NCBI GenBank assembly: GCA_033344895.1
Contig: JAWPMN010000001.1
Coordinates: forward strand, 3,170,001 to 3,234,000
Direction: 5' to 3'
Length of the DNA: 64,000 bases
Source of the DNA: Alphaproteobacteria bacterium
Lineage (GTDB): Bacteria > Pseudomonadota > Alphaproteobacteria > UBA8366 > Aestuariispiraceae
Part shown: positions 1 through 64,000 of the stretch, piece by piece
Layout of the letters: each line of letters begins with the position of its first letter
Numbering within the stretch: the first letter of the stretch is position 1
Made by a program: the position numbers and the translations under genes
The notes under the pieces: generated by a model
What the model was told of the DNA's origin: nothing
Seen by the model: only the letters and a program-made list of their open reading frames with translations
Databases searched by the model: none

Positions 1-408
1 GTCGGCGCCGGCGGTTGGTATGACGGCGACGGTCGCGGTCCCGGTACGATCGGCTTCTTCGTCAGCCCGGCGGACGGTACGACATTGGACGCCGCAGAGG
101 CGGCGCTTCGCGAGGAAATCGCAAAACTGCTTGAAAACGGCGTTACGGAATCCGAGGTCCAGCGCGCCATTGTCCGGCTGCAGGATGCGGCGGCGACCGC
201 GCGCGACAGCCTGAGCGGGCCAGCCATGACCATCGGCCGGGCCCTGGCGACCGGCAAGAGCCTGGAGGATGTCGAGACCTGGCCGGAGCGCATCGGCGCG
301 GTGACGACAGACCAGGTGAACGAAGCCGCCCGCAAATACCTGTCCCGGCCGGGCGAGGTCGTCAGCCGCCTCCTGCCCGCCGACGGCCCGAAGGGAGAAA
401 GCCAATGA
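1..408 (+). CDS. M16 family metallopeptidase, C-terminal fragment (5' end outside window)
   Basis: The reading frame is open from base 1 and ends in TGA at 406-408, so only the last ~135 residues are present. They resemble the C-terminal helical/beta region of M16B (processing-peptidase/insulinase-like) proteins: a helix with VTESEVQRAI, then a block where the peptidase counts residues through 'TTDQVNEAARKYL' and a short beta end. The catalytic HxxEH would lie upstream of the window. It overlaps the next M16 gene by four bases (ATGA), a typical arrangement of an active subunit followed by an inactive partner. Which subunit carries zinc cannot be decided from this fragment. Confidence 0.8.
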   Translation, partial: VGAGGWYDGDGRGPGTIGFFVSPADGTTLDAAEAALREEIAKLLENGVTESEVQRAIVRLQDAAATARDSLSGPAMTIGRALATGKSLEDVETWPERIGAVTTDQVNEAARKYLSRPGEVVSRLLPADGPKGESQ

Positions 409-1736
409 CCGGCCGCCCCGTTGCCTTTGTGCTCATTGTTCTGGCCGTCCTGACGCTGGGGGCCGTTCATCCTGCCCAGGCGGAGGTCCAGGTCGAGGAG
501 GTCGTCAGCCCGGGCGGGATCACGGCCTGGCTGGTGCGCGACGATACGGTCCCGGTCACGGCCATCGAATTCTCCTTCAAGGGCGGCGGCGCCGGTCTCG
601 ACCCGGAAGGAAAGGAAGGGACCGCCAACCTGGTCGCGTCGACAATCGATGAGGGATCGGGCCCCTATGACAGCAAGACCTATCAGCAACGGCTGGCCGA
701 TCAGTCGATCCGCATCTCCTTCAGCGCAGGACGCGATGCATTCTCCGGCAGTTTCTACACGCTGAACCGGTATCGGGACGATGCGCTGGAACTTCTGCGT
801 CTGGCGCTGACCGAACCGCGGTTCGATTCGGAGCCGGTGGAGCGTATCCGAAGCCAGATCATGGTCGGCATCCGTCAATCCGAGAGCGACCCGGAAAGCC
901 GGGGAGGAAAGGCCTTGCGGGAAGCCATCTTCGGAGATCACCCTTACGCCGATCCGGTGGAGGGAACAGAGGACAGTCTGGCGGCGATTTCCGTAGACGA
1001 TATGCGCCGTTTCCTGGGGGAGGCATTGACCCGGGACAGGCTGACGATCGGCGTCGTCGGTGATATTGAGCCGCTGGAGCTTGGCGCGGCACTCGACAGG
1101 GTGTTCGGCGCCCTGCCCGAAACCGGCCGGGCGGATCCGACGCCGGATATCGATCCGGAGATCACGGGCAAGACGGTCGTGGTGGAGATGGATATCCCGC
1201 AGAGCACGATCCTGTTTGCGCAGCGGGGCCTGCAGATTGATGATCCACAATACTATGCCGGGATGGTGCTGAACTACGTGATCGGCGGAGGATCTTTCAG
1301 TTCGGTCCTGACGGATGAAATCCGCGTCAAACGAGGGCTGGTCTATTCTGTCTATTCCTTCTTGCATCCGATGGACCACGCGGCGCTGCTGCGCGGCGGT
1401 GCGGCGACCCAGAACGCGCGGGTGGGCGAAACGATCGGCCTGATTCGATCTGTCCTGAAGGACATCCGCGACAACGGTGTCTCCACGGAGCAGATCGCCG
1501 ATGCAAAGACCTACCTGACCGGCTCCTTCCCGCTGCGCTTTACCAATTCCTCGCAGATCGCCTCGCAACTGGACGCAATGCAGTACCACGGATTTCCGAT
1601 CGACTACTTCCAGACGCGAAATGCGCAGGTCGAGTCGGTAAGCGATGAGGATGTGAACCGACTGGCCGGTGAATGGCTTGACCCGGACAACCTGTTGTTC
1701 GTCGTGGTCGGGAAGCCGGAAGGGATTGGCGGCTGA
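405..1736 (+). CDS. M16 family peptidase-like protein lacking the zinc motif (inactive partner)
   Basis: A 443-residue protein with an N-terminal signal peptide ending near AQA (hydrophobic stretch at residues ~6-22), so probably periplasmic. The fold follows M16B peptidases: two ~200-residue halves. Where active members carry HxxEH this one reads GTANLVASTIDEG, with no zinc ligands. The C-terminal half keeps the R/Y substrate-binding pair (around RVKRGLVYSVYS). This fits the non-catalytic subunit of a heterodimeric M16 protease whose active subunit would be the preceding gene, with which it overlaps by ATGA. Role probably clearance of periplasmic peptides; substrate unknown. Confidence 0.85.
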   Translation: MTGRPVAFVLIVLAVLTLGAVHPAQAEVQVEEVVSPGGITAWLVRDDTVPVTAIEFSFKGGGAGLDPEGKEGTANLVASTIDEGSGPYDSKTYQQRLADQSIRISFSAGRDAFSGSFYTLNRYRDDALELLRLALTEPRFDSEPVERIRSQIMVGIRQSESDPESRGGKALREAIFGDHPYADPVEGTEDSLAAISVDDMRRFLGEALTRDRLTIGVVGDIEPLELGAALDRVFGALPETGRADPTPDIDPEITGKTVVVEMDIPQSTILFAQRGLQIDDPQYYAGMVLNYVIGGGSFSSVLTDEIRVKRGLVYSVYSFLHPMDHAALLRGGAATQNARVGETIGLIRSVLKDIRDNGVSTEQIADAKTYLTGSFPLRFTNSSQIASQLDAMQYHGFPIDYFQTRNAQVESVSDEDVNRLAGEWLDPDNLLFVVVGKPEGIGG

Positions 1737-1844
1737 AGCCAGGCGTTCCCATTAATTCACATGCTCCCGGCAAAATAGTCTGGAAGCGGTGATGTCGGAA
1801 ATTTTATACTCTGGCGGGTAACGCACAGAGAAAGGGAACTTCCG

Positions 1845-2393
1845 ATGCTTCAGGGGCTCGCCACGATGCCGAACGGTCTGTCCATCCGCCCGGCGCGGCC
1901 CGCGGACAAGCCGTTTCTCGAGAAACTTCATCGCGATCAACGCGAGGACTTGAAGATGGTCGATGCGGACCGGGCCTATATCGAGGAACTGCTGGACATG
2001 CAGTTGCGGGCCCAGACATCCGGCTACGGCGGCGCCTTTCCCAATGCCCTTTACTTTGTGATCGAGAAAACCGGGGATCTGATCGGGAAGTTGACACTGG
2101 ACTGGGGCGGGACGGAAGCGCGGGTCATCGACCTGGGGTTCGTCAAGAAGGCGCGCGGCAAAGGCTTTGGTCAGTCCGTCATCATGGCGCTGCTGGCAGC
2201 CTGCGGCCCATCCAAGTGCCCGCTTGCGGTCTCTGTCGCGATCAACAATCCTCCGCTCTACCAGTGGCTTCTGGCCCATGGTTTCGTCGTCGCCGACGCG
2301 CCGGACGGCGGGTCACATCACATGTTGATCTGGTATCCGGGCGGTGACGCAATGGCTGGCCAGCCCGGCGCCATGACGCAGGCGTCTAAATAG
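1845..2393 (+). CDS. GNAT family N-acetyltransferase
   Basis: A 182-residue protein. Residues ~9-150 match the GNAT layout: an N-terminal 'IRPARPADKPFLEKL' strand-helix, a central acidic sheet, and the acetyl-CoA loop in 'DLGFVKKARGKGFGQSVI' (R/Q-x-x-G-x-G/A variant). The C-terminal tail is proline/glycine rich. An AAGGGA element lies about 8 bases before the ATG used here; a second ATG seven codons later is possible. The acyl acceptor is unknown. It stands alone between the M16 pair and the convergent tail-collar cluster. Confidence 0.75.
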   Translation: MLQGLATMPNGLSIRPARPADKPFLEKLHRDQREDLKMVDADRAYIEELLDMQLRAQTSGYGGAFPNALYFVIEKTGDLIGKLTLDWGGTEARVIDLGFVKKARGKGFGQSVIMALLAACGPSKCPLAVSVAINNPPLYQWLLAHGFVVADAPDGGSHHMLIWYPGGDAMAGQPGAMTQASK

Positions 2394-2417
2394 GGACCGG
2401 GTCGCGGCGGCCTGGTT

Positions 2418-2753
2418 TCAGCCGAAAACGACCGACCAGCGTTGCCCGTCGCCCCATTCCGGCGCCGGGACGCCGCAATTCGGTGTGATCGTCACATTTT
2501 TCAGAATGCCGAAGCCCTCGTTTTCCAGGGTCACGCAGATCGATTCGCCCGATGGCGGCACAAGATCGGTCATGAAAATCGCCGAGAAGGACGGGCGCTC
2601 CCTCAGCCCGAGAATGGGTTCGCCCGAAACCCGGACATGGACCAGACGTGCCTGAATCTCGCCGCCTTCATTGTAGACCCGAAAGGTTTCGCCGATATGC
2701 GCTTCGAAGGTCTCCGGTACCACCGCGCCCATTTCCAGTTCTCTGTCAGTCAT
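2418..2753 (-). CDS. DUF6916-like protein, distal copy of the tail-collar cluster
   Basis: A 111-residue protein of mixed beta character. It shares the layout of the protein at 4266-4661: 'ETFEAHIGETFRV', a beta strand pair, 'GLRERPSFSAIF', and a C-terminal strand ending in WSVVFG. Small proteins of this kind accompany MdpB-like tail-collar proteins in many bacteria. I assign it to that family by architecture and neighbourhood, not by a search. It is the last gene of a four-gene minus-strand set (DUF6916-like, collar, collar, DUF6916-like). Function is unknown; a structural or assembly partner of the collar proteins is plausible. Confidence 0.6.
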   Translation of the reverse strand: MTDRELEMGAVVPETFEAHIGETFRVYNEGGEIQARLVHVRVSGEPILGLRERPSFSAIFMTDLVPPSGESICVTLENEGFGILKNVTITPNCGVPAPEWGDGQRWSVVFG

Positions 2754-2876
2754 CTCATTCTCGCAAAGTCATTTGGGGCATCGCCATGATGGTGGCCGCC
2801 GGGATAGGATAGTCGGGCGTATCGGAAAGTTCGGTTCCACCATTGCCCGGACTAGAAGCCTCAGAATAACCGTCGC

Positions 2877-3497
2877 TCAATTGCGCGACGGGTAGATGCC
2901 ATTCTCGCAAATGCAATAGTTCACGGCCTGAAGCGGGTTCACGATTTGAAAATCCAGGTTGCTGCCCGTTTTTTCCAAAGCGACGGTGCCTGTCACGTTG
3001 CTGATGGAGGCTGAGACCCCGCCAAGCGGAACGGAACCAGTCACTTCATTATTGGCGACATACATGTCCGGGAAGGTTCCCAGAGCGGGCTGGCCGCCGA
3101 CATAGTCGCCGTCCGCAGGGACGCGTTTCGTGGCCGGATCGATGGACGCATCCACTGTTACGGAGATCGTGGAGCCAGTTGCCTCGAATGTAGCGGGATG
3201 TGTGTGGACCGCAATATGTGCCGTCGACAATTCTTGGGTCTGAATGCCGTAGCGCGTGCCGAGCGGAAATGAAGTTAGTCCCGCAGCAGCGCCCATCATG
3301 TTTGAGCCCACCGGCACCCGTGCCCGCAAATCGGGATAACCGAAAGTGGCCCGTCCGTCGCCACCAAAATATGACCCGATCAGCGAATACAGAGCCTGAT
3401 TCTGGCTTATGGATACAGTCTGGCCACTGCAGAACGCCCAGTTCACAGGCGCAAAGTTAAATCCGAACGATGCGATCATTCCGTAGAATGCATCCAT
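2877..3497 (-). CDS. phage tail collar domain protein (MdpB-like), second copy
   Basis: A 206-residue protein opening with 'MDAFYGMIASFGFNFAPVNW' and 'FCSGQ..SISQNQALYSLIG..FGGDGRATFGYPDLRAR', the signature of the phage tail collar domain (residues ~8-60). The middle (about 85-150) is a diverged beta-rich part. The C-terminus reads NPLQAVNYCICENGIYPSRN, closely matching the paralogue at 3566-4186. Homologues are called microcystin-dependent protein in cyanobacteria and occur outside prophages, where their role is unclear. No phage genes are nearby. A weak ribosome site (GGGGGAGTG) precedes the ATG. Confidence 0.82.
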   Translation of the reverse strand: MDAFYGMIASFGFNFAPVNWAFCSGQTVSISQNQALYSLIGSYFGGDGRATFGYPDLRARVPVGSNMMGAAAGLTSFPLGTRYGIQTQELSTAHIAVHTHPATFEATGSTISVTVDASIDPATKRVPADGDYVGGQPALGTFPDMYVANNEVTGSVPLGGVSASISNVTGTVALEKTGSNLDFQIVNPLQAVNYCICENGIYPSRN

Positions 3498-3565
3498 TGT
3501 ATCACTCCCCCTTCAATCTGGCTTGCGCGCCCCGGCGTTATGGTCCGCCGGCCTTGGATCGGCTG

Positions 3566-4186
3566 TCAGTTCCGAGACGGATAGAGGCCGTCCTCGCAGA
3601 TGCAGAAATTGACGGCCTGCAAGGGATTGACGATCTCAAAAGGGGTCCCGTTGCCCGTGTTGCCGACGCTCACCTCCCCCGCCAGTCCTAAAGATGCGGA
3701 TACTCCGCCGAGGGAAACCGAGGCGCCAACTGCGTTGCCGTCGACATACATATCCGGGAAAGTGCCCAATTGTGGCTGGCTGGCGAGATAATCACCCGTG
3801 TCCGGGGCACGCTTCGTCGCCGCATCGGTTGATGCCTTGACGGCCATGTTCATGGTGCTGCTGGTAGGCGTGAAGACCGCCACATGATCGTGACTGGGCA
3901 GGTTGTTCACATTGAGCCTCTGTATCTGAGACCCATACAACTCGCCCAACGGATAGGAAAAAGTTAGGCCCAGCGGGGGGCCCATGGAGGCAGAGCCGAC
4001 GGCCATGCGGGCCCTCAGATCTGGGTATTTGAAATCTGTTCGACCGTTGCCGCCATAAAAGGTGCTGATCAGCGAATAGAGCGTCGGATTCTGTGAAATC
4101 GCCACTGACTGGCCGCTGCAGAACGCCCAATCGCGTGGGGCAAAGGTAAACCCGAAAGTGGCGATCATGCCGCAAAACGCTTCCAT
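3566..4186 (-). CDS. phage tail collar domain protein (MdpB-like), first copy
   Basis: A 206-residue paralogue of the protein at 2877-3497 with exactly the same length. It has the collar motif 'FCSGQSVAISQNPTLYSLIS' and 'GGNGRTDFKYPDLRARM', a 'LPSHDHV' histidine segment typical of collar proteins, and the same C-terminal end (QAVNFCICEDGLYPSRN). The two copies differ most in the central ~80 residues, suggesting duplication followed by divergence of a binding surface. A GGGGGAGTAAG element lies just upstream of the ATG. Likely a secreted or surface-exposed trimeric structural protein; the ligand is not known. Confidence 0.83.
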   Translation of the reverse strand: MEAFCGMIATFGFTFAPRDWAFCSGQSVAISQNPTLYSLISTFYGGNGRTDFKYPDLRARMAVGSASMGPPLGLTFSYPLGELYGSQIQRLNVNNLPSHDHVAVFTPTSSTMNMAVKASTDAATKRAPDTGDYLASQPQLGTFPDMYVDGNAVGASVSLGGVSASLGLAGEVSVGNTGNGTPFEIVNPLQAVNFCICEDGLYPSRN

Positions 4187-4265
4187 TTTCTTACTCCCCC
4201 GGTTCCAACTTGCGTGTGTATGAGTGATATGCCCGACGCGCGACCAAGTACCGTGCCCGCCGGAA

Positions 4266-4661
4266 TCAGGAAAATACCGCTGTCAGAAAGGCGGCCTTTC
4301 CGTCCTTGCCGACATCGCGGCTCAGTGAGATGCCGGATATCTGACCCAGTTCCGCGTGCCGGAGGTCATAGGCACCATCGTGTAGCGCGAGGTTGTCCGG
4401 CGCGGAGAAGACCACGCAAAAGCGGTGACGTGTCAGCAGAGTGTCGCTGTCCGGCTTGTCCGGACAGTCAATCGTCCCTTGGTCGTGGCACTCGATCAGT
4501 TCCAGTTCGACCAGAACCTCGTCGGATTGGGCGCCGTCGTCGCTCTTGCCCGCAGATTCGGTTCTACTCGCGGAAAGGGTAGTCTCGAACTTGCTGCCGA
4601 TGTGGGATTTGAACAACTCCAGGGTGGCATCCCGCAGTTCCAACCGTTTCGTGCTCGCCAT
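4266..4661 (-). CDS. DUF6916-like protein, lead gene of the tail-collar cluster
   Basis: A 131-residue protein. The frame stays open upstream to 4763, but the ATG at 4661 has a strong GGAGGAGT ribosome site, so I start there. It begins 'MASTKRLELRDATLELFKSHIGSKFE', then a variable linker, and closes with 'TRHRFCVVFSAPDNLALHDGAYDLRHAELG...FLTAVFS'. This matches the small beta-rich DUF6916 family found beside MdpB-type collar proteins. It is the first gene of the minus-strand set and shares architecture with the last one (2418-2753). Function unknown. Confidence 0.7.
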   Translation of the reverse strand: MASTKRLELRDATLELFKSHIGSKFETTLSASRTESAGKSDDGAQSDEVLVELELIECHDQGTIDCPDKPDSDTLLTRHRFCVVFSAPDNLALHDGAYDLRHAELGQISGISLSRDVGKDGKAAFLTAVFS

Positions 4662-5176
4662 ATCGGACTCCTCCCGATGTTGCTGTTTCCGCCTGACCGG
4701 TCCGGACGGAACCGATCGGGCCGGCGTTCTTGCCACCGAGTCCGAGCGGACGCCCATGCCCAATCATTGGAGAAGACCGCCTGCCCCTATCGGGCGTGGT
4801 GGATGCCTTGAAGACGATCCTAGTTTTGATTCCATCATTTTTATCCTTTTGCGAGCATAGCAGGCTGATTCCCGGATCGACCATAAATTTTTATTAAAAT
4901 TTTAGCACAGCCTTAAACAGTGCTTCTTGTTCAGATGTTTAGGGCGAATTGGTGATCGCCACACATCGCTAAGCGCTGAAATTCAACGAATTTTGCGTCG
5001 ATATAAAGAGAACGTATTATATTTATCTAAAATACATTGTATAGTCGAATGATCCTCGATATGGTTCTTTCCGCATGGAAGCGGCTGCGTTAACCTGAGG
5101 TGAGATTTCGGCAATCGGTTGTAGTTTCCGGCGCCCGTGTATCTCGAAACAGGCAAAATCGTTTAGAGGGTGGGTT
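4662..5176. other. AT-rich intergenic region before the giant adhesin
   Basis: About 515 bases with no convincing gene. The stretch at ~4880-5060 is far more AT-rich than its surroundings (runs such as AAATTTTTATTAAAATTTT) and includes a candidate promoter at 4993-5020. It separates the divergent tail-collar set and the adhesin operon and probably holds promoters for both. Small readable frames here (for instance 4441-4860, plus) overlap the start of the DUF6916-like gene and show no recognisable protein. Confidence 0.5.
4993..5020 (+). promoter_or_regulatory. candidate sigma70-type promoter for the adhesin operon
   Basis: TTGCGT at 4993-4998 and TATTAT at 5015-5020 are separated by 16 bases inside the AT-rich segment, about 155 bases upstream of the adhesin start. 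The match to TTGACA/TATAAT is partial, so this is a suggestion only. The long leader leaves room for further control. Confidence 0.3.
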
Positions 5177-8100
5177 GTGCGACGTCTCCGAAGATTTCTG
5201 ATGAACTCACCCGTCCGTTCCGCGTCGGAGGCGACCGCTACGGCTGCGATGCCATTGGCGCTTGAGCCCCGTTTCATGTTTGACGCCGCGGGCGCCGCGA
5301 CCGGCGCGGATGCCGCCCAGGATGCTGTTGCGGAAGCGGAAGCTGCCAACCAGGGGGCGTCGGATGGTGCGGTAGGGGACGATGCTGCCGCGATTGCCGA
5401 TGCAATCGAAGGTCATGTGCCGTCCGACGGGCGAAAGGAAGTCGTCATCGTCGATCCTTCCGTCGCCTCCTATCAGGATTTGCTGTCGGGCATGGATCCG
5501 AATGTCGAGATCATCATCCTGAATGAGGGGGCGACGGTTTCGGATGTGGCGTCGGCCCTTGACGGACGAAATGGGATCGATGCTGTCCACCTGATCAGCC
5601 ATGGCGGTGTCGGCTCCCTCAATCTGGGCGGGGAGACATTGTCTCTCGATACGCTGGAGGCGAATGCCGACGCATTGCGCACCATCGGCGCTGCGCTTTC
5701 CGTGGACGGCGACCTGCTGCTTTATGGCTGCAATGTCGGTGCGGATGGGGGCGGCGAGGCGTTCCTGACCGCACTCGCCAGTGCGACCGGCGCGGATGTT
5801 GCCGCATCGTCCGATGCAACAGGGGCCGCGGCGCTCGGCGGTGATTGGGTGCTTGAAGCGGCGGTCGGTGACATCGAAAGCGGGATTGCGGTTTCCGCTG
5901 AAGGGCAGGCGGCGTTCTCGTCGGTGCTGGCGACGATGGATTTTTCGTCCGGTGTGACAGATAACGGAAACACAGTGGATGTGCTGGTTTCCGGTGTCAC
6001 CGCGACCTTTTCCCACTCGGGCGTGAATATCGACGTTGCCAATGGCGGCGGCCTTGCCGGATCGTCCGGCGAAGTCGTCTTCAGCAATGCCAGCAACACC
6101 AACCCGTTCACTGTTTCGTTCAGTAGCGCAGTCGACATCACGTCATTGCATCTCGGGCGCTTGTCCGGTCAGAACTCCGAAGTAACCATCAGTGTAACGG
6201 ATGGCAGCGGGAACACGTCTGTCGTGGTTTCCGGTGCCAATTACTCCAGCGGCTCGGTCGTGTCCCTGAACTGGACGGGTGTGACGTCCTTTACCATCGA
6301 TCACACCGATGCCGGACATGCGATTTCCCCGCTGGTGGACAACATCATCTTCAGCGCCGCGAACGCCGCGCCGTCGCTTGGGGGGACGCCGGCGGATGTG
6401 ACGGTGACCGAAGACGTTGCGACGGCAATCGATCTGTCCGCCTACAATGTCTCCGACAGTGACGGCGATACGATTACGCTGACTCTTGCGGTCAGCGCCG
6501 GGACGATCGCGTCCGTCGACGGAAACGGTACGACTTCGGGGGTGACGGTCGCCAGTTCGGGAAGCGGTTCCATGACCTTGCAGGGCACCGCCGCCAATCT
6601 GAACACCTATCTGAACGATACCAGCAAGATCCGCTATACGACCGCATCGAACAGCACGGCTTCCGCGACCCTGACCGTGACGCCGAATGACGGGACAACC
6701 GACGGTACCGCGGACACGGTCACGATCAATGTTACATCGGTTAACGACAATCCGGGCGCGACGGGTGTGCCGGCTTCGGTGACCGTGACCGAGGACACGT
6801 TGAGCAATGTCGATCTGTCGGCGATCACTTTCTCCGATGTCGACAGCGCCTCGATCACCGTCACGCTGACGGCATCCGCCGGTACCTTCGCAACGCCGGC
6901 CGATGGTGCGGGCGTCGGCGGTGGCGTGACCGAGACCCTGGTGAGTGCGACCACGATCACGCTGGTCGGCTCTCCCGCGGATATCAGCACCTATCTGGAT
7001 TCGCCTAGCAGCATCCAATACACGCCGGCGTCGAATGTCAGTGGCAATGCGGCGGCGACCATCACCGTCACTGCCAATGATGGCGACGGCTCAGGCAATG
7101 TCGCACTGGGCACGGTCAATGTGAACGTGACCGCCGTAAACGACAATCCGACGATTGCGGGCCTCCCGGCCTCTGTCACTGTGACGGAGGACACGCAGGG
7201 CAATGTTGATCTGTCCGCCGCGACTTTCGCCGATATCGACAGCGCCTCGATCACCGTCACACTGACGGCATCCGCCGGCACCTTCGCGACGCCGGCCGAT
7301 GGTGCGGGCGTCGGGGGCGGCGTGACCGAAACCCTGGTGAACGCGACCACGATCACGCTGGTCGGCGCCCCTGCGGATATCAGCACCTATCTGGATACGG
7401 CAAGCAACATCCAGTATACGCCGGCGTCGAATGTCAGCGGCAATGCGGCGGCGACCATCACCGTCACCGCCAATGACGGCGACGGCTCGGGGAATGTCGC
7501 GCTGGGCACGGTCAATGTGAACGTGACCGCCGTAAACGACAATCCGACCGGCTCCGTGCCCGCCACGGTAACGGTTACGGAAGACACGCTGAGCAATGTC
7601 GATCTGTCCGCGGCCAGTTTTGCCGATGTCGACGGCGACACGATCACCGTCACCCTGACGGCCTCGGCCGGGACCTTCGCGACCCCGGCGGACGGGGCAG
7701 GTGTGGGCGGCGGGGTCACGGAGACCCTGGTGAATGCGACGACGATCACGCTGGTCGGCGCTGCGGCGGACATCAACACCTATCTCGATACCGCTTCCAA
7801 CATCCGCTATACTTCGGCGTCCAATGCCAGTGGGAACAGTGCGGCGACCATCACGGTCACGGTGAATGACGGTCAGGGCAGCGGCAATGTCTCGGCCGGC
7901 ACGGTGCAGGTCAATGTCACCGCCGTGAACGACGCCCCGGCATTCAGCGGTCTGGACGGCACCCCTGCCTTTACGGAAGGCGGCTCGGCGGTGGTTCTGG
8001 ACAGCAATGTCACCCTGACCGATGTCGAACTCGTCGCGCTGAATGGCGGCAATGGCAATTTTGCCGGGGCAAGCCTGGTGATCGTGCGAAATGGCGGAGC

Positions 8101-11100
8101 GAATGCGGCCGACGCCTTTTCCATTGTCACTGGCGGGAATCTGAGCGTCGCTGGCAGCGACATCTCGTCGGGCGGCAATGTCATCGCCAGTTTCGATACA
8201 TCGTCCGCCGGCCAAGTGACGATCACCTTCCAAAATAACGGTACGATCCCGACAACCGCGCTGGTCAACGAGGTGATGCAGGCGGTTCGCTATTCCAACA
8301 CCGCGAACGATCCGGCCGCCTCGGTACAGCTGAACTGGACATTCTCCGACGGCAATAGCGGCAACAGCCAGGGAACCGGCGACAATCCGGGAACGGCCAG
8401 CGGGTCGACAACGGTTTCGATCACCAATGTCAACGACGCGCCGACCCTGACCGCAACCGGGAGCAATCCGACCTTTACTGAAGACGGCGGCGCCCAGGAT
8501 CTGTTCAACACCGTCACGGGATCTACGATCGAAGCCGCAGACAGAATCAGCGCCATGACGATGACGGTCACCAATGTCTCGGACGGGGCGAGCGAGATTC
8601 TTGCCTTCGATGGTACGGACGTGGCGCTGACCAACGGGAATTCAGTCGTAACAGCGACAAACGGCCTGACCGTCAATGTGTCCGTGACCGGCAGTACGGC
8701 AACGGTCAGCTTCACCGGCGCGACCTTGAGTTCGGCGCAGTTCCAGACGCTGGTTGACAGCCTGACCTATCGGAATGCGTCCGACAATCCGACAACCAGC
8801 GGGAACCGGGTCGTTACCATTACCGGCATCACGGATAATGGCGGTACGGCGAATGGCGGCAGCAATTCGGCGGCACCCAATGTGCAGAGTACGGTTTCGC
8901 TGACGGCCGTGAATGACGCCCCTGTCATCGGTAATCTGGCAGGCGACAGCACGGCGCTGCAGGTCGGCAATGTCGCGAATATCGACAATGGCGGCAATGT
9001 CACGGTCACCAATGCGGATTCCACCAATTACAATGGCGGATCACTGATCATTTCGGATACCAACGCCAACAATACCGCGAATGGAAATTTCTCGGTCGAC
9101 GGTACCAATGTCACATCCGGCGGCGATACTACGATTTCGGCGGGTGAAACGATCTTGGTGGGCGGGGTGAACATCGGAACGGTTCACGCCACAAATGATG
9201 GACAGAGCGGCCGGACGCTTCAGATAGATTTCAATGTCAATGCCACAAACGAACGTGTGCAGGCTCTGATACAGAATCTCCGCTGGGGTGCGGCGGCGGG
9301 CAGCGGCGCCCAGACCTTCACGGCAACGCTGAACGATGCGGACGGTACCGCGAATGGGGGCGATCAGGATACGACCGCCAATTTCACGATGACGGTGGGC
9401 AACTTGCCCGCGATCGCCAATCTCAACGGCGACAGCGTGACTTTCACCGAAGGCGGCGGCGCCGCGGTGATCGACAGCGGCGGCGACGCCACCGTGACCG
9501 ATGCCGACAATCCAGCCAATTTCGGGGGCGGGAATCTTACGGTTACCGTCTCCGCCAACGCGGTCGCCGCGGAGGATATCCTGACCTTGAACACCGCCGG
9601 TACTGTTGCGCTGGCCGGTACCACGGCGGGGTCGAATGTCTCGGTCGGCGGAACCGTGATCGGTACCCTGGCAAACAGCATTGCGGCCGGGAACAACCTG
9701 GTCGTCAATCTCAACAGCTTTGCGACATTGGCGCGGGTTCAGACGCTGGTACAGGCTATTGCCTACAACAATGCCAGCGACGCGCCAACCACCACCACCC
9801 GAACCGTGTCGGTGACTTTGACCGACAATGACGGGCTGACGAGCGCAACCAGTTCCACGTCGGTTTCGATCTCCGCCGTCAACGACGCTCCAGTCTTTAC
9901 CGGGCTTGATGGAACGCCGACGGTCAACGAGCAGACGGCGGTGGTGCTGGATTCCAATGCCACGGTCGCCGATGCGGAATTGGACGCCCTGAATGGCGGC
10001 GCCGGCAACTACAGCGGTGCGACACTGACATTGTCGCGCAATGGCGGAGCCAATGCGGAGGATGCGTTCTCAAATTCCGGGACACTGGGGGCGCTGACCC
10101 AGGGCGGTAACCTGACGGTCGGGGGCACGACGATCGGCACGGTGACGACGAATTCCGGCGGGACCCTGCTGCTGACCTTCAACAGCAGTGCCACGCGGGC
10201 ACTGGTCAATAGCGCGATCCAGCAGATCACCTACACCAATACCAGTGACACGCCGCCCGCGAATGCGCAGATCAACTATGTGTTCAACGACGGGAACAGC
10301 GGCTCCCAGGGCAGCGGCGGTGCCGGATCGGACAGCGATAACTCGGTGACTGTGACGATCACGCCGGTCAATGATGCACCGACCGCGACCGGCATTCCGG
10401 CGTCGGTCACCGTAACGGAGGATGTTCTCAGCAATATCGACCTATCCGCTGTCAGTTTCGCAGATCTGGACGGCAACAATCTGACGGTGACGCTGACGGC
10501 TTCGGCCGGCACATTCGCAACGCCCGCGGACGGTGCTGCTGTCGGTGCCGGTGTTACGGAAACCCTGGTCAATGCGACGACCATAACGTTGGCCGGCAGC
10601 GCGGCGGACATTGCAACCTATCTCGATACGGCAACCAATATCCGTTACACGACGGCGGCGAATGCAGCAGGCAACAATGTCGCGACGATAAGCGTCGCGG
10701 CGAATGACGGTACGGTCAATCCGACCTTGGGTACGATCCAGGTGAATTCGACGGCGGTGAACGATGCGCCGTCGGCAACGGGGGGTCCGGCCGCGGTCAC
10801 AGTGACCGAAGACACACTCAGCAATGTGGACCTGTCGGCTATCACGTTCTCCGATGTCGACGGCGACAGTCTGACGGTGACGCTAACGGCTTCGGCCGGC
10901 ACTTTCGCGACGCCCGCGGACGGGGCGGGTGTCGGTGCCGGTGTTACGGAAACCCTGGTCAATGCAACGACCATGACGCTGGTCGGCAGTGCTGCGGATA
11001 TCAGCACCTATCTCGATACTGCGACCAACATTCGCTACACGACGGCATCGAACGCGGCGGGCAATGCGGTGGCGACAATCACCATCACCGCCAGTGACGG

Positions 11101-12367
11101 CACGGTGACGCCGACCATCGGAACCGTGAACGTCAATTCGACGGCCGTGAACGATGCGCCTCAGATCGTCGGTGCAAACAATACCGTCGTCTTCAATCCG
11201 TCCGGCGGCACGCCGGTCGTGCTCGATGGTGATATGACGGTGACCGATCCCGAACTGGCGGCGGCCGGCGATTTTGACGGCCTCTCGGTCACGATTGTCC
11301 GGTCGGGGGGCGCGGATGCGAACGACCTCTTCAACGTCAAGAGCAGTGCAAATGTCACCAAGGTCGGCAACAATCTTCAGGCAGGCGGCAATACGATCGC
11401 GACCCTGAACACGACAACGGCCGGCCAGTTGGTCATCACCTTCGACAGCGGCAATGGAACGACCGCGACGGCCGCGCTGGTGAATGAGGTCGTGCAGAAC
11501 GTGACCTATGCCACGAATGCGGTGGCTCCCACATCCCCGGTCACAATCAATATTACAGCGAATGACGGGGCGCTGGCCGGTACGACGCAGACTTTGACGG
11601 CATCCCTGGCGCCGCCACCGCCGGCAGACGATTTCGTGCCGCCGCCAGCGCCTACACCCCCGCCCGGCCCGCCGCCCACGGCGCAGCTGCCGCTGACCCC
11701 GCCGCCGCAGCCACCGGCCGATACACCCGTCCGAGATGCTGGAAATGGTGGGCTGAACCCAAATGGGCCGGCCCAGAATGACGGCCGCGTCGGCAGTGCC
11801 GTGACCGGTGGGCTTGGTGCACGGAGTGCTATCGAAAATACCGGAACGCCTGTCCGCGTTTCGGTCATGGGGGCCGGAAACGGATTGGTCCAGAATTCCG
11901 GCGCCGGACAGCCGGCCGGGGGCACAGGCGGGGCCGTAGGCAGCTTCAGCAGCGCCGGCGGTAGTGGCAACGTTGGAGGCGGTGCCGCCGGTGGTCTGGG
12001 AAGTGGTGGTCTGGGAAGTAACGGTCTGGGAGGTAATGGCCTGGGCGGTGGTACTGAGGGTGGAGGCTTCGGGTCCGGCATCAACGGGCTCCAGGATGAG
12101 ACTGATTCCAACGCGCCGCCTTCGAACAGCCCGGGTGAAGGCGAAGGAAGCGGTGAGCAGGCCGATGCCGGGCCCGACGATCGGGATGCCGCATCCGAGA
12201 CGCGGATTGCCCAGTCCAGGGAAGCGGCACAGAGTGACGAAGGCGTTCCGGTCGGGGCGCTGGTCGAACCGGGCTTCCTTGGCGAATTGCTGCAAGCCGC
12301 CGGGAAGGGGCAGACGCTGGACGAAATTGTAACAGCGTTGGATGAATATCTGCCGCCGGCCGCATAG
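5177..12367 (+). CDS. giant LEPR/DUF4347 cadherin-repeat surface protein
   Basis: A 2396-residue protein. GTG start chosen for the GAGGGTGGG site just upstream; an ATG eight codons later is possible. N-terminus: short basic stretch and no Sec-type hydrophobic core, then the LEPR motif (L29-R32, ALEPRFMFDAAGAA). Residues ~88-253 form a DUF4347-like domain with H142 in ISHGG and C185 in YGCN, a His/Cys pair as in caspase-like clan CD folds. Residues ~395-2140 are cadherin/VCBS-like beta-sandwich repeats (recurring VTVTEDTLSNVDLS, ASAGTFATPADG, VNDAP). Then come a proline-rich segment (~2145-2190), a glycine-rich segment (~2190-2300) and an acidic tail. I see no RTX nonapeptides. It likely acts as a secreted or surface adhesin; the genes that follow look like its export apparatus. 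Confidence 0.88.
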   Translation: MRRLRRFLMNSPVRSASEATATAAMPLALEPRFMFDAAGAATGADAAQDAVAEAEAANQGASDGAVGDDAAAIADAIEGHVPSDGRKEVVIVDPSVASYQDLLSGMDPNVEIIILNEGATVSDVASALDGRNGIDAVHLISHGGVGSLNLGGETLSLDTLEANADALRTIGAALSVDGDLLLYGCNVGADGGGEAFLTALASATGADVAASSDATGAAALGGDWVLEAAVGDIESGIAVSAEGQAAFSSVLATMDFSSGVTDNGNTVDVLVSGVTATFSHSGVNIDVANGGGLAGSSGEVVFSNASNTNPFTVSFSSAVDITSLHLGRLSGQNSEVTISVTDGSGNTSVVVSGANYSSGSVVSLNWTGVTSFTIDHTDAGHAISPLVDNIIFSAANAAPSLGGTPADVTVTEDVATAIDLSAYNVSDSDGDTITLTLAVSAGTIASVDGNGTTSGVTVASSGSGSMTLQGTAANLNTYLNDTSKIRYTTASNSTASATLTVTPNDGTTDGTADTVTINVTSVNDNPGATGVPASVTVTEDTLSNVDLSAITFSDVDSASITVTLTASAGTFATPADGAGVGGGVTETLVSATTITLVGSPADISTYLDSPSSIQYTPASNVSGNAAATITVTANDGDGSGNVALGTVNVNVTAVNDNPTIAGLPASVTVTEDTQGNVDLSAATFADIDSASITVTLTASAGTFATPADGAGVGGGVTETLVNATTITLVGAPADISTYLDTASNIQYTPASNVSGNAAATITVTANDGDGSGNVALGTVNVNVTAVNDNPTGSVPATVTVTEDTLSNVDLSAASFADVDGDTITVTLTASAGTFATPADGAGVGGGVTETLVNATTITLVGAAADINTYLDTASNIRYTSASNASGNSAATITVTVNDGQGSGNVSAGTVQVNVTAVNDAPAFSGLDGTPAFTEGGSAVVLDSNVTLTDVELVALNGGNGNFAGASLVIVRNGGANAADAFSIVTGGNLSVAGSDISSGGNVIASFDTSSAGQVTITFQNNGTIPTTALVNEVMQAVRYSNTANDPAASVQLNWTFSDGNSGNSQGTGDNPGTASGSTTVSITNVNDAPTLTATGSNPTFTEDGGAQDLFNTVTGSTIEAADRISAMTMTVTNVSDGASEILAFDGTDVALTNGNSVVTATNGLTVNVSVTGSTATVSFTGATLSSAQFQTLVDSLTYRNASDNPTTSGNRVVTITGITDNGGTANGGSNSAAPNVQSTVSLTAVNDAPVIGNLAGDSTALQVGNVANIDNGGNVTVTNADSTNYNGGSLIISDTNANNTANGNFSVDGTNVTSGGDTTISAGETILVGGVNIGTVHATNDGQSGRTLQIDFNVNATNERVQALIQNLRWGAAAGSGAQTFTATLNDADGTANGGDQDTTANFTMTVGNLPAIANLNGDSVTFTEGGGAAVIDSGGDATVTDADNPANFGGGNLTVTVSANAVAAEDILTLNTAGTVALAGTTAGSNVSVGGTVIGTLANSIAAGNNLVVNLNSFATLARVQTLVQAIAYNNASDAPTTTTRTVSVTLTDNDGLTSATSSTSVSISAVNDAPVFTGLDGTPTVNEQTAVVLDSNATVADAELDALNGGAGNYSGATLTLSRNGGANAEDAFSNSGTLGALTQGGNLTVGGTTIGTVTTNSGGTLLLTFNSSATRALVNSAIQQITYTNTSDTPPANAQINYVFNDGNSGSQGSGGAGSDSDNSVTVTITPVNDAPTATGIPASVTVTEDVLSNIDLSAVSFADLDGNNLTVTLTASAGTFATPADGAAVGAGVTETLVNATTITLAGSAADIATYLDTATNIRYTTAANAAGNNVATISVAANDGTVNPTLGTIQVNSTAVNDAPSATGGPAAVTVTEDTLSNVDLSAITFSDVDGDSLTVTLTASAGTFATPADGAGVGAGVTETLVNATTMTLVGSAADISTYLDTATNIRYTTASNAAGNAVATITITASDGTVTPTIGTVNVNSTAVNDAPQIVGANNTVVFNPSGGTPVVLDGDMTVTDPELAAAGDFDGLSVTIVRSGGADANDLFNVKSSANVTKVGNNLQAGGNTIATLNTTTAGQLVITFDSGNGTTATAALVNEVVQNVTYATNAVAPTSPVTINITANDGALAGTTQTLTASLAPPPPADDFVPPPAPTPPPGPPPTAQLPLTPPPQPPADTPVRDAGNGGLNPNGPAQNDGRVGSAVTGGLGARSAIENTGTPVRVSVMGAGNGLVQNSGAGQPAGGTGGAVGSFSSAGGSGNVGGGAAGGLGSGGLGSNGLGGNGLGGGTEGGGFGSGINGLQDETDSNAPPSNSPGEGEGSGEQADAGPDDRDAASETRIAQSREAAQSDEGVPVGALVEPGFLGELLQAAGKGQTLDEIVTALDEYLPPAA
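6757..7935 (+). repeat. three tandem cadherin-like repeats (about 390 bases each)
   Basis: Units at roughly 6757-7146, 7147-7542 and 7543-7935 each encode a ~130-residue domain beginning near VTVTEDT and ending VNVTAVNDN. The first two are nearly identical at DNA level over most of their length, which indicates recent duplication or gene conversion. A more diverged unit precedes them at ~6360-6750. Confidence 0.85.
10375..11157 (+). repeat. second tandem pair of the same cadherin-like repeat
   Basis: Units at roughly 10375-10760 and 10761-11157 repeat the VTVTED...ASAGTFATPADGA...TETLVNATT module found at 6757-7935, about 2.4 kb downstream of it. Longer and different beta domains lie between (7936-10374). 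Re-use of the same module in two blocks suggests internal recombination. Confidence 0.8.
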
Positions 12368-12484
12368 AGATGGATGGACCAGAAGATTCGTGCGCGATTG
12401 CGGTGATCGCACACAGGTTGAAATCGTGAGTGACCACCGAAGACAGCTGCGATGCGGTGGTAGGGAATAGATAGGGGTAGGTTG

Positions 12485-14008
12485 ATGGGTCGAGTTCCGA
12501 GTAGGGTGGTCGGAATTGTTGTGTTGGCGGGCAGTCTTGTCCTGGCAGGTTGTTCCGTGGATCTAAAGCCCTTTACGCCGGAAGAAAATGCGGCGCGGGT
12601 TGAATCCGACCTGAACGCCCTGTTTGCCGATCAGGAGCGGATTTCGGGACCGATCATGCTGGAAGAAGCGATCGCGCGGGCCCTAACCTATAACCTCGAC
12701 CATCGACTGAAACTGATGGAACGGGCGGTCGGGGTCCGGGAGCTTGACGTTACACGGATGAGTCTGTTGCCGACCGTCGCCGCCAATGCCGGATACGACG
12801 CCCGATCGCATGCCGATACCACATTCAATGAGGCGCGCACATCGACCTCCACCACGTCGGACAAGCGGGTCAAGACCGCTGATCTCACCATTTCCTGGAA
12901 CGTGCTGGATTTCGGCATCGGCTATATCCGCGCGAAGCAACAGGCCGACATGGCGCTGATCGTCGAGGAACGGCGCCGCCAGGTCATTCACAACATCCTG
13001 CAGGACACGCGCGAGGCGTATTGGCGGGCGGCCGCGGCCGAGAGGGCGTTGAGAACCTTTGGCCCGCTGATGGACCGCGTTCGCTCTGCCCTGGACGATG
13101 TCGAAGCCCAGGTGGATGCCCAGGTCAACCTGATGGAGGGACTGGTCTACAAGCGAACCCTGCTAGAGACACTTCGCCAATTGGAAGCCCTGCGACGCGA
13201 CATGCAGGCCGCACGCGCCGAATTGGCGGTCCTGATGAACGTCCATCCGGATTCGGAATTCACGATTTCCGACGCAGAAGGCGCATTGCCCGGCCATGTT
13301 GTGAATTTCAGTTTCGATGCCGAGGAACTCGAACTCGCGGCCCTGCGCAACCGATCCGAACTTCGGTCCGAAGCCTATCAGCTGCGGATCAATCGAGAGG
13401 AGGCCCGGGTCGCAATGCTGCAGATGATCCCGGGGCTGAATTTCAGCGCCGGCATCAATTATACATCCGACAGCTACAAGGCCAATCAGCGCTGGTACGA
13501 CGCCAGCATGGCGCTGGCCTGGAACGTCATGAGTCTGTTTCAGGGACCCGCCAACATCGAACTGGCCGAGACCAAGCAGGAGATGTCCAAAGTGCGCCGG
13601 CTGGCGCTCAGCATGGCTGTGATCGCCCAGGTCAATGTCGCTCAACTGCGGTTCAACTCCGCCAAACGCGACTTTGAACTGGCCGACGATATTGCCACGG
13701 TGCAGGAGCGCATCCGGACGCAGGTTTCCAATTCCCAGCAGGCATCGACGGGGACCGGGCAGGAGGTCATTCAGGCCGACGTTCTGACCGCCCTGACGGA
13801 ATTGCGGCGCAACCTGGCCTATGCCGAACTGCAGGCCGCTTTCGGACGCGTCGTTGCAGCGTCCGGTGCGGATCCGCAGATTCAGGGCGTGAACGAGAGC
13901 GACGGCCTGATGGTTCTTGCAGGCGCAGTCGGCAGGGCCCTTCAGGACTGGGAGAACGGTGAGTTCAAAGCACCGGCCCGCTGGACCGGAGACGACGGGG
14001 CGTCGTGA
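12485..14008 (+). CDS. TolC-type outer membrane lipoprotein
   Basis: A 507-residue protein with a lipoprotein signal (VVLAGSLVLAGC, Cys23), hence probably anchored in the outer membrane. Then come two TolC/OEP-like halves rich in long amphipathic helices (about 60-290 and 295-490), with repeats such as 'YNLDHRLKLMERAVGVRELDV' typical of the family. The ATG at 12485 follows AGGGG. It lies ~115 bases after the adhesin stop and its stop overlaps the start of the next adaptor gene. Predicted role: outer membrane exit duct of the adhesin export apparatus. Confidence 0.88.
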   Translation: MGRVPSRVVGIVVLAGSLVLAGCSVDLKPFTPEENAARVESDLNALFADQERISGPIMLEEAIARALTYNLDHRLKLMERAVGVRELDVTRMSLLPTVAANAGYDARSHADTTFNEARTSTSTTSDKRVKTADLTISWNVLDFGIGYIRAKQQADMALIVEERRRQVIHNILQDTREAYWRAAAAERALRTFGPLMDRVRSALDDVEAQVDAQVNLMEGLVYKRTLLETLRQLEALRRDMQAARAELAVLMNVHPDSEFTISDAEGALPGHVVNFSFDAEELELAALRNRSELRSEAYQLRINREEARVAMLQMIPGLNFSAGINYTSDSYKANQRWYDASMALAWNVMSLFQGPANIELAETKQEMSKVRRLALSMAVIAQVNVAQLRFNSAKRDFELADDIATVQERIRTQVSNSQQASTGTGQEVIQADVLTALTELRRNLAYAELQAAFGRVVAASGADPQIQGVNESDGLMVLAGAVGRALQDWENGEFKAPARWTGDDGAS

Positions 14009-14772
14009 TGGCCCGCATCCTTCCCGCGGCGGGTATGGTGGCGGCATGCCTGGCCACTGTTCCGCCTGTCTGGGCGCAGTCTGCTTCCGATGCGATGTCA
14101 GCGGTCGATGCCCCACAGGTGCGGGCGCTGGTCGTATCCCGCGATCGCGCCGTCCTGTCGGCCGAAATCGCCGCCAGGATTGCGGACATGCCGTTTCGGC
14201 CCGGCGATGCCTTCGATCAGGGGGATCGTCTGGTCCGGTTCGACTGCAGCCGTTTCGTGGCACAGCGCGATGTCGCGGCCGGTGACGTTGCGGCTGCCCG
14301 GAAGAGTCTGGAATCGGTGGAGAAGCTTCGTAGCCTGAATGCGGCCGGTCAGTTGGAGGTGGAAATCGCCGCTGCCCAATTGTCGAAGGCGGAGGCGCAG
14401 CAGCGCCTGTACCAGTCCGACGTCAATCGTTGCGGTATTCAGGCGCCCTATGGCGGACGGATCGTCGCCTGGCATGCCAATCCGCATGAAGTGGCCAATC
14501 CCGGAGAGGATCTGATCGAGATTGTTCGTGTCGGCAGCCTGGAAATTGAAATGATCGTTCCGTCGGGGTGGCTGTCCTGGTTGAAGCCGGCACTGCCCCT
14601 GACCGTTGCCGTGGACGAGACCGGCAAGCGCTATGACGCGACGATCACGACAATCGGAGCCGAAGTGGATCCGGTCAGCCAGACCGTGGCGATCCGTGCG
14701 ACCTTTGCAGATTCGCCGGACGATCTGCTGCCGGGGATGAGTGGCAGCGCCGCCTTTCCCGAAAGCGGCTGA
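14008..14772 (+). CDS. periplasmic adaptor (HlyD/RND-MFP type), soluble
   Basis: A 254-residue protein with a cleavable signal peptide (to about AQS, residue ~25). Residues ~35-75 form the first half of a lipoyl-like fold, ~80-135 a short coiled-coil hairpin (KSLESVEKLRSLN...SKAEAQQRLYQSDVN), then 'CGIQAPYGGRIVAWHANPHEVANPGEDLIEI' completing the lipoyl/barrel-sandwich part, followed by a beta-barrel. It is shorter than usual adaptors and has no C-terminal membrane-proximal domain. Its start overlaps the TolC stop (TGATG), so the two are translationally coupled. Likely bridges TolC to the inner-membrane components. Confidence 0.82.
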   Translation: MARILPAAGMVAACLATVPPVWAQSASDAMSAVDAPQVRALVVSRDRAVLSAEIAARIADMPFRPGDAFDQGDRLVRFDCSRFVAQRDVAAGDVAAARKSLESVEKLRSLNAAGQLEVEIAAAQLSKAEAQQRLYQSDVNRCGIQAPYGGRIVAWHANPHEVANPGEDLIEIVRVGSLEIEMIVPSGWLSWLKPALPLTVAVDETGKRYDATITTIGAEVDPVSQTVAIRATFADSPDDLLPGMSGSAAFPESG

Positions 14773-14832
14773 CGGTACTGCTTGGGCTGGTTGCTGCTTT
14801 TTAACGCCTGACGGGAAGGAATCCTTTAGGTC

Positions 14833-16212
14833 ATGAGCGTCGATGCTGGCCCCGAACAAAAGAACACTGCGTCACCGGGCAGCAATGCGGCCCGGACTAC
14901 GGCAATTCTGCTGCAATTGGAAAAGGAGGCGCGGGCGGCCGACCGATCCGATACGCTGGCCTTCGTCGCCGTCAATCGTACGCGCACCCTGTTAGTCTAC
15001 GATCAGGCGGTGCTGTTGGTCGCCGCGGGGCGCAGATTGCGGGTTCGGGCCGTTTCAAATGTCGCCGTTCTCGACCGAAACGCGCCTTTCGTCGATTGGC
15101 TGGAAAGCGCCGCCCGGCGCGCCGGCCTCAACAGGCCGGAGGAGGACAAGCCGCGAACTCTGGCGCCGGAGGATTTCGAGGCAAGGGATCGTGATGGGCT
15201 GCGCGAATTCTTCCCCGGCCATGTGCTTTGGGTGCCCTGGATTCGCGAAGGGCGGCTGATCGGCGGCCTCCTGCTGCGTCGCACCGCGCAGCCCTGGGCC
15301 GACCCCGAACGCCTGCTGCTTCAGAGCCTGTCCGACTGCCATGCCCATGCCTGGGACATGCTGTCCAGGGTTCGTGGCAAGGGGGATGGTCGGCGCCGGA
15401 TGAAGCGGGCCATTGGCTGGGGTATGGCCGTCGTGGCGCTGGCTTCGCTGGCAATCCCGGTACCGCAGTCGGTGATTGCACCGGCCCGCATCGTCGCCAG
15501 GGATCCAGTCGTGATCGCCGCACCAATGGACGGCGTTATCGAGCGCGTAACCGTTGAACCCAATCAGCCGGTTGGGCCGGACGACGTTGTACTGCGCTAT
15601 GTTTCGGCTGAGCTGGAGGCCGGTCTGGAAGTGGCGGAACGCGCAGTCGATGCTGCGGAGGCCGATCTGCGCCGTGCGCGACAGCAGGCTTTCGGCGACC
15701 CCCGCAGCAAGGCAGAAGTTGCGCTGAAGGAGGCGGAACTGGCCCTCAAGGAGGTAGAGCGGGATTACGGCCTGTATCTGCTGTCCCAGGTTGCCGTTCA
15801 GGCGGGCGCGGCAGGTGTGGCCATCTTTGCCGATTCCGCACGATGGCGCGGCCGGCCGGTTCAGACCGGCATGCACATCATGCAGATCGCCGATCCGGCG
15901 GCCGTGCGTGTCGAGATCGATGTTCCCGTGGCCGATGCCGTCGCCATGGATGAAGGCGCCGAGGTCTCGGTCTTTCTGGATGTCGATCCCCTGCGGCCCT
16001 TGTCGGCCCGGCTTGAACGGGCCGCCTATGGCGCGGAGGAGACCGGTGATGGCGTTCTCGCATATCGCGCCTCCGCCGGGTTGGAAGATGGGGAGGAGGT
16101 CCCGCGGATCGGCCTGTACGGTACGGCGCGGATCTTCGGTGATCCTGTGCCGCTGGGACTGTTTCTGTTCCGCAAACCGCTGTCGGCGGTGCGTCAGTTC
16201 CTGGGGGTGTGA
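14833..16212 (+). CDS. HlyD-family adaptor with N-terminal GAF-like cytoplasmic domain
   Basis: A 459-residue protein. Residues ~20-175 resemble a GAF-type sensor domain (VNRTRTLLVYDQAVLL..., then VLWVPWIREGRLIGGLLLRR). A single membrane helix follows at about 194-212 (WGMAVVALASLAIPVP), then a periplasmic HlyD part: 'VIAAPMDGVIERVTVEPNQPVGPDDVVLRY', a coiled coil (~255-320), and a beta-barrel. RBS GGGAAGGA precedes ATG. The order (cytoplasmic sensor, membrane, adaptor) suggests signal-controlled assembly of the export complex; what the domain binds is not visible. Four bases separate it from the M50 gene. Confidence 0.8.
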   Translation: MSVDAGPEQKNTASPGSNAARTTAILLQLEKEARAADRSDTLAFVAVNRTRTLLVYDQAVLLVAAGRRLRVRAVSNVAVLDRNAPFVDWLESAARRAGLNRPEEDKPRTLAPEDFEARDRDGLREFFPGHVLWVPWIREGRLIGGLLLRRTAQPWADPERLLLQSLSDCHAHAWDMLSRVRGKGDGRRRMKRAIGWGMAVVALASLAIPVPQSVIAPARIVARDPVVIAAPMDGVIERVTVEPNQPVGPDDVVLRYVSAELEAGLEVAERAVDAAEADLRRARQQAFGDPRSKAEVALKEAELALKEVERDYGLYLLSQVAVQAGAAGVAIFADSARWRGRPVQTGMHIMQIADPAAVRVEIDVPVADAVAMDEGAEVSVFLDVDPLRPLSARLERAAYGAEETGDGVLAYRASAGLEDGEEVPRIGLYGTARIFGDPVPLGLFLFRKPLSAVRQFLGV

Positions 16213-16215
16213 CCG

Positions 16216-18360
16216 ATGGCAATCGCCGACTCCGCAGGGCTAGCGGCGGGCGACACCGACGACCGGTTGCCGCCGCTTCGCGATGACCTGAAACTGCTGC
16301 CTGCAGCGCCGGACAGGTCGGGACAGCCTGCCTGGACGATCTTCGATCCGGTACGCAACCGATACTTCAGAATTGGGCCGGAAGCTTTCGAGTGCCTGAT
16401 CCGCTGGTCCGTCGGAAGTGTCGGCCGGCTTGTGGAAATGGTCCGGACACAATCGGTCTATGCCCCGGACGAGGGGGCGGTGTCAAAACTGATCGCCTTC
16501 CTGCAAAGCAATGCATTGCTGGTGCGGGCGGATTCTGATGTCGCCGCATCCTTCGGTCGAATTGCCGAGGCCGGACAGCAGGCCTGGTACAAGCGTGCGG
16601 TTCACAACTATCTGTTTTTTCGGATCCCGCTGGTTCGGCCGACCCAATTCCTGCGGGCGACCCAGCCCATCGCGGATTTCGTCGCCTGTTCGGCCGTCCG
16701 GTACACAATTCTGGCGTTGGGTGTGCTGGGGCTGTTCCTTGTCAGCCGTCAGTGGGATGCCTTCGTGACGACCTTCCTGGGATATCTGAACTGGCAGGGC
16801 GCGGTTGCGATCGCCCTGACACTCACCCTGACGAAGATCCTTCACGAATTGGGGCATGCCTACGCAACGACCCGCTATGGCGGTCGCGTGCCGACCATGG
16901 GACTGGCCTTTCTGGTGCTCTATCCAGTGCTCTATACCGATACATCGGATGCCTGGCGCATGACGTCGCGCAGGGCCCGTCTGGCGATTGGGACGGCAGG
17001 AATTCGGGTTGAACTGGCAATTGCGCTGCTGGCGACCTTTCTCTGGTCCTTTCTGCCGGACGGCCCGGTCCGAAGCGCTGTCTTCCTGTTGGCGAGCGCG
17101 ACCTGGATTTCCACGCTGCTGATCAACCTCAGTCCGTTTCTGCGGTTCGACGGGTACTACATTCTGTCGGACTGGCTCGACATTCCCAATCTTCAGCCCC
17201 GGGCCTTTGCGCTGACGCGATGGTGGCTGCGCGAGGTGCTGTTCGGGTTCGGGCTTCCGATGCCGGAGCCCTTTGCACGGTCGACACGCCGATTGCTGAT
17301 TGCCTACAGCATCGGTACCTGGATTTATCGCTTCTTCCTGTTTCTGGGGATCGCGCTGCTGGTCTATCACCTGTTCTTCAAGGTTATCGGGATCGTCCTT
17401 TTCGTAATCGAGATCGTGTATTTTATCCTGCTGCCGATCATTAAGGAGATCCGGGCGTGGGGACAGTTGCGATCCCATGCCAGACCGACCGTGAACATCG
17501 TGGTTTCCCTTTCGGTTCTGGGCTTCCTGATCTGGCTTTTCGTCACGCCATGGCAGACGGAAGTGGCGGCGCCGGCATTGGTTGAATCCCGTGTCAGCTC
17601 CGAAGTGCTGAATGCCATTCCGGCCCGTGTTCGATCGATTGAGATCAGGGAAGGGCAGGCGGTAACTGCCGGTCAGCCGCTTGTCCTTCTGGAATCGCCG
17701 ATGCTGCTTTCGGCGCTGTCCGCCAATGCCGCACGTCAGAAGGCCGTTACTCTGCAACTGGGTCGCGCCCGTACGACCGACGAGGGCCGTGGTGACGTTG
17801 CACGCCTTGAAGAGGAACTGCGCGGCCTGCAATCGTCGCGATCCCGGATTGAGGCCCGCATGTCCCGTCTAACGGTCTCTGCCCCCGGGGATGGGGTGTT
17901 CCGCGACCTCCCTGCAGGGCTCATGCCGGGACAATGGATTGCGGGCGGGACCTTGCTGGGGCGGGTCGTGTCCTCCGATGCCCGGATGCTGGCTTATGCC
18001 GATCAGGCCGATCTGCCGCGCCTTCGCGAAGGTGCCGAGGTTCGGTTCATTCCGGAGGATCCTTCTCGTGCATCGATTGGCGGTACGGTCCGGCGGATTG
18101 ACGGGCTGGGCGCGGAGAGACTGTCCAGCGCGCATTTTTCGGCGTCCTTCGGGGGCGGAGTCGCAGCGCGGCAGCAGGCGCAGGACCGGGAATGGGTTCC
18201 GCTCAACGCCGTTTATCGGATCGAGATTGCCCTGAATGAGGCCCTGACCCTTGATCGTCCACTGCGCGGAACCGCGCAGATCGAGGCACCGCCGCAGAGC
18301 CTGGTGACGCGGGTCTGGCGGTCCGTCGGGGCCGTGCTGGTGCGGGAGTCCGGTTTCTAG
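16216..18360 (+). CDS. M50 (site-2) membrane metalloprotease fused to a HlyD-like adaptor
   Basis: A 714-residue inner-membrane protein. Residues ~30-105 resemble a PqqD-like winged helix (TIFDPVRNRYFRIGPEAFE). Several membrane helices follow; zinc residues HELGH at 210-214 and a second motif NLSPFLRFDGYY with D312 identify a peptidase M50 of the 'putative peptide zinc metalloprotease' type. After a last helix (~430-445) the C-terminal ~260 residues are HlyD-like: a half lipoyl domain (IPARVRSIEIREGQAVTAGQPL), a coiled coil (~505-555) and a barrel. It closes the adhesin operon. I infer that it takes the inner-membrane place of an ABC exporter and may cut or gate the adhesin; neither is shown. 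Confidence 0.85.
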   Translation: MAIADSAGLAAGDTDDRLPPLRDDLKLLPAAPDRSGQPAWTIFDPVRNRYFRIGPEAFECLIRWSVGSVGRLVEMVRTQSVYAPDEGAVSKLIAFLQSNALLVRADSDVAASFGRIAEAGQQAWYKRAVHNYLFFRIPLVRPTQFLRATQPIADFVACSAVRYTILALGVLGLFLVSRQWDAFVTTFLGYLNWQGAVAIALTLTLTKILHELGHAYATTRYGGRVPTMGLAFLVLYPVLYTDTSDAWRMTSRRARLAIGTAGIRVELAIALLATFLWSFLPDGPVRSAVFLLASATWISTLLINLSPFLRFDGYYILSDWLDIPNLQPRAFALTRWWLREVLFGFGLPMPEPFARSTRRLLIAYSIGTWIYRFFLFLGIALLVYHLFFKVIGIVLFVIEIVYFILLPIIKEIRAWGQLRSHARPTVNIVVSLSVLGFLIWLFVTPWQTEVAAPALVESRVSSEVLNAIPARVRSIEIREGQAVTAGQPLVLLESPMLLSALSANAARQKAVTLQLGRARTTDEGRGDVARLEEELRGLQSSRSRIEARMSRLTVSAPGDGVFRDLPAGLMPGQWIAGGTLLGRVVSSDARMLAYADQADLPRLREGAEVRFIPEDPSRASIGGTVRRIDGLGAERLSSAHFSASFGGGVAARQQAQDREWVPLNAVYRIEIALNEALTLDRPLRGTAQIEAPPQSLVTRVWRSVGAVLVRESGF

Positions 18361-18455
18361 AATTGACCATCCGGTGAATTTTATCGGATGGCATCCGCGA
18401 GCGATCCCGTGTTCAGTACGCCGCGACGATAAACCCAGCCCGGCACGGAGGTTTC

Positions 18456-19565
18456 ATGAGCGCACCGCTGCTTTCCATTTCCCGCCGCACCCGAACGACA
18501 CCTTTCACGCGCCGTGTAGCTGCCGCCGGGGTGAAGGCCTACACGGTGTACAATCACATGCTTCTGCCCACCGTGTTCCGGTCGCTTGAGGAAGATTATC
18601 ATCACCTTCGGGAAGCGGTGCAGATCTGGGACGTTGCCTGTGAGCGCCAGGTCGAGGTGCGTGGGCCGGACGCTGCGCGTCTGGTACAGCTTCTGACGCC
18701 GCGCGATCTCTCCGGCATGCAGGTTGGTCAATGCTTCTACACGCCGATGGTGGATGAAACCGGCGGCATGCTGAACGACCCGGTAACTCTGAAACTTGAG
18801 GAAGACCGTTTCTGGGTCTCGATCGCGGACAGTGACCTTCTGTTGTGGGTCAAGGGGCTGGCCGCCGGCATGCGCCTGGATGTTGCCGTCATCGAACCGG
18901 ACGTCTCCCCCCTGGCGGTTCAGGGACCAAAGGCGGAGGACACCGTCGCCGCGGTGTTCGGTGACCGGGTTCGGTCGATCAAATTCTTCCGCTTCGAGCC
19001 GATGCTGCTGGGCGATCAGGAATACATCGTTGCCCGATCCGGCTATTCGAAACAGGGCGGCTTCGAGATCTATCTGCAGGACAGTGCCCATGGGGAAGCC
19101 CTGTGGGATGCGATCGTCGAAGCCGGGGCGCCGCACGACATTCGGGCCGGCGGGCCAAATCTGATCGAGCGGATCGAGGGGGGATTGCTGTCCTACGGCA
19201 ACGACATGACGCGGGAGAATACCCCCCATGAATGCGGACTGGGTCGCTTCTGTCAGACGGCCGATGCGATCGGCTGTATCGGTCGCGATGCCCTGATCCG
19301 GGTGATCATGGAGGGCCCGCAGCGACAGATCCGCGGTTTGCGGGTGGATGCGCGCGGACTGCCCTTCGCCGTCGAACCCTGGCCGATCACGGTACAGGGG
19401 CAGGCCGCCGGGCAACTGACGTCCGCGGCTTGGTCGCCACGCCTTGAGACAACGGTTGCCATCGCTATGATCGAACGGGAGTTCTGGGACGCGGGGACTG
19501 CCGTCACGGTCGCGACGCCGGACGGTCCGCGCCCGGCGGAAGTGGTCGATCTGCCTTTTGAGTGA
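18456..19565 (+). CDS. dmdA: dimethylsulfoniopropionate demethylase DmdA
   Basis: A 369-residue GcvT/aminomethyltransferase-fold protein. The start 'SRRTRTTPFTRRV...GVKAYTVYNHMLLPTVF' and the 'LREAVQIWDVACERQVEVRGPDA' block follow DmdA rather than glycine-cleavage T protein, and the length equals that of characterised DmdA. It would move a methyl group from DMSP to tetrahydrofolate, giving methylmercaptopropionate. A GGAGG site precedes the ATG. acuI begins 38 bases after the stop, as in roseobacter dmdA-acuI operons. Other GcvT-like demethylases are the main alternative. Confidence 0.85.
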   Translation: MSAPLLSISRRTRTTPFTRRVAAAGVKAYTVYNHMLLPTVFRSLEEDYHHLREAVQIWDVACERQVEVRGPDAARLVQLLTPRDLSGMQVGQCFYTPMVDETGGMLNDPVTLKLEEDRFWVSIADSDLLLWVKGLAAGMRLDVAVIEPDVSPLAVQGPKAEDTVAAVFGDRVRSIKFFRFEPMLLGDQEYIVARSGYSKQGGFEIYLQDSAHGEALWDAIVEAGAPHDIRAGGPNLIERIEGGLLSYGNDMTRENTPHECGLGRFCQTADAIGCIGRDALIRVIMEGPQRQIRGLRVDARGLPFAVEPWPITVQGQAAGQLTSAAWSPRLETTVAIAMIEREFWDAGTAVTVATPDGPRPAEVVDLPFE

Positions 19566-19602
19566 GGTCCGGCCTGGAACGACGTCTTGCAGGAGAAAAG
19601 CG

Positions 19603-20595
19603 ATGTTCAAAGCCGTACTGGTCGAAAAGTCCGATGACGGGGCGGTCTCTGCCGCGGTCAAGGAGCTCGATGAAGCGCAGCTTCCCGCCGATGGGGACGT
19701 GACCGTCGCCGTCGAATACAGCACGGTGAACTACAAGGACGGCCTGTGTGTTACCGGAGGCGGCGGCCTGGTGCGGAACTTTCCGCATGTGCCGGGTATC
19801 GATTTCGCCGGGACGGTCGAAGCGTCGGACGACCCGCGCTACAAGCCGGGCGACAAGGTTGTCCTGACGGGCTGGCGGGTCGGTGAAGTCTGGTGGGGCG
19901 GCTATGCCCAGAAGGCGCGGGTCAAGGCGGACTGGCTGGTGCCGTTGCCTGATGGGCTGACGACACGTCGGGCAATGGCTGTTGGTACCGCCGGTTTTAC
20001 CGCCATGCTGGCAGTCATGGCACTTGAAGCACATGGCTTGCGGCCCGGTGGTGCCCCCGTGCTGGTCACCGGCGCTGCAGGCGGCGTCGGGTCCGTGGCA
20101 ACGGCCATCCTGGCCAATCTGGGGTATGAGGTCGCTGCCGTCACCGGACGACCGGAAACGGAAGATTATCTGAAGGAACTGGGGGCATCTCAGATCGTTC
20201 CGCGTGACGACCTGGCGGAGCCGTCCGGCAAGCCGCTGGAACGCGAAACCTGGTCGGGTTGCGTGGATGCTGTCGGCGGCGCCATGCTGGCCAAGGTCCT
20301 GACACAGATCGTCTATGGCGGTTCCGTTGCCTCTGTGGGGCTGGCCGGAGGCGCCAAGCTTCCTGCCACCGTTATTCCCTTCCTGCTGCGTGGGGTGAAT
20401 CTTCTGGGGATCGACAGTGTCATGCGACCGTATGACGACCGCGTCGAGGCATGGAAACGTGTCGGAACGGACCTGCCGATGGAAAAGCTGGATGCGATGG
20501 TGGTCGAACACGGTCTTTCGGACGTCCTTGATCTCGGGCCCGCGATCCTGAAGGGGCAGGTCCGCGGGCGTGCCGTAATCGACGTGAACGCCTGA
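19603..20595 (+). CDS. acuI: acryloyl-CoA reductase (NADPH), AcuI/YhdH type
   Basis: A 330-residue medium-chain dehydrogenase/reductase of the quinone-oxidoreductase branch. Recognisable: 'STVNYKDGLCVTGGGGLVRNFPHVPGIDFAG', the NADPH loop VLVTGAAGGVGSVA, and 'LLRGVNLLGIDSV' near the C-terminus. The ATG at 19603 has an AGGAGAA site. AcuI reduces toxic acryloyl-CoA to propionyl-CoA, which matters when DMSP carbon is processed. It is in line with dmdA and probably cotranscribed. No zinc-binding catalytic site is seen, as expected for this branch. Confidence 0.88.
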   Translation: MFKAVLVEKSDDGAVSAAVKELDEAQLPADGDVTVAVEYSTVNYKDGLCVTGGGGLVRNFPHVPGIDFAGTVEASDDPRYKPGDKVVLTGWRVGEVWWGGYAQKARVKADWLVPLPDGLTTRRAMAVGTAGFTAMLAVMALEAHGLRPGGAPVLVTGAAGGVGSVATAILANLGYEVAAVTGRPETEDYLKELGASQIVPRDDLAEPSGKPLERETWSGCVDAVGGAMLAKVLTQIVYGGSVASVGLAGGAKLPATVIPFLLRGVNLLGIDSVMRPYDDRVEAWKRVGTDLPMEKLDAMVVEHGLSDVLDLGPAILKGQVRGRAVIDVNA

Positions 20596-20665
20596 TTGCG
20601 AAGCCGCTGACCGCGACGCCGTGGCACCGATTGCATCCTGAAACGATGCAGTTCACAATCGGGCC

Positions 20666-20911
20666 ATGACGGATATCGGTTCCCCATCCAATTCCCGCAT
20701 TCAACCCCGCCCCGGTAGCGGAATGGCCCAGGGCTTGGCGCCCGGCCGTGGCGGTCGTGCCGGCGCGAAAGGCAGCGGCGGGGCGCCGGACGGATCGGCG
20801 GAACTGGAAGGAGCGATGCAGCGTCTGCGCACCCTGCTGGCATTCGACGGTGATGGGGGCCCGCGACAGGATGTCCGCATGCGCGGATTTTATCTGAATA
20901 TTCTGGTTTGA
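20666..20911 (+). CDS. small hypothetical protein with a conserved-looking C-terminus
   Basis: An 81-residue frame: low-complexity, glycine-rich first half, then 'AMQRLRTLLAFDGD' and a tail ending MRGFYLNILV. Codon use fits the surrounding GC-rich genes, and the tail looks like a genuine protein end, but no strong ribosome site precedes the ATG. Function not recognised. The rest of 20596-21045 holds nothing I can name, except probable promoter space for the following regulator gene. Confidence 0.4.
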   Translation: MTDIGSPSNSRIQPRPGSGMAQGLAPGRGGRAGAKGSGGAPDGSAELEGAMQRLRTLLAFDGDGGPRQDVRMRGFYLNILV

Positions 20912-21045
20912 TAGCCGAAACATGCGGTTTGCAGCGGCGGTCAGGGCCGGATCACATATTCTGACTTGCGTTTAAAGAAATTATTCAGAACCCTTCGCCT
21001 AACTATAGGTCGCTGTGGGGCATCGGGTGAGGCAGGGAACGGTAT

Positions 21046-22113
21046 ATGGCGCGGCTGGATTTTTCTAAGCTTTCGGTTCTGGTGGTCGAAGACAGCGCAT
21101 TCATGCGCTCTATTTTCATCAACGTCCTTCGGGCCCTGGGGGTGGAGCGTCTGATTATCGCTGAAGACGGCGAGCAGGCGATCAAGATCATGGCGCCGTC
21201 GCAAGGTTCCAAGGCGCAGATGGTCGGCATGTCCGGCATCGATGTCGTGATTTGCGACTATTTCATGCCGACCGTCGACGGCGCGATGTTCATGCGCTGG
21301 CTGCGGCGATCTGAAAGATCGCCGGATCGGTTCCTGCCGACCATCATGGTCTCGGCCGCGGCGGATCTGGAAGTCCTGTTCACCGCGCGGGATGCCGGGG
21401 TGGATGAGTTCCTGGCGAAACCCTTTTCCGCCGACAAACTGGCCCAGCGGCTGGCCGCCGTGATCGAACATCCGCGTCCCTATATCTATACGCCGCGCTA
21501 CTTCGGACCCGACCGTCGACGCCGCAGCAAACCGGTCAACAGCGAGCGGCGGGTTCTGAGCAAGGACGATATTGAGACCGTCTATTCCGGCAAGGAAATG
21601 TCGGCCCTCAAGAACAGCACCAAGATGGTCTGGGAGTTCCGAATCCCCCGTGGTCTGAAGCGAAAACTCGCCGGCGCGTCGACGGGCGATCCGGACGAGC
21701 CCGCCTTCGATCCGGGCCTCATCGAGGCCGCGGAGCAGAAGATCGCCAACATGGAGGGCGATTATGCGGACTGGGTGGCAAACTCCATCGAGGAACTGAC
21801 CCAGGCTCATCACCGGGCGCTGGAGGAGCCGGAGCGCGGCGTTCACCATCTGAAGACGATCAACGATATCGCCCACGAGCTGCGCGGACAGGGCGGGATC
21901 TTCGGGTATCCGCTGATGACGCAGTTCGGCAAGTCGCTTTATGACGTTACCGGGGATGAAGCGCAGATATCCGCACCACTACTGGACCTGATTGATGCGC
22001 ATATCGATCTGATCAAGGTCGTCACCAAGCAGAAGGTGAAGGGGGACGGCGGTTCCGTCGGCCAGCAATTGCTGAAAAGTCTTTCCGAGGCAAAGAAGAA
22101 ATTTTCGGTTTGA
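21046..22113 (+). CDS. response regulator fused to a C-terminal HPt-like domain
   Basis: A 355-residue protein. Residues ~8-135 form a CheY-like receiver with acceptor D71 (VVICDYFMP), the conserved acidic start VLVVEDSAFMRS and a KPFS lysine. A linker (~140-240) follows, then a helical region containing IAHELRGQGGIFG with H277, which fits the phosphoacceptor histidine of an HPt domain. The combination could relay phosphate internally. No kinase or output domain is encoded beside it, so the partner is unknown. RBS GGGA before ATG. The next gene, ilvC, is unrelated. Confidence 0.78.
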   Translation: MARLDFSKLSVLVVEDSAFMRSIFINVLRALGVERLIIAEDGEQAIKIMAPSQGSKAQMVGMSGIDVVICDYFMPTVDGAMFMRWLRRSERSPDRFLPTIMVSAAADLEVLFTARDAGVDEFLAKPFSADKLAQRLAAVIEHPRPYIYTPRYFGPDRRRRSKPVNSERRVLSKDDIETVYSGKEMSALKNSTKMVWEFRIPRGLKRKLAGASTGDPDEPAFDPGLIEAAEQKIANMEGDYADWVANSIEELTQAHHRALEEPERGVHHLKTINDIAHELRGQGGIFGYPLMTQFGKSLYDVTGDEAQISAPLLDLIDAHIDLIKVVTKQKVKGDGGSVGQQLLKSLSEAKKKFSV

Positions 22114-22180
22114 TGGATGCGGACATTCTTTCCGTAAATTTCATAGGCGTTTTGACGCAACAAATGAATTCCGCCGTTGA

Positions 22181-23296
<1,116 letters not shown>

Positions 23297-23321
23297 GCCT
23301 GATCTCAGGTCGCCTGAAAAG

Positions 23322-23353
23322 AACCCCTCTTCCGGTTGGAAGAGGGGTTTTTT
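23322..23353 (+). terminator. rho-independent terminator after ilvC
   Basis: A perfect 12-bp stem (AACCCCTCTTCC at 23322-23333 pairing with 23338-23349), GGTT loop and a run of six T. It ends ilvC transcription and may also work for the opposite chemoreceptor gene. Confidence 0.9.
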
Positions 23354-23389
23354 GATGGCGTTGGTCCCCGATGAGCCGGGGGGAGACCG

Positions 23390-25144
23390 TCAGCTGCGTT
23401 CGATCTTGCCCAGGAAGGCCTCGATATCCGCGTTCAGGGCTTCGGTCTGGGCGTTGAGTGTCTCCGCTGCCTGCAGCAATTCCTGACTGACTGCATCGGT
23501 CGATGCGGCACCTTCCCGGACAGCGGCGATGTGTTCGGAGACCGATGCGGCGCTTTCCGAAGCCCCCTGGACGGACCGGGAAATCTCGGTGGTCGTCGCC
23601 TCCTGCTCCTCGACCGCGGCCGCGATCGCGGAGGAAATGCTGTTCACGCGTTCGATGACGCTGGAAATGCTGCCGATCGCCTCCACAGCCTGGCCGGTTC
23701 GGGACTGAACGTCCTCGATCTGCCTTGCGATCTGTTCCGTCGCCTGGCCGGTTTGCGTCGCCAGTGACTTCACCTCTTCGGCGACGACAGCAAAACCCTT
23801 GCCGGCCTCACCGGCCCGGGCAGCCTCGATCGTGGCGTTCAGGGCCAGCAGATTGGTCTGTTCGGCGATATCCGTGATGAGTTTCACCACTTCGCCGATT
23901 TTTTGCGATGCATCCTTCAGGCCGCCGACGGTTTCCGCCGCCTTGTGCACATCCGTCACGGCTCCATCCGTCACGGTGCTGGCATCCAGTACCTGCCGGT
24001 TGACCTCCTTGATGGCGGCCGACATCTCCTCGATCGCCGCCGCGACGGAACCGGCGCTGGCATTGGCACGGTCCGCCGCCTCCACGGCGACGCTGGATTC
24101 CGTGTTGGAGCGGGTGGAGCTTTCCGACAGTTTCTGTGCGGAACTGTCGAGGCCCGCAGCGGAGGTACCGAGCGCTGTCAGGGACTTGCCGACCTGATCG
24201 CGGAAGGTGGCTACGGCGGCTTCGAGATCGCGGGCACGGGCGGTCTGCCGGGCGCTTTCGGTTTCCGCCGCCCGCGTCAGATCCGAGGTTCGGATCATCG
24301 ACTCGCGGAACCGGTCCAGCGCGCCGGCCATCTTCTCGAACTCGTCATTTCTGCCAAAGCGCGGGCTCTCCTGGCTGGTGTCGCCATCCGCCAGCGTCTG
24401 CATGGCGCCGGTCATGCTCTTGATCGGACGCAGCACGCGCTGACGCAGGATCCACAGGATGAAACAGAAGACGCCCAGCGTGCCGACGACGGCGACGGCA
24501 ATGGTGCCACGAATTGCCAGGCGACCCAGTTCAGCGGCCTCTGCCCGCAACTCGTCCATCGCGACACGGTTTGCGGCAAGCAGTTCCGCCTGTATCTCCG
24601 CCATGCGTTCGATGAGTTTCTGGTTTTTCCCGTCAGAGACGCGCGTCGCGCGCTTGACCTTGTCCTCCATGACGGATTCGACGACCTTTTCATGCCCGGA
24701 AACCCAGGAATCGAAATCGTCGTTAACTTCCTGAAAGATTTCTGCTTCTTCCGGTGACAGCATCGCCGCGAAGCGATCCTTCAGGTCCCGCGCGGAGGCC
24801 AACTCCTGCTCGCTGTCCTTCAGGTTCTTTTCCCGATGGACTGGAGAGATGGCGAGGATCAGGCTTTTCTCGGTCCGGTTCACACGGGTCAATGCGTGTT
24901 CGAACTCCATGCCGACGACGATTTTCTCATAGCGCTCATCGACGATTTCGGTCAGGGCGGCACTGAGCTGTCTGTTGGAATAAACCGACGTTCCGCCGAT
25001 CACCGCGGCCAGCAGCAGGATAGCTGCCATGACCAGCCAGAATGGCTGGGCAACCGACTGGCTGCGCGGTGCCTTCTTGATTTTTTCCCCGTCCCCGTCC
25101 TCGACGTCATTGGCTTTAGCGGCGTCAGCCGATGTGTCCGCCAT
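23390..25144 (-). CDS. methyl-accepting chemotaxis protein
   Basis: A 584-residue chemoreceptor. ATG at 25144 is preceded by GGGGGG; a TTG four codons upstream is unlikely. First membrane helix ~residues 36-58, a periplasmic four-helix-bundle (4HB_MCP-like) sensor to ~205, second membrane helix ([17 protein letters not shown]), a HAMP domain, and a long cytoplasmic coiled coil. The tip is the conserved signalling hairpin '[40 protein letters not shown]'-type block (read here as consecutive short motifs). Ligand unknown. No che genes lie nearby. Confidence 0.92.
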
Positions 25145-25275
25145 GCATCCCCCCAATATTCAATAGATCGCACAAGTCCAGTGTTTGACCTTATCTTTAC
25201 CATATTAAGAAAACGCTAATCCATTTCATCGATACTGGATATTGTTGCCGCAGCGACATATTTGGCGGTTAGGGA

Positions 25276-25773
25276 ATGAACTACGGGAATGTTGCGATGA
25301 CAGCGCCGTTCAGACTGCGTCCGGCAAGGCCGGATGAAAGCGCCGATCTGTCCGAACTCATGCTGAGATCCAAGGCGCATTGGGGCTACGGTCCGGACTT
25401 CATGGCCAAATGCGTTGAGGCGTTGACCTTTACGCCGGAGAGAATAGCGAACGGCCAGGTGATGGCGGCGCAATGTGACAGAACGGATGATCTGTTCGGT
25501 GTCTGTGAAGTCGTTTCGCTCGGCAGGCATGCCTCGCTGGAGAAGCTGTTTGTCGACCCGCAGGTGATGGGGTTGGGTGTCGGCCGCGCCCTTTTCGATT
25601 GGGCCGCGCAGACGGCCGCCGACGCAGGGTGCGAGAGCATGGTGATCGAGTCCGATCCGGACGCGGAGGCATTCTATGAGCGGATGGGCGCGCGCCGGGT
25701 CGGTGAGGCCCCGTCGGAAGTCATTCCGGGACGCATGCTGCCGATGATGGTTTACCGTATCCCGGGCAACTGA
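25276..25773 (+). CDS. GNAT family N-acetyltransferase
   Basis: A 165-residue protein with the GNAT core: FRLRPARPDESADLSEL at the start, a strand with 'EKLFVDPQVMGLGVGRALFDWA' (acetyl-CoA-binding Q/R-x-x-G-x-G/A loop: VMGLGVG), and 'VIESDPDAEAFYERMGARRVGE' at the end, typical of small-molecule or peptide acetyltransferases. Start may be the ATG at 25276 or the one at 25297. It converges on ftsY (18-base gap). Substrate not predictable. Confidence 0.82.
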   Translation: MNYGNVAMTAPFRLRPARPDESADLSELMLRSKAHWGYGPDFMAKCVEALTFTPERIANGQVMAAQCDRTDDLFGVCEVVSLGRHASLEKLFVDPQVMGLGVGRALFDWAAQTAADAGCESMVIESDPDAEAFYERMGARRVGEAPSEVIPGRMLPMMVYRIPGN

Positions 25774-25790
25774 AGGGCGTTCTGTCGGAT

Positions 25791-26714
25791 CTATTCGAGC
25801 CCCATCAGACCGCGGGCAAAGTCCCGCGCCTCAAAGGGCCGAAGATCGTCGGCCTGCTCCCCGACACCGATTGCATGGACCGGCAGGCCGAACCGGTCGG
25901 CCAGCGCGACTAGCACGCCGCCCTTTGCCGTGCCGTCCAGCTTCGTCAGCACGAGGCCCGTGACCTTGACCATGTCGCCAAAGACGCTGACCTGCTGCAG
26001 GGCGTTCTGTCCGACGGTCGCATCCAGAACCATGACGGTATCGTGCGGGGCGCTTTCATCCTGCTTGCCGATGACCCGTACGACCTTCTGCAATTCCTGC
26101 ATCAGGTCGGACTTGTTGTGCAGGCGACCCGCCGTATCGATAAGCAGAATATCGACGCCGGCTTCCCGGGCTTCCTTGAGGGCCTCGAAGGCGAGGGAGG
26201 CGGCATCGGTGCCGGTTTCCCTGGAAACGACCGGAACGCCCGTGCGGTCGCCCCAGACCTTGAGCTGCTCGACTGCGGCCGCACGGAACGTGTCGCCGGC
26301 CGCCAGCATGACCGAAAGGCCCTGTTCCCGATAGCGCTTCGCCAGCTTCCCGATCGTCGTCGTCTTGCCGGAGCCGTTGACGCCGACGACAAGCACGACG
26401 TGCGGTTTTCTGTCCGGCACCGGTTCCAGCGGCTTCGCAACCGGCTCCAGAACCGCGGTCACGTGGGCAGCAAAGGCTTCGCGCACTTCTTGATCGGTGA
26501 TTTCCTTGTCGAACCGGTTACGGGCCAGCTCCGCCGTCATCCGCGCAGCCATCGCAGGTCCCAGATCCGCGGCGATCAGAACGTCTTCCAGTTCCTCCAA
26601 CGCCGCATCGTCCAGACGTCGCTTGCCGGTGAAGATGCTGGCGACACCATCGGTCAGCCGTGACGACGTCTTCGTCAGGCCTTGCTTGATCTTCTGGAAC
26701 CAGTTGAGGGCCAT
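25791..26714 (-). CDS. ftsY: signal recognition particle receptor FtsY
   Basis: A 307-residue SRP GTPase receptor. N domain (~1-95) then the G domain with P-loop VVLVVGVNGSGKTTTIGKL, 'AGDTFRAAAVEQLKVW', DTAGRLHN, and 'VLTKLDGTAKGGV'. The long acidic A domain found in E. coli is absent, as in many alphaproteobacteria. It docks SRP-ribosome complexes at the membrane; the SRP partner ffh lies about 3 kb away. It follows dapF-mtaB, an order common in alphaproteobacteria. Confidence 0.96.
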   Translation of the reverse strand: MALNWFQKIKQGLTKTSSRLTDGVASIFTGKRRLDDAALEELEDVLIAADLGPAMAARMTAELARNRFDKEITDQEVREAFAAHVTAVLEPVAKPLEPVPDRKPHVVLVVGVNGSGKTTTIGKLAKRYREQGLSVMLAAGDTFRAAAVEQLKVWGDRTGVPVVSRETGTDAASLAFEALKEAREAGVDILLIDTAGRLHNKSDLMQELQKVVRVIGKQDESAPHDTVMVLDATVGQNALQQVSVFGDMVKVTGLVLTKLDGTAKGGVLVALADRFGLPVHAIGVGEQADDLRPFEARDFARGLMGLE

Positions 26715-26757
26715 GAACCTACCGATTTGCGTTGAAGTGTGACGATCCGTTCTGTGG

Positions 26758-28014
26758 TCAGGCGGCCAATGCCGTGCCGGTCACCCGGCCGTCACGGCCG
26801 GTTCGCAGACGGGCGCGGATCAGACTGCCGTCGCGAACCGTGTCGGTAAACCGAACCGGTGCGAAACCTTCGCTGTGACCGGAATTGTCCTGCTCGATCA
26901 GCACGGTTGCTTCGCCGCCGTCCAGACCGGCCAGATAGGCGGCTTCGGCCCGTTGCCCGGCCTCACGCAATGCCTTGGCGCGTGCCTTGCGTTCCGCCTT
27001 GGGAACCTGTTTCGGGATGCGCGCGGCCGGCGTACCGGGGCGTTCGGAATAGGGGAAAACGTGCAGCCATGTCAGACCGCATTCTTCGACGATACGCAGC
27101 GTGTTCTTGAACATCGCGTCGGTCTCGGTCGGGAACCCCGCGATCAGGTCGGCCCCGAAGACGATGCCGGGACGCAGGTCCCGCAACGTATCGGTCAGCC
27201 GGATGGCGTCGTCGCGGGAATGTCTGCGCTTCATGCGTTTCAGGATCATGTCGTCCCCGGCCTGGAGTGACAGATGCAGATGGGGCATCAGGCGCTCCTC
27301 TTCCGCGACCGCCCGGATCAGGTCAGGATCCATCTCGATGCAGTCGATGGAGGAGATGCGCAGGCGCGGCAGTTCCGGCACGAGCTTCAGAATTCGCCGC
27401 ACCAGCAGTCCCAGACTTGGCTTGCCGGGCAGATCGGCGCCGTAGGACGTGATGTCGACGCCGCTGAGTACGACCTCCTTCACACCGCCTTCGACCAGGG
27501 TCCGGATCTGTTCGACCACTTCGCCGGCAGGGACGGAACGGCTGTTTCCGCGGCCGTACGGAATGATGCAGAAAGTACAGCGGTGATCACAGCCGTTCTG
27601 AACCTGAACAAAGGCTCTGGCCCGGCCGCCGAAGCCTGAAATCAGGTGGTTGGCGGTCTCGCGGACCGACATGATGTCATCGACACGCACCCGTTCTTCG
27701 GCCACCCCGCCATAGGTTTCCGCCTGCAGCTTCTCGCGGTTGCCGACCACGCGCGTCACTTCCGGCATGGCTGCAAATGCGTCGGGCGTTATCTGCGCGG
27801 CGCAGCCGGTGACCAGGATCTCCGCGTCGGGGCGTTCACGGCGCAGCTTTCGGATCGTCTGGCGCGCCTGTCGTTCGGCTTCGGCCGTGACCGCGCATGT
27901 ATTGACGACGATCAGGTTTTCGCGACCGGCATCTTGCGCCAGTTCCCGGATCGCCTCGGACTCGAAGGCGTTCAGGCGGCAGCCGAAAGTGACGATTTCG
28001 GGTCCGGCGCTCAC
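26758..28014 (-). CDS. mtaB: tRNA threonylcarbamoyladenosine methylthiotransferase MtaB
   Basis: A 418-residue radical SAM methylthiotransferase. The N-terminal UPF0004 domain (FGCRLNAFESEAI; NTCAVT; TGCAAQ) holds the first cluster cysteines; the radical-SAM CxxxCxxC is in 'NGCDHRCTFCIIPYGRG'. A C-terminal TRAM-like part follows. It converts t6A37 to ms2t6A in tRNAs reading ANN codons. The GTG start overlaps the dapF stop (GTGA). MiaB is the alternative family, but the VTGCAAQ/GCDHRCTFC pattern and lack of the MiaB N-terminal extension favour MtaB. Confidence 0.9.
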   Translation of the reverse strand: MSAGPEIVTFGCRLNAFESEAIRELAQDAGRENLIVVNTCAVTAEAERQARQTIRKLRRERPDAEILVTGCAAQITPDAFAAMPEVTRVVGNREKLQAETYGGVAEERVRVDDIMSVRETANHLISGFGGRARAFVQVQNGCDHRCTFCIIPYGRGNSRSVPAGEVVEQIRTLVEGGVKEVVLSGVDITSYGADLPGKPSLGLLVRRILKLVPELPRLRISSIDCIEMDPDLIRAVAEEERLMPHLHLSLQAGDDMILKRMKRRHSRDDAIRLTDTLRDLRPGIVFGADLIAGFPTETDAMFKNTLRIVEECGLTWLHVFPYSERPGTPAARIPKQVPKAERKARAKALREAGQRAEAAYLAGLDGGEATVLIEQDNSGHSEGFAPVRFTDTVRDGSLIRARLRTGRDGRVTGTALAA

Positions 28015-28832
28015 AGGTTCGCCTCACCGTGAAACGCTGTTGCAACCGGGCCGGTCATGATCACATGGCCGTCGTCGCGCCACTGGATTTCCAGCAGGCC
28101 GCCATCGACGTGGACCTGCACTGCGGTGTCCCGGGCGTTGACGAGCCCGCGACGGTGCGCCGCCACAACCGTGGCGCAGGTCCCGGACCCGCAGGCCAGG
28201 GTGATGCCGGCCCCGCGCTCCCAGACGCGCAGCCGGAGGGATCCGTCCGGCCGCAGGGACGCGACCTCGACATTGGTCCGCTCCGGGAACATCGGATGAT
28301 GCTCGACCATCGGTCCCAGCAACTCCAGATCGGGGGCTTCGGCGTCGTCGACGACGAAAATGCAATGGGGGTTGCCCATACCCACAGCGACCGGGTCACG
28401 CAGCGGACCCTGCTGAATCGGCAGATGCAGGGTGTCGGTCTCCTCGGCCAGCGGGACGTCCTGCCAGTCCAGCAGTGCTTCCCCCATATCGACCGAAATG
28501 AATTCACCTTGGCGGCGGCAGGAAAGCAATCCGCGGCGTGTTTCGATGATGCAGGAGCCCGTGCCGGTTTCCTCCATCAGCAGATGCGCAACGCAGCGGG
28601 TTCCGTTGCCGCAGGCGCCGGCTTCGCTGCCGTCCGGATTGTAGATCCGCATGAAGACGTCGGCGCTGCCGTCCCGAGGCGGCTCCAGCACCAGTAGCTG
28701 GTCGAAGCCGATGCCGCGTCGTCGGTCGCCGATCAGCCTGACCCGTGCTTCGGGTAATGCAATGGCCTCCGTCCGTGCATCCAGCACGACGAAGTCGTTC
28801 CCCAATCCATGCATTTTCCGAAACGCCAGCAC
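28011..28832 (-). CDS. dapF: diaminopimelate epimerase
   Basis: A 273-residue enzyme. The GTG at 28832 with GGAG seven bases upstream puts the conserved 'FRKMHGLGNDFVVLDART' at the N-terminus; longer upstream frames would add unrelated residues. Catalytic cysteines: 'GACGNGTRCVAH' and 'LACGSGTCATVVAA'. It interconverts LL- and meso-diaminopimelate for lysine and peptidoglycan. It leads the dapF-mtaB-ftsY operon. Confidence 0.95.
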   Translation of the reverse strand: MLAFRKMHGLGNDFVVLDARTEAIALPEARVRLIGDRRRGIGFDQLLVLEPPRDGSADVFMRIYNPDGSEAGACGNGTRCVAHLLMEETGTGSCIIETRRGLLSCRRQGEFISVDMGEALLDWQDVPLAEETDTLHLPIQQGPLRDPVAVGMGNPHCIFVVDDAEAPDLELLGPMVEHHPMFPERTNVEVASLRPDGSLRLRVWERGAGITLACGSGTCATVVAAHRRGLVNARDTAVQVHVDGGLLEIQWRDDGHVIMTGPVATAFHGEANL

Positions 28833-28942
28833 GTTCGCGCTCCACCGGTCTTTACAATGTCGGCCCCCTATATGGGGCGAGCCGTGGCGTCTTATAGGGG
28901 CGCGAGGCGTTTCGCGCAATTTCACTCTGTCGTCCCTGGCTG

Positions 28943-29332
28943 TTACCGGAACAGACCGCTGTCGCCGATTTCCTTGATCAGTCGCAGATAGCTCAGTCGT
29001 TCGCGCGGGTCCCGGATCTGCAGGAACAGCCGACGGAGTTCCACCGCTTCGCTGTCCCGGGGGGCGGCGCCGTCGCTATGGATCATCGGCAATCCGGCAT
29101 AGAAATCCTCGATATCGACACCTAGGGTCTCCGCGGCCAGATAGAGCACGCCCGCCGAAATCCGGTTCTCGCCGGATTCGTATTTTCGAATCTGCTTGAA
29201 GCTCAAGCCGACGGCTTCCCCCAGTTCGACCTGGGTCAGGCGGCGCTGCCGCCGGATGCGCTTGAGGTTCGCGCCGATATGCCGGTCGATATCGGTGGGC
29301 TGACGGGCATTAACCCTACTAATCGTAGACAT
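28943..29332 (-). CDS. XRE-family helix-turn-helix regulator
   Basis: A 129-residue protein with an N-terminal HTH at ~19-73 ('IGANLKRIRRQRRLTQVELGEAVGLSFKQIRKYESG'), followed by a short alpha-helical C-terminal region with 'LRRLFLQIRDPRERLSYLRL'. It resembles the small XRE proteins with a C-terminal helix common in Rhodospirillales. It is divergent from ffh and could regulate itself; targets unknown. Confidence 0.85.
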   Translation of the reverse strand: MSTISRVNARQPTDIDRHIGANLKRIRRQRRLTQVELGEAVGLSFKQIRKYESGENRISAGVLYLAAETLGVDIEDFYAGLPMIHSDGAAPRDSEAVELRRLFLQIRDPRERLSYLRLIKEIGDSGLFR

Positions 29333-29659
29333 ATTGGATTCCCGATTAAATCTGGCCGAGTATCACCCGCGAGTCCGCGCCAGTGCAATGCGAAATAGTG
29401 AATCTGTTTTTTTGCATATTTTCGGTGTATGGCCCGGGCGCGTTCCGGCGGCGGTAGGCGGCAATCCGGGACCAGTGTCCCGTCGCGGGCTTGACGCCGC
29501 GGCGGTTTGGGCCTAGAACCCGCGCCATATCAGGCAGTGCTGAAGCACTCGGTCCCGAGGGGCCCCGCCGGTCCGCGAGTTTCGCGCACCGGCGCGTTTT
29601 GCGTTGTGACCTGTCTGATCCGCATGCGCACAGGGTTTGGTTCGGTATAGAGGGTACGG
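29333..29659. other. 327-base divergent intergenic region (XRE / ffh)
   Basis: No gene-like frame is convincing here. The first ~100 bases are AT-richer (promoter space for the XRE gene); the rest is very GC-rich and contains short hairpins such as GCACCGGCGCG near 29588. The SRP RNA signature (GGTCCGGAAGGAAGCAGC) is not present, although it could have been expected beside ffh. Confidence 0.5.
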
Positions 29660-31135
29660 ATGTTCGAGTCGCTGTCAGATCGGTTGGGGGGTGTATTCGA
29701 CGCCCTGAAACGGCGTGGTTCGCTGAAGGCGAGCGACGTCGATGCCGCCATGCGCGACATCCGGATCGCACTGCTGGAAGCTGATGTCGCGCTGCCGGTG
29801 GTCAAGGAGTTCATCAACGGGGTCAAGGAAAAGGCCCTTGGTGAGCAGGTCCTGAAATCGGTTACGCCCGGACAGCAGGTCGTCAAGATCGTCCACGACG
29901 CCCTGGTCGATCTGCTGCAGACGGACGATCAGGACCTGAACCTGATCGGCGAGCCGCCCTTCGCGATCCTGATGGTCGGTCTGCAGGGGTCGGGTAAGAC
30001 GACCACCACGGCGAAGCTGGCAAAGCGCCTGACGGAAAAGGACAAGAAGAAGGTTCTGATGGCCTCGCTGGACGTCTATCGTCCGGCGGCGCAGGAGCAG
30101 TTGAAGATCCTGGGTGAGCAGACCGGTGTTGCGACCCTGCCGATCGTGGCCGGTCAGCAGCCCGTCGATATCGCCAAGCGCGCGCTGAATGCCGCGCGGC
30201 TGGGCGGTTATGATGTGGTCTTCCTGGATACTGCCGGTCGTCTGCATGTCGATGAGCAGTTGATGGCCGAGGTTGCCGCAGTGCGGGATACCGCCGCGCC
30301 GCGTGAAACGCTGCTGGTCGCCGACAGCATGACCGGTCAGGACGCCGTCACGGTTGCGAAGAGTTTCCAGGACCGCGTTGGCCTGTCGGGTATCGTGCTG
30401 ACCCGTGTCGACGGCGATGCCCGTGGCGGGGCGGCGTTGTCGATGCGTCATGTCACCGGAAAGCCGATCAAGTTTCTCGGCACCGGCGAGAAGATGGACG
30501 AGGTCGAGGTCTTCCGTGCCGATCGCGTTGCCGGCCGTATCTTGGGCATGGGCGATGTTGTCTCCCTGGTCGAGAAGGCCGCCGAGACGATCGAGCAGGA
30601 AGAGGCCGAGAAGATCGCCCGCAAGATGCAGAAGGGCGAATACGACCTTGAGGACATGGCGTCTCAGCTCAAGCAGATGCGCAAGATGGGCGGTCTGGAA
30701 GGGTTGATGGGGATGCTGCCGGGCGTGGCCAAGATCAAGAAGCAGATGGCCGGCGCGAATGTCGATCCGAAGGCGCTGCTGCGGCAGGAGGCGATCATCT
30801 CCTCCATGACTCCGCAGGAGCGGCGCCAGCCGAAGGTGCTGCATGCCTCGCGCAAGCGCCGTATCGCGGCCGGTTCCGGGACCAGCGTGCAGGATGTGAA
30901 CAAGCTGCTGAAGCAGCATCAGATGATGTCCAAGATGATGAAGCAGGTCTCCAAGATGGGGAAGAAGGGCAAGCTTCCCGGCGGCATGGGAGACATGGGC
31001 GCGCTTCTTGGCGGCCAGGGCGGCATGCCCGGCGGCGGACAACTCCCGGGGCTGGGTGGTCCCGGCGGTGGATTGGGGGGCGGCAACCTGCCTCCCGGGA
31101 TGGGCGGGTTTCCCCCCGGGTTCCCGAAGAAATAG
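29660..31135 (+). CDS. ffh: signal recognition particle protein Ffh
   Basis: A 491-residue SRP54 GTPase. N domain 1-90, G domain with P-loop MVGLQGSGKTTTTAKLA, DTAGRLHVDEQL and 'LTRVDGDARGGAAL', then the methionine-rich M domain (MGGLEGLMGMLPGVAKIKKQM; MTPQERRQP; ASRKRRIAAGSG) that binds SRP RNA and signal sequences. The tail is unusually Gly/Met-rich and longer than in E. coli. RBS GAGGGTACGG. It leads the rpsP-rimM-trmD-rplS cluster. Confidence 0.97.
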   Translation: MFESLSDRLGGVFDALKRRGSLKASDVDAAMRDIRIALLEADVALPVVKEFINGVKEKALGEQVLKSVTPGQQVVKIVHDALVDLLQTDDQDLNLIGEPPFAILMVGLQGSGKTTTTAKLAKRLTEKDKKKVLMASLDVYRPAAQEQLKILGEQTGVATLPIVAGQQPVDIAKRALNAARLGGYDVVFLDTAGRLHVDEQLMAEVAAVRDTAAPRETLLVADSMTGQDAVTVAKSFQDRVGLSGIVLTRVDGDARGGAALSMRHVTGKPIKFLGTGEKMDEVEVFRADRVAGRILGMGDVVSLVEKAAETIEQEEAEKIARKMQKGEYDLEDMASQLKQMRKMGGLEGLMGMLPGVAKIKKQMAGANVDPKALLRQEAIISSMTPQERRQPKVLHASRKRRIAAGSGTSVQDVNKLLKQHQMMSKMMKQVSKMGKKGKLPGGMGDMGALLGGQGGMPGGGQLPGLGGPGGGLGGGNLPPGMGGFPPGFPKK

Positions 31136-31201
31136 CCGGTCGAACGCGATTTCGACCTTACGACAACCGAGTATGACGTTTCAGTAAACTGGAGAACACA
31201 T

Positions 31202-31651
31202 ATGAGCCTTAAGATCCGGATGTCCCGTGGCGGCGCGAAGAAGCGCCCCTTCTACCGCATCGTGGTCGCGGATTCCCGTGCCCCGCGCGATGGCCGCTTC
31301 ATCGAGAAGATCGGTTTCCACAACCCGATGGTCGACCGGGACCACGATGAGCGTCTGAAGCTGGACCTCGACCGTGCCCGTCACTGGCTGTCGGTCGGCG
31401 CCAAGCCGTCGCCGCGTGTGCACCGCTTCCTGGCGGAAGCCGGGGTCCTGGAAAAGCCGGCCATTCCGGCGCAGACCAAGAAGAACCAGCCGAAGGCGAA
31501 AGAGCAGGAGCGTATCCGCGAGCGCGAAGAAAAAGCCCGCGAAGCTGCTGAAGCTGCCGCCGCCGCTGAGGCGGAAGCCGCTGAAGCTGCTGCCGCTCCG
31601 GCCGAGGAAGCCCCGGCTGAAGAAGCTGCTTCCGAAGAAGCTGCCTCGTAA
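31202..31651 (+). CDS. rpsP: 30S ribosomal protein S16
   Basis: A 149-residue protein; '[43 protein letters not shown]' is the S16 core (residues 1-85). The remaining ~60 residues form an Ala/Glu/Lys-rich tail, a common alphaproteobacterial extension. It binds 16S rRNA in early assembly. An ACTGGAGAACAC site precedes the ATG. Confidence 0.97.
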
Positions 31652-31696
31652 GGTCGACGCGACCGGACGGAACGGATCATGCCGGATGGGATCGGA

Positions 31697-32224
31697 ATGA
31701 TGGCGAAGCGCAAACTCGTCGTAGGCGTCGTGACCGGCGCACATGGCGTGCGCGGCCTCGTGCGTGTGAAGAGCTTCACCGCCGATCCCGCCGACCTGAC
31801 CGCCTATGGGCCGCTGACCGACGCGTCGGGCACCGTGACCTTCGACCTGACGGTCAAGGGTGAGGTAAAGGGGCAGATCCTGGCCGCCATCGCCGGCTGT
31901 TCCGACCGCAATGCCGCCGAGGCGCTGCGCGGGACGGAACTGCATCTCGACCGCGATCTCCTGCCGGAGACGGAGGAAGAGGGCGAGTTCTACCATGCCG
32001 ACCTGATCGGGCTCGACGCGGTCGACCCGGAAGGGCAGGCGCTGGGAACGGTGCGGGCAATCTACGAATTCGGAAGTGGCGACATGCTGGAAATCGTGGA
32101 TGGCGAAGGCCGGGCCGAACTCTATGCCTTCACTCTGGATGTCGTGCCGGAGGTCGATCTCGACGCCGGGCGGCTGACGGTCGTGCCGCCGGTTTCGGTC
32201 GACGACGAAGAGGGGGCCGCGTAA
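31697..32224 (+). CDS. rimM: ribosome maturation factor RimM
   Basis: A ~175-residue protein with the RimM N-terminal domain ('[24 protein letters not shown]') and the PRC-barrel C-terminal domain ('[16 protein letters not shown]' onward). It assists 30S head maturation with S19. I start at the ATG at 31697 because the conserved domain begins immediately; an upstream ATG at 31679 in frame is possible. Four bases separate its stop from trmD. Confidence 0.93.
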
Positions 32225-32228
32225 AGCC

Positions 32229-32939
32229 ATGACCGCTCCCTGGACCGTCACGACCCTGACCCTGTTCCCGGAAATGTTCCCCGGGTTCCTCGGCCAATCC
32301 CTTGCCGGCAAGGCGCTGGAGAAGGGAGTCTGGCAGATGGACGCCGTGGACATTCGGGGCTTCGCCACCGACCGTCATCAGACGGTGGACGATGCACCGA
32401 TGGGCGGCGGGGCCGGCATGGTGATGCGGCCGGACGTGCTGGATGCGGCGATCTCCGCCGTGTCGGACCGTCCGGGCCCGATGGTCTATCTCTCGCCGCG
32501 TGGCCGGGTCTTCGACCAGGCGACGGCGCGGGACTGGGCCGAGGGGCCGGGGCTGAAGATCCTGTGCGGTCGGTACGAGGGCGTCGATCAGCGGGTGCTG
32601 GACAAGTGGGAGATCGAGGAGGTCAGCCTCGGCGATTTCGTTCTTTCCGGCGGCGAACCGGCGGCCCTGGCGATGCTGGACGCGGTGCTGCGTCTCTTGC
32701 CGGGCTATCTCGGGTCGCGCGAATCCCTGGACGAGGAAAGCTTCGAAAGCGGGTTGCTGGAATACCCGCAATATACGCGGCCGGCGGAATGGGACGGACG
32801 GGCGGTGCCCGAAGTCCTGCTGTCCGGTCATCACGAGAATATCCGGGCCTGGAGACGGGCCCAGGCCGAAGCCGTCACACAGCGGCGCCGGCCGGATCTT
32901 TGGGCCCGCCATACCGGGTCGAAACACGTTGCGTGCTGA
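32229..32939 (+). CDS. trmD: tRNA (guanine-37-N1)-methyltransferase
   Basis: A 236-residue SPOUT-class enzyme with a trefoil knot: '[13 protein letters not shown]', '[17 protein letters not shown]', '[13 protein letters not shown]' and '[16 protein letters not shown]'. It methylates G37 of tRNAs to prevent frameshifts. The order rpsP-rimM-trmD-rplS is conserved across bacteria. Confidence 0.97.
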
Positions 32940-32972
32940 ACGCACGGATTTTTGCAGGAAAGGAACCCAGTC

Positions 32973-33383
32973 ATGAACATTATCGAACAGCTGAATGCCG
33001 AGCAGGTTGAAAAACAGCTGGCCGCGGGCGAAGCGGTGCCGGAATTCTCTCCGGGTGACACCGTCCGTGTCCGCGTGAAGGTCGTCGAAGGCACGCGTGA
33101 ACGTGTCCAGGCCTTCGAAGGCGTTTGCATCGGCCGCAAGAATGCCGGCGTGAACTCCAACTTCACCGTCCGCAAGATCTCCTACGGCGAAGGCGTGGAA
33201 CGCGTGTTCCCGCTGTACAGCCCGCGGATCGAAGGCATCGACGTCGTGCGTCGCGGCAAGGTCCGCCGCGCGAAGCTGTACTACCTGCGCGGCCGCGCCG
33301 GCAAGTCGGCCCGTATCGTTGAGCGTACCACCGGCCGCGGCATGGAAAACGGCCGTTACGTCGGCGACAAGACGGACGCCTAA
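32973..33383 (+). CDS. rplS: 50S ribosomal protein L19
   Basis: A 136-residue protein; '[11 protein letters not shown]', then '[32 protein letters not shown]' and '[20 protein letters not shown]' are hallmark L19 segments at the 30S-50S interface. The ATG at 32973 has AGGAAAGGAA upstream; seven in-frame codons before it are not used. A terminator follows. Confidence 0.97.
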
Positions 33384-33414
33384 GACCGTCCTACACGACG
33401 CTTCGTGACAGGGC

Positions 33415-33455
33415 GCGCATCGGGAAGCCGCAAGGCCTCCCGATGCGCCTTTCTG
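33415..33455 (+). terminator. terminator after rplS
   Basis: GCGCATCGGGA (33415-33425) pairs perfectly with TCCCGATGCGC (33438-33448), 12-base loop, then CTTTCTGT. Ends the ribosomal cluster. Confidence 0.75.
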
Positions 33456-33778
33456 TGTCCGGGGCCAGGGCGATATGGTGTGCTGCGACCACTATCCTTG
33501 CCTCAGATGCTGCTTCGCCAGGCGTTTCTGTCGCGGCAACACAGTTTGATCGTCATGGACGCAACCGTCCGAGATTAGCGGCGTCCCTATCGGGGCAAGT
33601 GTAAGAATTACAATGTTTTCCCGGCGTGGCCGCCGTTTTCGTCGCGACGTCATTTCAGGCCGCTGCCACGTCTGATGGGCGTCCGTCCGCGCTAAGATGC
33701 GGAATGCCCTTTATAAATCCCGGCATTTGATGTATCCGCCTGCCAGAATTTCGTGGTGGAGATGTGAGGTCAGCCGGG
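33456..33778. other. intergenic leader region before leuC
   Basis: About 320 bases with no protein gene. It probably contains the leuC promoter and leader. I could not find a leucine-rich leader peptide followed by terminator/antiterminator stems, so classical attenuation is not supported. AT-richer stretches lie around 33605-33625 and 33710-33735. A good ribosome site (GAGG, nine bases) precedes the leuC ATG. Confidence 0.4.
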
Positions 33779-35185
33779 ATGAGCCAGCCGAAGACGCTTT
33801 TCGATAAGATTTGGGATAGCCACGTTGTGGACCGTCAGGACGACGGCAACTGCCTGATCTACATCGACCGTCACCTGGTGCATGAGGTGACCAGCCCGCA
33901 GGCTTTCGAAGGGCTGCGCAATGCCGGGCGCAAGGTGCGCCGTCCGGAAATGACGCTGGCCGTGCCGGATCATAACGTTCCGACCGAAAACCGCGCCGGC
34001 GGCATTGCCGACGAGGAAAGCCGCATTCAGGTCGAAACCCTGGCGAAGAACGCCAAGGATTTCGGCGTCCCCTATTTCGACATGTTCGATATCCGCCAGG
34101 GCATCGTGCACATCATCGGCCCGGAACAGGGGTTCACCCTGCCGGGCATGACCATTGTCTGCGGTGACAGCCACACGGCGACACACGGCGCCTTCGGGTC
34201 GCTGGCCTTCGGGATCGGCACGTCGGAGGTCGAACACGTCCTGGCGACCCAGACGCTTCAACAGCGGCCGGCCAAGAACATGCGCGTCACCGTGAACGGC
34301 GCCCTGCCGACCGGCGTGACCGCCAAGGACCTGATCCTCGCCATCATCGGCAAGATCGGCACGGCCGGCGGCACCGGTCATGTCATCGAATTCGCCGGTC
34401 AGGCGATCCGCGACCTGTCGATGGAAGGCCGAATGACGGTCTGCAACATGACCATCGAAGGAGGCGCCCGTGCCGGCCTGATCGCGCCGGATCAGAAGAC
34501 CTTCGATTATCTCAAGGGCCGCACCATGGCACCGAAGGGCGAATCTTGGGAACAGGCCGTCGATTATTGGCGCACGCTGCCGTCCGATGAGGGCGCGTTC
34601 TACGACAAGGAAGTCGAGCTGGACGTGGCCGACATCCCGCCGCAGGTGACCTGGGGAACCAGCCCTGAGGACGTCGCGCCGATCACCGGCACCGTCCCAT
34701 CGCCGGAAAGTTTCGCAGGCGGCAAGCGCGAGGCGGCGCAACGCTCCCTGGACTATATGGGCCTGAAGGCGGGCATGCCGCTGACCGATGTGAAGATCGA
34801 CAAGGTCTTCATCGGCTCCTGTACCAATGGCCGGATCGAAGATCTGCGTGAAGTCGCCGCGGTCGCAAAGGGCCGCAAGGTCGCTGACGGGATCCACGCC
34901 ATGGTCGTACCGGGCTCCGGCCTGGTGAAGGAACAGGCGGAGAAGGAAGGGCTGGACCGCATCCTGACCGAGGCCGGTTTCGACTGGCGCGAGCCGGGCT
35001 GCTCCATGTGTCTGGCGATGAATGCGGACAAGCTGAAGCCGCAGGAACGCTGTGCGTCGACCTCCAATCGCAACTTCGAAGGCCGTCAGGGCCGGGGTGG
35101 GCGAACCCATCTGGTCAGCCCGGGCATGGCCGCTGCCGCCGCGCTCAAGGGCACCTTGGCGGACGTCCGGGAGTATCTGAAATGA
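33779..35185 (+). CDS. leuC: 3-isopropylmalate dehydratase large subunit
   Basis: A 468-residue aconitase-family subunit for leucine synthesis. It begins [17 protein letters not shown]; an upstream GTG (33764) in frame adds five unlikely residues. Cluster cysteines appear in [14 protein letters not shown] and in GCSMCLAMN; '[32 protein letters not shown]' is intact in short consecutive blocks. Its stop overlaps the ATG of a small protein (ATGA), then leuD follows. Confidence 0.97.
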
Positions 35186-35352
35186 TCGCCGAAACCACAC
35201 TTCCCGAAGATCACCTGGATCGCCTGTTCGGCCGTGACCTGCGCAGCGCCGGCTGGCGGGTCGACGTCCCGGCCCCGGCCAACGATGACGACCTGATCAA
35301 CATCGTCGACCCGTCCTTCATCCTGTCGCTGCTGAAGCGGCGCGGGCGGTAA
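35182..35352 (+). CDS. small protein encoded between leuC and leuD
   Basis: A 56-residue protein starting [20 protein letters not shown] and ending LLKRRGR. Its ATG overlaps the leuC stop by four bases, a coupling signal, and leuD starts 18 bases after its stop with its own ribosome site. Acidic, no membrane helix or known domain. Its position suggests a conserved partner of isopropylmalate isomerase or a coupling device; function unknown. Confidence 0.65.
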
Positions 35353-35370
35353 GAAAAGGAGAACGGATCC

Positions 35371-35991
35371 ATGAAACCTTTCAAGGAAATGACCGGCATC
35401 GCCGCGCCGATGAACCTGATCAATATCGACACGGATATGATCATCCCGAAGCAGTTCCTGAAGACGATTCAGCGCTCCGGCCTGGGCAAGAACCTGTTCG
35501 ACGAGATGCGCTATAATGACGATGGCAGCGAGAAGGCCGATTTCGTGCTGAACCGCGAGCCCTACCGGCACGCGTCGATCCTGATCGCCGGCGACAATTT
35601 CGGCTGCGGATCCAGCCGTGAGCACGCGCCCTGGGCGCTGGAGGATTTCGGCATCCGTTGCGTAATCGCGCCGAGTTTCGCCGACATCTTCCACAACAAC
35701 TGCTTCAAGAACGGTATTCTGCCGATCCGTCTGCCGGAGGAAACCGTCAATGTGCTGATGGAAAAGGCGGATCGCGGTCAGAACGCGATGTTCACCATCG
35801 ATCTGGAGCGCCAGGTCGTAGTCGATCCGGATGGCGAAGAGGTGTCGTTCGAGGTCGATCCCTTCCGCAAACACTGCCTGCTGAACGGTCTCGACGATAT
35901 CGGACTGACCTTGCAGAAGGGCGAAGCAATCGACAGTTTCGAGGCGGCCCGCGCCAAAACCGCGCCCTGGGTGACGCCCGACGCCGCTTGA
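35371..35991 (+). CDS. leuD: 3-isopropylmalate dehydratase small subunit
   Basis: A 206-residue swivel-domain subunit. '[30 protein letters not shown]', '[17 protein letters not shown]' and '[17 protein letters not shown]' are diagnostic. Partners LeuC to isomerise isopropylmalate. RBS AAGGAGAA. Followed by a terminator. Confidence 0.97.
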
Positions 35992-36024
35992 AATTCATAA
36001 ATCTGTATCAGTATACTGGTACCG

Positions 36025-36061
36025 CGCCCCCGAAAACCGGTCTTCGGGGGCGTTTGTTTTT
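36025..36061 (+). terminator. rho-independent terminator after leuD
   Basis: CGCCCCCGAA (36025-36034) pairs with TTCGGGGGCG (36043-36052), eight-base loop, then TTTGTTTTT. Ends the leu operon. Confidence 0.88.
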
Positions 36062-36083
36062 GCAATTGTCTCTTTTTACCCCC

Positions 36084-36117
36084 TTAATGTTCTGATAATT
36101 TGCCCCTATAATGTTCT
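36084..36117 (+). promoter_or_regulatory. candidate promoter with direct repeats before the VOC gene
   Basis: TATAAT at 36107-36112 with TTAATG 17 bases upstream (36084-36089). TAATGTTCT occurs twice (36085-36093 and 36109-36117), each after CCCCT or CCCCTA, with a 24-base period, so it may be a two-site operator. Only 26 bases separate the -10 from the ATG. Confidence 0.4.
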
Positions 36118-36138
36118 TTTCGCTGGTAGGAGGATACC

Positions 36139-36498
36139 ATGTCGGATGCGCGTGAACCGCAGGACCGCAAGATCAATTATGTCGAGTTCCTGACCCGAGA
36201 TATCGACAAGATGAAGGCATTTTATGGCGGGGCGTTCGGCTGGACCTTCACGGATTACGGACCGGCGTATTGTGAGTTTGACGACGGGCATATGAAGGGT
36301 GGCTTCGCGGAGGGCGAGCCGCAGCCGACGGGCGGCGCACTTGTGGTGCTGTATGCCGTTGACCTGGAGGCCTGCCAGGCGGCGATCGAGGCGGCGGGCG
36401 GCAAGATCGTCAAACCGACCTTTGAGTTCCCCGGCGGCAGGCGGTTCCATTTTTCGGATCCGGAAGGCTACGAACTGGCCGTCTGGACCGCCGCGTAG
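36139..36498 (+). CDS. VOC family protein (glyoxalase/bleomycin-resistance fold)
   Basis: A 119-residue single VOC domain: 'INYVEFLTRDIDKMKAFYGGAFGWTFTDYGPAYCEF' start, 'GALVVLYAVDLEACQAAIEAAGGKI' middle and 'GGRRFHFSDPEGYELAVW' end. The final glutamate and an early acidic position could bind metal. Such proteins act on or bind small molecules; the substrate cannot be inferred. Strong RBS (TAGGAGGATACC). Confidence 0.88.
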   Translation: MSDAREPQDRKINYVEFLTRDIDKMKAFYGGAFGWTFTDYGPAYCEFDDGHMKGGFAEGEPQPTGGALVVLYAVDLEACQAAIEAAGGKIVKPTFEFPGGRRFHFSDPEGYELAVWTAA

Positions 36499-36503
36499 GG
36501 GGC

Positions 36504-36971
36504 CTATCGCGGCTCGCCGGCGAGGGAACGGTAGCCTTCGTCGGAGAGCTGCGCGGCGATATCCAGCATCAGCCCTTCCAGGATCAGGAATGCGGCGTTG
36601 CGGCTGTCCCGGGCGCGTTCCATGGCGGCTTGCAGGACCGCCGGATCGCGTTCCCCGGCGCGCATGAGGTCCCGCACGGCGTCCCGGGCATTCCGGCTTT
36701 CCTGCCAGGCGTCGGACAGGGCAGGGCCGTGACGCTCCTTCAGCGCCATCATGATGGCTGCATCGGCATCACCGAGGTGGCGCAGGAATCGCTGCTCCGG
36801 CCCGCGGTCTCGCATGAAATGCATCATTTCCCGGAACGGCTTGTGGTGCGGCCCGTCATGCCAGTGATGACGCAGGGCTCCGACGGCCAGAAAGCCGATC
36901 AGGAACAGGTTGAGCGCCAGCGACCCGATCAGCAGCCAACGCATCCGAGAAGACTTGCGTGCGGTGCTCAC
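36504..36971 (-). CDS. periplasmic heavy-metal-sensor/CpxP-like protein
   Basis: A 155-residue protein with an N-terminal membrane anchor (WLLIGSLALNLFLIGFLAVGAL) and a helical periplasmic part with paired 'RDRGPEQRFLRHL' and 'LSDAWQESRNARDAVRDL', typical of the CnrR/ZraP/CpxP superfamily. It overlaps the stop of the upstream gene by four bases. With the sigma factor and membrane partner it looks like an envelope-stress set. Metal binding is not shown. Confidence 0.7.
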   Translation of the reverse strand: MSTARKSSRMRWLLIGSLALNLFLIGFLAVGALRHHWHDGPHHKPFREMMHFMRDRGPEQRFLRHLGDADAAIMMALKERHGPALSDAWQESRNARDAVRDLMRAGERDPAVLQAAMERARDSRNAAFLILEGLMLDIAAQLSDEGYRSLAGEPR

Positions 36972-37429
36972 AGGCTGTCCTCCATGCTGATGAAGGGTTC
37001 GAATCCTTCGCCGGACGTCGTTTCGGTCGACGCCGGACTGCTTCCCAGACGGGCAATGTCGGCCGAGGCGTCCGGATTGGCCACACCGGCCCAGATACCC
37101 AGAACGAGAGCGGCTGCGAGCGCGCCGGCCGGTTGCCAGATCGGCCCGGGCCAGTCGAGCAGGCGCTGCAGCCGGGCGATGGGGGAGACGGGGGCCGCCG
37201 CATCGATGCGCAGCCGCTCCTGCGTCTCATGGCTGATGTCCGGCACGCTTGCCAGGGCCAATAGATCATCCAGCGCCCGGGCCTCAGCCAGGGCCGCACG
37301 CAAGCGCGGGTCGTCGGTCGCGGCCATCAGGCTCTGCGCCGCGACCCTTTCTTCCGCAGGCCAGCGCAACGGGTCGGCGCCATAGGCGGCGATCAGTTCC
37401 AGGATGCGGTCTTCGGTCATCGTTTCCAT
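36968..37429 (-). CDS. putative anti-sigma factor
   Basis: A 153-residue protein: a cytoplasmic helical N-terminus with 'RILELIAAYGADPLRWPAEERVAAQSLM', a membrane helix (QPAGALAAALVLGIWAGVA), and a short periplasmic tail. No zinc HxxxCxxC motif is seen. It lies 37 bases after the sigma gene in the same operon, so anti-sigma function is inferred from context. Confidence 0.55.
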   Translation of the reverse strand: METMTEDRILELIAAYGADPLRWPAEERVAAQSLMAATDDPRLRAALAEARALDDLLALASVPDISHETQERLRIDAAAPVSPIARLQRLLDWPGPIWQPAGALAAALVLGIWAGVANPDASADIARLGSSPASTETTSGEGFEPFISMEDSL

Positions 37430-37466
37430 CCTTGTTCGGCTTGAAGACCCGGTACGTTATCGAAAG

Positions 37467-38126
37467 TCATATCAAATCCGCCTTGTCCGGTTCCAGCCGT
37501 GCACGCAATGTGCGGCGCCCGCGTGCCAGCAGCGATTCCAGCGCGTCGACAGAGACCCCCATCGCGACGGCGGCCTCGGTTTGCGGCAATCCTTCGAAAT
37601 GAACCATGGCGATGGCGGCGCGCTGGCGGTCGGGAAGGCTGTTCAGGGCCTCACGAACGCGCGTACCGATGTCGCGGGTCTGGCGCCGCGTTTCGGCACC
37701 CGGTGTCGGATCAGCCTGCATTTCCAGCACTCTTTCGTCGCTCGTCCAGCGCTTGCGCCGACGCAGGCGGTCGATGCACAGGTTGCGCGATGTGCGCATC
37801 AGCCAGCCGCCCGCGTCGCGATCCGGTGCGGAGGCGCCGGTTTTTCGCCCCAGCACCTTCCAAAGGCGTGCGAAGCTTTCCTGCGTCGCGTCTTCGGCCT
37901 CGTCGGCCTCCCCCAGGACACGATAGCAATTGGCGAAGACGCGTCCGGTATAGCGGTCGAGCAAGTAGCGAAAGGCCGCGCCGTCGCCGCGCGCCGCCGC
38001 CGCCAGAAGGTCTCCGTCGCCCGCCTCCGCCGAGGCTGTGTCGGTCGGTTTGACCGTCATGCCATATCCCAAACCATGCGCGAAACGGTCGGACGGAAAC
38101 AGGGCCTGTGACCGATCATGTGTCAT
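37467..38126 (-). CDS. ECF-type RNA polymerase sigma factor
   Basis: A 219-residue sigma factor. Sigma2: 'DGDLLAAAARGDGAAFRYLLDRYTGRVFANCYRVLGEADEAEDATQESFARLWK'; sigma4: 'LNSLPDRQRAAIAMVHFEGLPQTEAAVAMGVSVDALESLLARGRRTL'. ATG at 38126 with GGAG nine bases upstream. The upstream extension is unconvincing. It heads a minus-strand set: sigma, putative anti-sigma, CpxP-like. Confidence 0.88.
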   Translation of the reverse strand: MTHDRSQALFPSDRFAHGLGYGMTVKPTDTASAEAGDGDLLAAAARGDGAAFRYLLDRYTGRVFANCYRVLGEADEAEDATQESFARLWKVLGRKTGASAPDRDAGGWLMRTSRNLCIDRLRRRKRWTSDERVLEMQADPTPGAETRRQTRDIGTRVREALNSLPDRQRAAIAMVHFEGLPQTEAAVAMGVSVDALESLLARGRRTLRARLEPDKADLI

Positions 38127-38163
38127 CCTGCGCCGTCTCCGTCCGATCCGCAATTTCACCCGA

Positions 38164-38718
38164 TCAGCGGTGGTGCCGATCGCGCATCTGCTGCAGTTCG
38201 TCAGCGTCGATGATACCGTCTTCATTGGCATCGAGGCGAGACATCAAGCGCTCAGACATGGCGGCCATTTCTGCGGGGTTCAAGCGGCCGTTGCCGTCTT
38301 CGTCCATCCAGGAGAAGCGTTTGCCGCCCCAGTTGCGATCTTTGCCGGCCGCCATGAACTCGTCCTGGGAAATCAGGCCGTCTCCATCGGAATCCATCGC
38401 AGCGAAATGCAGCGCCCGGAATCCTTCGGTCAGCTCGCGCGGCGTCAGTTCGCCATTGCTGTCCGCATCCATGGCCTGGAACCGAGCGTCGCGGAAGGAA
38501 GCGATTTCCTCGACGGTCAGATTACCGTCTCCGTTGGTATCGATCTGCCCGATCATCCGCTCCAAATGCGGACCGCCATGTCCGTGCGGGCCGTGATGGC
38601 CCCAGCCGCCCCAGCCGCCGGGGCCGCTCTTGGCCATGCCGACGCCGGCGCCGGCCACCAGCGCGGCCATGCCGATACCGCCAGCGATCAGGATCGATTT
38701 GGTCTTGGAAACCTTCAT
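38164..38718 (-). CDS. EF-hand calcium-binding protein with five loops
   Basis: A 184-residue secreted or anchored protein (N-terminal hydrophobic segment ILIAGGIGMAALVAGAGVG) with a glycine/histidine-rich linker (GGWGGWGHHGPHGHGG) and five EF-hand loops: DTNGDGNLTVEE, DADSNGELTPRE, DSDGDGLISQDE, DEDGNGRLNPAE and DANEDGIIDADE. RBS AGGAG. It ends 37 bases upstream of the sigma gene start, so it may belong to the same stress regulon. Confidence 0.88.
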   Translation of the reverse strand: MKVSKTKSILIAGGIGMAALVAGAGVGMAKSGPGGWGGWGHHGPHGHGGPHLERMIGQIDTNGDGNLTVEEIASFRDARFQAMDADSNGELTPRELTEGFRALHFAAMDSDGDGLISQDEFMAAGKDRNWGGKRFSWMDEDGNGRLNPAEMAAMSERLMSRLDANEDGIIDADELQQMRDRHHR

Positions 38719-38815
38719 GCGCGTTGCTCCTTCAGGGTCAGGGGGGAGGAGGGGGATCCATCCCGTTCGTGACCCCAAGGACGCGTTTCCGGCGCGCTTC
38801 CGTCGGAAAAAATCG

Positions 38816-39775
38816 CTATCGCGTCGCAGCCCGGCGCAGCCGGTCGTTGATTGCCAGTCCCAGTCCTCGTTCCGGCACAGGCGCAACGGCGATCCCGGCA
38901 TAGCGGCTCGGCACGTCCAGGTCGTGCAGCATGCGGAACAGGTTCGCAGCAGCTTCCAGAAGATCGCCGTCGGTACTGAGGCTGACCAACCCCGGGATGT
39001 CGCCGAACCCCAGATGTGCCTCGCCCGGTTTGGCCGTCTCGGCATTCAGGCGAAGCGGCAGGCCGGGTGCATAATGGCTCAGGAGCATTCCCGGCGATTT
39101 CGGCGCGTTCTCTTCATGCAGGCTGTGTACGACACGCCGTCCTGTCAGTTCCTCAACAGCCTCGACTGCCAGCCCGCCGGGGCGCAGCAGCACCGGCGCC
39201 TCACCGGTCGCATCCAGTACGGTGCTTTCGACGCCGACCTTGCAGGCGCCGCCATCCAGGATCAGATCGACCCGCCCGTTCAGGGAGGCCGCGACATGAT
39301 CGGCGGCGGTGGGGCTGAGCCGCCCCGACGCATTGGCGCTGGGGGCTGCAATGGGGCGCCCGGTCAGGCGCAACAGATCGCGGGCACCGCCATGGGCCGG
39401 CATCCGCACTGCGACGGTATCGAGGCCGGCGCTGACCAGGCGGGACAGACCGCTGTCCGGACGCCGTTTCAGGACCAGGGTCAATGGCCCGGGCCAGAAT
39501 CGGTCTGACAGTCGCTGCGCCAGGTCTGTTACGACGACATGCCGTCGTAGGGCATCGGCGTCGGCGAAATGAACGATCAGGGGGTTGAACTGCGGCCGTC
39601 CCTTTGCCGCGAAAATCGATGCCGTCGCCGTATCATCGGTCGCATCCGCCCCCAGCCCGTAGACGGTTTCCGTGGGAAAGGCGACCAGACCGCCGCGCCG
39701 CAAGGTCCTGGCCGCACGGTCCAGGCCAGCTTCGTCCAGGGCAATCGTCTCTGTCTTGCGTGGTTCAATGCTCAT
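38816..39775 (-). CDS. L-threonylcarbamoyladenylate synthase (Sua5/YrdC)
   Basis: A 319-residue enzyme. N-terminal YrdC domain: 'LRRGGLVAFPTETVYGLGADATD', 'IFAAKGRPQFNPLIVH', 'FWPGPLTLVLKR' and 'RPIAAPSANASGRLSPT'. A C-terminal Sua5 domain (SHYAPGLPLRL) follows. It makes threonylcarbamoyl-AMP for t6A37, upstream of MtaB. The ATG at 39775 sits inside a longer frame that continues antisense to parA and is not coding. Confidence 0.93.
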   Translation of the reverse strand: MSIEPRKTETIALDEAGLDRAARTLRRGGLVAFPTETVYGLGADATDDTATASIFAAKGRPQFNPLIVHFADADALRRHVVVTDLAQRLSDRFWPGPLTLVLKRRPDSGLSRLVSAGLDTVAVRMPAHGGARDLLRLTGRPIAAPSANASGRLSPTAADHVAASLNGRVDLILDGGACKVGVESTVLDATGEAPVLLRPGGLAVEAVEELTGRRVVHSLHEENAPKSPGMLLSHYAPGLPLRLNAETAKPGEAHLGFGDIPGLVSLSTDGDLLEAAANLFRMLHDLDVPSRYAGIAVAPVPERGLGLAINDRLRRAATR

Positions 39776-39922
39776 GACCGGCTTATGCCGCCGGGCGGCA
39801 CCGCTGACAAGTCCGGGCGGTCGGGCCGGTCGTGTCATTTCGCACCTGCGAAATGGATTTGCCTGGACCGGATCATTCATGTCACGCTTGGACGGTCCAG
39901 CCTTTGGGGGAGTCAGCCTTTC

Positions 39923-40558
39923 ATGACCGCAAAGATCTTTACCGTTGCCCAGCAAAAGGGTGGCGCCGGCAAATCGACGCTGGCGGCCCATCTGGCCCTT
40001 GCCTGGGTCCTCAAGCGCAAATCCGTGGCGCTGGTGGATATCGATCCGCAGCAGAGCCTGGCCGCGTGGTACGCGGCACGGGAACGTCATTTCGGCGAAG
40101 ACCGGACCGGTCTGACCTTCGAGGCCATGACAGGATGGCGTGCCGCGCGCGTCGTCGAGAAACTGGCGGAATCTCACGATTTCATCCTGATCGACAGCCC
40201 ACCGCATGCCGATACCGACGCCCGTGTCGCGGTACGGGCCGCGGATATCGTTCTGGTCCCCGCGCAACCCAGCCCGCTGGATGTCTGGGCGACACAGCCG
40301 ACGCTGGAACTGGCGGCGAAGGAGAAGTCCACCGCACTCATGGTTCTGAACCGGGTGCCGCCGCGCGCCAATCTCACTGCCCAGATGATCACAAGGCTGG
40401 GTGATTATCCGGTCAAGGTCGCCAAATCGACGATCGGCAATCGCGTCGCCTTCGCCGAAGCCATGGTCAGCGGCAGGACGGCGCTGGAAACCAAGGGCGC
40501 ATCCGTCGCGGCGAAGGAGATCCGGGCGCTGGCCAACGAACTGGCGAAGGCAGTCTAG
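39923..40558 (+). CDS. ParA/MinD-family ATPase
   Basis: A 211-residue protein beginning 'MTAKIFTVAQQKGGAGKST', a deviant Walker A (KGGxGKST), with 'LVDIDPQQSLAAWY' and 'FILIDSPPHADTDA'. It resembles orphan chromosomal ParA/MipZ-like proteins. No parB or parS site is visible. It overlaps the convergent DUF1835 gene by four bases (40555-40558). Cargo unknown. Confidence 0.85.
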   Translation: MTAKIFTVAQQKGGAGKSTLAAHLALAWVLKRKSVALVDIDPQQSLAAWYAARERHFGEDRTGLTFEAMTGWRAARVVEKLAESHDFILIDSPPHADTDARVAVRAADIVLVPAQPSPLDVWATQPTLELAAKEKSTALMVLNRVPPRANLTAQMITRLGDYPVKVAKSTIGNRVAFAEAMVSGRTALETKGASVAAKEIRALANELAKAV

Positions 40559-41472
40559 GTAGCGGCGAGCCGCCGGCCACCCCACCACCGGTCCAGCGGA
40601 TTCCGCTCGGTCCAGTTCGCGTCCCGCCTCAACAGCGCCTTGCCGAAGGCCGTCAGGGAAACCGGGCTGTGCCAATCCTCCGGGACCGGGGCGAGGGCGG
40701 GTTCAGGCGCTTTTGCCAGCCGCGTTATGTCCTCCCAATACATCAGGTCGCCGAGAAAGGGCTGAGGGTCGAGTTTCCGGACCAGATCCCGGAAGCACTG
40801 TCCCGGCGTCGCCGCTCCGTCTTTCAGGGCCTGCAATGTCAGGCGTTCCGTCAGGGACAGGCCATCCGTCTGCCCGGGCAGTTCGGCCAGATGCCGCAGG
40901 ATGGCCTTCGGCAGAAAGGGCATGGCTGTGGCGGTCTCCCGATGCTCCGCAAAGGTCTTCAGCGCGGCCGGGTCCGCCGCCCGGTACAGGCCGTAGCCTT
41001 CCCGAGCGACGTCGATCTGACGCCGGGTAACCGGTTTCTCGCTGCCGGTCATGGCCGCCAGCTCGGACGGGTGAAGCTGTCCGAATCCGATGAAATGCGC
41101 GTGATTGGGGTGCCGGTCGGTCGACAGAAGATACAGGTTCGGCCGATGACCGATCAGATCCAGCAGGCCCATCAGTGTCGCCTGATCATAGAGGTCGTGC
41201 TCGAACCACAGGATGACCCGGTCGTACCGGTCGAGCTGGTCCAGAGCGGTGTCCTGATCCACCAGCTTCTTCAGAGTGTCATCGAAATCCGCTTCCCAAT
41301 GTGTGGCGATCCATTCGGCCCGGAGCCGCCGCAGGGCGGCTCTGTCGAGGCCCGCCGGAACGGGGCCACGGCACAGCGGATCACTCCATTCGAGGAAGTC
41401 GCCCGGCACGCCGGCCTGGATCAGGCCGTCGCGGATATCGGAACCGCATCGGATATGGGCAGTCCGCGGCAT
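40555..41472 (-). CDS. DUF1835 domain protein
   Basis: A 305-residue protein with the DUF1835 N-terminus ('HIRCGSDIRDGLIQAGVPGDFLEWSDPLCRGPVP') and DUF3658-like rest. ATG at 41472 has AGAAAGG upstream. The role of this family is unknown; nothing in the neighbours (ParA, SDR) explains it. Confidence 0.75.
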   Translation of the reverse strand: MPRTAHIRCGSDIRDGLIQAGVPGDFLEWSDPLCRGPVPAGLDRAALRRLRAEWIATHWEADFDDTLKKLVDQDTALDQLDRYDRVILWFEHDLYDQATLMGLLDLIGHRPNLYLLSTDRHPNHAHFIGFGQLHPSELAAMTGSEKPVTRRQIDVAREGYGLYRAADPAALKTFAEHRETATAMPFLPKAILRHLAELPGQTDGLSLTERLTLQALKDGAATPGQCFRDLVRKLDPQPFLGDLMYWEDITRLAKAPEPALAPVPEDWHSPVSLTAFGKALLRRDANWTERNPLDRWWGGRRLAAT

Positions 41473-41568
41473 GGCATCGCCTTTCTGTTGAACCCCGCAA
41501 GAAGCGGGTGGGGAACCGGAAGCCAACCATGCAGTCTCCGCCGCATCAATCAATCAGGAGGATTATCC

Positions 41569-42336
41569 ATGTCGAGTTTGAAAGGAAAGGTCGCGGTGAT
41601 CACCGGGGCGAGCTCCGGGATCGGGCGCGCGGCCGCCCGTCTGTTTGCGGAGGAAGGGGCCGCCGTCGTCGTCGGCGCCCGCCGGGAGAAGGAACTGTCC
41701 GATCTGGTGGATGAAATCCGTGAGGACGGCGGTCGGGCTGCATTCGTGGCTGGCGATGTCTGTGACGAAGGCTTCGCCGAGGCGCTGGTCAGGACCGCGA
41801 CAGACACGTTCGGTGCGCTGGATATCGGCTTCAACAACGCCGGTATTCTGGGCAATCTCGGGCCGGCGGCCGACATGAAGGTTGCGGATTGGCGGCATAC
41901 GCTGGAAGTGAACCTGACCGGCGCCTTTCTGTGCGCCAAGCATCAGCTTCCGGTAATGGAGGCGGCCGGGAGCGGATCGCTCTTGTTCACCTCCTCGGTG
42001 GCGGGGCACACGGTTGGGTTGCCTGGCATGGCGGCGTACGGATCCGCCAAGCTGGGCCTGCTGGCGCTGACCCGGGTTCTGGCAGCGGAATACGGACCGA
42101 AGGGCATCCGCGTGAACGCGCTGATTCCCGGAGCGACCGATACCGAGATGGCGGTACAGAGTACCGGCGGCTCGGCGGAGGTTCTGGATTTCGTGCGGGG
42201 CCTGCATGCCCTGAAGCGGAGTGCATCGCCCGAAGAAATCGCCAATGCGGCGCTTTTCCTCGTCTCCGATTCGGCCAGTTTCCTGACCGGGGCCGGATAT
42301 CTCACGGATGGCGGGATTTCCATCAACCGGACATAG
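41569..42336 (+). CDS. SDR family oxidoreductase
   Basis: A 255-residue short-chain dehydrogenase: cofactor motif VITGASSGIGRAAARLF, 'NNAGILG', catalytic S (SSVAGHTVG) and YGSAK, and 'VNALIPGATDTEM'. RBS AGGAGG. Substrate unknown. Confidence 0.9.
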   Translation: MSSLKGKVAVITGASSGIGRAAARLFAEEGAAVVVGARREKELSDLVDEIREDGGRAAFVAGDVCDEGFAEALVRTATDTFGALDIGFNNAGILGNLGPAADMKVADWRHTLEVNLTGAFLCAKHQLPVMEAAGSGSLLFTSSVAGHTVGLPGMAAYGSAKLGLLALTRVLAAEYGPKGIRVNALIPGATDTEMAVQSTGGSAEVLDFVRGLHALKRSASPEEIANAALFLVSDSASFLTGAGYLTDGGISINRT

Positions 42337-42453
42337 CCGCCGGCGCAGCGATGCCCCTCTGGATCGGCGGGATGATCACAAATAGTTGATCCTCCCGCCG
42401 GTCGCTGGTCATATTGCCCGAAACATAAGGGCTTCTTGACCGGGGGGGAACGG

Positions 42454-43140
42454 GTGAGGAAGACAGTACCGATCGGGCCGACGCAGGTCGACGTCTGGCC
42501 GAAGAATGTGATTTTGCAGCATATCGACCCTTTGGTGTGTGTCGCGATCTTTCCGGACAATGACCGGATCCTGAAGCTCTTGGAGGAGCCTCTGCTGCAG
42601 GCGGAGGCCAAATTCCGGGCACAGGACAGCGAACAGGGCCGTTGGATCGGCGGCGGCGGTGCGAAGATCCGCGATTTCGGTTCATGGCAGTGCCCGACCA
42701 TCACGCTGCTGAATGAACGCGTCAAACAGGCGTTCATGAAGATTACCGGCGCCAAGACCGCGCATATCGACGATGTCTGGGCCAATGTATCCCGTAAGGG
42801 CGAGTATATCGGACCGCACGGTCATCGCCGGACGGAAGTCAGTGCGGTCTATCATCTGCTGCCGCCGGAGCCCGGCGAAAGGGAACAGTTCAACGGCGCG
42901 CTGGGAATCTCGGACCCGCGGGTGCAGCGCTGCTGTCCGACCAAGCAGGGTCTGGTGACGTCGCAGGTCTATCCTCCGCTGGAGCCGGGGACATTGGTGC
43001 TCTTTCCCAGTTTCGTGACGCATTACGTCACGCCGCATATGGGGGAGGGCCACCGCATCAGCATCGCCTGGAACATCGACCGCAACGTCATTCCCGGACG
43101 GCCGGAGGACGAGGCGCTTCTCCCAGGGCAGGGTGCCTGA
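42454..43140 (+). CDS. putative 2OG-Fe(II) oxygenase (TIGR02466-like)
   Basis: A ~228-residue protein. 'VWANVSRKGEYIGPHGHRRTEVSAVYHL' and 'LVLFPSFVTHYVTPHMGEG...RISIAWNID' match the putative oxygenase family with H-x-H/E iron ligands and a C-terminal H...R pair. GTG at 42454 with GGGGGGGAA is my start; the frame is open to 42436. Substrate unknown. Confidence 0.75.
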   Translation: MRKTVPIGPTQVDVWPKNVILQHIDPLVCVAIFPDNDRILKLLEEPLLQAEAKFRAQDSEQGRWIGGGGAKIRDFGSWQCPTITLLNERVKQAFMKITGAKTAHIDDVWANVSRKGEYIGPHGHRRTEVSAVYHLLPPEPGEREQFNGALGISDPRVQRCCPTKQGLVTSQVYPPLEPGTLVLFPSFVTHYVTPHMGEGHRISIAWNIDRNVIPGRPEDEALLPGQGA

Positions 43141-43148
43141 ACGAAAAA

Positions 43149-43175
43149 CCCCCGGCGCGGCGGCCGGGGGCGTTT
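43149..43175. terminator. bidirectional-looking terminator
   Basis: CCCCCGGC (43149-43156) pairs with GCCGGGGG-type bases at 43163-43170, then CGTTT; A-rich on the other side. It lies between convergent genes. Confidence 0.7.
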
Positions 43176-43199
43176 CGAACTCCGTCGTTCAGGCGACGA

Positions 43200-44699
43200 T
43201 CAGTTGTTCGTCGGGAAGGCCAGCTGCGCGCCTTCCTTGATGCCCGACGGCCAACGGCTGGAAATCGTCTTCATCTTCGTGAAGAAGCGCACCGATTCCG
43301 GACCATGCATCTGCGTGTCGCCGAATTTCGACCGCTTGGCCCCGCCGAAATTGTGGAACGCCATCGGCACCGGGATCGGCACATTGACGCCGATCATGCC
43401 GACATCGACCGCATTCGAGAATGCGCGGGCCGTATCGCCGTCCCGCGTAAAGATCGCAACGCCGTTGCCGTATTCATGGTCGTTGATCATCTGCACCGCG
43501 TCGTCATAGCCGGACGGGGCCATGACGGACAGAACCGGGCCGAAGATCTCCGTCTTGTAGATTTCCATGTTGGTCGTGACCTGATCGAACAGGGTCGCAC
43601 CGACGAAGAAGCCGTTTTCATAGCCCTGAAGCGTCGCGCCCCGGCCGTCGACCAGCAGGCTGGCGCCTTCGTCGACGCCGCGCTGGATCAGGCTTTCGAC
43701 CCGCTCCTTCGCCTGCCGCGTGATCAGCGGGTTGATGTCGGCTTCGGCGTCGTTGTACGGGCCGATGCGCAGGGCCTGGACCTTCGGGATCAGGCGGTCG
43801 ACCAGCGCCTTGGAGGTTTCCTCACCGACCGGCACCGCGACCGAGATTGCCATGCAGCGTTCGCCGGCGGAACCGTAACCGGCCCCGATCAGGGCGTCCG
43901 CGGCCTGGTCCATATCGGCGTCCGGCATGATGACCATGTGGTTCTTGGCGCCGCAGAAGGCCTGGACCCGTTTGTTGTGGGCGCTGCCGTGCTGATAGAT
44001 GTATTCGCCGACCGGGGTGGAGCCGACGAAGCTGATCGCCGGGACGTCCGGGTGTTCCAGCAGGGCGTCCACCGCTTCCTTGTCGCCGTGCACGACGTTC
44101 CAGACACCGTCCGGCAGGCCGGCTTCCTTCCACAGCTCCGCCAGCATCATCGGGGCGGACGGATCGCGCTCCGACGGCTTGTTGATGTAGGCGTTGCCGC
44201 AGGCGATCGCCATGGCGCCCATCCACAGCGGGATCATGACCGGGAAGTTGAACGGCGTGATGCCGCCGATGACGCCCACCGGTTCGCGGATCGAATACAG
44301 ATCGATCCCGCCGCCGATATTGTGGTTGAACTCGCCCTTCATCAGATGCGGCGCGCCCGCGGCGAATTCGACGACGTCGATGCCGCGCTGGATTTCACCC
44401 GCGGCGTCGGCCAGCGTCTTGCCGTGTTCCTTGCACAGCTCTTCCGCTAGGCGGTCCTTGTTGGCGACCATCAGCTCCCGCATCCGGAAGATGACCGCGG
44501 CGCGTTTCGGCGACGGCGTGTTGGACCAGACCTCATGGGCGGCGAGCGCGTTCTGGACAAAGCCGTTGATTTCGTCGCGGCTGGCATAGGCGACCTTCGC
44601 GGCGACTTCACCGGTTGCCGGATTGTAGACGTCGCCGAAGCGGCCGCTCTTCCCGTCCACCTTTTGACCGCCGATGAAATGCGAGATGGTTTCCACCAT
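43200..44699 (-). CDS. mmsA: CoA-acylating methylmalonate-semialdehyde dehydrogenase
   Basis: A 499-residue aldehyde dehydrogenase. 'GGIDLYSIREPVGVIGGITPFNFPVMIPLWMGAMAIACGNA' and 'GERCMAISVAVPVG' (catalytic C282) are diagnostic. It converts (methyl)malonate semialdehyde to acetyl- or propionyl-CoA in valine, inositol and uracil-type pathways and may link to DMSP-derived C3 units. Alone on the minus strand. Confidence 0.93.
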   Translation of the reverse strand: MVETISHFIGGQKVDGKSGRFGDVYNPATGEVAAKVAYASRDEINGFVQNALAAHEVWSNTPSPKRAAVIFRMRELMVANKDRLAEELCKEHGKTLADAAGEIQRGIDVVEFAAGAPHLMKGEFNHNIGGGIDLYSIREPVGVIGGITPFNFPVMIPLWMGAMAIACGNAYINKPSERDPSAPMMLAELWKEAGLPDGVWNVVHGDKEAVDALLEHPDVPAISFVGSTPVGEYIYQHGSAHNKRVQAFCGAKNHMVIMPDADMDQAADALIGAGYGSAGERCMAISVAVPVGEETSKALVDRLIPKVQALRIGPYNDAEADINPLITRQAKERVESLIQRGVDEGASLLVDGRGATLQGYENGFFVGATLFDQVTTNMEIYKTEIFGPVLSVMAPSGYDDAVQMINDHEYGNGVAIFTRDGDTARAFSNAVDVGMIGVNVPIPVPMAFHNFGGAKRSKFGDTQMHGPESVRFFTKMKTISSRWPSGIKEGAQLAFPTNN

Positions 44700-45247
44700 G
44701 ACTGTTCTCCCGTGGGCGGGGGCGCCAGGGCGCGTTGAAGCCCGCCATTCTTGGTTATCGGATGAATTCCGGTGCCAGTTCTAGGCGGTCTGGCGCGGCG
44801 GCTCAAGTCCGCGGTTCGTCCGGTCGGCCCGCCGCCTTCGTCCGATGCCTGAAACGGACCGTATTCTCTTCAGCGGGCCCCGTTAAAGGGGGCACGGGAA
44901 ACACCTGTTCCGCCAGTTCGAAGGTTATCCTTTCGGCGCCCGTGTTATGACATGACGCAGGACGTCCGTGACGCAACCCGCTGGACAGTTGTTTCATGCC
45001 TACGGAGCGCCTCGGATCAGTGCCGCCCGGGTCCAGGCGCTCAGCGGACATCCGGGTCGATCAGCCCAATGGGCCGACGTAGTCAGCAACGGGCTCGATA
45101 GAGGTTTGTGAGGTACCCTAATAACGCCGGTTATCGAGTACCGTGGTGAGTGGCCCAGAGAGAAGCGGTATCGTCTGGAGGAATTTTCTATACATGAGCT
45201 TACAACTCTGTGCTTACCCGCTCTAAGACGACCGTTCGAGAGTTGAT
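44700..45247. other. intergenic start of a low-GC mini-island
   Basis: The first half is GC-rich mmsA leader. From about 44970 base composition falls. A possible 47-codon frame (GTG 44968 to TGA 45111, FHAYGAPRISAARVQALSG...) lacks support. No tRNA or integrase is seen. Confidence 0.4.
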
Positions 45248-45433
45248 TTGTCTGATACTAGAACATTGATCCCTTGTGATAAGATACCCTTCTTAAACGC
45301 CTGTCGCCCCGTTTTTATGGGCAGCAGAAATGAAGTGCATACCGCCCTGCACTTGTTTGTTGGTGAAGTGGCAAGGATTAAGACGACATGGCCGTCGACG
45401 AACGCGACCTCCTTTTTTCAGGAAGTCTTTTGA
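45248..45433 (+). CDS. possible small orphan gene
   Basis: A 61-residue frame (TTG start) with AT-richer codons, ending FFQEVF; it overlaps the next frame by 46 bases. It could be the front of a gene broken by a frameshift (the next frame is +2) or spurious. No domain recognised. Confidence 0.25.
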   Translation: MSDTRTLIPCDKIPFLNACRPVFMGSRNEVHTALHLFVGEVARIKTTWPSTNATSFFQEVF

Positions 45434-45708
45434 ATGGGTTGACGGACCCCGACGGTAAAGACGTGGACATTATTCATTGGTGCGGCGTGCAGAACCTTTC
45501 TGAAGAGCAAAAAGAAAGATTCCATGAAGAATTCTCCGCTCTCAATGTACTAGAACGCTGCGCTCAGGCCGACATCATAACAGATTTTGAAGTTGATGGT
45601 TTTGCGACCGGAAGCGACCGATACGTAAAAGTAATGGCGACAGATTGGCAGGCACTAAAAGATGAGCTTCGTAACGAGATAGCCGAAATAATTCGGAATG
45701 AATTATGA
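45388..45708 (+). CDS. orphan protein of unknown function
   Basis: A 106-residue acidic protein: MAVDERDLLFSGSLLNGL, 'EEQKERFHEEFSALNVLERC', 'MATDWQALKDELRNEIAEII'. Codons are AT-richer than neighbours, so acquisition is likely. It reads like a small cytoplasmic immunity-type or regulatory protein, but this is only an impression. Confidence 0.55.
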   Translation: MAVDERDLLFSGSLLNGLTDPDGKDVDIIHWCGVQNLSEEQKERFHEEFSALNVLERCAQADIITDFEVDGFATGSDRYVKVMATDWQALKDELRNEIAEIIRNEL

Positions 45709-45754
45709 TGCAGTGTAGGGGCACTCGCGCGTCAAAGTTTACGGGGGGGCGAAA

Positions 45755-46030
45755 ATGTCTCTTAAGCTAGGGGCTTGGTGGGGGGATGATGATGTTTATG
45801 TTGAGCTATTACTCTCTCAGAAGGAGTTGAACCACCTGTTGGCTACAGGCGAACTGACAAAGCAGGGCAACGGTTACAGTTACGAAGGAGAAGAGTTTCA
45901 AGACGTCTGGCGTTTCACGGGCGGGCTGAACGGCTTGGTACGGATTTCTTATGCGTCCGTAAGCGATTCAGGCGATGAGGGAGACGGCTACATTGGCAAG
46001 CCGTGCGATCTAATTATAGAGGAGGAATAA
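45755..46030 (+). CDS. orphan protein of unknown function
   Basis: A 91-residue acidic protein (MSLKLGAWWGDDDVYVELLL, then 'SYEGEEFQDVWRFTGGLNG'), preceded by GGGGGGG and with AT-rich codon use. Looks like an immunity protein by size and charge; no partner toxin is seen nearby. Function unknown. Confidence 0.55.
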   Translation: MSLKLGAWWGDDDVYVELLLSQKELNHLLATGELTKQGNGYSYEGEEFQDVWRFTGGLNGLVRISYASVSDSGDEGDGYIGKPCDLIIEEE

Positions 46031-46246
46031 TCATTAAAAGCATAATGCTTCCGTTGCAGACTGATCCGTATCGTGCCGCCAGCAACAATGGGCATGGCTC
46101 AGCGAACTTTACGGGGCTTTCCGCTCTTTGCGTCGCTGTTTCAATAGTGTGTGTCAGTTCACACGCGTTATGTCGCCTGGAACCGAAAACCGTGGCCACT
46201 CCTATTCAGGCACCATCTTCCTGTCCGCTTACCATCGACCTGGCGT

Positions 46247-47293
46247 TCAGCGTCGCGGCAGAATGACGGTGTAGTCGAGGTCCAGGGCGATATCGGGACC
46301 CTCCGTCGGGAAGTCGCTGCAGTTTCGGTTTTTGACGGCCCGCGTCCGCAGCCGCAGGGCGCCGATGTCGTCCCGTTTCTCCAGGGCGGTCTTCTCGATC
46401 ACCTCTGTCCAGGCATAGATCGTGTCGCCGCCGAAGACCGGTGCGGCATGGCGCCCGCCATTGATCGCGGACACGATGCAGGCATTTGCCAGTCCGTTGT
46501 AGCTGAGCGCCCGGGCGGTCGCGATGACATGTCCGCCGTATACCAGGCGCTTGCCGAACGATGTCTCGGACATGGCATGGGCGTCGAAATGAACGCGGGC
46601 GGCGTTCCGGAACAGCCGTGTCGCCGTCATGTGGTCGGCTTCCTCGATGGTGACACCGTCGATATGGTCGATCCTCTCGCCCTCGGCATAATCGTCCCAG
46701 CGGTGCACGGACCCGGCACTGACATCGTCCCAATGCCGGTTCAGCCGATGGCGCGGCACCGTGATCGGACGCACGGCGTCGGGCAGATCCGGTATCCGGT
46801 CAACACCGGATCCTTTGGCTTTCGGATTGCGTTTCGGCACCATGACCCAGCGCACGAAGCGCAATACCGGCACGTCGCGGTGGTCCAGACCTTCGGTGCG
46901 GACATAGACGATGCCTTTCCCGCCGTCGGAGGTTTCGCGCAACCCGATCACGGTGGACCGGGCCCGGATGGTCTCGCCGACATAAAGCTGGGCCAGGAAA
47001 TCGCAACCGGCATAGCCCAGATTTGCCACCGCATTGATCGAGACATCCGCGACCGACAGTCCGAATACCGCATTGAAAACGAACAGGTCGTCCACCGGGG
47101 CGGCGTGATAGCCGACATTGCGCGCGAACTGGTTCGATGTCTGCAGGGTGAAGCGGTTTCCGGTCAGCGCATGATACAGCGCGACATCGCCTTCGGTGAT
47201 CGTGCGCGGCGATGCGTGATCGATCTGCTGATCCATTTCGAAATCTTCGAAAAATCGGCCGGCGGTGGATTTCGATGCAAGGCTCGCGGTCAT
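46247..47293 (-). CDS. mesaconyl-CoA hydratase-like MaoC dehydratase
   Basis: A 348-residue protein with two hot-dog (MaoC) halves. 'GRFFEDFEMDQQIDHASPRTITEGDVALYHALTGNRF' and 'VADVSINAVANLGYAGCDF' follow mesaconyl-CoA hydratases (beta-methylmalyl-CoA dehydratase) of the ethylmalonyl-CoA pathway. RBS GGAGAGGA. It starts 24 bases after the caspase gene stop. Other MaoC substrates are possible; no ccr gene is in the window. Confidence 0.8.
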   Translation of the reverse strand: MTASLASKSTAGRFFEDFEMDQQIDHASPRTITEGDVALYHALTGNRFTLQTSNQFARNVGYHAAPVDDLFVFNAVFGLSVADVSINAVANLGYAGCDFLAQLYVGETIRARSTVIGLRETSDGGKGIVYVRTEGLDHRDVPVLRFVRWVMVPKRNPKAKGSGVDRIPDLPDAVRPITVPRHRLNRHWDDVSAGSVHRWDDYAEGERIDHIDGVTIEEADHMTATRLFRNAARVHFDAHAMSETSFGKRLVYGGHVIATARALSYNGLANACIVSAINGGRHAAPVFGGDTIYAWTEVIEKTALEKRDDIGALRLRTRAVKNRNCSDFPTEGPDIALDLDYTVILPRR

Positions 47294-47317
47294 CGTCGGT
47301 CCTCTCCGTCGTTTGGT

Positions 47318-49318
47318 TCAGGAACGGTATCGCACCAATATGGCATTTCCGTCACCTTCCAGATGTGGCGTCTGGGCCGGTCTTCCAAGTATCCCGGCGG
47401 CACGGCGTACCTTGTCCGAGACCCAGGCCGACAGTTCACCCAGGGTCAGGACGTCGTCGCCGTCCGCATTCGCTTCACCTTCGAGCCCGCGCATCAGGAA
47501 ATAGCTGAACAGACCGTGGCGTCGCTGAGGCAAGGTGCCCGCCGTCTGCCGCCCGCTTGCCGCCGACAGGACCGCAACCCCCGCCGGCACGGTCGGCGAG
47601 GGGACGGAGAAGACCGGGCGGGAGGCGACCAGCATGTCGTCGGCGCGCCCGGGGCCGGAAAAACAGGTGTCCAGAACGACGGTCGCGGACCGGGCATTCA
47701 GGGCGGCGAGTTCCTCGATCAGGTCACCGCGCTGTATCGCCAGAAACTGCAGCAGCTCGGCATCACCATCATAGGGAAGCAGGTAGGCACCGGTCGCATC
47801 GCCATCGGTCAGGCCATGTCCGGCGAAGAAGACGTAGACATCGGACTTTCCGGTCTCCACCAGACTGGGCAGCCAGAGCGAGAGCGCCTTGCGGATCGAC
47901 CCGAAGCCGGCCTCTTCGCCGACCAGCGTCTTGATCCGCGTCGGCGGGACGCCCAGCACATATTGGGCATAATCGGCAAACGCCTTGGCATCGCGGTCGG
48001 CATAGGTTGCATCCGGCAGGGATCGATAGGTCTCCGTTCCGATGATCAGGGCGACGGCGTCCGGATTGGTGCGGGTCGGCGTTCGGATCGGGTTCAGTGG
48101 AATCAGATCCACGGCCAGGGCGGCAAGGTCGTCGATCTCTTCCCGCTCTCTGCGAAGCGTCACCGTCTTCGACAGGGTGATACCGTCCTCGCCTTGGGCG
48201 GTGACGGTTACGACCCGTTCCCCATCGATCACATAGACTCCGTGACTGAAGCGGCCATCCTGCCCGACCGGGACGGCCTCCCCGTCGATCGTGACCGTGT
48301 CTCCGGCCCCCGATACCTGCCCCTGGACCTTGAGAAACGGCGTCTTACCCGTGACGGTCTCTGCCACGGTGAGTGAAAACTCGGGGGCCGGGGGGAGGGC
48401 GGCGACGTCCTGCGCCACGGCATCCAGCAGGTCGGGCGTCGCATTGCCGGTAACCGGCAGGCCCCTGGCGCTTTCATAGGCGCGCAGGGCCCGCCGTGTC
48501 GCAGGGCCCATGATGCCGTCGACGGGCCCGGGATCGTAGCCGAGCCGCCCGAGGTTCCTCTGCAGCGTCCGGATCTCCGCCACGGTCACGGGCGGCGGGC
48601 CGATTGCGGTCGGTTGTGCGATCGGGGAATCCGCCGGTGGCGGCGCGGCCTTCGACTGCGGCCGGGTCCAGGACGTGCCGCCGGGCCAGCCGGGATAGAG
48701 TGTCCCGTTCGAGGAACGGGCAACCATCCGGTCCAGGATGTCGACCTCATGCCGGGGGAGCCGCGCAGCCAGCTCTCGCCGGTTCGTCGCCGCATGGTCC
48801 GCACCGCCGATCCTGTCGGCGATGGCATAGTGGAAATAGGCGGCACGGCGATCGTTTTCGATCCCGCGTCCCTTTTCCAGAATGATTCCCAGATTGTTAT
48901 GGGCCGGGGCGAATCCGTTGCGCGCGGCCTTGCGGTAGAGTTCGCGCGCCCGGCTGATATCGCGTGGCACGCCCAGACCGTCATCATACATGACGGCCAG
49001 ATCGTAGATCGCTTCCGTCCGACCCTGTTCGGCGGCCCGTTCGTACCAGTAGACGGCTTCCTGATAACTCTGATGAACGCCCCAGCCGCGTTTGAACAGA
49101 TAGGCCAGACTGTTCTGGGCCTGGGCATTGCCCGCGACCGCGAGGCGCGACCAAATTCTGGCCGCGCGCACATAGTCGCCCGTCTGGAAGGCGTTGTAAC
49201 CCCGATCATAGGGTGTTTGCGCCGTCGACGATGGCGGATCTGCCGTCAGGCAAAGCACCGCGACCAGCAGGGCCGTAAGAACAGTCCGGATACTCGGTCC
49301 GGGGCCGGATAGCGTCAT
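47318..49318 (-). CDS. secreted Sel1-repeat / peptidoglycan-binding / caspase-like protein
   Basis: A 666-residue exported protein: signal peptide (LTALLVAVLCLTADPPSSTAQ), Sel1 repeats at ~35-165 (WSRLAVAGNAQAQNSLAYLFKRG; AAEQGRTEAIYDLAVMYDDG), a peptidoglycan-binding domain near 240-300 ('IRTLQRNLGRLGYDPGPVDG'), a beta domain, then a peptidase C14 caspase domain with H501 (FFAGHG) and C552 (DTCFSG). Probably a periplasmic orthocaspase. It lies inside an operon with CoA-ester genes. Confidence 0.88.
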   Translation of the reverse strand: MTLSGPGPSIRTVLTALLVAVLCLTADPPSSTAQTPYDRGYNAFQTGDYVRAARIWSRLAVAGNAQAQNSLAYLFKRGWGVHQSYQEAVYWYERAAEQGRTEAIYDLAVMYDDGLGVPRDISRARELYRKAARNGFAPAHNNLGIILEKGRGIENDRRAAYFHYAIADRIGGADHAATNRRELAARLPRHEVDILDRMVARSSNGTLYPGWPGGTSWTRPQSKAAPPPADSPIAQPTAIGPPPVTVAEIRTLQRNLGRLGYDPGPVDGIMGPATRRALRAYESARGLPVTGNATPDLLDAVAQDVAALPPAPEFSLTVAETVTGKTPFLKVQGQVSGAGDTVTIDGEAVPVGQDGRFSHGVYVIDGERVVTVTAQGEDGITLSKTVTLRREREEIDDLAALAVDLIPLNPIRTPTRTNPDAVALIIGTETYRSLPDATYADRDAKAFADYAQYVLGVPPTRIKTLVGEEAGFGSIRKALSLWLPSLVETGKSDVYVFFAGHGLTDGDATGAYLLPYDGDAELLQFLAIQRGDLIEELAALNARSATVVLDTCFSGPGRADDMLVASRPVFSVPSPTVPAGVAVLSAASGRQTAGTLPQRRHGLFSYFLMRGLEGEANADGDDVLTLGELSAWVSDKVRRAAGILGRPAQTPHLEGDGNAILVRYRS

Positions 49319-49433
49319 CGAAAATCTCCCACCGGTTCCGGGATGGCGCCGGAGGTGGTCCGGTTCGCCAAGACTAGCCAGTTCCGAATGGGTATGGAAG
49401 CGCCGGGCCGAATTTTCCCGATACCGGCGCGAC

Positions 49434-50327
49434 TTAGGCGGCCGCGTTCTGATCCGCCGCCAATTCTTCGATCCGTTCCGCCAGGGCCAGAATCCGCTTT
49501 GCATTCTCGACATGCAGGTTCTCGACCAGCTTCCCGTCCAGGACGACGACGCCCCGGCCTTCGGCCTGTGCGGCTTCGAACGCCGTTATGATTTCCCTGC
49601 TGCGCGCGACTTCCTGCTCGCTGGGGCCAAACACGTCATTGGCCATGCCGATCGTCTTGGGGTGGATCAACGTCTTGCCGTCAAAGCCCAGTTCCAGCCC
49701 CTGACGGCAGCTTTCCGCGAAACCGTCGTCATCGGCCAGGTCCAGATGGACACCGTCCAGTGCCGCCAGCCCATAGGCGCGGGCCACCAGGATGGTATGG
49801 TTGAGGCTGGTCATGAAGGGCAGGCGCGTCGGTGTATGCAGGCAATGCAGTTCCTTCGCCAGATCGGAGGTTCCCATGACGAAACCTGTAACGCGTGGGG
49901 AGGCCGCGGCGATTTCCTCCGCGTGGAGTACGCCCATCGGCGTTTCGATCATGCACCAGATCGCAAGATCCGACGGACCGCCCGCGGCGTCCAGAACGGC
50001 GATGGCCTTCCGGACGCTGTCCGCGCTTTCGACCTTGGGCAGCAATATGCCGTCAGCCCCCGCCACTGCCAGGGCGGACAGGTCGTCCCGGCCCCAGGGG
50101 GTCTCCAGTCCATTCACACGAACCAGGATTTCCCGTTTGCCGTACCCGCCTTCGCCGAGCGCGTCGGCAATGTTGGACCGCGCCTCCGCCTTTGCGTCCG
50201 GCGCCACGGCGTCTTCCAGATCCAGAATCAGCGCGTCTGCCGCCAGGCTGCGGCCTTTCTGCAGGGCGCGCGGGTTCGACCCGGGCATGTAGAGAACCGA
50301 ACGGCGGGGGCGGGCGTCAGCAACCAT
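49434..50327 (-). CDS. CitE-family (3S)-malyl-CoA thioesterase-like protein
   Basis: A 297-residue HpcH/HpaI aldolase/CitE-fold protein: 'RSVLYMPGSNPRALQK', 'DALILDLEDAVAPDAK', 'FVMGTSDLAKEL' and 'VVVLDGKLVENLHVENAKRIL' follow (3S)-malyl-CoA thioesterase (Mcl2). The ATG at 50327 with GAGG is used. Beside a mesaconyl-CoA hydratase-like gene this suggests malyl/methylmalyl-CoA metabolism. A lyase cannot be excluded. Confidence 0.78.
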   Translation of the reverse strand: MVADARPRRSVLYMPGSNPRALQKGRSLAADALILDLEDAVAPDAKAEARSNIADALGEGGYGKREILVRVNGLETPWGRDDLSALAVAGADGILLPKVESADSVRKAIAVLDAAGGPSDLAIWCMIETPMGVLHAEEIAAASPRVTGFVMGTSDLAKELHCLHTPTRLPFMTSLNHTILVARAYGLAALDGVHLDLADDDGFAESCRQGLELGFDGKTLIHPKTIGMANDVFGPSEQEVARSREIITAFEAAQAEGRGVVVLDGKLVENLHVENAKRILALAERIEELAADQNAAA

Positions 50328-50399
50328 CGTGAACCTCTTCAGCAACTCGAATTGAAAATAATTTCCATTGGGCGAAATATATTCCGCTTGTCGGAAATC

Positions 50400-51317
50400 T
50401 CAATTCTCTTTTTGCCGGTTTCTTGCCAGGTTCTCTCGCCAGGTAAGGATCAGCGCGCCCAGTACGATCAGCCCTGCACCCAGTGCGGTGATCGTGCCCG
50501 GTGCTTCGCCGAACAGCAGCCAGCCATAAAGCGTCGCGAAGATCAGCGTCGTGTAGAAGAACGGTGCCGCGACATTGGCTTCGGCAAGGGCTATGCCCTT
50601 CAGGAACATTGCCTGTGCGGAGATCATCATCACACCCAACAGGGCCAACATCGCCCATTGTTCCGCGGTCGGATGACGCCAGAAAAGGATGGCGGGTATC
50701 GTCGCGACGAGGGCGGCCATGCCGTTATTGATGGCCAGGATCTTCAGCGGCGGCTCGCGTCCGCTCAAGGCCTTGATGAAGATCAGTTCCGCGCCCATGA
50801 AGGCCGCGGCGCCGAGTGCGATCAGGGCGGCCGGCTGAAAGGTCTCGGTACCGGGGCGGGTCAGGACCAAAGCGCCGATGAAGGCGATTCCGGCGGCGCC
50901 CCACCGCCAGAGCCCGACCCATTCCTTCAGAAACAGGACGGCGAAAACCATGGCGAACAGGGGGCTCAGGAAGCTGATCGCCGTCGCATCCGTAAGCGGC
51001 ATCAACCCGGCAGCCGTGAACAGGCCGATGACCCCACCATATCCCGTCGCGACCCGTCCCGCGTGCAGGCCGTAGGCGGCATGCCGAAAGGAATGATGGC
51101 GGGCTAGCGCCAGTGGAACGACAACGGAAGCGCCGAAGAAGAAGCGCGCCCAACCGATCTGAAGCGGATGCAGGGCATCGTCGCCGGAAATCTGAGGTCC
51201 GAGCGACCGGGCAATCAGGGTGGTCCCGGCCAGCAGCATGCAACAGAGAACGACGTAGAACGCGCCGCGGATATTGTCCGGCTTCGGCGGCACGAATGTA
51301 GCTTCGGGTCGGGACAC
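50400..51317 (-). CDS. DMT-superfamily (EamA) transporter
   Basis: About 305 residues, with ten membrane helices in two EamA halves (from AFYVVLCCMLLAGTTLIARSL; 'NGMAALVATIPAILFW'; 'GTITALGAGLIVLGALILTW'). I choose a GTG at 51317 (AAGG upstream) as the start, since earlier codons add a non-membrane extension. Possibly exports amino acids or similar solutes. It is 72 bases upstream of the CitE gene. Confidence 0.82.
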   Translation of the reverse strand: MSRPEATFVPPKPDNIRGAFYVVLCCMLLAGTTLIARSLGPQISGDDALHPLQIGWARFFFGASVVVPLALARHHSFRHAAYGLHAGRVATGYGGVIGLFTAAGLMPLTDATAISFLSPLFAMVFAVLFLKEWVGLWRWGAAGIAFIGALVLTRPGTETFQPAALIALGAAAFMGAELIFIKALSGREPPLKILAINNGMAALVATIPAILFWRHPTAEQWAMLALLGVMMISAQAMFLKGIALAEANVAAPFFYTTLIFATLYGWLLFGEAPGTITALGAGLIVLGALILTWRENLARNRQKEN

Positions 51318-51486
51318 GTGCGGCCTTTCGGGAAGGATTTGTGCAGCAGGTGCAGCTTGTACTGTCGGACGCGGGATGACTAGAGTGCCGCCGTCCGTCC
51401 CTTGATAGTGCGCCTGGATCGCATCGATCAAGTGAAACGGATGCCGCGCCGACATTCGCCGGAAGACTCAGAAAGCGTTCCTGTTC

Positions 51487-52344
51487 ATGGCCATATTATC
51501 GATTCAGTCCCATGTCGCCTTCGGTCATGTCGGGAATGCCGCGGCTGCGTTTCCCCTGCAGCGAATGGGACGTACCGTGTGGGCGGTTCACACGGTCATG
51601 TTTTCGGCGCATGCGGGCTACGGTCCGCCGGCCGGTCCGATTTTCTCGCCGGAAACGATCCGCGAAGTCGTCGGTGGGCTGGAACGACTGGGACTTTTGT
51701 CCGAATGCCAGGCGGTGTTGAGCGGATATCTGGGGGATGCGGGTCTTGGAGAGGCGGTGCTGAATGCGGTCGCGCGGGTACGCCGCCACAATCCCGGTGC
51801 CTTGTTCTGCTGCGATCCTGTCATGGGCGACGAGGAGCCCGGCATCTATGTTCGGGACAACATCCCGGGGTTCATGCGCGACCGGGCCATTCCCTCGGCG
51901 GACATAGCCACCCCCAACGCCTTCGAGATGCAGCTGCTGACCGGCTGCAAGATCGTCACCCTCCAGGACGCACTGACAGCCTGTCATGCGCTGCGGGATA
52001 CGGGGCCGTCCACGGTGCTGCTGACATCCCTGGAACGCGACGGCACCCCGGAAGGCATGATCGAGATGCTGGCGGTCACCGATGCCGGCGCCTGGCGTGT
52101 GGCGACGCCCAAGCTGGATTTGAACCCATCCCCGAACGGGGCAGGCGACCTGACGGCCGCCCTGTTTCTTGCCAACCTGCTGGATGGCCTGTCCTGTGCC
52201 CAGGCACTGTCACGGACAGCGGCGTCGATCCATGCCGTGTTCGATGCAACGGAAAAGGCAGGAACCCGGGAACTGGCGATCCTGGATGCCCAGAACGCCT
52301 TTGTAGCCCCACCGGTGCTGTTCGAGGCCGTTTCGGTTTCCTGA
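51487..52344 (+). CDS. pdxY: pyridoxal kinase
   Basis: A 285-residue ribokinase-family enzyme: 'MAILSIQSHVAFGHVGNAAAAFPLQRMGRTVWAV', 'CDPVMGDEEPGIYV', 'TPNAFEMQLLTG' and 'NGAGDLTAALFLA' with the catalytic D in GAGD. It phosphorylates pyridoxal in vitamin B6 salvage. Confidence 0.93.
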   Translation: MAILSIQSHVAFGHVGNAAAAFPLQRMGRTVWAVHTVMFSAHAGYGPPAGPIFSPETIREVVGGLERLGLLSECQAVLSGYLGDAGLGEAVLNAVARVRRHNPGALFCCDPVMGDEEPGIYVRDNIPGFMRDRAIPSADIATPNAFEMQLLTGCKIVTLQDALTACHALRDTGPSTVLLTSLERDGTPEGMIEMLAVTDAGAWRVATPKLDLNPSPNGAGDLTAALFLANLLDGLSCAQALSRTAASIHAVFDATEKAGTRELAILDAQNAFVAPPVLFEAVSVS

Positions 52345-52508
52345 TCCGTCATACGGTTGTCGGGGGGCTGAATTCGGGTCGTGTGTCCCTGGCTTGCCCG
52401 GACCGATCATGGCCAACGCGGATTTCCGGTTCTGACATCGAAAATTTTCGTTTCGGCTTTGGCGGACCTGCTGGGAGACTGGCGGAAACCGGTACGGGAG
52501 CGTGCGCG

Positions 52509-54053
52509 ATGGCGAGAATTCGCGAGACTGCGGGGCGACGAGGACGACGGCGGGGCGGGATGGACGCCACTCCCTTGCGTAAGCCAGACTATGTTCATCT
52601 GCGCCACCCCTTTCAGCCGCAGACTGCCTTCAGCGAAGACGCTGTCGCCGCCATGCATGATACGGCCCTGCGTGTCCTGGAGGAACTGGGGATAAAGGTT
52701 CTTCTGCCGGAAGGCCGCGATGTCTTTCGCGCCGCCGGGGCGCGGGTCGACGACGAAACCCAGATGGTGTTCATCGGCCGTGATATCGTGGCGGACGCCC
52801 TGGCGGTCGCGCCTAGGTCTTTTCGGTTGCGGGCCGGCAATCCGGAACGTCAGCAGGTCTTTGAACTGGGGGCCATGCTGTTCATGGCCGGGGCGGGGTG
52901 TCCTCATGCTACCGACAGGCTGCGCGGACGCCGCCCCGGATCGCTGCGGGATTTCGAGGAAACCCTGATCCTGCAGCAGAGCTTCGACGTGATCCATGTC
53001 TTGGGCCCGTCGGTCGAGCCGCAGGATGTTCCCGTCGCGGTGCGGCACTATGCGATGACCCGGGCGCAGTTGGCCTTGTCGGACAAGCCGATGTTCATTT
53101 ATTCGCGCGGCACGCCCCAGGTCATGGATTGCTTCGAGATGATCCGACGTGCCCGCGGATTGGACCAGGCTGCCTTCGAAGACGGCGTCTGGGCGACGAC
53201 GATCATCAACAGCAATTCACCGCGCCAGTTGGATCGTCCCATGACACAGGGCATCATCGATTTCGCGCGGCATAATCAACTGTCCGTCATCACGCCGTTC
53301 TGTCTGGCCGGGGCGATGGCACCGATTACGGTGTCGGGCGCCTTGACCCTGCAGCATGCGGAGGCCCTGGCCGGGATTGCGCTGGCACAGCTCGTTCGAC
53401 CGGGCGCGCCGGTCGCCTATGGCGGCTTCTCATCCAATGTCGACATGAAGTCCGGATCGCCCGCATTCGGGACGCCAGAGCATATCAAGGCGGCGCTGGG
53501 TACGGGTCAGCTGGCGCGGCATATCGGGCTGCCCTGGCGCGGCGCGGCGGGATCGGCAGCCAATGTCTGCGATGCGCAGGCCGCCAACGAAACCATCATG
53601 AGCGCCTGGGGCGCCGTTCTTGCCAATGCGACCGTCACGGTCCACGCGGCGGGCTGGCTGGAGGGTGGATTGAGTTTCGGCTACGAGAAGTTCATCAACG
53701 ATGTCGAATCCCTTCAGACCTTTGCCGAGCTTTGCGTGCCGCCGGGTGGAGACCCCGCCGAAATCGGCTTTGACGCCATTGCCGATGTCCAGCCCGGCGG
53801 GCACTTCTTCGCAACTGCTCATACGATGGAGCGCTATCAAACCGCCTTCTATGCGCCGCTGGTGGCGGATCTGTCGAATTTCGGCAGTTGGAGCGAGGCT
53901 GGCGGCCTGACCGCGACGGAACGTGCGACCGATATCTGGCAAAGTGTCCTCGCCGGTTTTGAGGGGCCGCCCGGTTGCGCTGAGGCCGCGGACCGCGTCG
54001 ACGCCTTCATCGCGGCCCGCACGGCCCAGGGCGGGGCGCCGCCGGATTCCTGA
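52509..54053 (+). CDS. MttB-family methyltransferase (non-pyrrolysine)
   Basis: A 514-residue protein of the trimethylamine/glycine-betaine methyltransferase superfamily: 'RETAGRRGRRRGG' opening, 'ALRVLEELGIKVLLPEGRDVF', and 'GAMAPITVSGALTLQHAEALAGIALAQLV'. No in-frame amber codon interrupts it, so it is a non-Pyl member. ATG at 52509; the frame extends upstream but the pdxY gene occupies it. Substrate and corrinoid partner not seen. Confidence 0.83.
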   Translation: MARIRETAGRRGRRRGGMDATPLRKPDYVHLRHPFQPQTAFSEDAVAAMHDTALRVLEELGIKVLLPEGRDVFRAAGARVDDETQMVFIGRDIVADALAVAPRSFRLRAGNPERQQVFELGAMLFMAGAGCPHATDRLRGRRPGSLRDFEETLILQQSFDVIHVLGPSVEPQDVPVAVRHYAMTRAQLALSDKPMFIYSRGTPQVMDCFEMIRRARGLDQAAFEDGVWATTIINSNSPRQLDRPMTQGIIDFARHNQLSVITPFCLAGAMAPITVSGALTLQHAEALAGIALAQLVRPGAPVAYGGFSSNVDMKSGSPAFGTPEHIKAALGTGQLARHIGLPWRGAAGSAANVCDAQAANETIMSAWGAVLANATVTVHAAGWLEGGLSFGYEKFINDVESLQTFAELCVPPGGDPAEIGFDAIADVQPGGHFFATAHTMERYQTAFYAPLVADLSNFGSWSEAGGLTATERATDIWQSVLAGFEGPPGCAEAADRVDAFIAARTAQGGAPPDS

Positions 54054-54154
54054 AGGTCCCGTCACAGGTCTGGATCACCCGTCTGTCAGGTGTTTAGATC
54101 GTCGCGACCCTGCCAGGGGTCGTGCCAGCCTGTTGTAGCCGAGGGGGAGCCGCC

Positions 54155-55393
54155 GTGACCGTTTCACATGATATCGTCCTGAAAAACGCCAACATTCTCG
54201 ACACTGTCGAGGGGACCCTGAGCGGCGACCATTCCGTCCTGCTGCACGACGGACGTATTGCGGAGATCACGCAGGGCGACATTCGGCGCGATGGGGCGGA
54301 GGTCATCGATTTGCGGGGCCGAACGCTGATGCCCGGCCTGTGTGACGCGCATGTCCACGTCACGGCCTTTACCGCCGATTTTGCAAAACTGAAAGCGACC
54401 TCTCCCTTCTATGTTGCCGCGCGCGCCGCGGAGATTCTGCGCGGCATGGCCAGTCGCGGGTTTACGACTGTTCGGGATGCCGGCGGCGCCGATTGGGGCC
54501 TGGCCAAGGCTGTCGATGAGGGGCTGATCGATGGTCCGCGGGTGCTGTTCTGCGGCCATGCCCTGTCGCAGACGGGCGGTCACGGCGATTTGCGTGGACC
54601 GGGCGAGGAGGGCCTGGATCAGTGTTTCTGCTGTGCCGGACTGGGACATGTCTGCGATGGCGTGCCGGAAGTCCTGCGTGCGGCACGGGAGGAAATCCGT
54701 CGCGGCGCAACGCATTTGAAGATCATGGCCTCGGGGGGCGTGTCGTCGCCGACGGACAGGATCACCTCCACACAGTTCTCGGAATCCGAACTGCGGGCCA
54801 TTGTCGGTGAAGCAGAGGCCGCGCTGATTCCGGTCATGGCGCATGCCTATACCGCGCGTGCCATCAACCGCGCGGTGCGGGCCGGCGTCACCTCCATCGA
54901 GCACGGCAACCTGCTGGATGACGAATCCGTCAGGCTACTGAACGCCCATGGGGCTACGCTGGTTCCGACCCTGATCATCTATCGCTCGCTGGTGGAGGAA
55001 GGAGAGGCCGCCGGGCTGGCCGCGGAACTGGTTCAGAAAACCTGGGACGTGCTCGATGCCGGACTGACGGCCTTGGAAAAGGCCTATCGCGGCGGTGTCC
55101 ATATCGCCTACGGTTCGGATCTTCTCGGGCAGATGCACCGACGCCAGTCCGAGGAATTCGCCATTCGCAGCGAGGTGGTGAAGCCCGCGGACCTCGTCCG
55201 TCAGGCAACCCTGAATGCCGGTCAGCTGTTCGGCATGGCGGACCGGATTGGTCAGGTAAGACAGGGATACGATGCCGATCTGATCGTCGTGGACGGCGAC
55301 CCGACCAGTGATATCACCTGCCTGGCCCAGCCGGAGAGCCATATCGCGTCCGTCTTCAAGGGGGGAAGGCTGCTCCACAGCCGGGACCTCTAA
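54155..55393 (+). CDS. amidohydrolase family protein
   Basis: A 412-residue metal-dependent hydrolase: 'LKNANILDTVEG', metal motif LCDAHVHVTAF, MAHAYTARAIN, IEHGNLLDDES, and 'AYGSDLLGQMHRRQSEEF'. GTG at 54155 with GAGGGGGAG is used. It resembles prolidase/imidazolonepropionase-like amidohydrolases. Substrate unknown; MttB-like neighbour suggests a methylated compound. Confidence 0.85.
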   Translation: MTVSHDIVLKNANILDTVEGTLSGDHSVLLHDGRIAEITQGDIRRDGAEVIDLRGRTLMPGLCDAHVHVTAFTADFAKLKATSPFYVAARAAEILRGMASRGFTTVRDAGGADWGLAKAVDEGLIDGPRVLFCGHALSQTGGHGDLRGPGEEGLDQCFCCAGLGHVCDGVPEVLRAAREEIRRGATHLKIMASGGVSSPTDRITSTQFSESELRAIVGEAEAALIPVMAHAYTARAINRAVRAGVTSIEHGNLLDDESVRLLNAHGATLVPTLIIYRSLVEEGEAAGLAAELVQKTWDVLDAGLTALEKAYRGGVHIAYGSDLLGQMHRRQSEEFAIRSEVVKPADLVRQATLNAGQLFGMADRIGQVRQGYDADLIVVDGDPTSDITCLAQPESHIASVFKGGRLLHSRDL

Positions 55394-55448
55394 GTCGCCG
55401 GAAATTTTGGGGATACTCGCACTGTGCGAACTGGGCTATTAAGGCCGG

Positions 55449-55955
55449 ATGATTTTCAACGAGATTCCGGCCTCGCCGCTTTGGGTCGAGTCCGAAGAAG
55501 ATCGAGTTTATCTGCGGGAAAACGGATTTCCGGCCGCGCATCTTGCGGATGCTCTGACGTATTGGGTCGATGTCCGCGAATGTGGAAATCTTCTGCCCGA
55601 CATTTCGGCGATCGATCCATTGAGAATCCCGGTTTCCGCGCTGCCCTGGACCGACCTGATCGATGTCGAACGCGATCCTTTGCGGTTCCAGATACGGCTC
55701 TGGGGGACCGCCGTCATCAATGCGGTTGGCCACGATCTGAAAGGAACCTATCTGGATGAGGCCGACATGGTGGACGGCATTCGGCGCCTGACCGCCGTCA
55801 CGGAATATCGCATACCGTACTTCGCCAGAATTCCATTGACCTGGCATGTCGAGGAATATCGCCACCGGTCCCATTATTGCAGTCTGGGACTGCCGTTTCG
55901 CGATGAAACCGGCGCCGTAAGTCGCATTCTCTGCTTTCTCGATTTCGAAACCTGA
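55449..55955 (+). CDS. PAS domain protein (PAS_5-like)
   Basis: A 168-residue protein resembling alphaproteobacterial PAS_5 proteins: 'LADALTYWVDVRECGNLLPDISAIDPLRIP' and 'DPLRFQIRLWGTAVINAVGHDLKGTYLDE'. No output domain. Ligand and partner unknown. Confidence 0.72.
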   Translation: MIFNEIPASPLWVESEEDRVYLRENGFPAAHLADALTYWVDVRECGNLLPDISAIDPLRIPVSALPWTDLIDVERDPLRFQIRLWGTAVINAVGHDLKGTYLDEADMVDGIRRLTAVTEYRIPYFARIPLTWHVEEYRHRSHYCSLGLPFRDETGAVSRILCFLDFET

Positions 55956-56092
55956 CCATGGTTCGCCTTTTGGCGGGCGGACAAAATTTGTCACGACACA
56001 ACCGATAGGTTTGTTAGTTTACTACCCACCTGCCGGCGATAAGCCGAAAGGGCGGCCGGCGCCAAAACATAATAACGATTTGGAGGTGGAGT

Positions 56093-57526
56093 ATGTCTTT
56101 CATCGAAGGGCTCTTCGGGGCCATCGGCGATTTCACCTGGGGTTGGTCGCTTATTCCCATCCTGGTCGTCTTTGGTATTTTCATTACCTGTCTGACCGGC
56201 TTCGTTCAGTTCCGGTTCTTCGGCCGCATGTTCCGCGTGTTGTCGTCAAAGAATCAGAGCGGTGATCCGAATGCCATCTCCGCCCGTCAGGCGCTGCTGG
56301 TGTCGGTCGGCGGGCGCGTCGGCGGCGGCAATATCGCCGGCGTAGCCGTAGCCATCACATTGGGCGGGCCGGGCGCGGTCTTCTGGATGTGGGTGATCGC
56401 GCTGGTCGGCATGGCGACAAGCCTCGTCGAATGCTCCCTCGCGCAGTTGTACAAGCGGCGCGAGGCGGACGGCATGTTTCGGGGCGGCCCGGCACGGTCC
56501 ATTATCCACGGGCTCGGCGCCAACTATCGATGGCTGGCGATGCTCTACGCGATCTGCCTGATCGCCGCCTTTGCCATCGGGTTCAACGCCTTCCAGGGCA
56601 ACACCGTCGCCGGCGCGGCGGAGGAAAGCCTCGGAATCGACCGCTACTGGACCGGCGGCCTGCTGACGATCATCGCCGGTTTCGTCGTCTTCGGCGGTAT
56701 TCGGCGCATTGCCAAGGTGGCCGATATCGTCATTCCGATCATGGCGCTTGCCTATATCGCCATGGCGCTGTTGATCATCGTGATCAATATCGGCGATCTG
56801 CCGGGCGTCATCTGGTCGATCGTGGCCAATGCACTGGGCTTCGAAGAGGCGGTCAGCGGTGGGGTCGGCGCGGCGATCGCGCAGGGTCTGCGGCGCGGCC
56901 TGTTCTCCAATGAAGCAGGTCTCGGCTCCGCCCCGAACGTGGCGGCGACGGCAGATGTCCGTCACCCGGTGAGCCAGGGAATTACGCAGTCCTTCTCGGT
57001 CTTCATCGACACGATTCTGATCTGCTCCTGCACGGCCTTCGTCATCCTGCTGGGCGAGGTCTATGCGCCGGGTGAGGAGGCGATCGACGGCATCGTGCTG
57101 ACCCAGCAGTCGCTGGTCTATCACCTGGGTGAGTGGACGCAGTACTTCCTGACCTTCATCATCCTGCTCTTCGCCTTCAGTTCGATCATCTACAACTACT
57201 ATCTGGGGGAAAACGCCCTCACCACGATCACGGAACATCCGATGGCGCTGAACGTGCTGCGTGTCGTGATCATGGGGATTGTCTTCCTGGGTGCGGTTGC
57301 CCCCGGCGCGACGGCGGTCTTCTTCTTCTCTGATCCAATGATGGGCATTCTGGCGCTGGTCAACCTGATCGCCATCATGATGCTGCTGCCGACCTGCCTG
57401 CGCCTGCTGCAGGATTTCCAGAAGCAGTTGCGCAATGGTGTGGCGAGGCCGGTACTCAATCCGGACGACTTCCCGGATCTGGACATCGACCGAACGGCCT
57501 GGACCGGGGAGGTGCCCAAGAACTAG
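56093..57526 (+). CDS. alanine/glycine:cation symporter family protein
   Basis: A 477-residue AGCS (sodium:alanine) transporter: 'VGGRVGGGNIAGVAVAITLGGPGAVFWMW', 'GLRRGLFSNEAGLGSAPNVAA' and 'FSSIIYNYYLGENAL' are typical, with about ten membrane helices. RBS TTGGAGGTGGAGT. A terminator follows. Confidence 0.92.
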   Translation: MSFIEGLFGAIGDFTWGWSLIPILVVFGIFITCLTGFVQFRFFGRMFRVLSSKNQSGDPNAISARQALLVSVGGRVGGGNIAGVAVAITLGGPGAVFWMWVIALVGMATSLVECSLAQLYKRREADGMFRGGPARSIIHGLGANYRWLAMLYAICLIAAFAIGFNAFQGNTVAGAAEESLGIDRYWTGGLLTIIAGFVVFGGIRRIAKVADIVIPIMALAYIAMALLIIVINIGDLPGVIWSIVANALGFEEAVSGGVGAAIAQGLRRGLFSNEAGLGSAPNVAATADVRHPVSQGITQSFSVFIDTILICSCTAFVILLGEVYAPGEEAIDGIVLTQQSLVYHLGEWTQYFLTFIILLFAFSSIIYNYYLGENALTTITEHPMALNVLRVVIMGIVFLGAVAPGATAVFFFSDPMMGILALVNLIAIMMLLPTCLRLLQDFQKQLRNGVARPVLNPDDFPDLDIDRTAWTGEVPKN

Positions 57527-57552
57527 GCCCTCATAAATCGTTAGAGCAGGCG

Positions 57553-57581
57553 AGGGGCGTCATTCGGCGCCCCTTGCTTTT
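57553..57581 (+). terminator. rho-independent terminator after the symporter
   Basis: AGGGGCG (57553-57559) pairs with CGCCCCT (57568-57574), eight-base loop, then TGCTTTT. Confidence 0.75.
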
Positions 57582-57593
57582 CGGCGGATCGGG

Positions 57594-58358
57594 TCAGGGA
57601 TCAAACCGGTCGAAGATTTCACGGAGATAGGCATCGGGGTTCTCCAGGAACCTCCGGGTTATACGGTAATGCGCTGTTTCGCGGTAATCGGCATTCCGGA
57701 TCGTATCCCCTTCCAGATACAGCAGATCGGCATTCGGATAGGCCATCAGGATCGGCGAATGCGTTGCCATGATGACCTGCGCTTCTCCGGATTCCTCCAG
57801 CGCATGCAGGATGGCGAGAAGCTGGATCTGACGATGGGGCGACAGCGCCGCCTCCGGCTCGTCCATGATGTAGATTCCCTTGCCGTTGAACCGGTCCTCG
57901 AAGAGCGACAGGAATGCCTCACCATGGGACTGCCTGTTCATGGACAATTCGCTATAGGAATTTTTGGCAGCCTGACCGGGCTCGTCGGACAACTCGTCCA
58001 GATAGCCGACGAAGTTGAAGAAGCTTTCCGCCCGAAGAAAGAAACCCCGCGTGACCTTGGGGCGCCATGAAAAGGTCAGCGCCTTTGCCAGCGGCTCCAC
58101 ATCGACAGTCTGATTGTAGTTGTGGTCACGGCTGCCACCGCCGACATTGAAGCCGCAATGGTGGGCAATCGTCTCCAGAATCGTCGACTTGCCGGACCCG
58201 TTCTCACCGACAAGGATCGTCACCGGAGTCGAGAAGGTCAAATCCAGGCCGTCCACGAGTGGAAGGTTCAAGGGGTAGTCCAGCCTGTCCCTCGGCGGCT
58301 CCCGGAAGTACATACGTTGCAGGAATGGGGCACCGAGCCCGAATTTGTCTGTCGCCAT
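57594..58358 (-). CDS. AAA/ABC-type ATPase
   Basis: A 254-residue predicted ATPase: Walker A VGENGSGKST, Walker B IYIMDEPEAAL, signature-like segment between (GEAFLSLFEDR) and an H-loop-like MATHSPILM. Family of stand-alone ATPases resembling SMC/RecF-like or defence ATPases. No partner nuclease is next to it; the SUMF remnant and tRNA follow. Confidence 0.85.
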   Translation of the reverse strand: MATDKFGLGAPFLQRMYFREPPRDRLDYPLNLPLVDGLDLTFSTPVTILVGENGSGKSTILETIAHHCGFNVGGGSRDHNYNQTVDVEPLAKALTFSWRPKVTRGFFLRAESFFNFVGYLDELSDEPGQAAKNSYSELSMNRQSHGEAFLSLFEDRFNGKGIYIMDEPEAALSPHRQIQLLAILHALEESGEAQVIMATHSPILMAYPNADLLYLEGDTIRNADYRETAHYRITRRFLENPDAYLREIFDRFDP

Positions 58359-58529
58359 CTCTAAACCGCTTCATGCATCTATTGCCGCGCGGCGCGCCCG
58401 AACGCCATTTGGCATTGAGCAGGAACTATAACAGAACAAAACATGATTAAAACAGAACAAATCAAGCAAATGCAAAAAATTGTCGAGGCGCGGCGGAATG
58501 GGGCCCAGGTGGTGGTCAGCCTTGTTTCG

Positions 58530-58661
58530 TCATCTCGACTCCCGCACCACCCTGAAGCCGGTAAGGGCGTTCCAGCGGTCCGGCGCATAGGACAGGCGTC
58601 GATCCACGATCAGATATTTCTGGACCTGTGCCCATGATCCGGATTTCAGGATCCGCTTGCA
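58530..58661 (-). pseudogene. remnant of a SUMF1/formylglycine-generating-enzyme-like gene
   Basis: The 43 codons before the TAA/TGA stop read CKRILKSGSWAQVQKYLIVD then DRWNALTGFRVVRE, the typical C-terminal end of FGE-sulfatase (SUMF1) domains (R-G-G-S-W ... GFRV). There is no matching upstream coding part. It is a 3' fragment left between the AAA ATPase and tRNA-Pro. The upstream codons to 58745 run into the terminator. Confidence 0.5.
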
Positions 58662-58731
58662 GTCGCCGCTTGCATCCGGAAGGCTTCCGTCGGTTGGAGC
58701 GATTTGGCTCATTAGGCCTTGATCGACCGAT

Positions 58732-58768
58732 AAAAAACCCCGCAACTCATTGAGTTTGCGGGGTTTTT
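58732..58768 (-). terminator. terminator of tRNA-Pro
   Basis: AAACCCCGCAA...TTGCGGGGTTT forms an 11-bp stem extended by a CTC/GAG inner stem, with T-tract on the minus strand. Starts two bases after the CCA of the tRNA. Confidence 0.85.
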
Positions 58769-58770
58769 AT

Positions 58771-58847
58771 TGGTCGGAGTGGCTGGATTTGAACCAACGA
58801 CCCCTGCCTCCCGAAGACAGTGCTCTACCAGGCTGAGCTACACTCCG
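58771..58847 (-). tRNA. tRNA-Pro (anticodon CGG)
   Basis: 77-base cloverleaf on the minus strand. Acceptor CGGAGTG/CACTCCG, D-arm GCTCAGCCTGGTAGAGCA, anticodon stem CTGTC/GGCAG with loop TTCGGGA (anticodon CGG), T-arm GGTTCAAATCC, CCA encoded at 58771-58773. Confidence 0.95.
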
Positions 58848-59037
58848 GCGTGGTGCATCGGCATTTTCGAGAGGGGCGGTCGGGTCCGTCCCTTGCCGAA
58901 GCGGATCGGCTTATAACGCCCCGATTGCCCCGACGCAAGACACGGATTGTTCACGAAACACGGAATTTTCATTTTCCTGCGATGCGCCTAGTCTGCGCGC
59001 CATTCAGGGGAAAACGAAAGATCGGACGGTGACGGCG

Positions 59038-59595
59038 ATGACGGATTTTGCGAAGGCGGTGATTTCCTACTGGTTCGGGGAATTGACGCGGAATGACTGG
59101 TTCGAGGTGAACGAAACCGTCGATCAGACGATTCGGGAGAGGTTCGGCGCCCTGCGCGAACGTCTGGCCGGCGATCCCGATTCCGCGTTCGCCGCGGCCG
59201 AGACGGCGCAGGGTGCGCTGGCGGTGCTGATTGTGCTGGACCAGTTTTCGCGCAATCTGCATCGCGGCACGGCGGAAGCCTTTGCCGCCGATCCCCTGGC
59301 CCGGGATATTGCGCGCCGTGCCATCGTACGCGGCCAGCACCTGGATCCGGACCTCCCGGAGATGGCCGGCCAGTTCTTCATTCTGCCGTTCGAGCACAGC
59401 GAAAACCTCGCGGATCAGGACTGGTGCTGTGCCTTCTGTGAGGTCATCGGCGACGCGATGTTCGCCGACTACGCCGAGCGGCACCGTGTGATCATTCGCC
59501 GTTTCGGTCGGTTCCCGCATCGCAACGCCGCATTGGGCCGTGAAACGACCCCCGAAGAGGCGGCCTTCCTGAAAGAGCCGGGATCGTCGTTCTGA
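59038..59595 (+). CDS. DUF924 family protein
   Basis: About 185 residues: 'VISYWFGELTRNDWFEVNETVDQTIRERFG', 'LDQFSRNLHRGTAEAFAADPLARDIA', and 'RFGRFPHRNAALGRETTPEEAAFL' are the DUF924 pattern. ATG at 59038; a GTG three codons upstream is possible. Function of the family is unknown. Confidence 0.9.
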   Translation: MTDFAKAVISYWFGELTRNDWFEVNETVDQTIRERFGALRERLAGDPDSAFAAAETAQGALAVLIVLDQFSRNLHRGTAEAFAADPLARDIARRAIVRGQHLDPDLPEMAGQFFILPFEHSENLADQDWCCAFCEVIGDAMFADYAERHRVIIRRFGRFPHRNAALGRETTPEEAAFLKEPGSSF

Positions 59596-59785
59596 CGGCA
59601 TAAATGCTGCGCCGCACTGTCACAGGATTGAAATCCGCGCGCAAATCGGCAGATACTTGATTCAACAGGTGTAGTTACGGCGGTTCGCGCCGCTCGCCGA
59701 CGCGATTGCCGGGATCCAGAAGGGGTGGGGGACCGCCCCCACGCGGTATGGCCCCCGCGCCCTTCCAAATGAAGGGAACGGAAAG

Positions 59786-60220
59786 ATGAGCGTCGCCGCC
59801 CTGCTGAGCAAGAAACCCAGCGATTCTATCATTACGGTGTCCGCCGAGACCTCGATTCGGGAGGCCTCGGAACTGTTGGCCAAGCACCGGATCGGCGCCG
59901 TGGTGGTCACGGAAGACAAGGACCGTGTCGTCGGTATCCTGTCCGAGCGCGATATCGTGCGCGGGCTGGCCGCGCGCGGTGCGTCGGTCATGACACAGAA
60001 GGTCGCCGATCTGATGACGGCGCCGGTTGAGACCTGCACGCCTTCGGAGGCCGCGGACGATATCATGCGGCGGATGAGCGATGGCCGGTTCCGCCATATG
60101 CCGGTGACCGAGGGCACCAAGCTCGTCGGCGTGATCTCGATCGGGGATGTGGTCAAGAACCGCATCACCACGTTGGAACAGGAAGCCAACGCGATGCGGG
60201 ACTATATCACGACGGGTTAG
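59786..60220 (+). CDS. CBS-domain protein (two CBS motifs)
   Basis: A 144-residue protein composed of two CBS motifs (~12-65: 'SIREASELLAKHRIGAVVVTEDKDRVVGILSERDIVRGL'; ~75-130: 'DLMTAPVETCTPSEAADDIMRRM'), often binding adenosine nucleotides. RBS AAGGGAACGG. Its end overlaps the IclR gene by four bases in convergent orientation. Confidence 0.9.
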   Translation: MSVAALLSKKPSDSIITVSAETSIREASELLAKHRIGAVVVTEDKDRVVGILSERDIVRGLAARGASVMTQKVADLMTAPVETCTPSEAADDIMRRMSDGRFRHMPVTEGTKLVGVISIGDVVKNRITTLEQEANAMRDYITTG

Positions 60221-60975
60221 TTCGTTCCCGCGTCATCCGACGGCAGGGAAACGGACCGGCAGGTCCGCAGCAGGGCGCCTATGGCCGGTCCGTCCGGATC
60301 AATCAGCTTTTCGTCCGTTGCGATGAGGGTGATCACCGTTTCCGCCTCTCCCTGCCAGTTCAGAACCGGCGCGGCGAGGGCGTAGAGTCCCGGAATGAAG
60401 TCACCGCCGACGCTGGCAAATCCGTCCTGCCGCACGGTTTCCTTCAATGACGGAATGTTTTGCGCCTTCTGGGCCCCTTCGGTCCGAAGCAGCGGGGCGG
60501 TCAGACCGTCCGGTGCGAAAGCCAGGAAGACGCGGCCGGTTGCCGATGTGGTCAGTGGCATGACCGTGCCGAGCCCCAGCGCCGTCACGATATGGTTTCG
60601 CGCGCGCTCCCACCGAACGATGACCGGGCCGGTTGCTCCCCAGACCGACAGCATGGCCGTATGGCCGGTTGCCGCGACGAGGTCCGGCAGAACATCCGCC
60701 GTCCGATTGACGAAATCGGTCCGGGTCAGCGCCGACAGACCCAGTTCCGTTGCGAATGGGCCGAGATCGTAACGGCCGGAGCGGGATTTCTGACTGAGCA
60801 TGCCCTGGGCCACGAGGCTGGCAAGGTAACGGTGCAGTTTGCTGGCCGACATGCCGGTGCGCTCGCTGACTTCCTTCAGGGACAGAGGGCCGGTTTCCTG
60901 GGCAAATACCTTCAGCACCGTCATGGCCGTGTCGACCGAACCGATGCCGCGACGATCCTCCGATTCCTGATGCAT
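60217..60975 (-). CDS. IclR family transcriptional regulator
   Basis: A 252-residue protein with N-terminal winged HTH ('VDTAMTVLKVFAQETGPLSLKEVSERTGMSASKLHRYLASLV') and C-terminal effector domain. It diverges from the CoA-dependent aromatic operon (100-base gap) and is the likely regulator. Confidence 0.9.
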   Translation of the reverse strand: MHQESEDRRGIGSVDTAMTVLKVFAQETGPLSLKEVSERTGMSASKLHRYLASLVAQGMLSQKSRSGRYDLGPFATELGLSALTRTDFVNRTADVLPDLVAATGHTAMLSVWGATGPVIVRWERARNHIVTALGLGTVMPLTTSATGRVFLAFAPDGLTAPLLRTEGAQKAQNIPSLKETVRQDGFASVGGDFIPGLYALAAPVLNWQGEAETVITLIATDEKLIDPDGPAIGALLRTCRSVSLPSDDAGTN

Positions 60976-61001
60976 TCGATGACCCTCAGTGGATACTGTT
61001 A

Positions 61002-61030
61002 TTGTCTAATGGTGAATGTACTGTATATTC
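61002..61030 (+). promoter_or_regulatory. candidate promoter with overlapping IclR operator
   Basis: TTGTCT (61002-61007), 16 bases, TATATT (61024-61029). GAATGTAC-T-GTATATTC at 61014-61030 is an imperfect palindrome (7 of 8 pairs) covering the -10, as for a repressed promoter. Confidence 0.45.
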
Positions 61031-61074
61031 GTGAAAAATGAAACGGGCAAAGCACCGGATCGAGGAGGACACCA

Positions 61075-62214
61075 ATGCGCGTAGCCATCATCGGCGCGGG
61101 ACCGGCGGGTCTGTATGCCGGAACGCTGTTGCGGCGGGAATTTCCCGTTAGCGATATCGAGATTTTCGAGCGCAATCCGGAAAATGTGACCTGGGGCTTC
61201 GGGGTGGTGTTTTCCGATACGGCGCTGGATTTTCTGCGCGAAGATGATCCTGAAACCCATGATGCCATCGTGCCCCATATGGAAATGTGGCGCGACCTGA
61301 CCCTCGATGTGCTGGGGGAATGCGTATCGATTGACGGTGTCGGTTTTGCGGCCGTCGGTCGTCTGCATCTTCTGCAACTGCTGACCGCCCGGGCGCGGGA
61401 GGTCGGGCTGGCGCCACAGTTCGGCGCGGATATCGGGGATCTGTCCCGCTTTCGGGATTATGACCTGATAATCGGCGCCGATGGTCTCAATTCGCTGGTC
61501 CGGCAATCGGCTGATTTCGGTGTGACGCTGGAATACCTGGACAACAAGTTCGTCTGGTACGGCACGAAACGGCCTTTCGATACACTGACCCAATCATTTC
61601 GGGAGTCGCGCCTGGGACGCTTCAATGCCCATCATTACCGTTACGCGCCGGGCATGAGCACCTTCATCGTCGAGACCGATTCAGCAACCTGGGAGGCCGC
61701 CGGTTTCGACGGTATGGAGGAGCCCGCGGCACGCGCTGTCTGTGAGGAGATCTTTGCCGATGTTCTGGAAGGGGCGCCGCTGGTCGCAAACAAGTCGCAT
61801 TGGCGGAACTTCCCGAAGCTGTGGTGCGACACCTGGCATCAGGACAACAAGGTCCTGATCGGGGATGCCCTGCATACCGCGCATTTTTCGATCGGTTCGG
61901 GCACCCGTCTGGCCATGGAGGATGCCATCGCCCTGATACGTGCGCTGAAGGAGCATCCGGGCGCTGTTCGGGACGGGCTGGCGGCCTATCAGGCGGCGCG
62001 CCAGCCGATCGTGAAGAAGATCGTCACCGCCGCCAACCGCAGCGCCGACTGGTATGAAGGCTTTGCCGCAAGAATGGACCTGCCTGTCTGGGATTTCGCG
62101 GACAGCTATATTCGCCGCGCGGGACGGATCGACGATGACCGCTTGCGCAAACTGGCGCCGCAATTCATGGCCGGGCTGGACGCCCATCGCGCGACGGAGG
62201 GGACGGGCGCATGA
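61075..62214 (+). CDS. FAD monooxygenase, probable salicyloyl-CoA 5-hydroxylase
   Basis: A 379-residue group A flavin monooxygenase: Rossmann VAIIGAGPAGLYAG, 'VTWGFGVVFSDTALDFL', and GD motif VLIGDALHTAHFSIGSGTRLAMEDA. This variant resembles enzymes acting on aryl-CoA thioesters (salicyloyl- or anthraniloyl-CoA). The next genes encode an aryl-CoA ligase and a gentisate dioxygenase, which favours salicyloyl-CoA. RBS GAGGAGGA. Stop overlaps the ligase start. Confidence 0.78.
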   Translation: MRVAIIGAGPAGLYAGTLLRREFPVSDIEIFERNPENVTWGFGVVFSDTALDFLREDDPETHDAIVPHMEMWRDLTLDVLGECVSIDGVGFAAVGRLHLLQLLTARAREVGLAPQFGADIGDLSRFRDYDLIIGADGLNSLVRQSADFGVTLEYLDNKFVWYGTKRPFDTLTQSFRESRLGRFNAHHYRYAPGMSTFIVETDSATWEAAGFDGMEEPAARAVCEEIFADVLEGAPLVANKSHWRNFPKLWCDTWHQDNKVLIGDALHTAHFSIGSGTRLAMEDAIALIRALKEHPGAVRDGLAAYQAARQPIVKKIVTAANRSADWYEGFAARMDLPVWDFADSYIRRAGRIDDDRLRKLAPQFMAGLDAHRATEGTGA

Positions 62215-63788
62215 GTGAGTACACAGATCTGGTTGCCGATGACTGCCCCGGTGCACGGGAGGTCTCGTTCTCGGTGCCGGAACGCTACAACGCGGCGTCG
62301 ATCCTGTTCGACAATCTTGCCGCGGGGCGCGGTGCCAGGCCGGCGATCCTGACCGAATCCGGCGCCCTGACCTATGCCGATCTGTGCGTACGGGCCTGCC
62401 GCATCGGAAACGGCTTGTTGGGGCTGGGCTGTCAGCGCGGTGAGCGGGTCATGCTGGTTCTGAACGACAGTCCGGATTATGCGGCCGCAATCTTCGGGGC
62501 GCTGCGCGCCGGCCTGGTTCCGGTCCTTGTCAACACGCTGTCACCGGCGGATCAGGTTGCCTATTTCGTTGCCGATTCCGGTGCCCGCGTGGCCCTAATC
62601 CATTCGGAACATCAGGCCCTGTTCGATGGGGCGGACGTGGCGCATCTGATCGCCCTGGACGGGGATGCAGGGCGCACCTGGGTCGATGGGCAATCTGCCG
62701 ATCTGGCCGTGGCCGACACCCATCGGGACGACATGGCGTTCTGGATGTATTCGTCCGGTTCCACCGGGCGGCCCAAGGGCGTCGTCCATCTGCATCACGA
62801 CATGGCCTATACGGTCGAGAGCTATGCCCGGAATGTCCTGGGCATTCGGGAGGACGATGTCTGCTTCTCGATACCGAAAATCTTCTTCGCGTACGGCTTC
62901 GGCAATTCGATCACCTTCCCCTTCGCGGTCGGCGCCGCCACGGCCCTTCTGCCCGATCGTCCGACCCCGTCGCGGATCTTCGATATGATCCGTGCTTGCC
63001 GCCCGACCCTGCTGTTCGCGCTGCCGACAGTCTATACGGCGCTGATCAAGAGCGCCGAAGCCGCGACCGCCGATCTGAGCTCTGTCCGGTTGTGCATTTC
63101 CGCGGCGGAGGTGCTGTCGGGCGACGTCTTCAATGCCTGGAAAGACCGGTTTGGTCATGAAATCGTTGAAGGTCTGGGGTCGACGGAGGTCCTGCATATC
63201 TATCTGTCAAACACGGTGGACAGGAAGCGTCTCGGCTCTGCCGGTTTGCGGGTTCCAGGCTATGAATTGAAGCTGACCGACCGCGAGGGCAGGGCAGTGC
63301 CCCCGGGGGAGGAGGGGATTCTCTGGGTTCGCGGCCAGTCCTCCGCACCGTGCTATTGGAACCGCCCGGACAAGACGGCGGAGACCATGCGGGGTGGATG
63401 GATCTGGACCGGGGATCGGTTCACGGTCGATGAGGACGGGTTCCATTTCTTCCGCGGCCGGGCCGATGATCTGATCAAGGTCAGCGGCCAGTGGGTCTAT
63501 CCGCTGGAGGTGGAGCTTTGCCTGATTGAGCACCCGAAGGTTCTGGAATGCGCCGTCATGGGCTTGCCCATGGCCGACGGACGAACCACCCTGGCGGCGG
63601 TGATTGCGCCGATGCCGGGAGTGGACGGCGGTGATGCGTTGGGCGAGGAACTGAAAGCCTATGTGAAGTCCGAGTTGTTGCCATACAAGTATCCGCGTCA
63701 GATCCGTTATCTGGACAGTCTGCCCAAGACCGGAACCGACAAGATCGACCGGCAGGCCTGCAAGCGTCTGTTGCTGGAAGATGCTTGA
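62211..63788 (+). CDS. aryl-CoA ligase (benzoate-CoA ligase family)
   Basis: A 525-residue adenylate-forming enzyme. 'MYSSGSTGRPKGVVHLHHDMAYTVESYARNVL' (P-loop), 'VEGLGSTEVLHIYLSN', and 'GRADDLIKVSGQWVYPLEVEL' with the final 'PKTGTDKIDRQACK' lysine are typical of benzoate/2-hydroxybenzoate-CoA ligases. It overlaps the previous gene (ATGA). Confidence 0.85.
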   Translation: MSEYTDLVADDCPGAREVSFSVPERYNAASILFDNLAAGRGARPAILTESGALTYADLCVRACRIGNGLLGLGCQRGERVMLVLNDSPDYAAAIFGALRAGLVPVLVNTLSPADQVAYFVADSGARVALIHSEHQALFDGADVAHLIALDGDAGRTWVDGQSADLAVADTHRDDMAFWMYSSGSTGRPKGVVHLHHDMAYTVESYARNVLGIREDDVCFSIPKIFFAYGFGNSITFPFAVGAATALLPDRPTPSRIFDMIRACRPTLLFALPTVYTALIKSAEAATADLSSVRLCISAAEVLSGDVFNAWKDRFGHEIVEGLGSTEVLHIYLSNTVDRKRLGSAGLRVPGYELKLTDREGRAVPPGEEGILWVRGQSSAPCYWNRPDKTAETMRGGWIWTGDRFTVDEDGFHFFRGRADDLIKVSGQWVYPLEVELCLIEHPKVLECAVMGLPMADGRTTLAAVIAPMPGVDGGDALGEELKAYVKSELLPYKYPRQIRYLDSLPKTGTDKIDRQACKRLLLEDA

Positions 63789-63815
63789 CCATTTGTCGAT
63801 GAGAGGAACGTCATC

Positions 63816-64000
63816 ATGAGCGAAACCAAGCCGATCACCGCCGAACGCCAGGCCTTCTATGACGAGATCCGACCGCTGAACATGACGCCGCTCTGGGAGG
63901 TGCTGCACGCCCTGGTGCCGAAGCAGCCGGCGACCCGGGTTCAACCGGTTCGTTGGCGGTATGACGATGTCCGTCCCTTTCTGATGGAAAGCGGCAGCCT
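63816..64000 (+). CDS. gentisate 1,2-dioxygenase, N-terminal part (3' end outside window)
   Basis: The first 61 codons read 'MSETKPITAERQAFYDEIRP', 'LNMTPLWEVLHALVPKQPATRVQPVRWRYDDVRPFLMESG', the usual start of gentisate dioxygenases. RBS GAGAGGAA. The enzyme would cleave gentisate to maleylpyruvate. Truncated by the window edge. Confidence 0.85.
   Translation, partial: MSETKPITAERQAFYDEIRPLNMTPLWEVLHALVPKQPATRVQPVRWRYDDVRPFLMESGS

Follow-up and report, generated by a model that had tools for sequence, protein, structure and literature searches.

In the window, that is, the whole 64,000-nt stretch of alphaproteobacterial DNA analysed here, a run of five plus-strand genes encodes a giant repeat protein, a TolC-family channel, a short HlyD adaptor, a GAF-HlyD adaptor and, in last place, a fusion of an M50 protease with a HlyD-like membrane-fusion protein (MFP), designated M50-HlyD (Table 1). 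The gene after M50-HlyD encodes an unrelated aminomethyltransferase-type protein. Phage-tail-collar, DUF6916 and GNAT genes lie next to the giant; among the loci examined, collar genes were near the operon in 11, GNAT genes in 5 and DUF6916 genes in 3. Elsewhere in the window, a minus-strand gene (47318-49513) encodes a Sel1-repeat, peptidoglycan-binding protein, in which C-terminal caspase-like FAGHG and DTCFSG motifs were recognised by eye.

Table 1. Features of the M50-HlyD locus, in window coordinates.
Feature	Position	Strand	Evidence or remark
GNAT gene	1845..2393	+	next to giant
Two DUF6916 genes	2418..2753, 4266..4763	-	next to giant
Two phage-tail-collar-domain genes	2877..3497, 3566..4186	-	next to giant
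Giant cadherin-like/tandem-repeat protein, 2396 aa, presumed cargo	5177..12367	+	DUF4347 3.2e-51, Cadherin_4, tandem-95 repeats
LEPR tag LEPRFMFDA, giant residues 29-37	5261..5287	+	NF012209 15.0 bits (cut-off 17); conserved across loci
DUF4347 domain, giant residues 89-251	5441..5929	+	Pfam PF14252
C-terminal FLGEL motif of giant	12275..12289	+	[FL]xx[QE][LIVF] pattern
TolC-family outer membrane channel, 508 aa	12482..14008	+	OEP 8.4e-30; recurrent in operon
Short periplasmic adaptor (HlyD/RND_mfp type), 255 aa	14005..14772	+	HlyD_3 73.3 bits; recurrent in operon
GAF-HlyD adaptor, 459 aa	14833..16212	+	HlyD_3 52.3 bits, weak GAF; adjacent to M50-HlyD at almost every locus examined
M50-HlyD (RRE-M50-HlyD fusion), 714 aa	16216..18360	+	intact frame; HlyD_3, M50, daptide_HExxH profiles
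PqqD/RRE-like N-terminal domain, about residues 19-110	16270..16545	+	PqqD significant in aligned sister subfamily
HELGH zinc motif, residues 210-214	16843..16857	+	H210, E211 and H214 unchanged in 81/81 relatives
D312, candidate for the third zinc ligand, N-P-RFDG motif	17149..17151	+	invariant in 81/81 relatives
MFP (HlyD-like) region, about residues 445-640	17548..18135	+	Pfam HlyD_3; profile match to solved MFPs; weak structural support

The M50-HlyD gene is one intact frame, with its ATG at 16216, a stop ending at 18360 and no internal stop. The first-pass annotation had read it as a single chain with a PqqD-like start, an M50 protease and a C-terminal HlyD-like half, and the single chain is real: full-length relatives exist at 77, 54 and 43% identity within the same order, and dozens more beyond these, so that a frameshift or misassembly joining two genes is ruled out. 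The HlyD-like half was borne out by Pfam HlyD_3, which matches residues 553-635 with 37.1 bits (cut-off 22.2), and by a profile of 38 relatives that matches solved MFPs (MacA/MexA at 1.8e-14, ZneB, EmrA and HlyD) over about residues 443-644. AlphaFold gave low confidence both for the whole fusion modelled from its single sequence (pLDDT 42.5) and for the C-terminal half modelled from two sequences (pLDDT 48.4, to be read for topology only). With the latter model, the top Foldseek matches were MFPs at weak TM-scores of 0.15-0.24.

For the protease half, the proposed active-site residues of HELGH, including E211, and D312 (which lies in NLSPFLRFDGYY) were all found in place. The NCBIfam profile daptide_HExxH (NF041824), which describes a family of RRE plus site-2 protease (S2P), spans residues 45-406 (1.9e-48), with a score of 165.5 bits that falls below the equivalog cut-off of 300. 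Peptidase_M50 (PF02163) matches residues 199-297 just under its gathering cut-off (26.1 vs 27.2 bits), and all 38 group A relatives match it at E<=0.1. The profile of 38 relatives also matches the S2P structure 3b4r over residues 195-223 (E 0.0012). Eight residues (H210, E211, H214, N304, P307, D312, Y314 and D319) are unchanged in all 81 relatives from two subfamilies, and this constancy of the catalytic residues led us to reject a dead protease. The PqqD-like start was upheld at family level only: Pfam PqqD does not match the 714-aa protein itself, but does match 7 of 12 members of a sister subfamily (one with 28.5 bits against a cut-off of 23.4), which aligns with the fusion from residue 19 through to the end.

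We take it as confirmed, on sequence grounds, that this gene joins a membrane-embedded protease, with predicted proteolytic activity, to a periplasmic export adaptor. The earlier suggestion that the protease is thereby made part of the periplasmic conduit survives in part. The protease is indeed tethered to an MFP. Its active site, however, belongs to the half that is embedded in the membrane, which would place the protease at the foot of the conduit in the inner membrane and not inside the periplasmic tube. A positive-inside estimate of the topology was not decisive. From these features we infer both that protease and MFP assemble with TolC and that proteolysis occurs.

A genome search detected the fusion in 25 of 387 alphaproteobacterial genomes, and relatives in 71 of 299 sampled Pseudomonadota genomes; because at most two or three candidates were scored per genome, copy numbers are lower bounds. 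Eighty plasmid records match the fusion, 56 of them over at least 80% of the query, and the plasmid hosts include Azospirillum, Burkholderia, Cupriavidus, Variovorax, Kosakonia, Citrobacter and E. coli. Among 5426 E. coli genomes, 24 carry the version of that species; a complete operon with a 4459-aa giant tagged LESRQLFDG is found on E. coli plasmids and, in a few cases, on the chromosome. Viral contigs yielded no relatives. One record titled Mesoflavibacter sp. MAG (CP051228.1) encodes a 77% identical fusion, and its Bacteroidota name looks wrong. Public names of the relatives are generic, namely HlyD family (efflux) adaptor, site-2 protease family or biotin/lipoyl-binding protein.

The order TolC, HlyD, GAF-HlyD, M50-HlyD is repeated in alpha-, beta- and gammaproteobacteria, with the giant placed either upstream or just after M50-HlyD. 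As an exception, TolC instead of GAF-HlyD stands beside M50-HlyD at locus L159. A LEPR giant was not seen beside the operon in four loci (L013, where the upstream protein looks truncated, L015, L054 and L055). At L015 (11725-15978), from Phyllobacterium, an HrpK-domain protein without the LEPR tag, possibly a different cargo, precedes GAF-HlyD and M50-HlyD, and no TolC match was found nearby. At locus L067 (genome G295, 2769-11012), M50-HlyD, TolC and possibly more are split into several frames, which may reflect decay of the whole unit or sequence errors.

The giants of these loci have in common an N-terminal motif, LExRx[ML][FL]D[AG]A, of which we collected 33 distinct instances. Three of six giant N-termini tested passed the 17-bit cut-off of the NCBIfam LEPR-XLL domain (NF012209), and the tag of group A (...FDA), a variant form, has scores close to this cut-off; by these profile scores, the tag is the LEPR-XLL domain or a close variant of it. 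LEPR-XLL proteins are common in Planctomycetota. No clear Sec-like or transmembrane-length hydrophobic stretch was found near the tag in the giants. At the other end, [FL]xx[QE][LIVF] occurs in 23 of 24 group A giants compared with 7% per 60 aa elsewhere, the pattern having been defined partly post hoc; it was rejected as a general signal, since group B giants do not have it. Of 40 partial DUF4347 sequences, inspected for a possible His/Cys caspase-like domain, 19 contain an SHG motif and 31 a Cys motif.

We compared the distribution of the tag with that of M50-HlyD. In the 299 Pseudomonadota genomes, LEPR-XLL was matched at E<=1e-3 in 35 genomes of 16 families, and all 35 encode M50-HlyD (p=4e-26, phylogeny ignored); the nine weaker matches outside M50-HlyD genomes are in frames of 64-1014 aa. 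The linkage holds even for LEPR giants located elsewhere in the genome. DUF4347 was found in 20 of 25 M50-HlyD genomes vs 14 of 362 others among the 387 alphaproteobacterial genomes (p=4e-20, phylogeny ignored). The LExR motif was seen in DUF4347 giants of M50-HlyD genomes; where the fusion is missing from the genome, all 20 sampled DUF4347 proteins lacked it. Moreover, the eighth residue of the tag is D in 14 of 16 sampled group A genomes vs none of eight group-B-only genomes, where it is mostly S (p=6e-5, phylogeny ignored; one group B row, L188, was left out because a spurious stretch had been matched). Such tracking of protease subfamily (A or B) by tag type (D or S) is expected if the machine reads the tag. 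These results suggest that the protease reads or removes the tag during export.

By profile comparison, the nearest characterised relative of the fusion is the daptide protein MpaP, an RRE fused to S2P in which leader removal is RRE-dependent (PMC10036551). In both, an RRE/PqqD-like domain, which for the fusion is predicted from the sister subfamily, is placed N-terminal to S2P, and the presumed cargo has a conserved N-terminal leader motif. Unlike MpaP, the fusion has an MFP half, its cargo would be a giant and not a small peptide, its operon has no daptide-modifying genes, and its score is well short of the family cut-off given above. The epipeptide proteases YydH, LiaK and EpeP (NF058609) are likewise M50 leader proteases, and EpeP is thought to both cut and export EpeX (PMC10885120); however, they have no MFP half, and the fusion scores 35.6 bits against their cut-off of 225, over the protease core only. 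Type 1 secretion and tripartite efflux systems such as HlyBD-TolC and MacAB-TolC resemble the present system in the combination of MFP and TolC and in handling very large repeat proteins that show no Sec-like signal. Type 1 secretion is recognised by an ABC transporter encoded with the MFP, whereas the operon in the window contains no ABC, RND or MFS transporter gene; the inner-membrane partner would be the protease, and the tag is N-terminal. C39-peptidase ABC exporters (PCAT/AMS) also couple leader cutting to export in one polypeptide. That likeness is one of analogy. The zinc M50 protease and the cysteine C39 protease are unrelated, and PCAT/AMS are powered by an ABC ATPase. LEPR-XLL domain proteins are likewise very large repeat proteins that bear the tag N-terminally, and several of the giants collected here score above the NF012209 cut-off. 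The Moraxella mcb locus was rejected as the same system, since the mcb paper describes an ABC system. In the open-access literature searched, we found no paper linking the LEPR-XLL domain to an export or processing machine, and no description of the M50/HlyD/PqqD fusion, its operon or its link to LEPR giants. The individual domains are thus known, whereas their combination, the operon and the giant link appear undescribed in that literature.

We propose that LEPR-tagged giants are exported and matured by a dedicated, leader-reading TolC machine with M50-HlyD as its core in the inner membrane, a proposal to which we give an even chance of being right. The RRE/PqqD-like start would recognise the N-terminal LExRxxxD tag of the giant, and the S2P core would cut the tag or leader at the membrane. 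The MFP half of the fusion, together with GAF-HlyD and the short HlyD adaptor, would link to the dedicated TolC channel, and cutting would be coupled to entry into the conduit. The kinship with RRE-S2P leader proteases, the MFP half and the dedicated TolC suggest, by analogy, that reading, cutting and hand-over are combined in one protein. Arguments for such a machine are the invariant catalytic residues, the PqqD-like start in the family, the conserved operon, the linkage of LEPR-XLL to M50-HlyD, the match of tag subtypes, the lack of a clear Sec-like stretch by the tag and the M50-HlyD genomes that have no type 1 HlyD. Counting against tag cutting, the usual substrates of S2P enzymes are transmembrane segments, to which the tag region does not belong. 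The four type 1 ABC/HlyD pairs that this genome has elsewhere, and the loci at which no LEPR giant adjoins the operon, weigh against the machine as well. More specifically, an intramembrane zinc protease-adaptor, not an ABC transporter, may receive and cut the LEPR giants and pass them to TolC; we put this Gram-negative secretion pathway, which would be a new one, forward tentatively, as a plausible route that we stop short of favouring.

Alternatively, the giant could be exported by a conventional type 1 ABC transporter encoded elsewhere, with M50-HlyD and the adaptors only processing it or holding it at the surface. The genome of the window does have four ordinary type 1 ABC/HlyD pairs elsewhere, and 35 of 42 M50-HlyD genomes have a type 1 HlyD. 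The remaining 7 have none at the threshold used, suggesting that a canonical type 1 system is no general need, with room left for other ABC proteins. Further, the operon brings its own TolC and three adaptors, and a scan for ABC ATPase motifs, which had hits in the vicinity of two loci in the first set but of no locus among the next 20, revealed no recurrent ABC gene. We therefore consider export in trans unlikely, though of real weight.

S2P proteases classically act in signalling by regulated intramembrane proteolysis. Together with the weak GAF-like domain of the adjacent adaptor, this would fit a protease that serves signalling or self-processing, for example release of its own MFP half, and does not act on the tag. 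The matching subtypes of tag and protease speak against this, as do the closest profiles, which are those of RiPP leader proteases, and across the annotated loci the operon shows no recurrent gene for an anti-sigma factor or a regulator; such a role seems to us quite unlikely. The same daptide and epipeptide profiles could instead point to maturation and export of a small unannotated peptide (a RiPP), the giant being a mere neighbour. Yet the annotated loci contain no RiPP-modifying enzyme, and the linkage is to LEPR giants, including those encoded elsewhere in the genome, so we regard a peptide substrate as improbable. Finally, the public annotation as a HlyD-family efflux adaptor would suit an ordinary adaptor whose protease domain is inert, or else a fusion that is an artefact. 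The catalytic residues are invariant while the HlyD half varies, and the fusion is conserved over a phylum, which leaves this reading scarcely credible.

The proposed export and maturation machine would supply a partner for the LEPR-XLL tag, which is curated but has lacked an explanation, and a testable route for the many giant repeat proteins whose way out of the cell is obscure; at present, generic annotation of these genes as efflux adaptors hides the system. If export uses no ABC ATPase, the question arises of what powers the export of a giant. If the proposal is true, the idea of an RRE-S2P leader protease would no longer be confined to small RiPPs but would also cover proteins thousands of residues long, and the pathway, which would occur in roughly a quarter of the sampled Pseudomonadota genomes, would account for the function of the LEPR-XLL domain.
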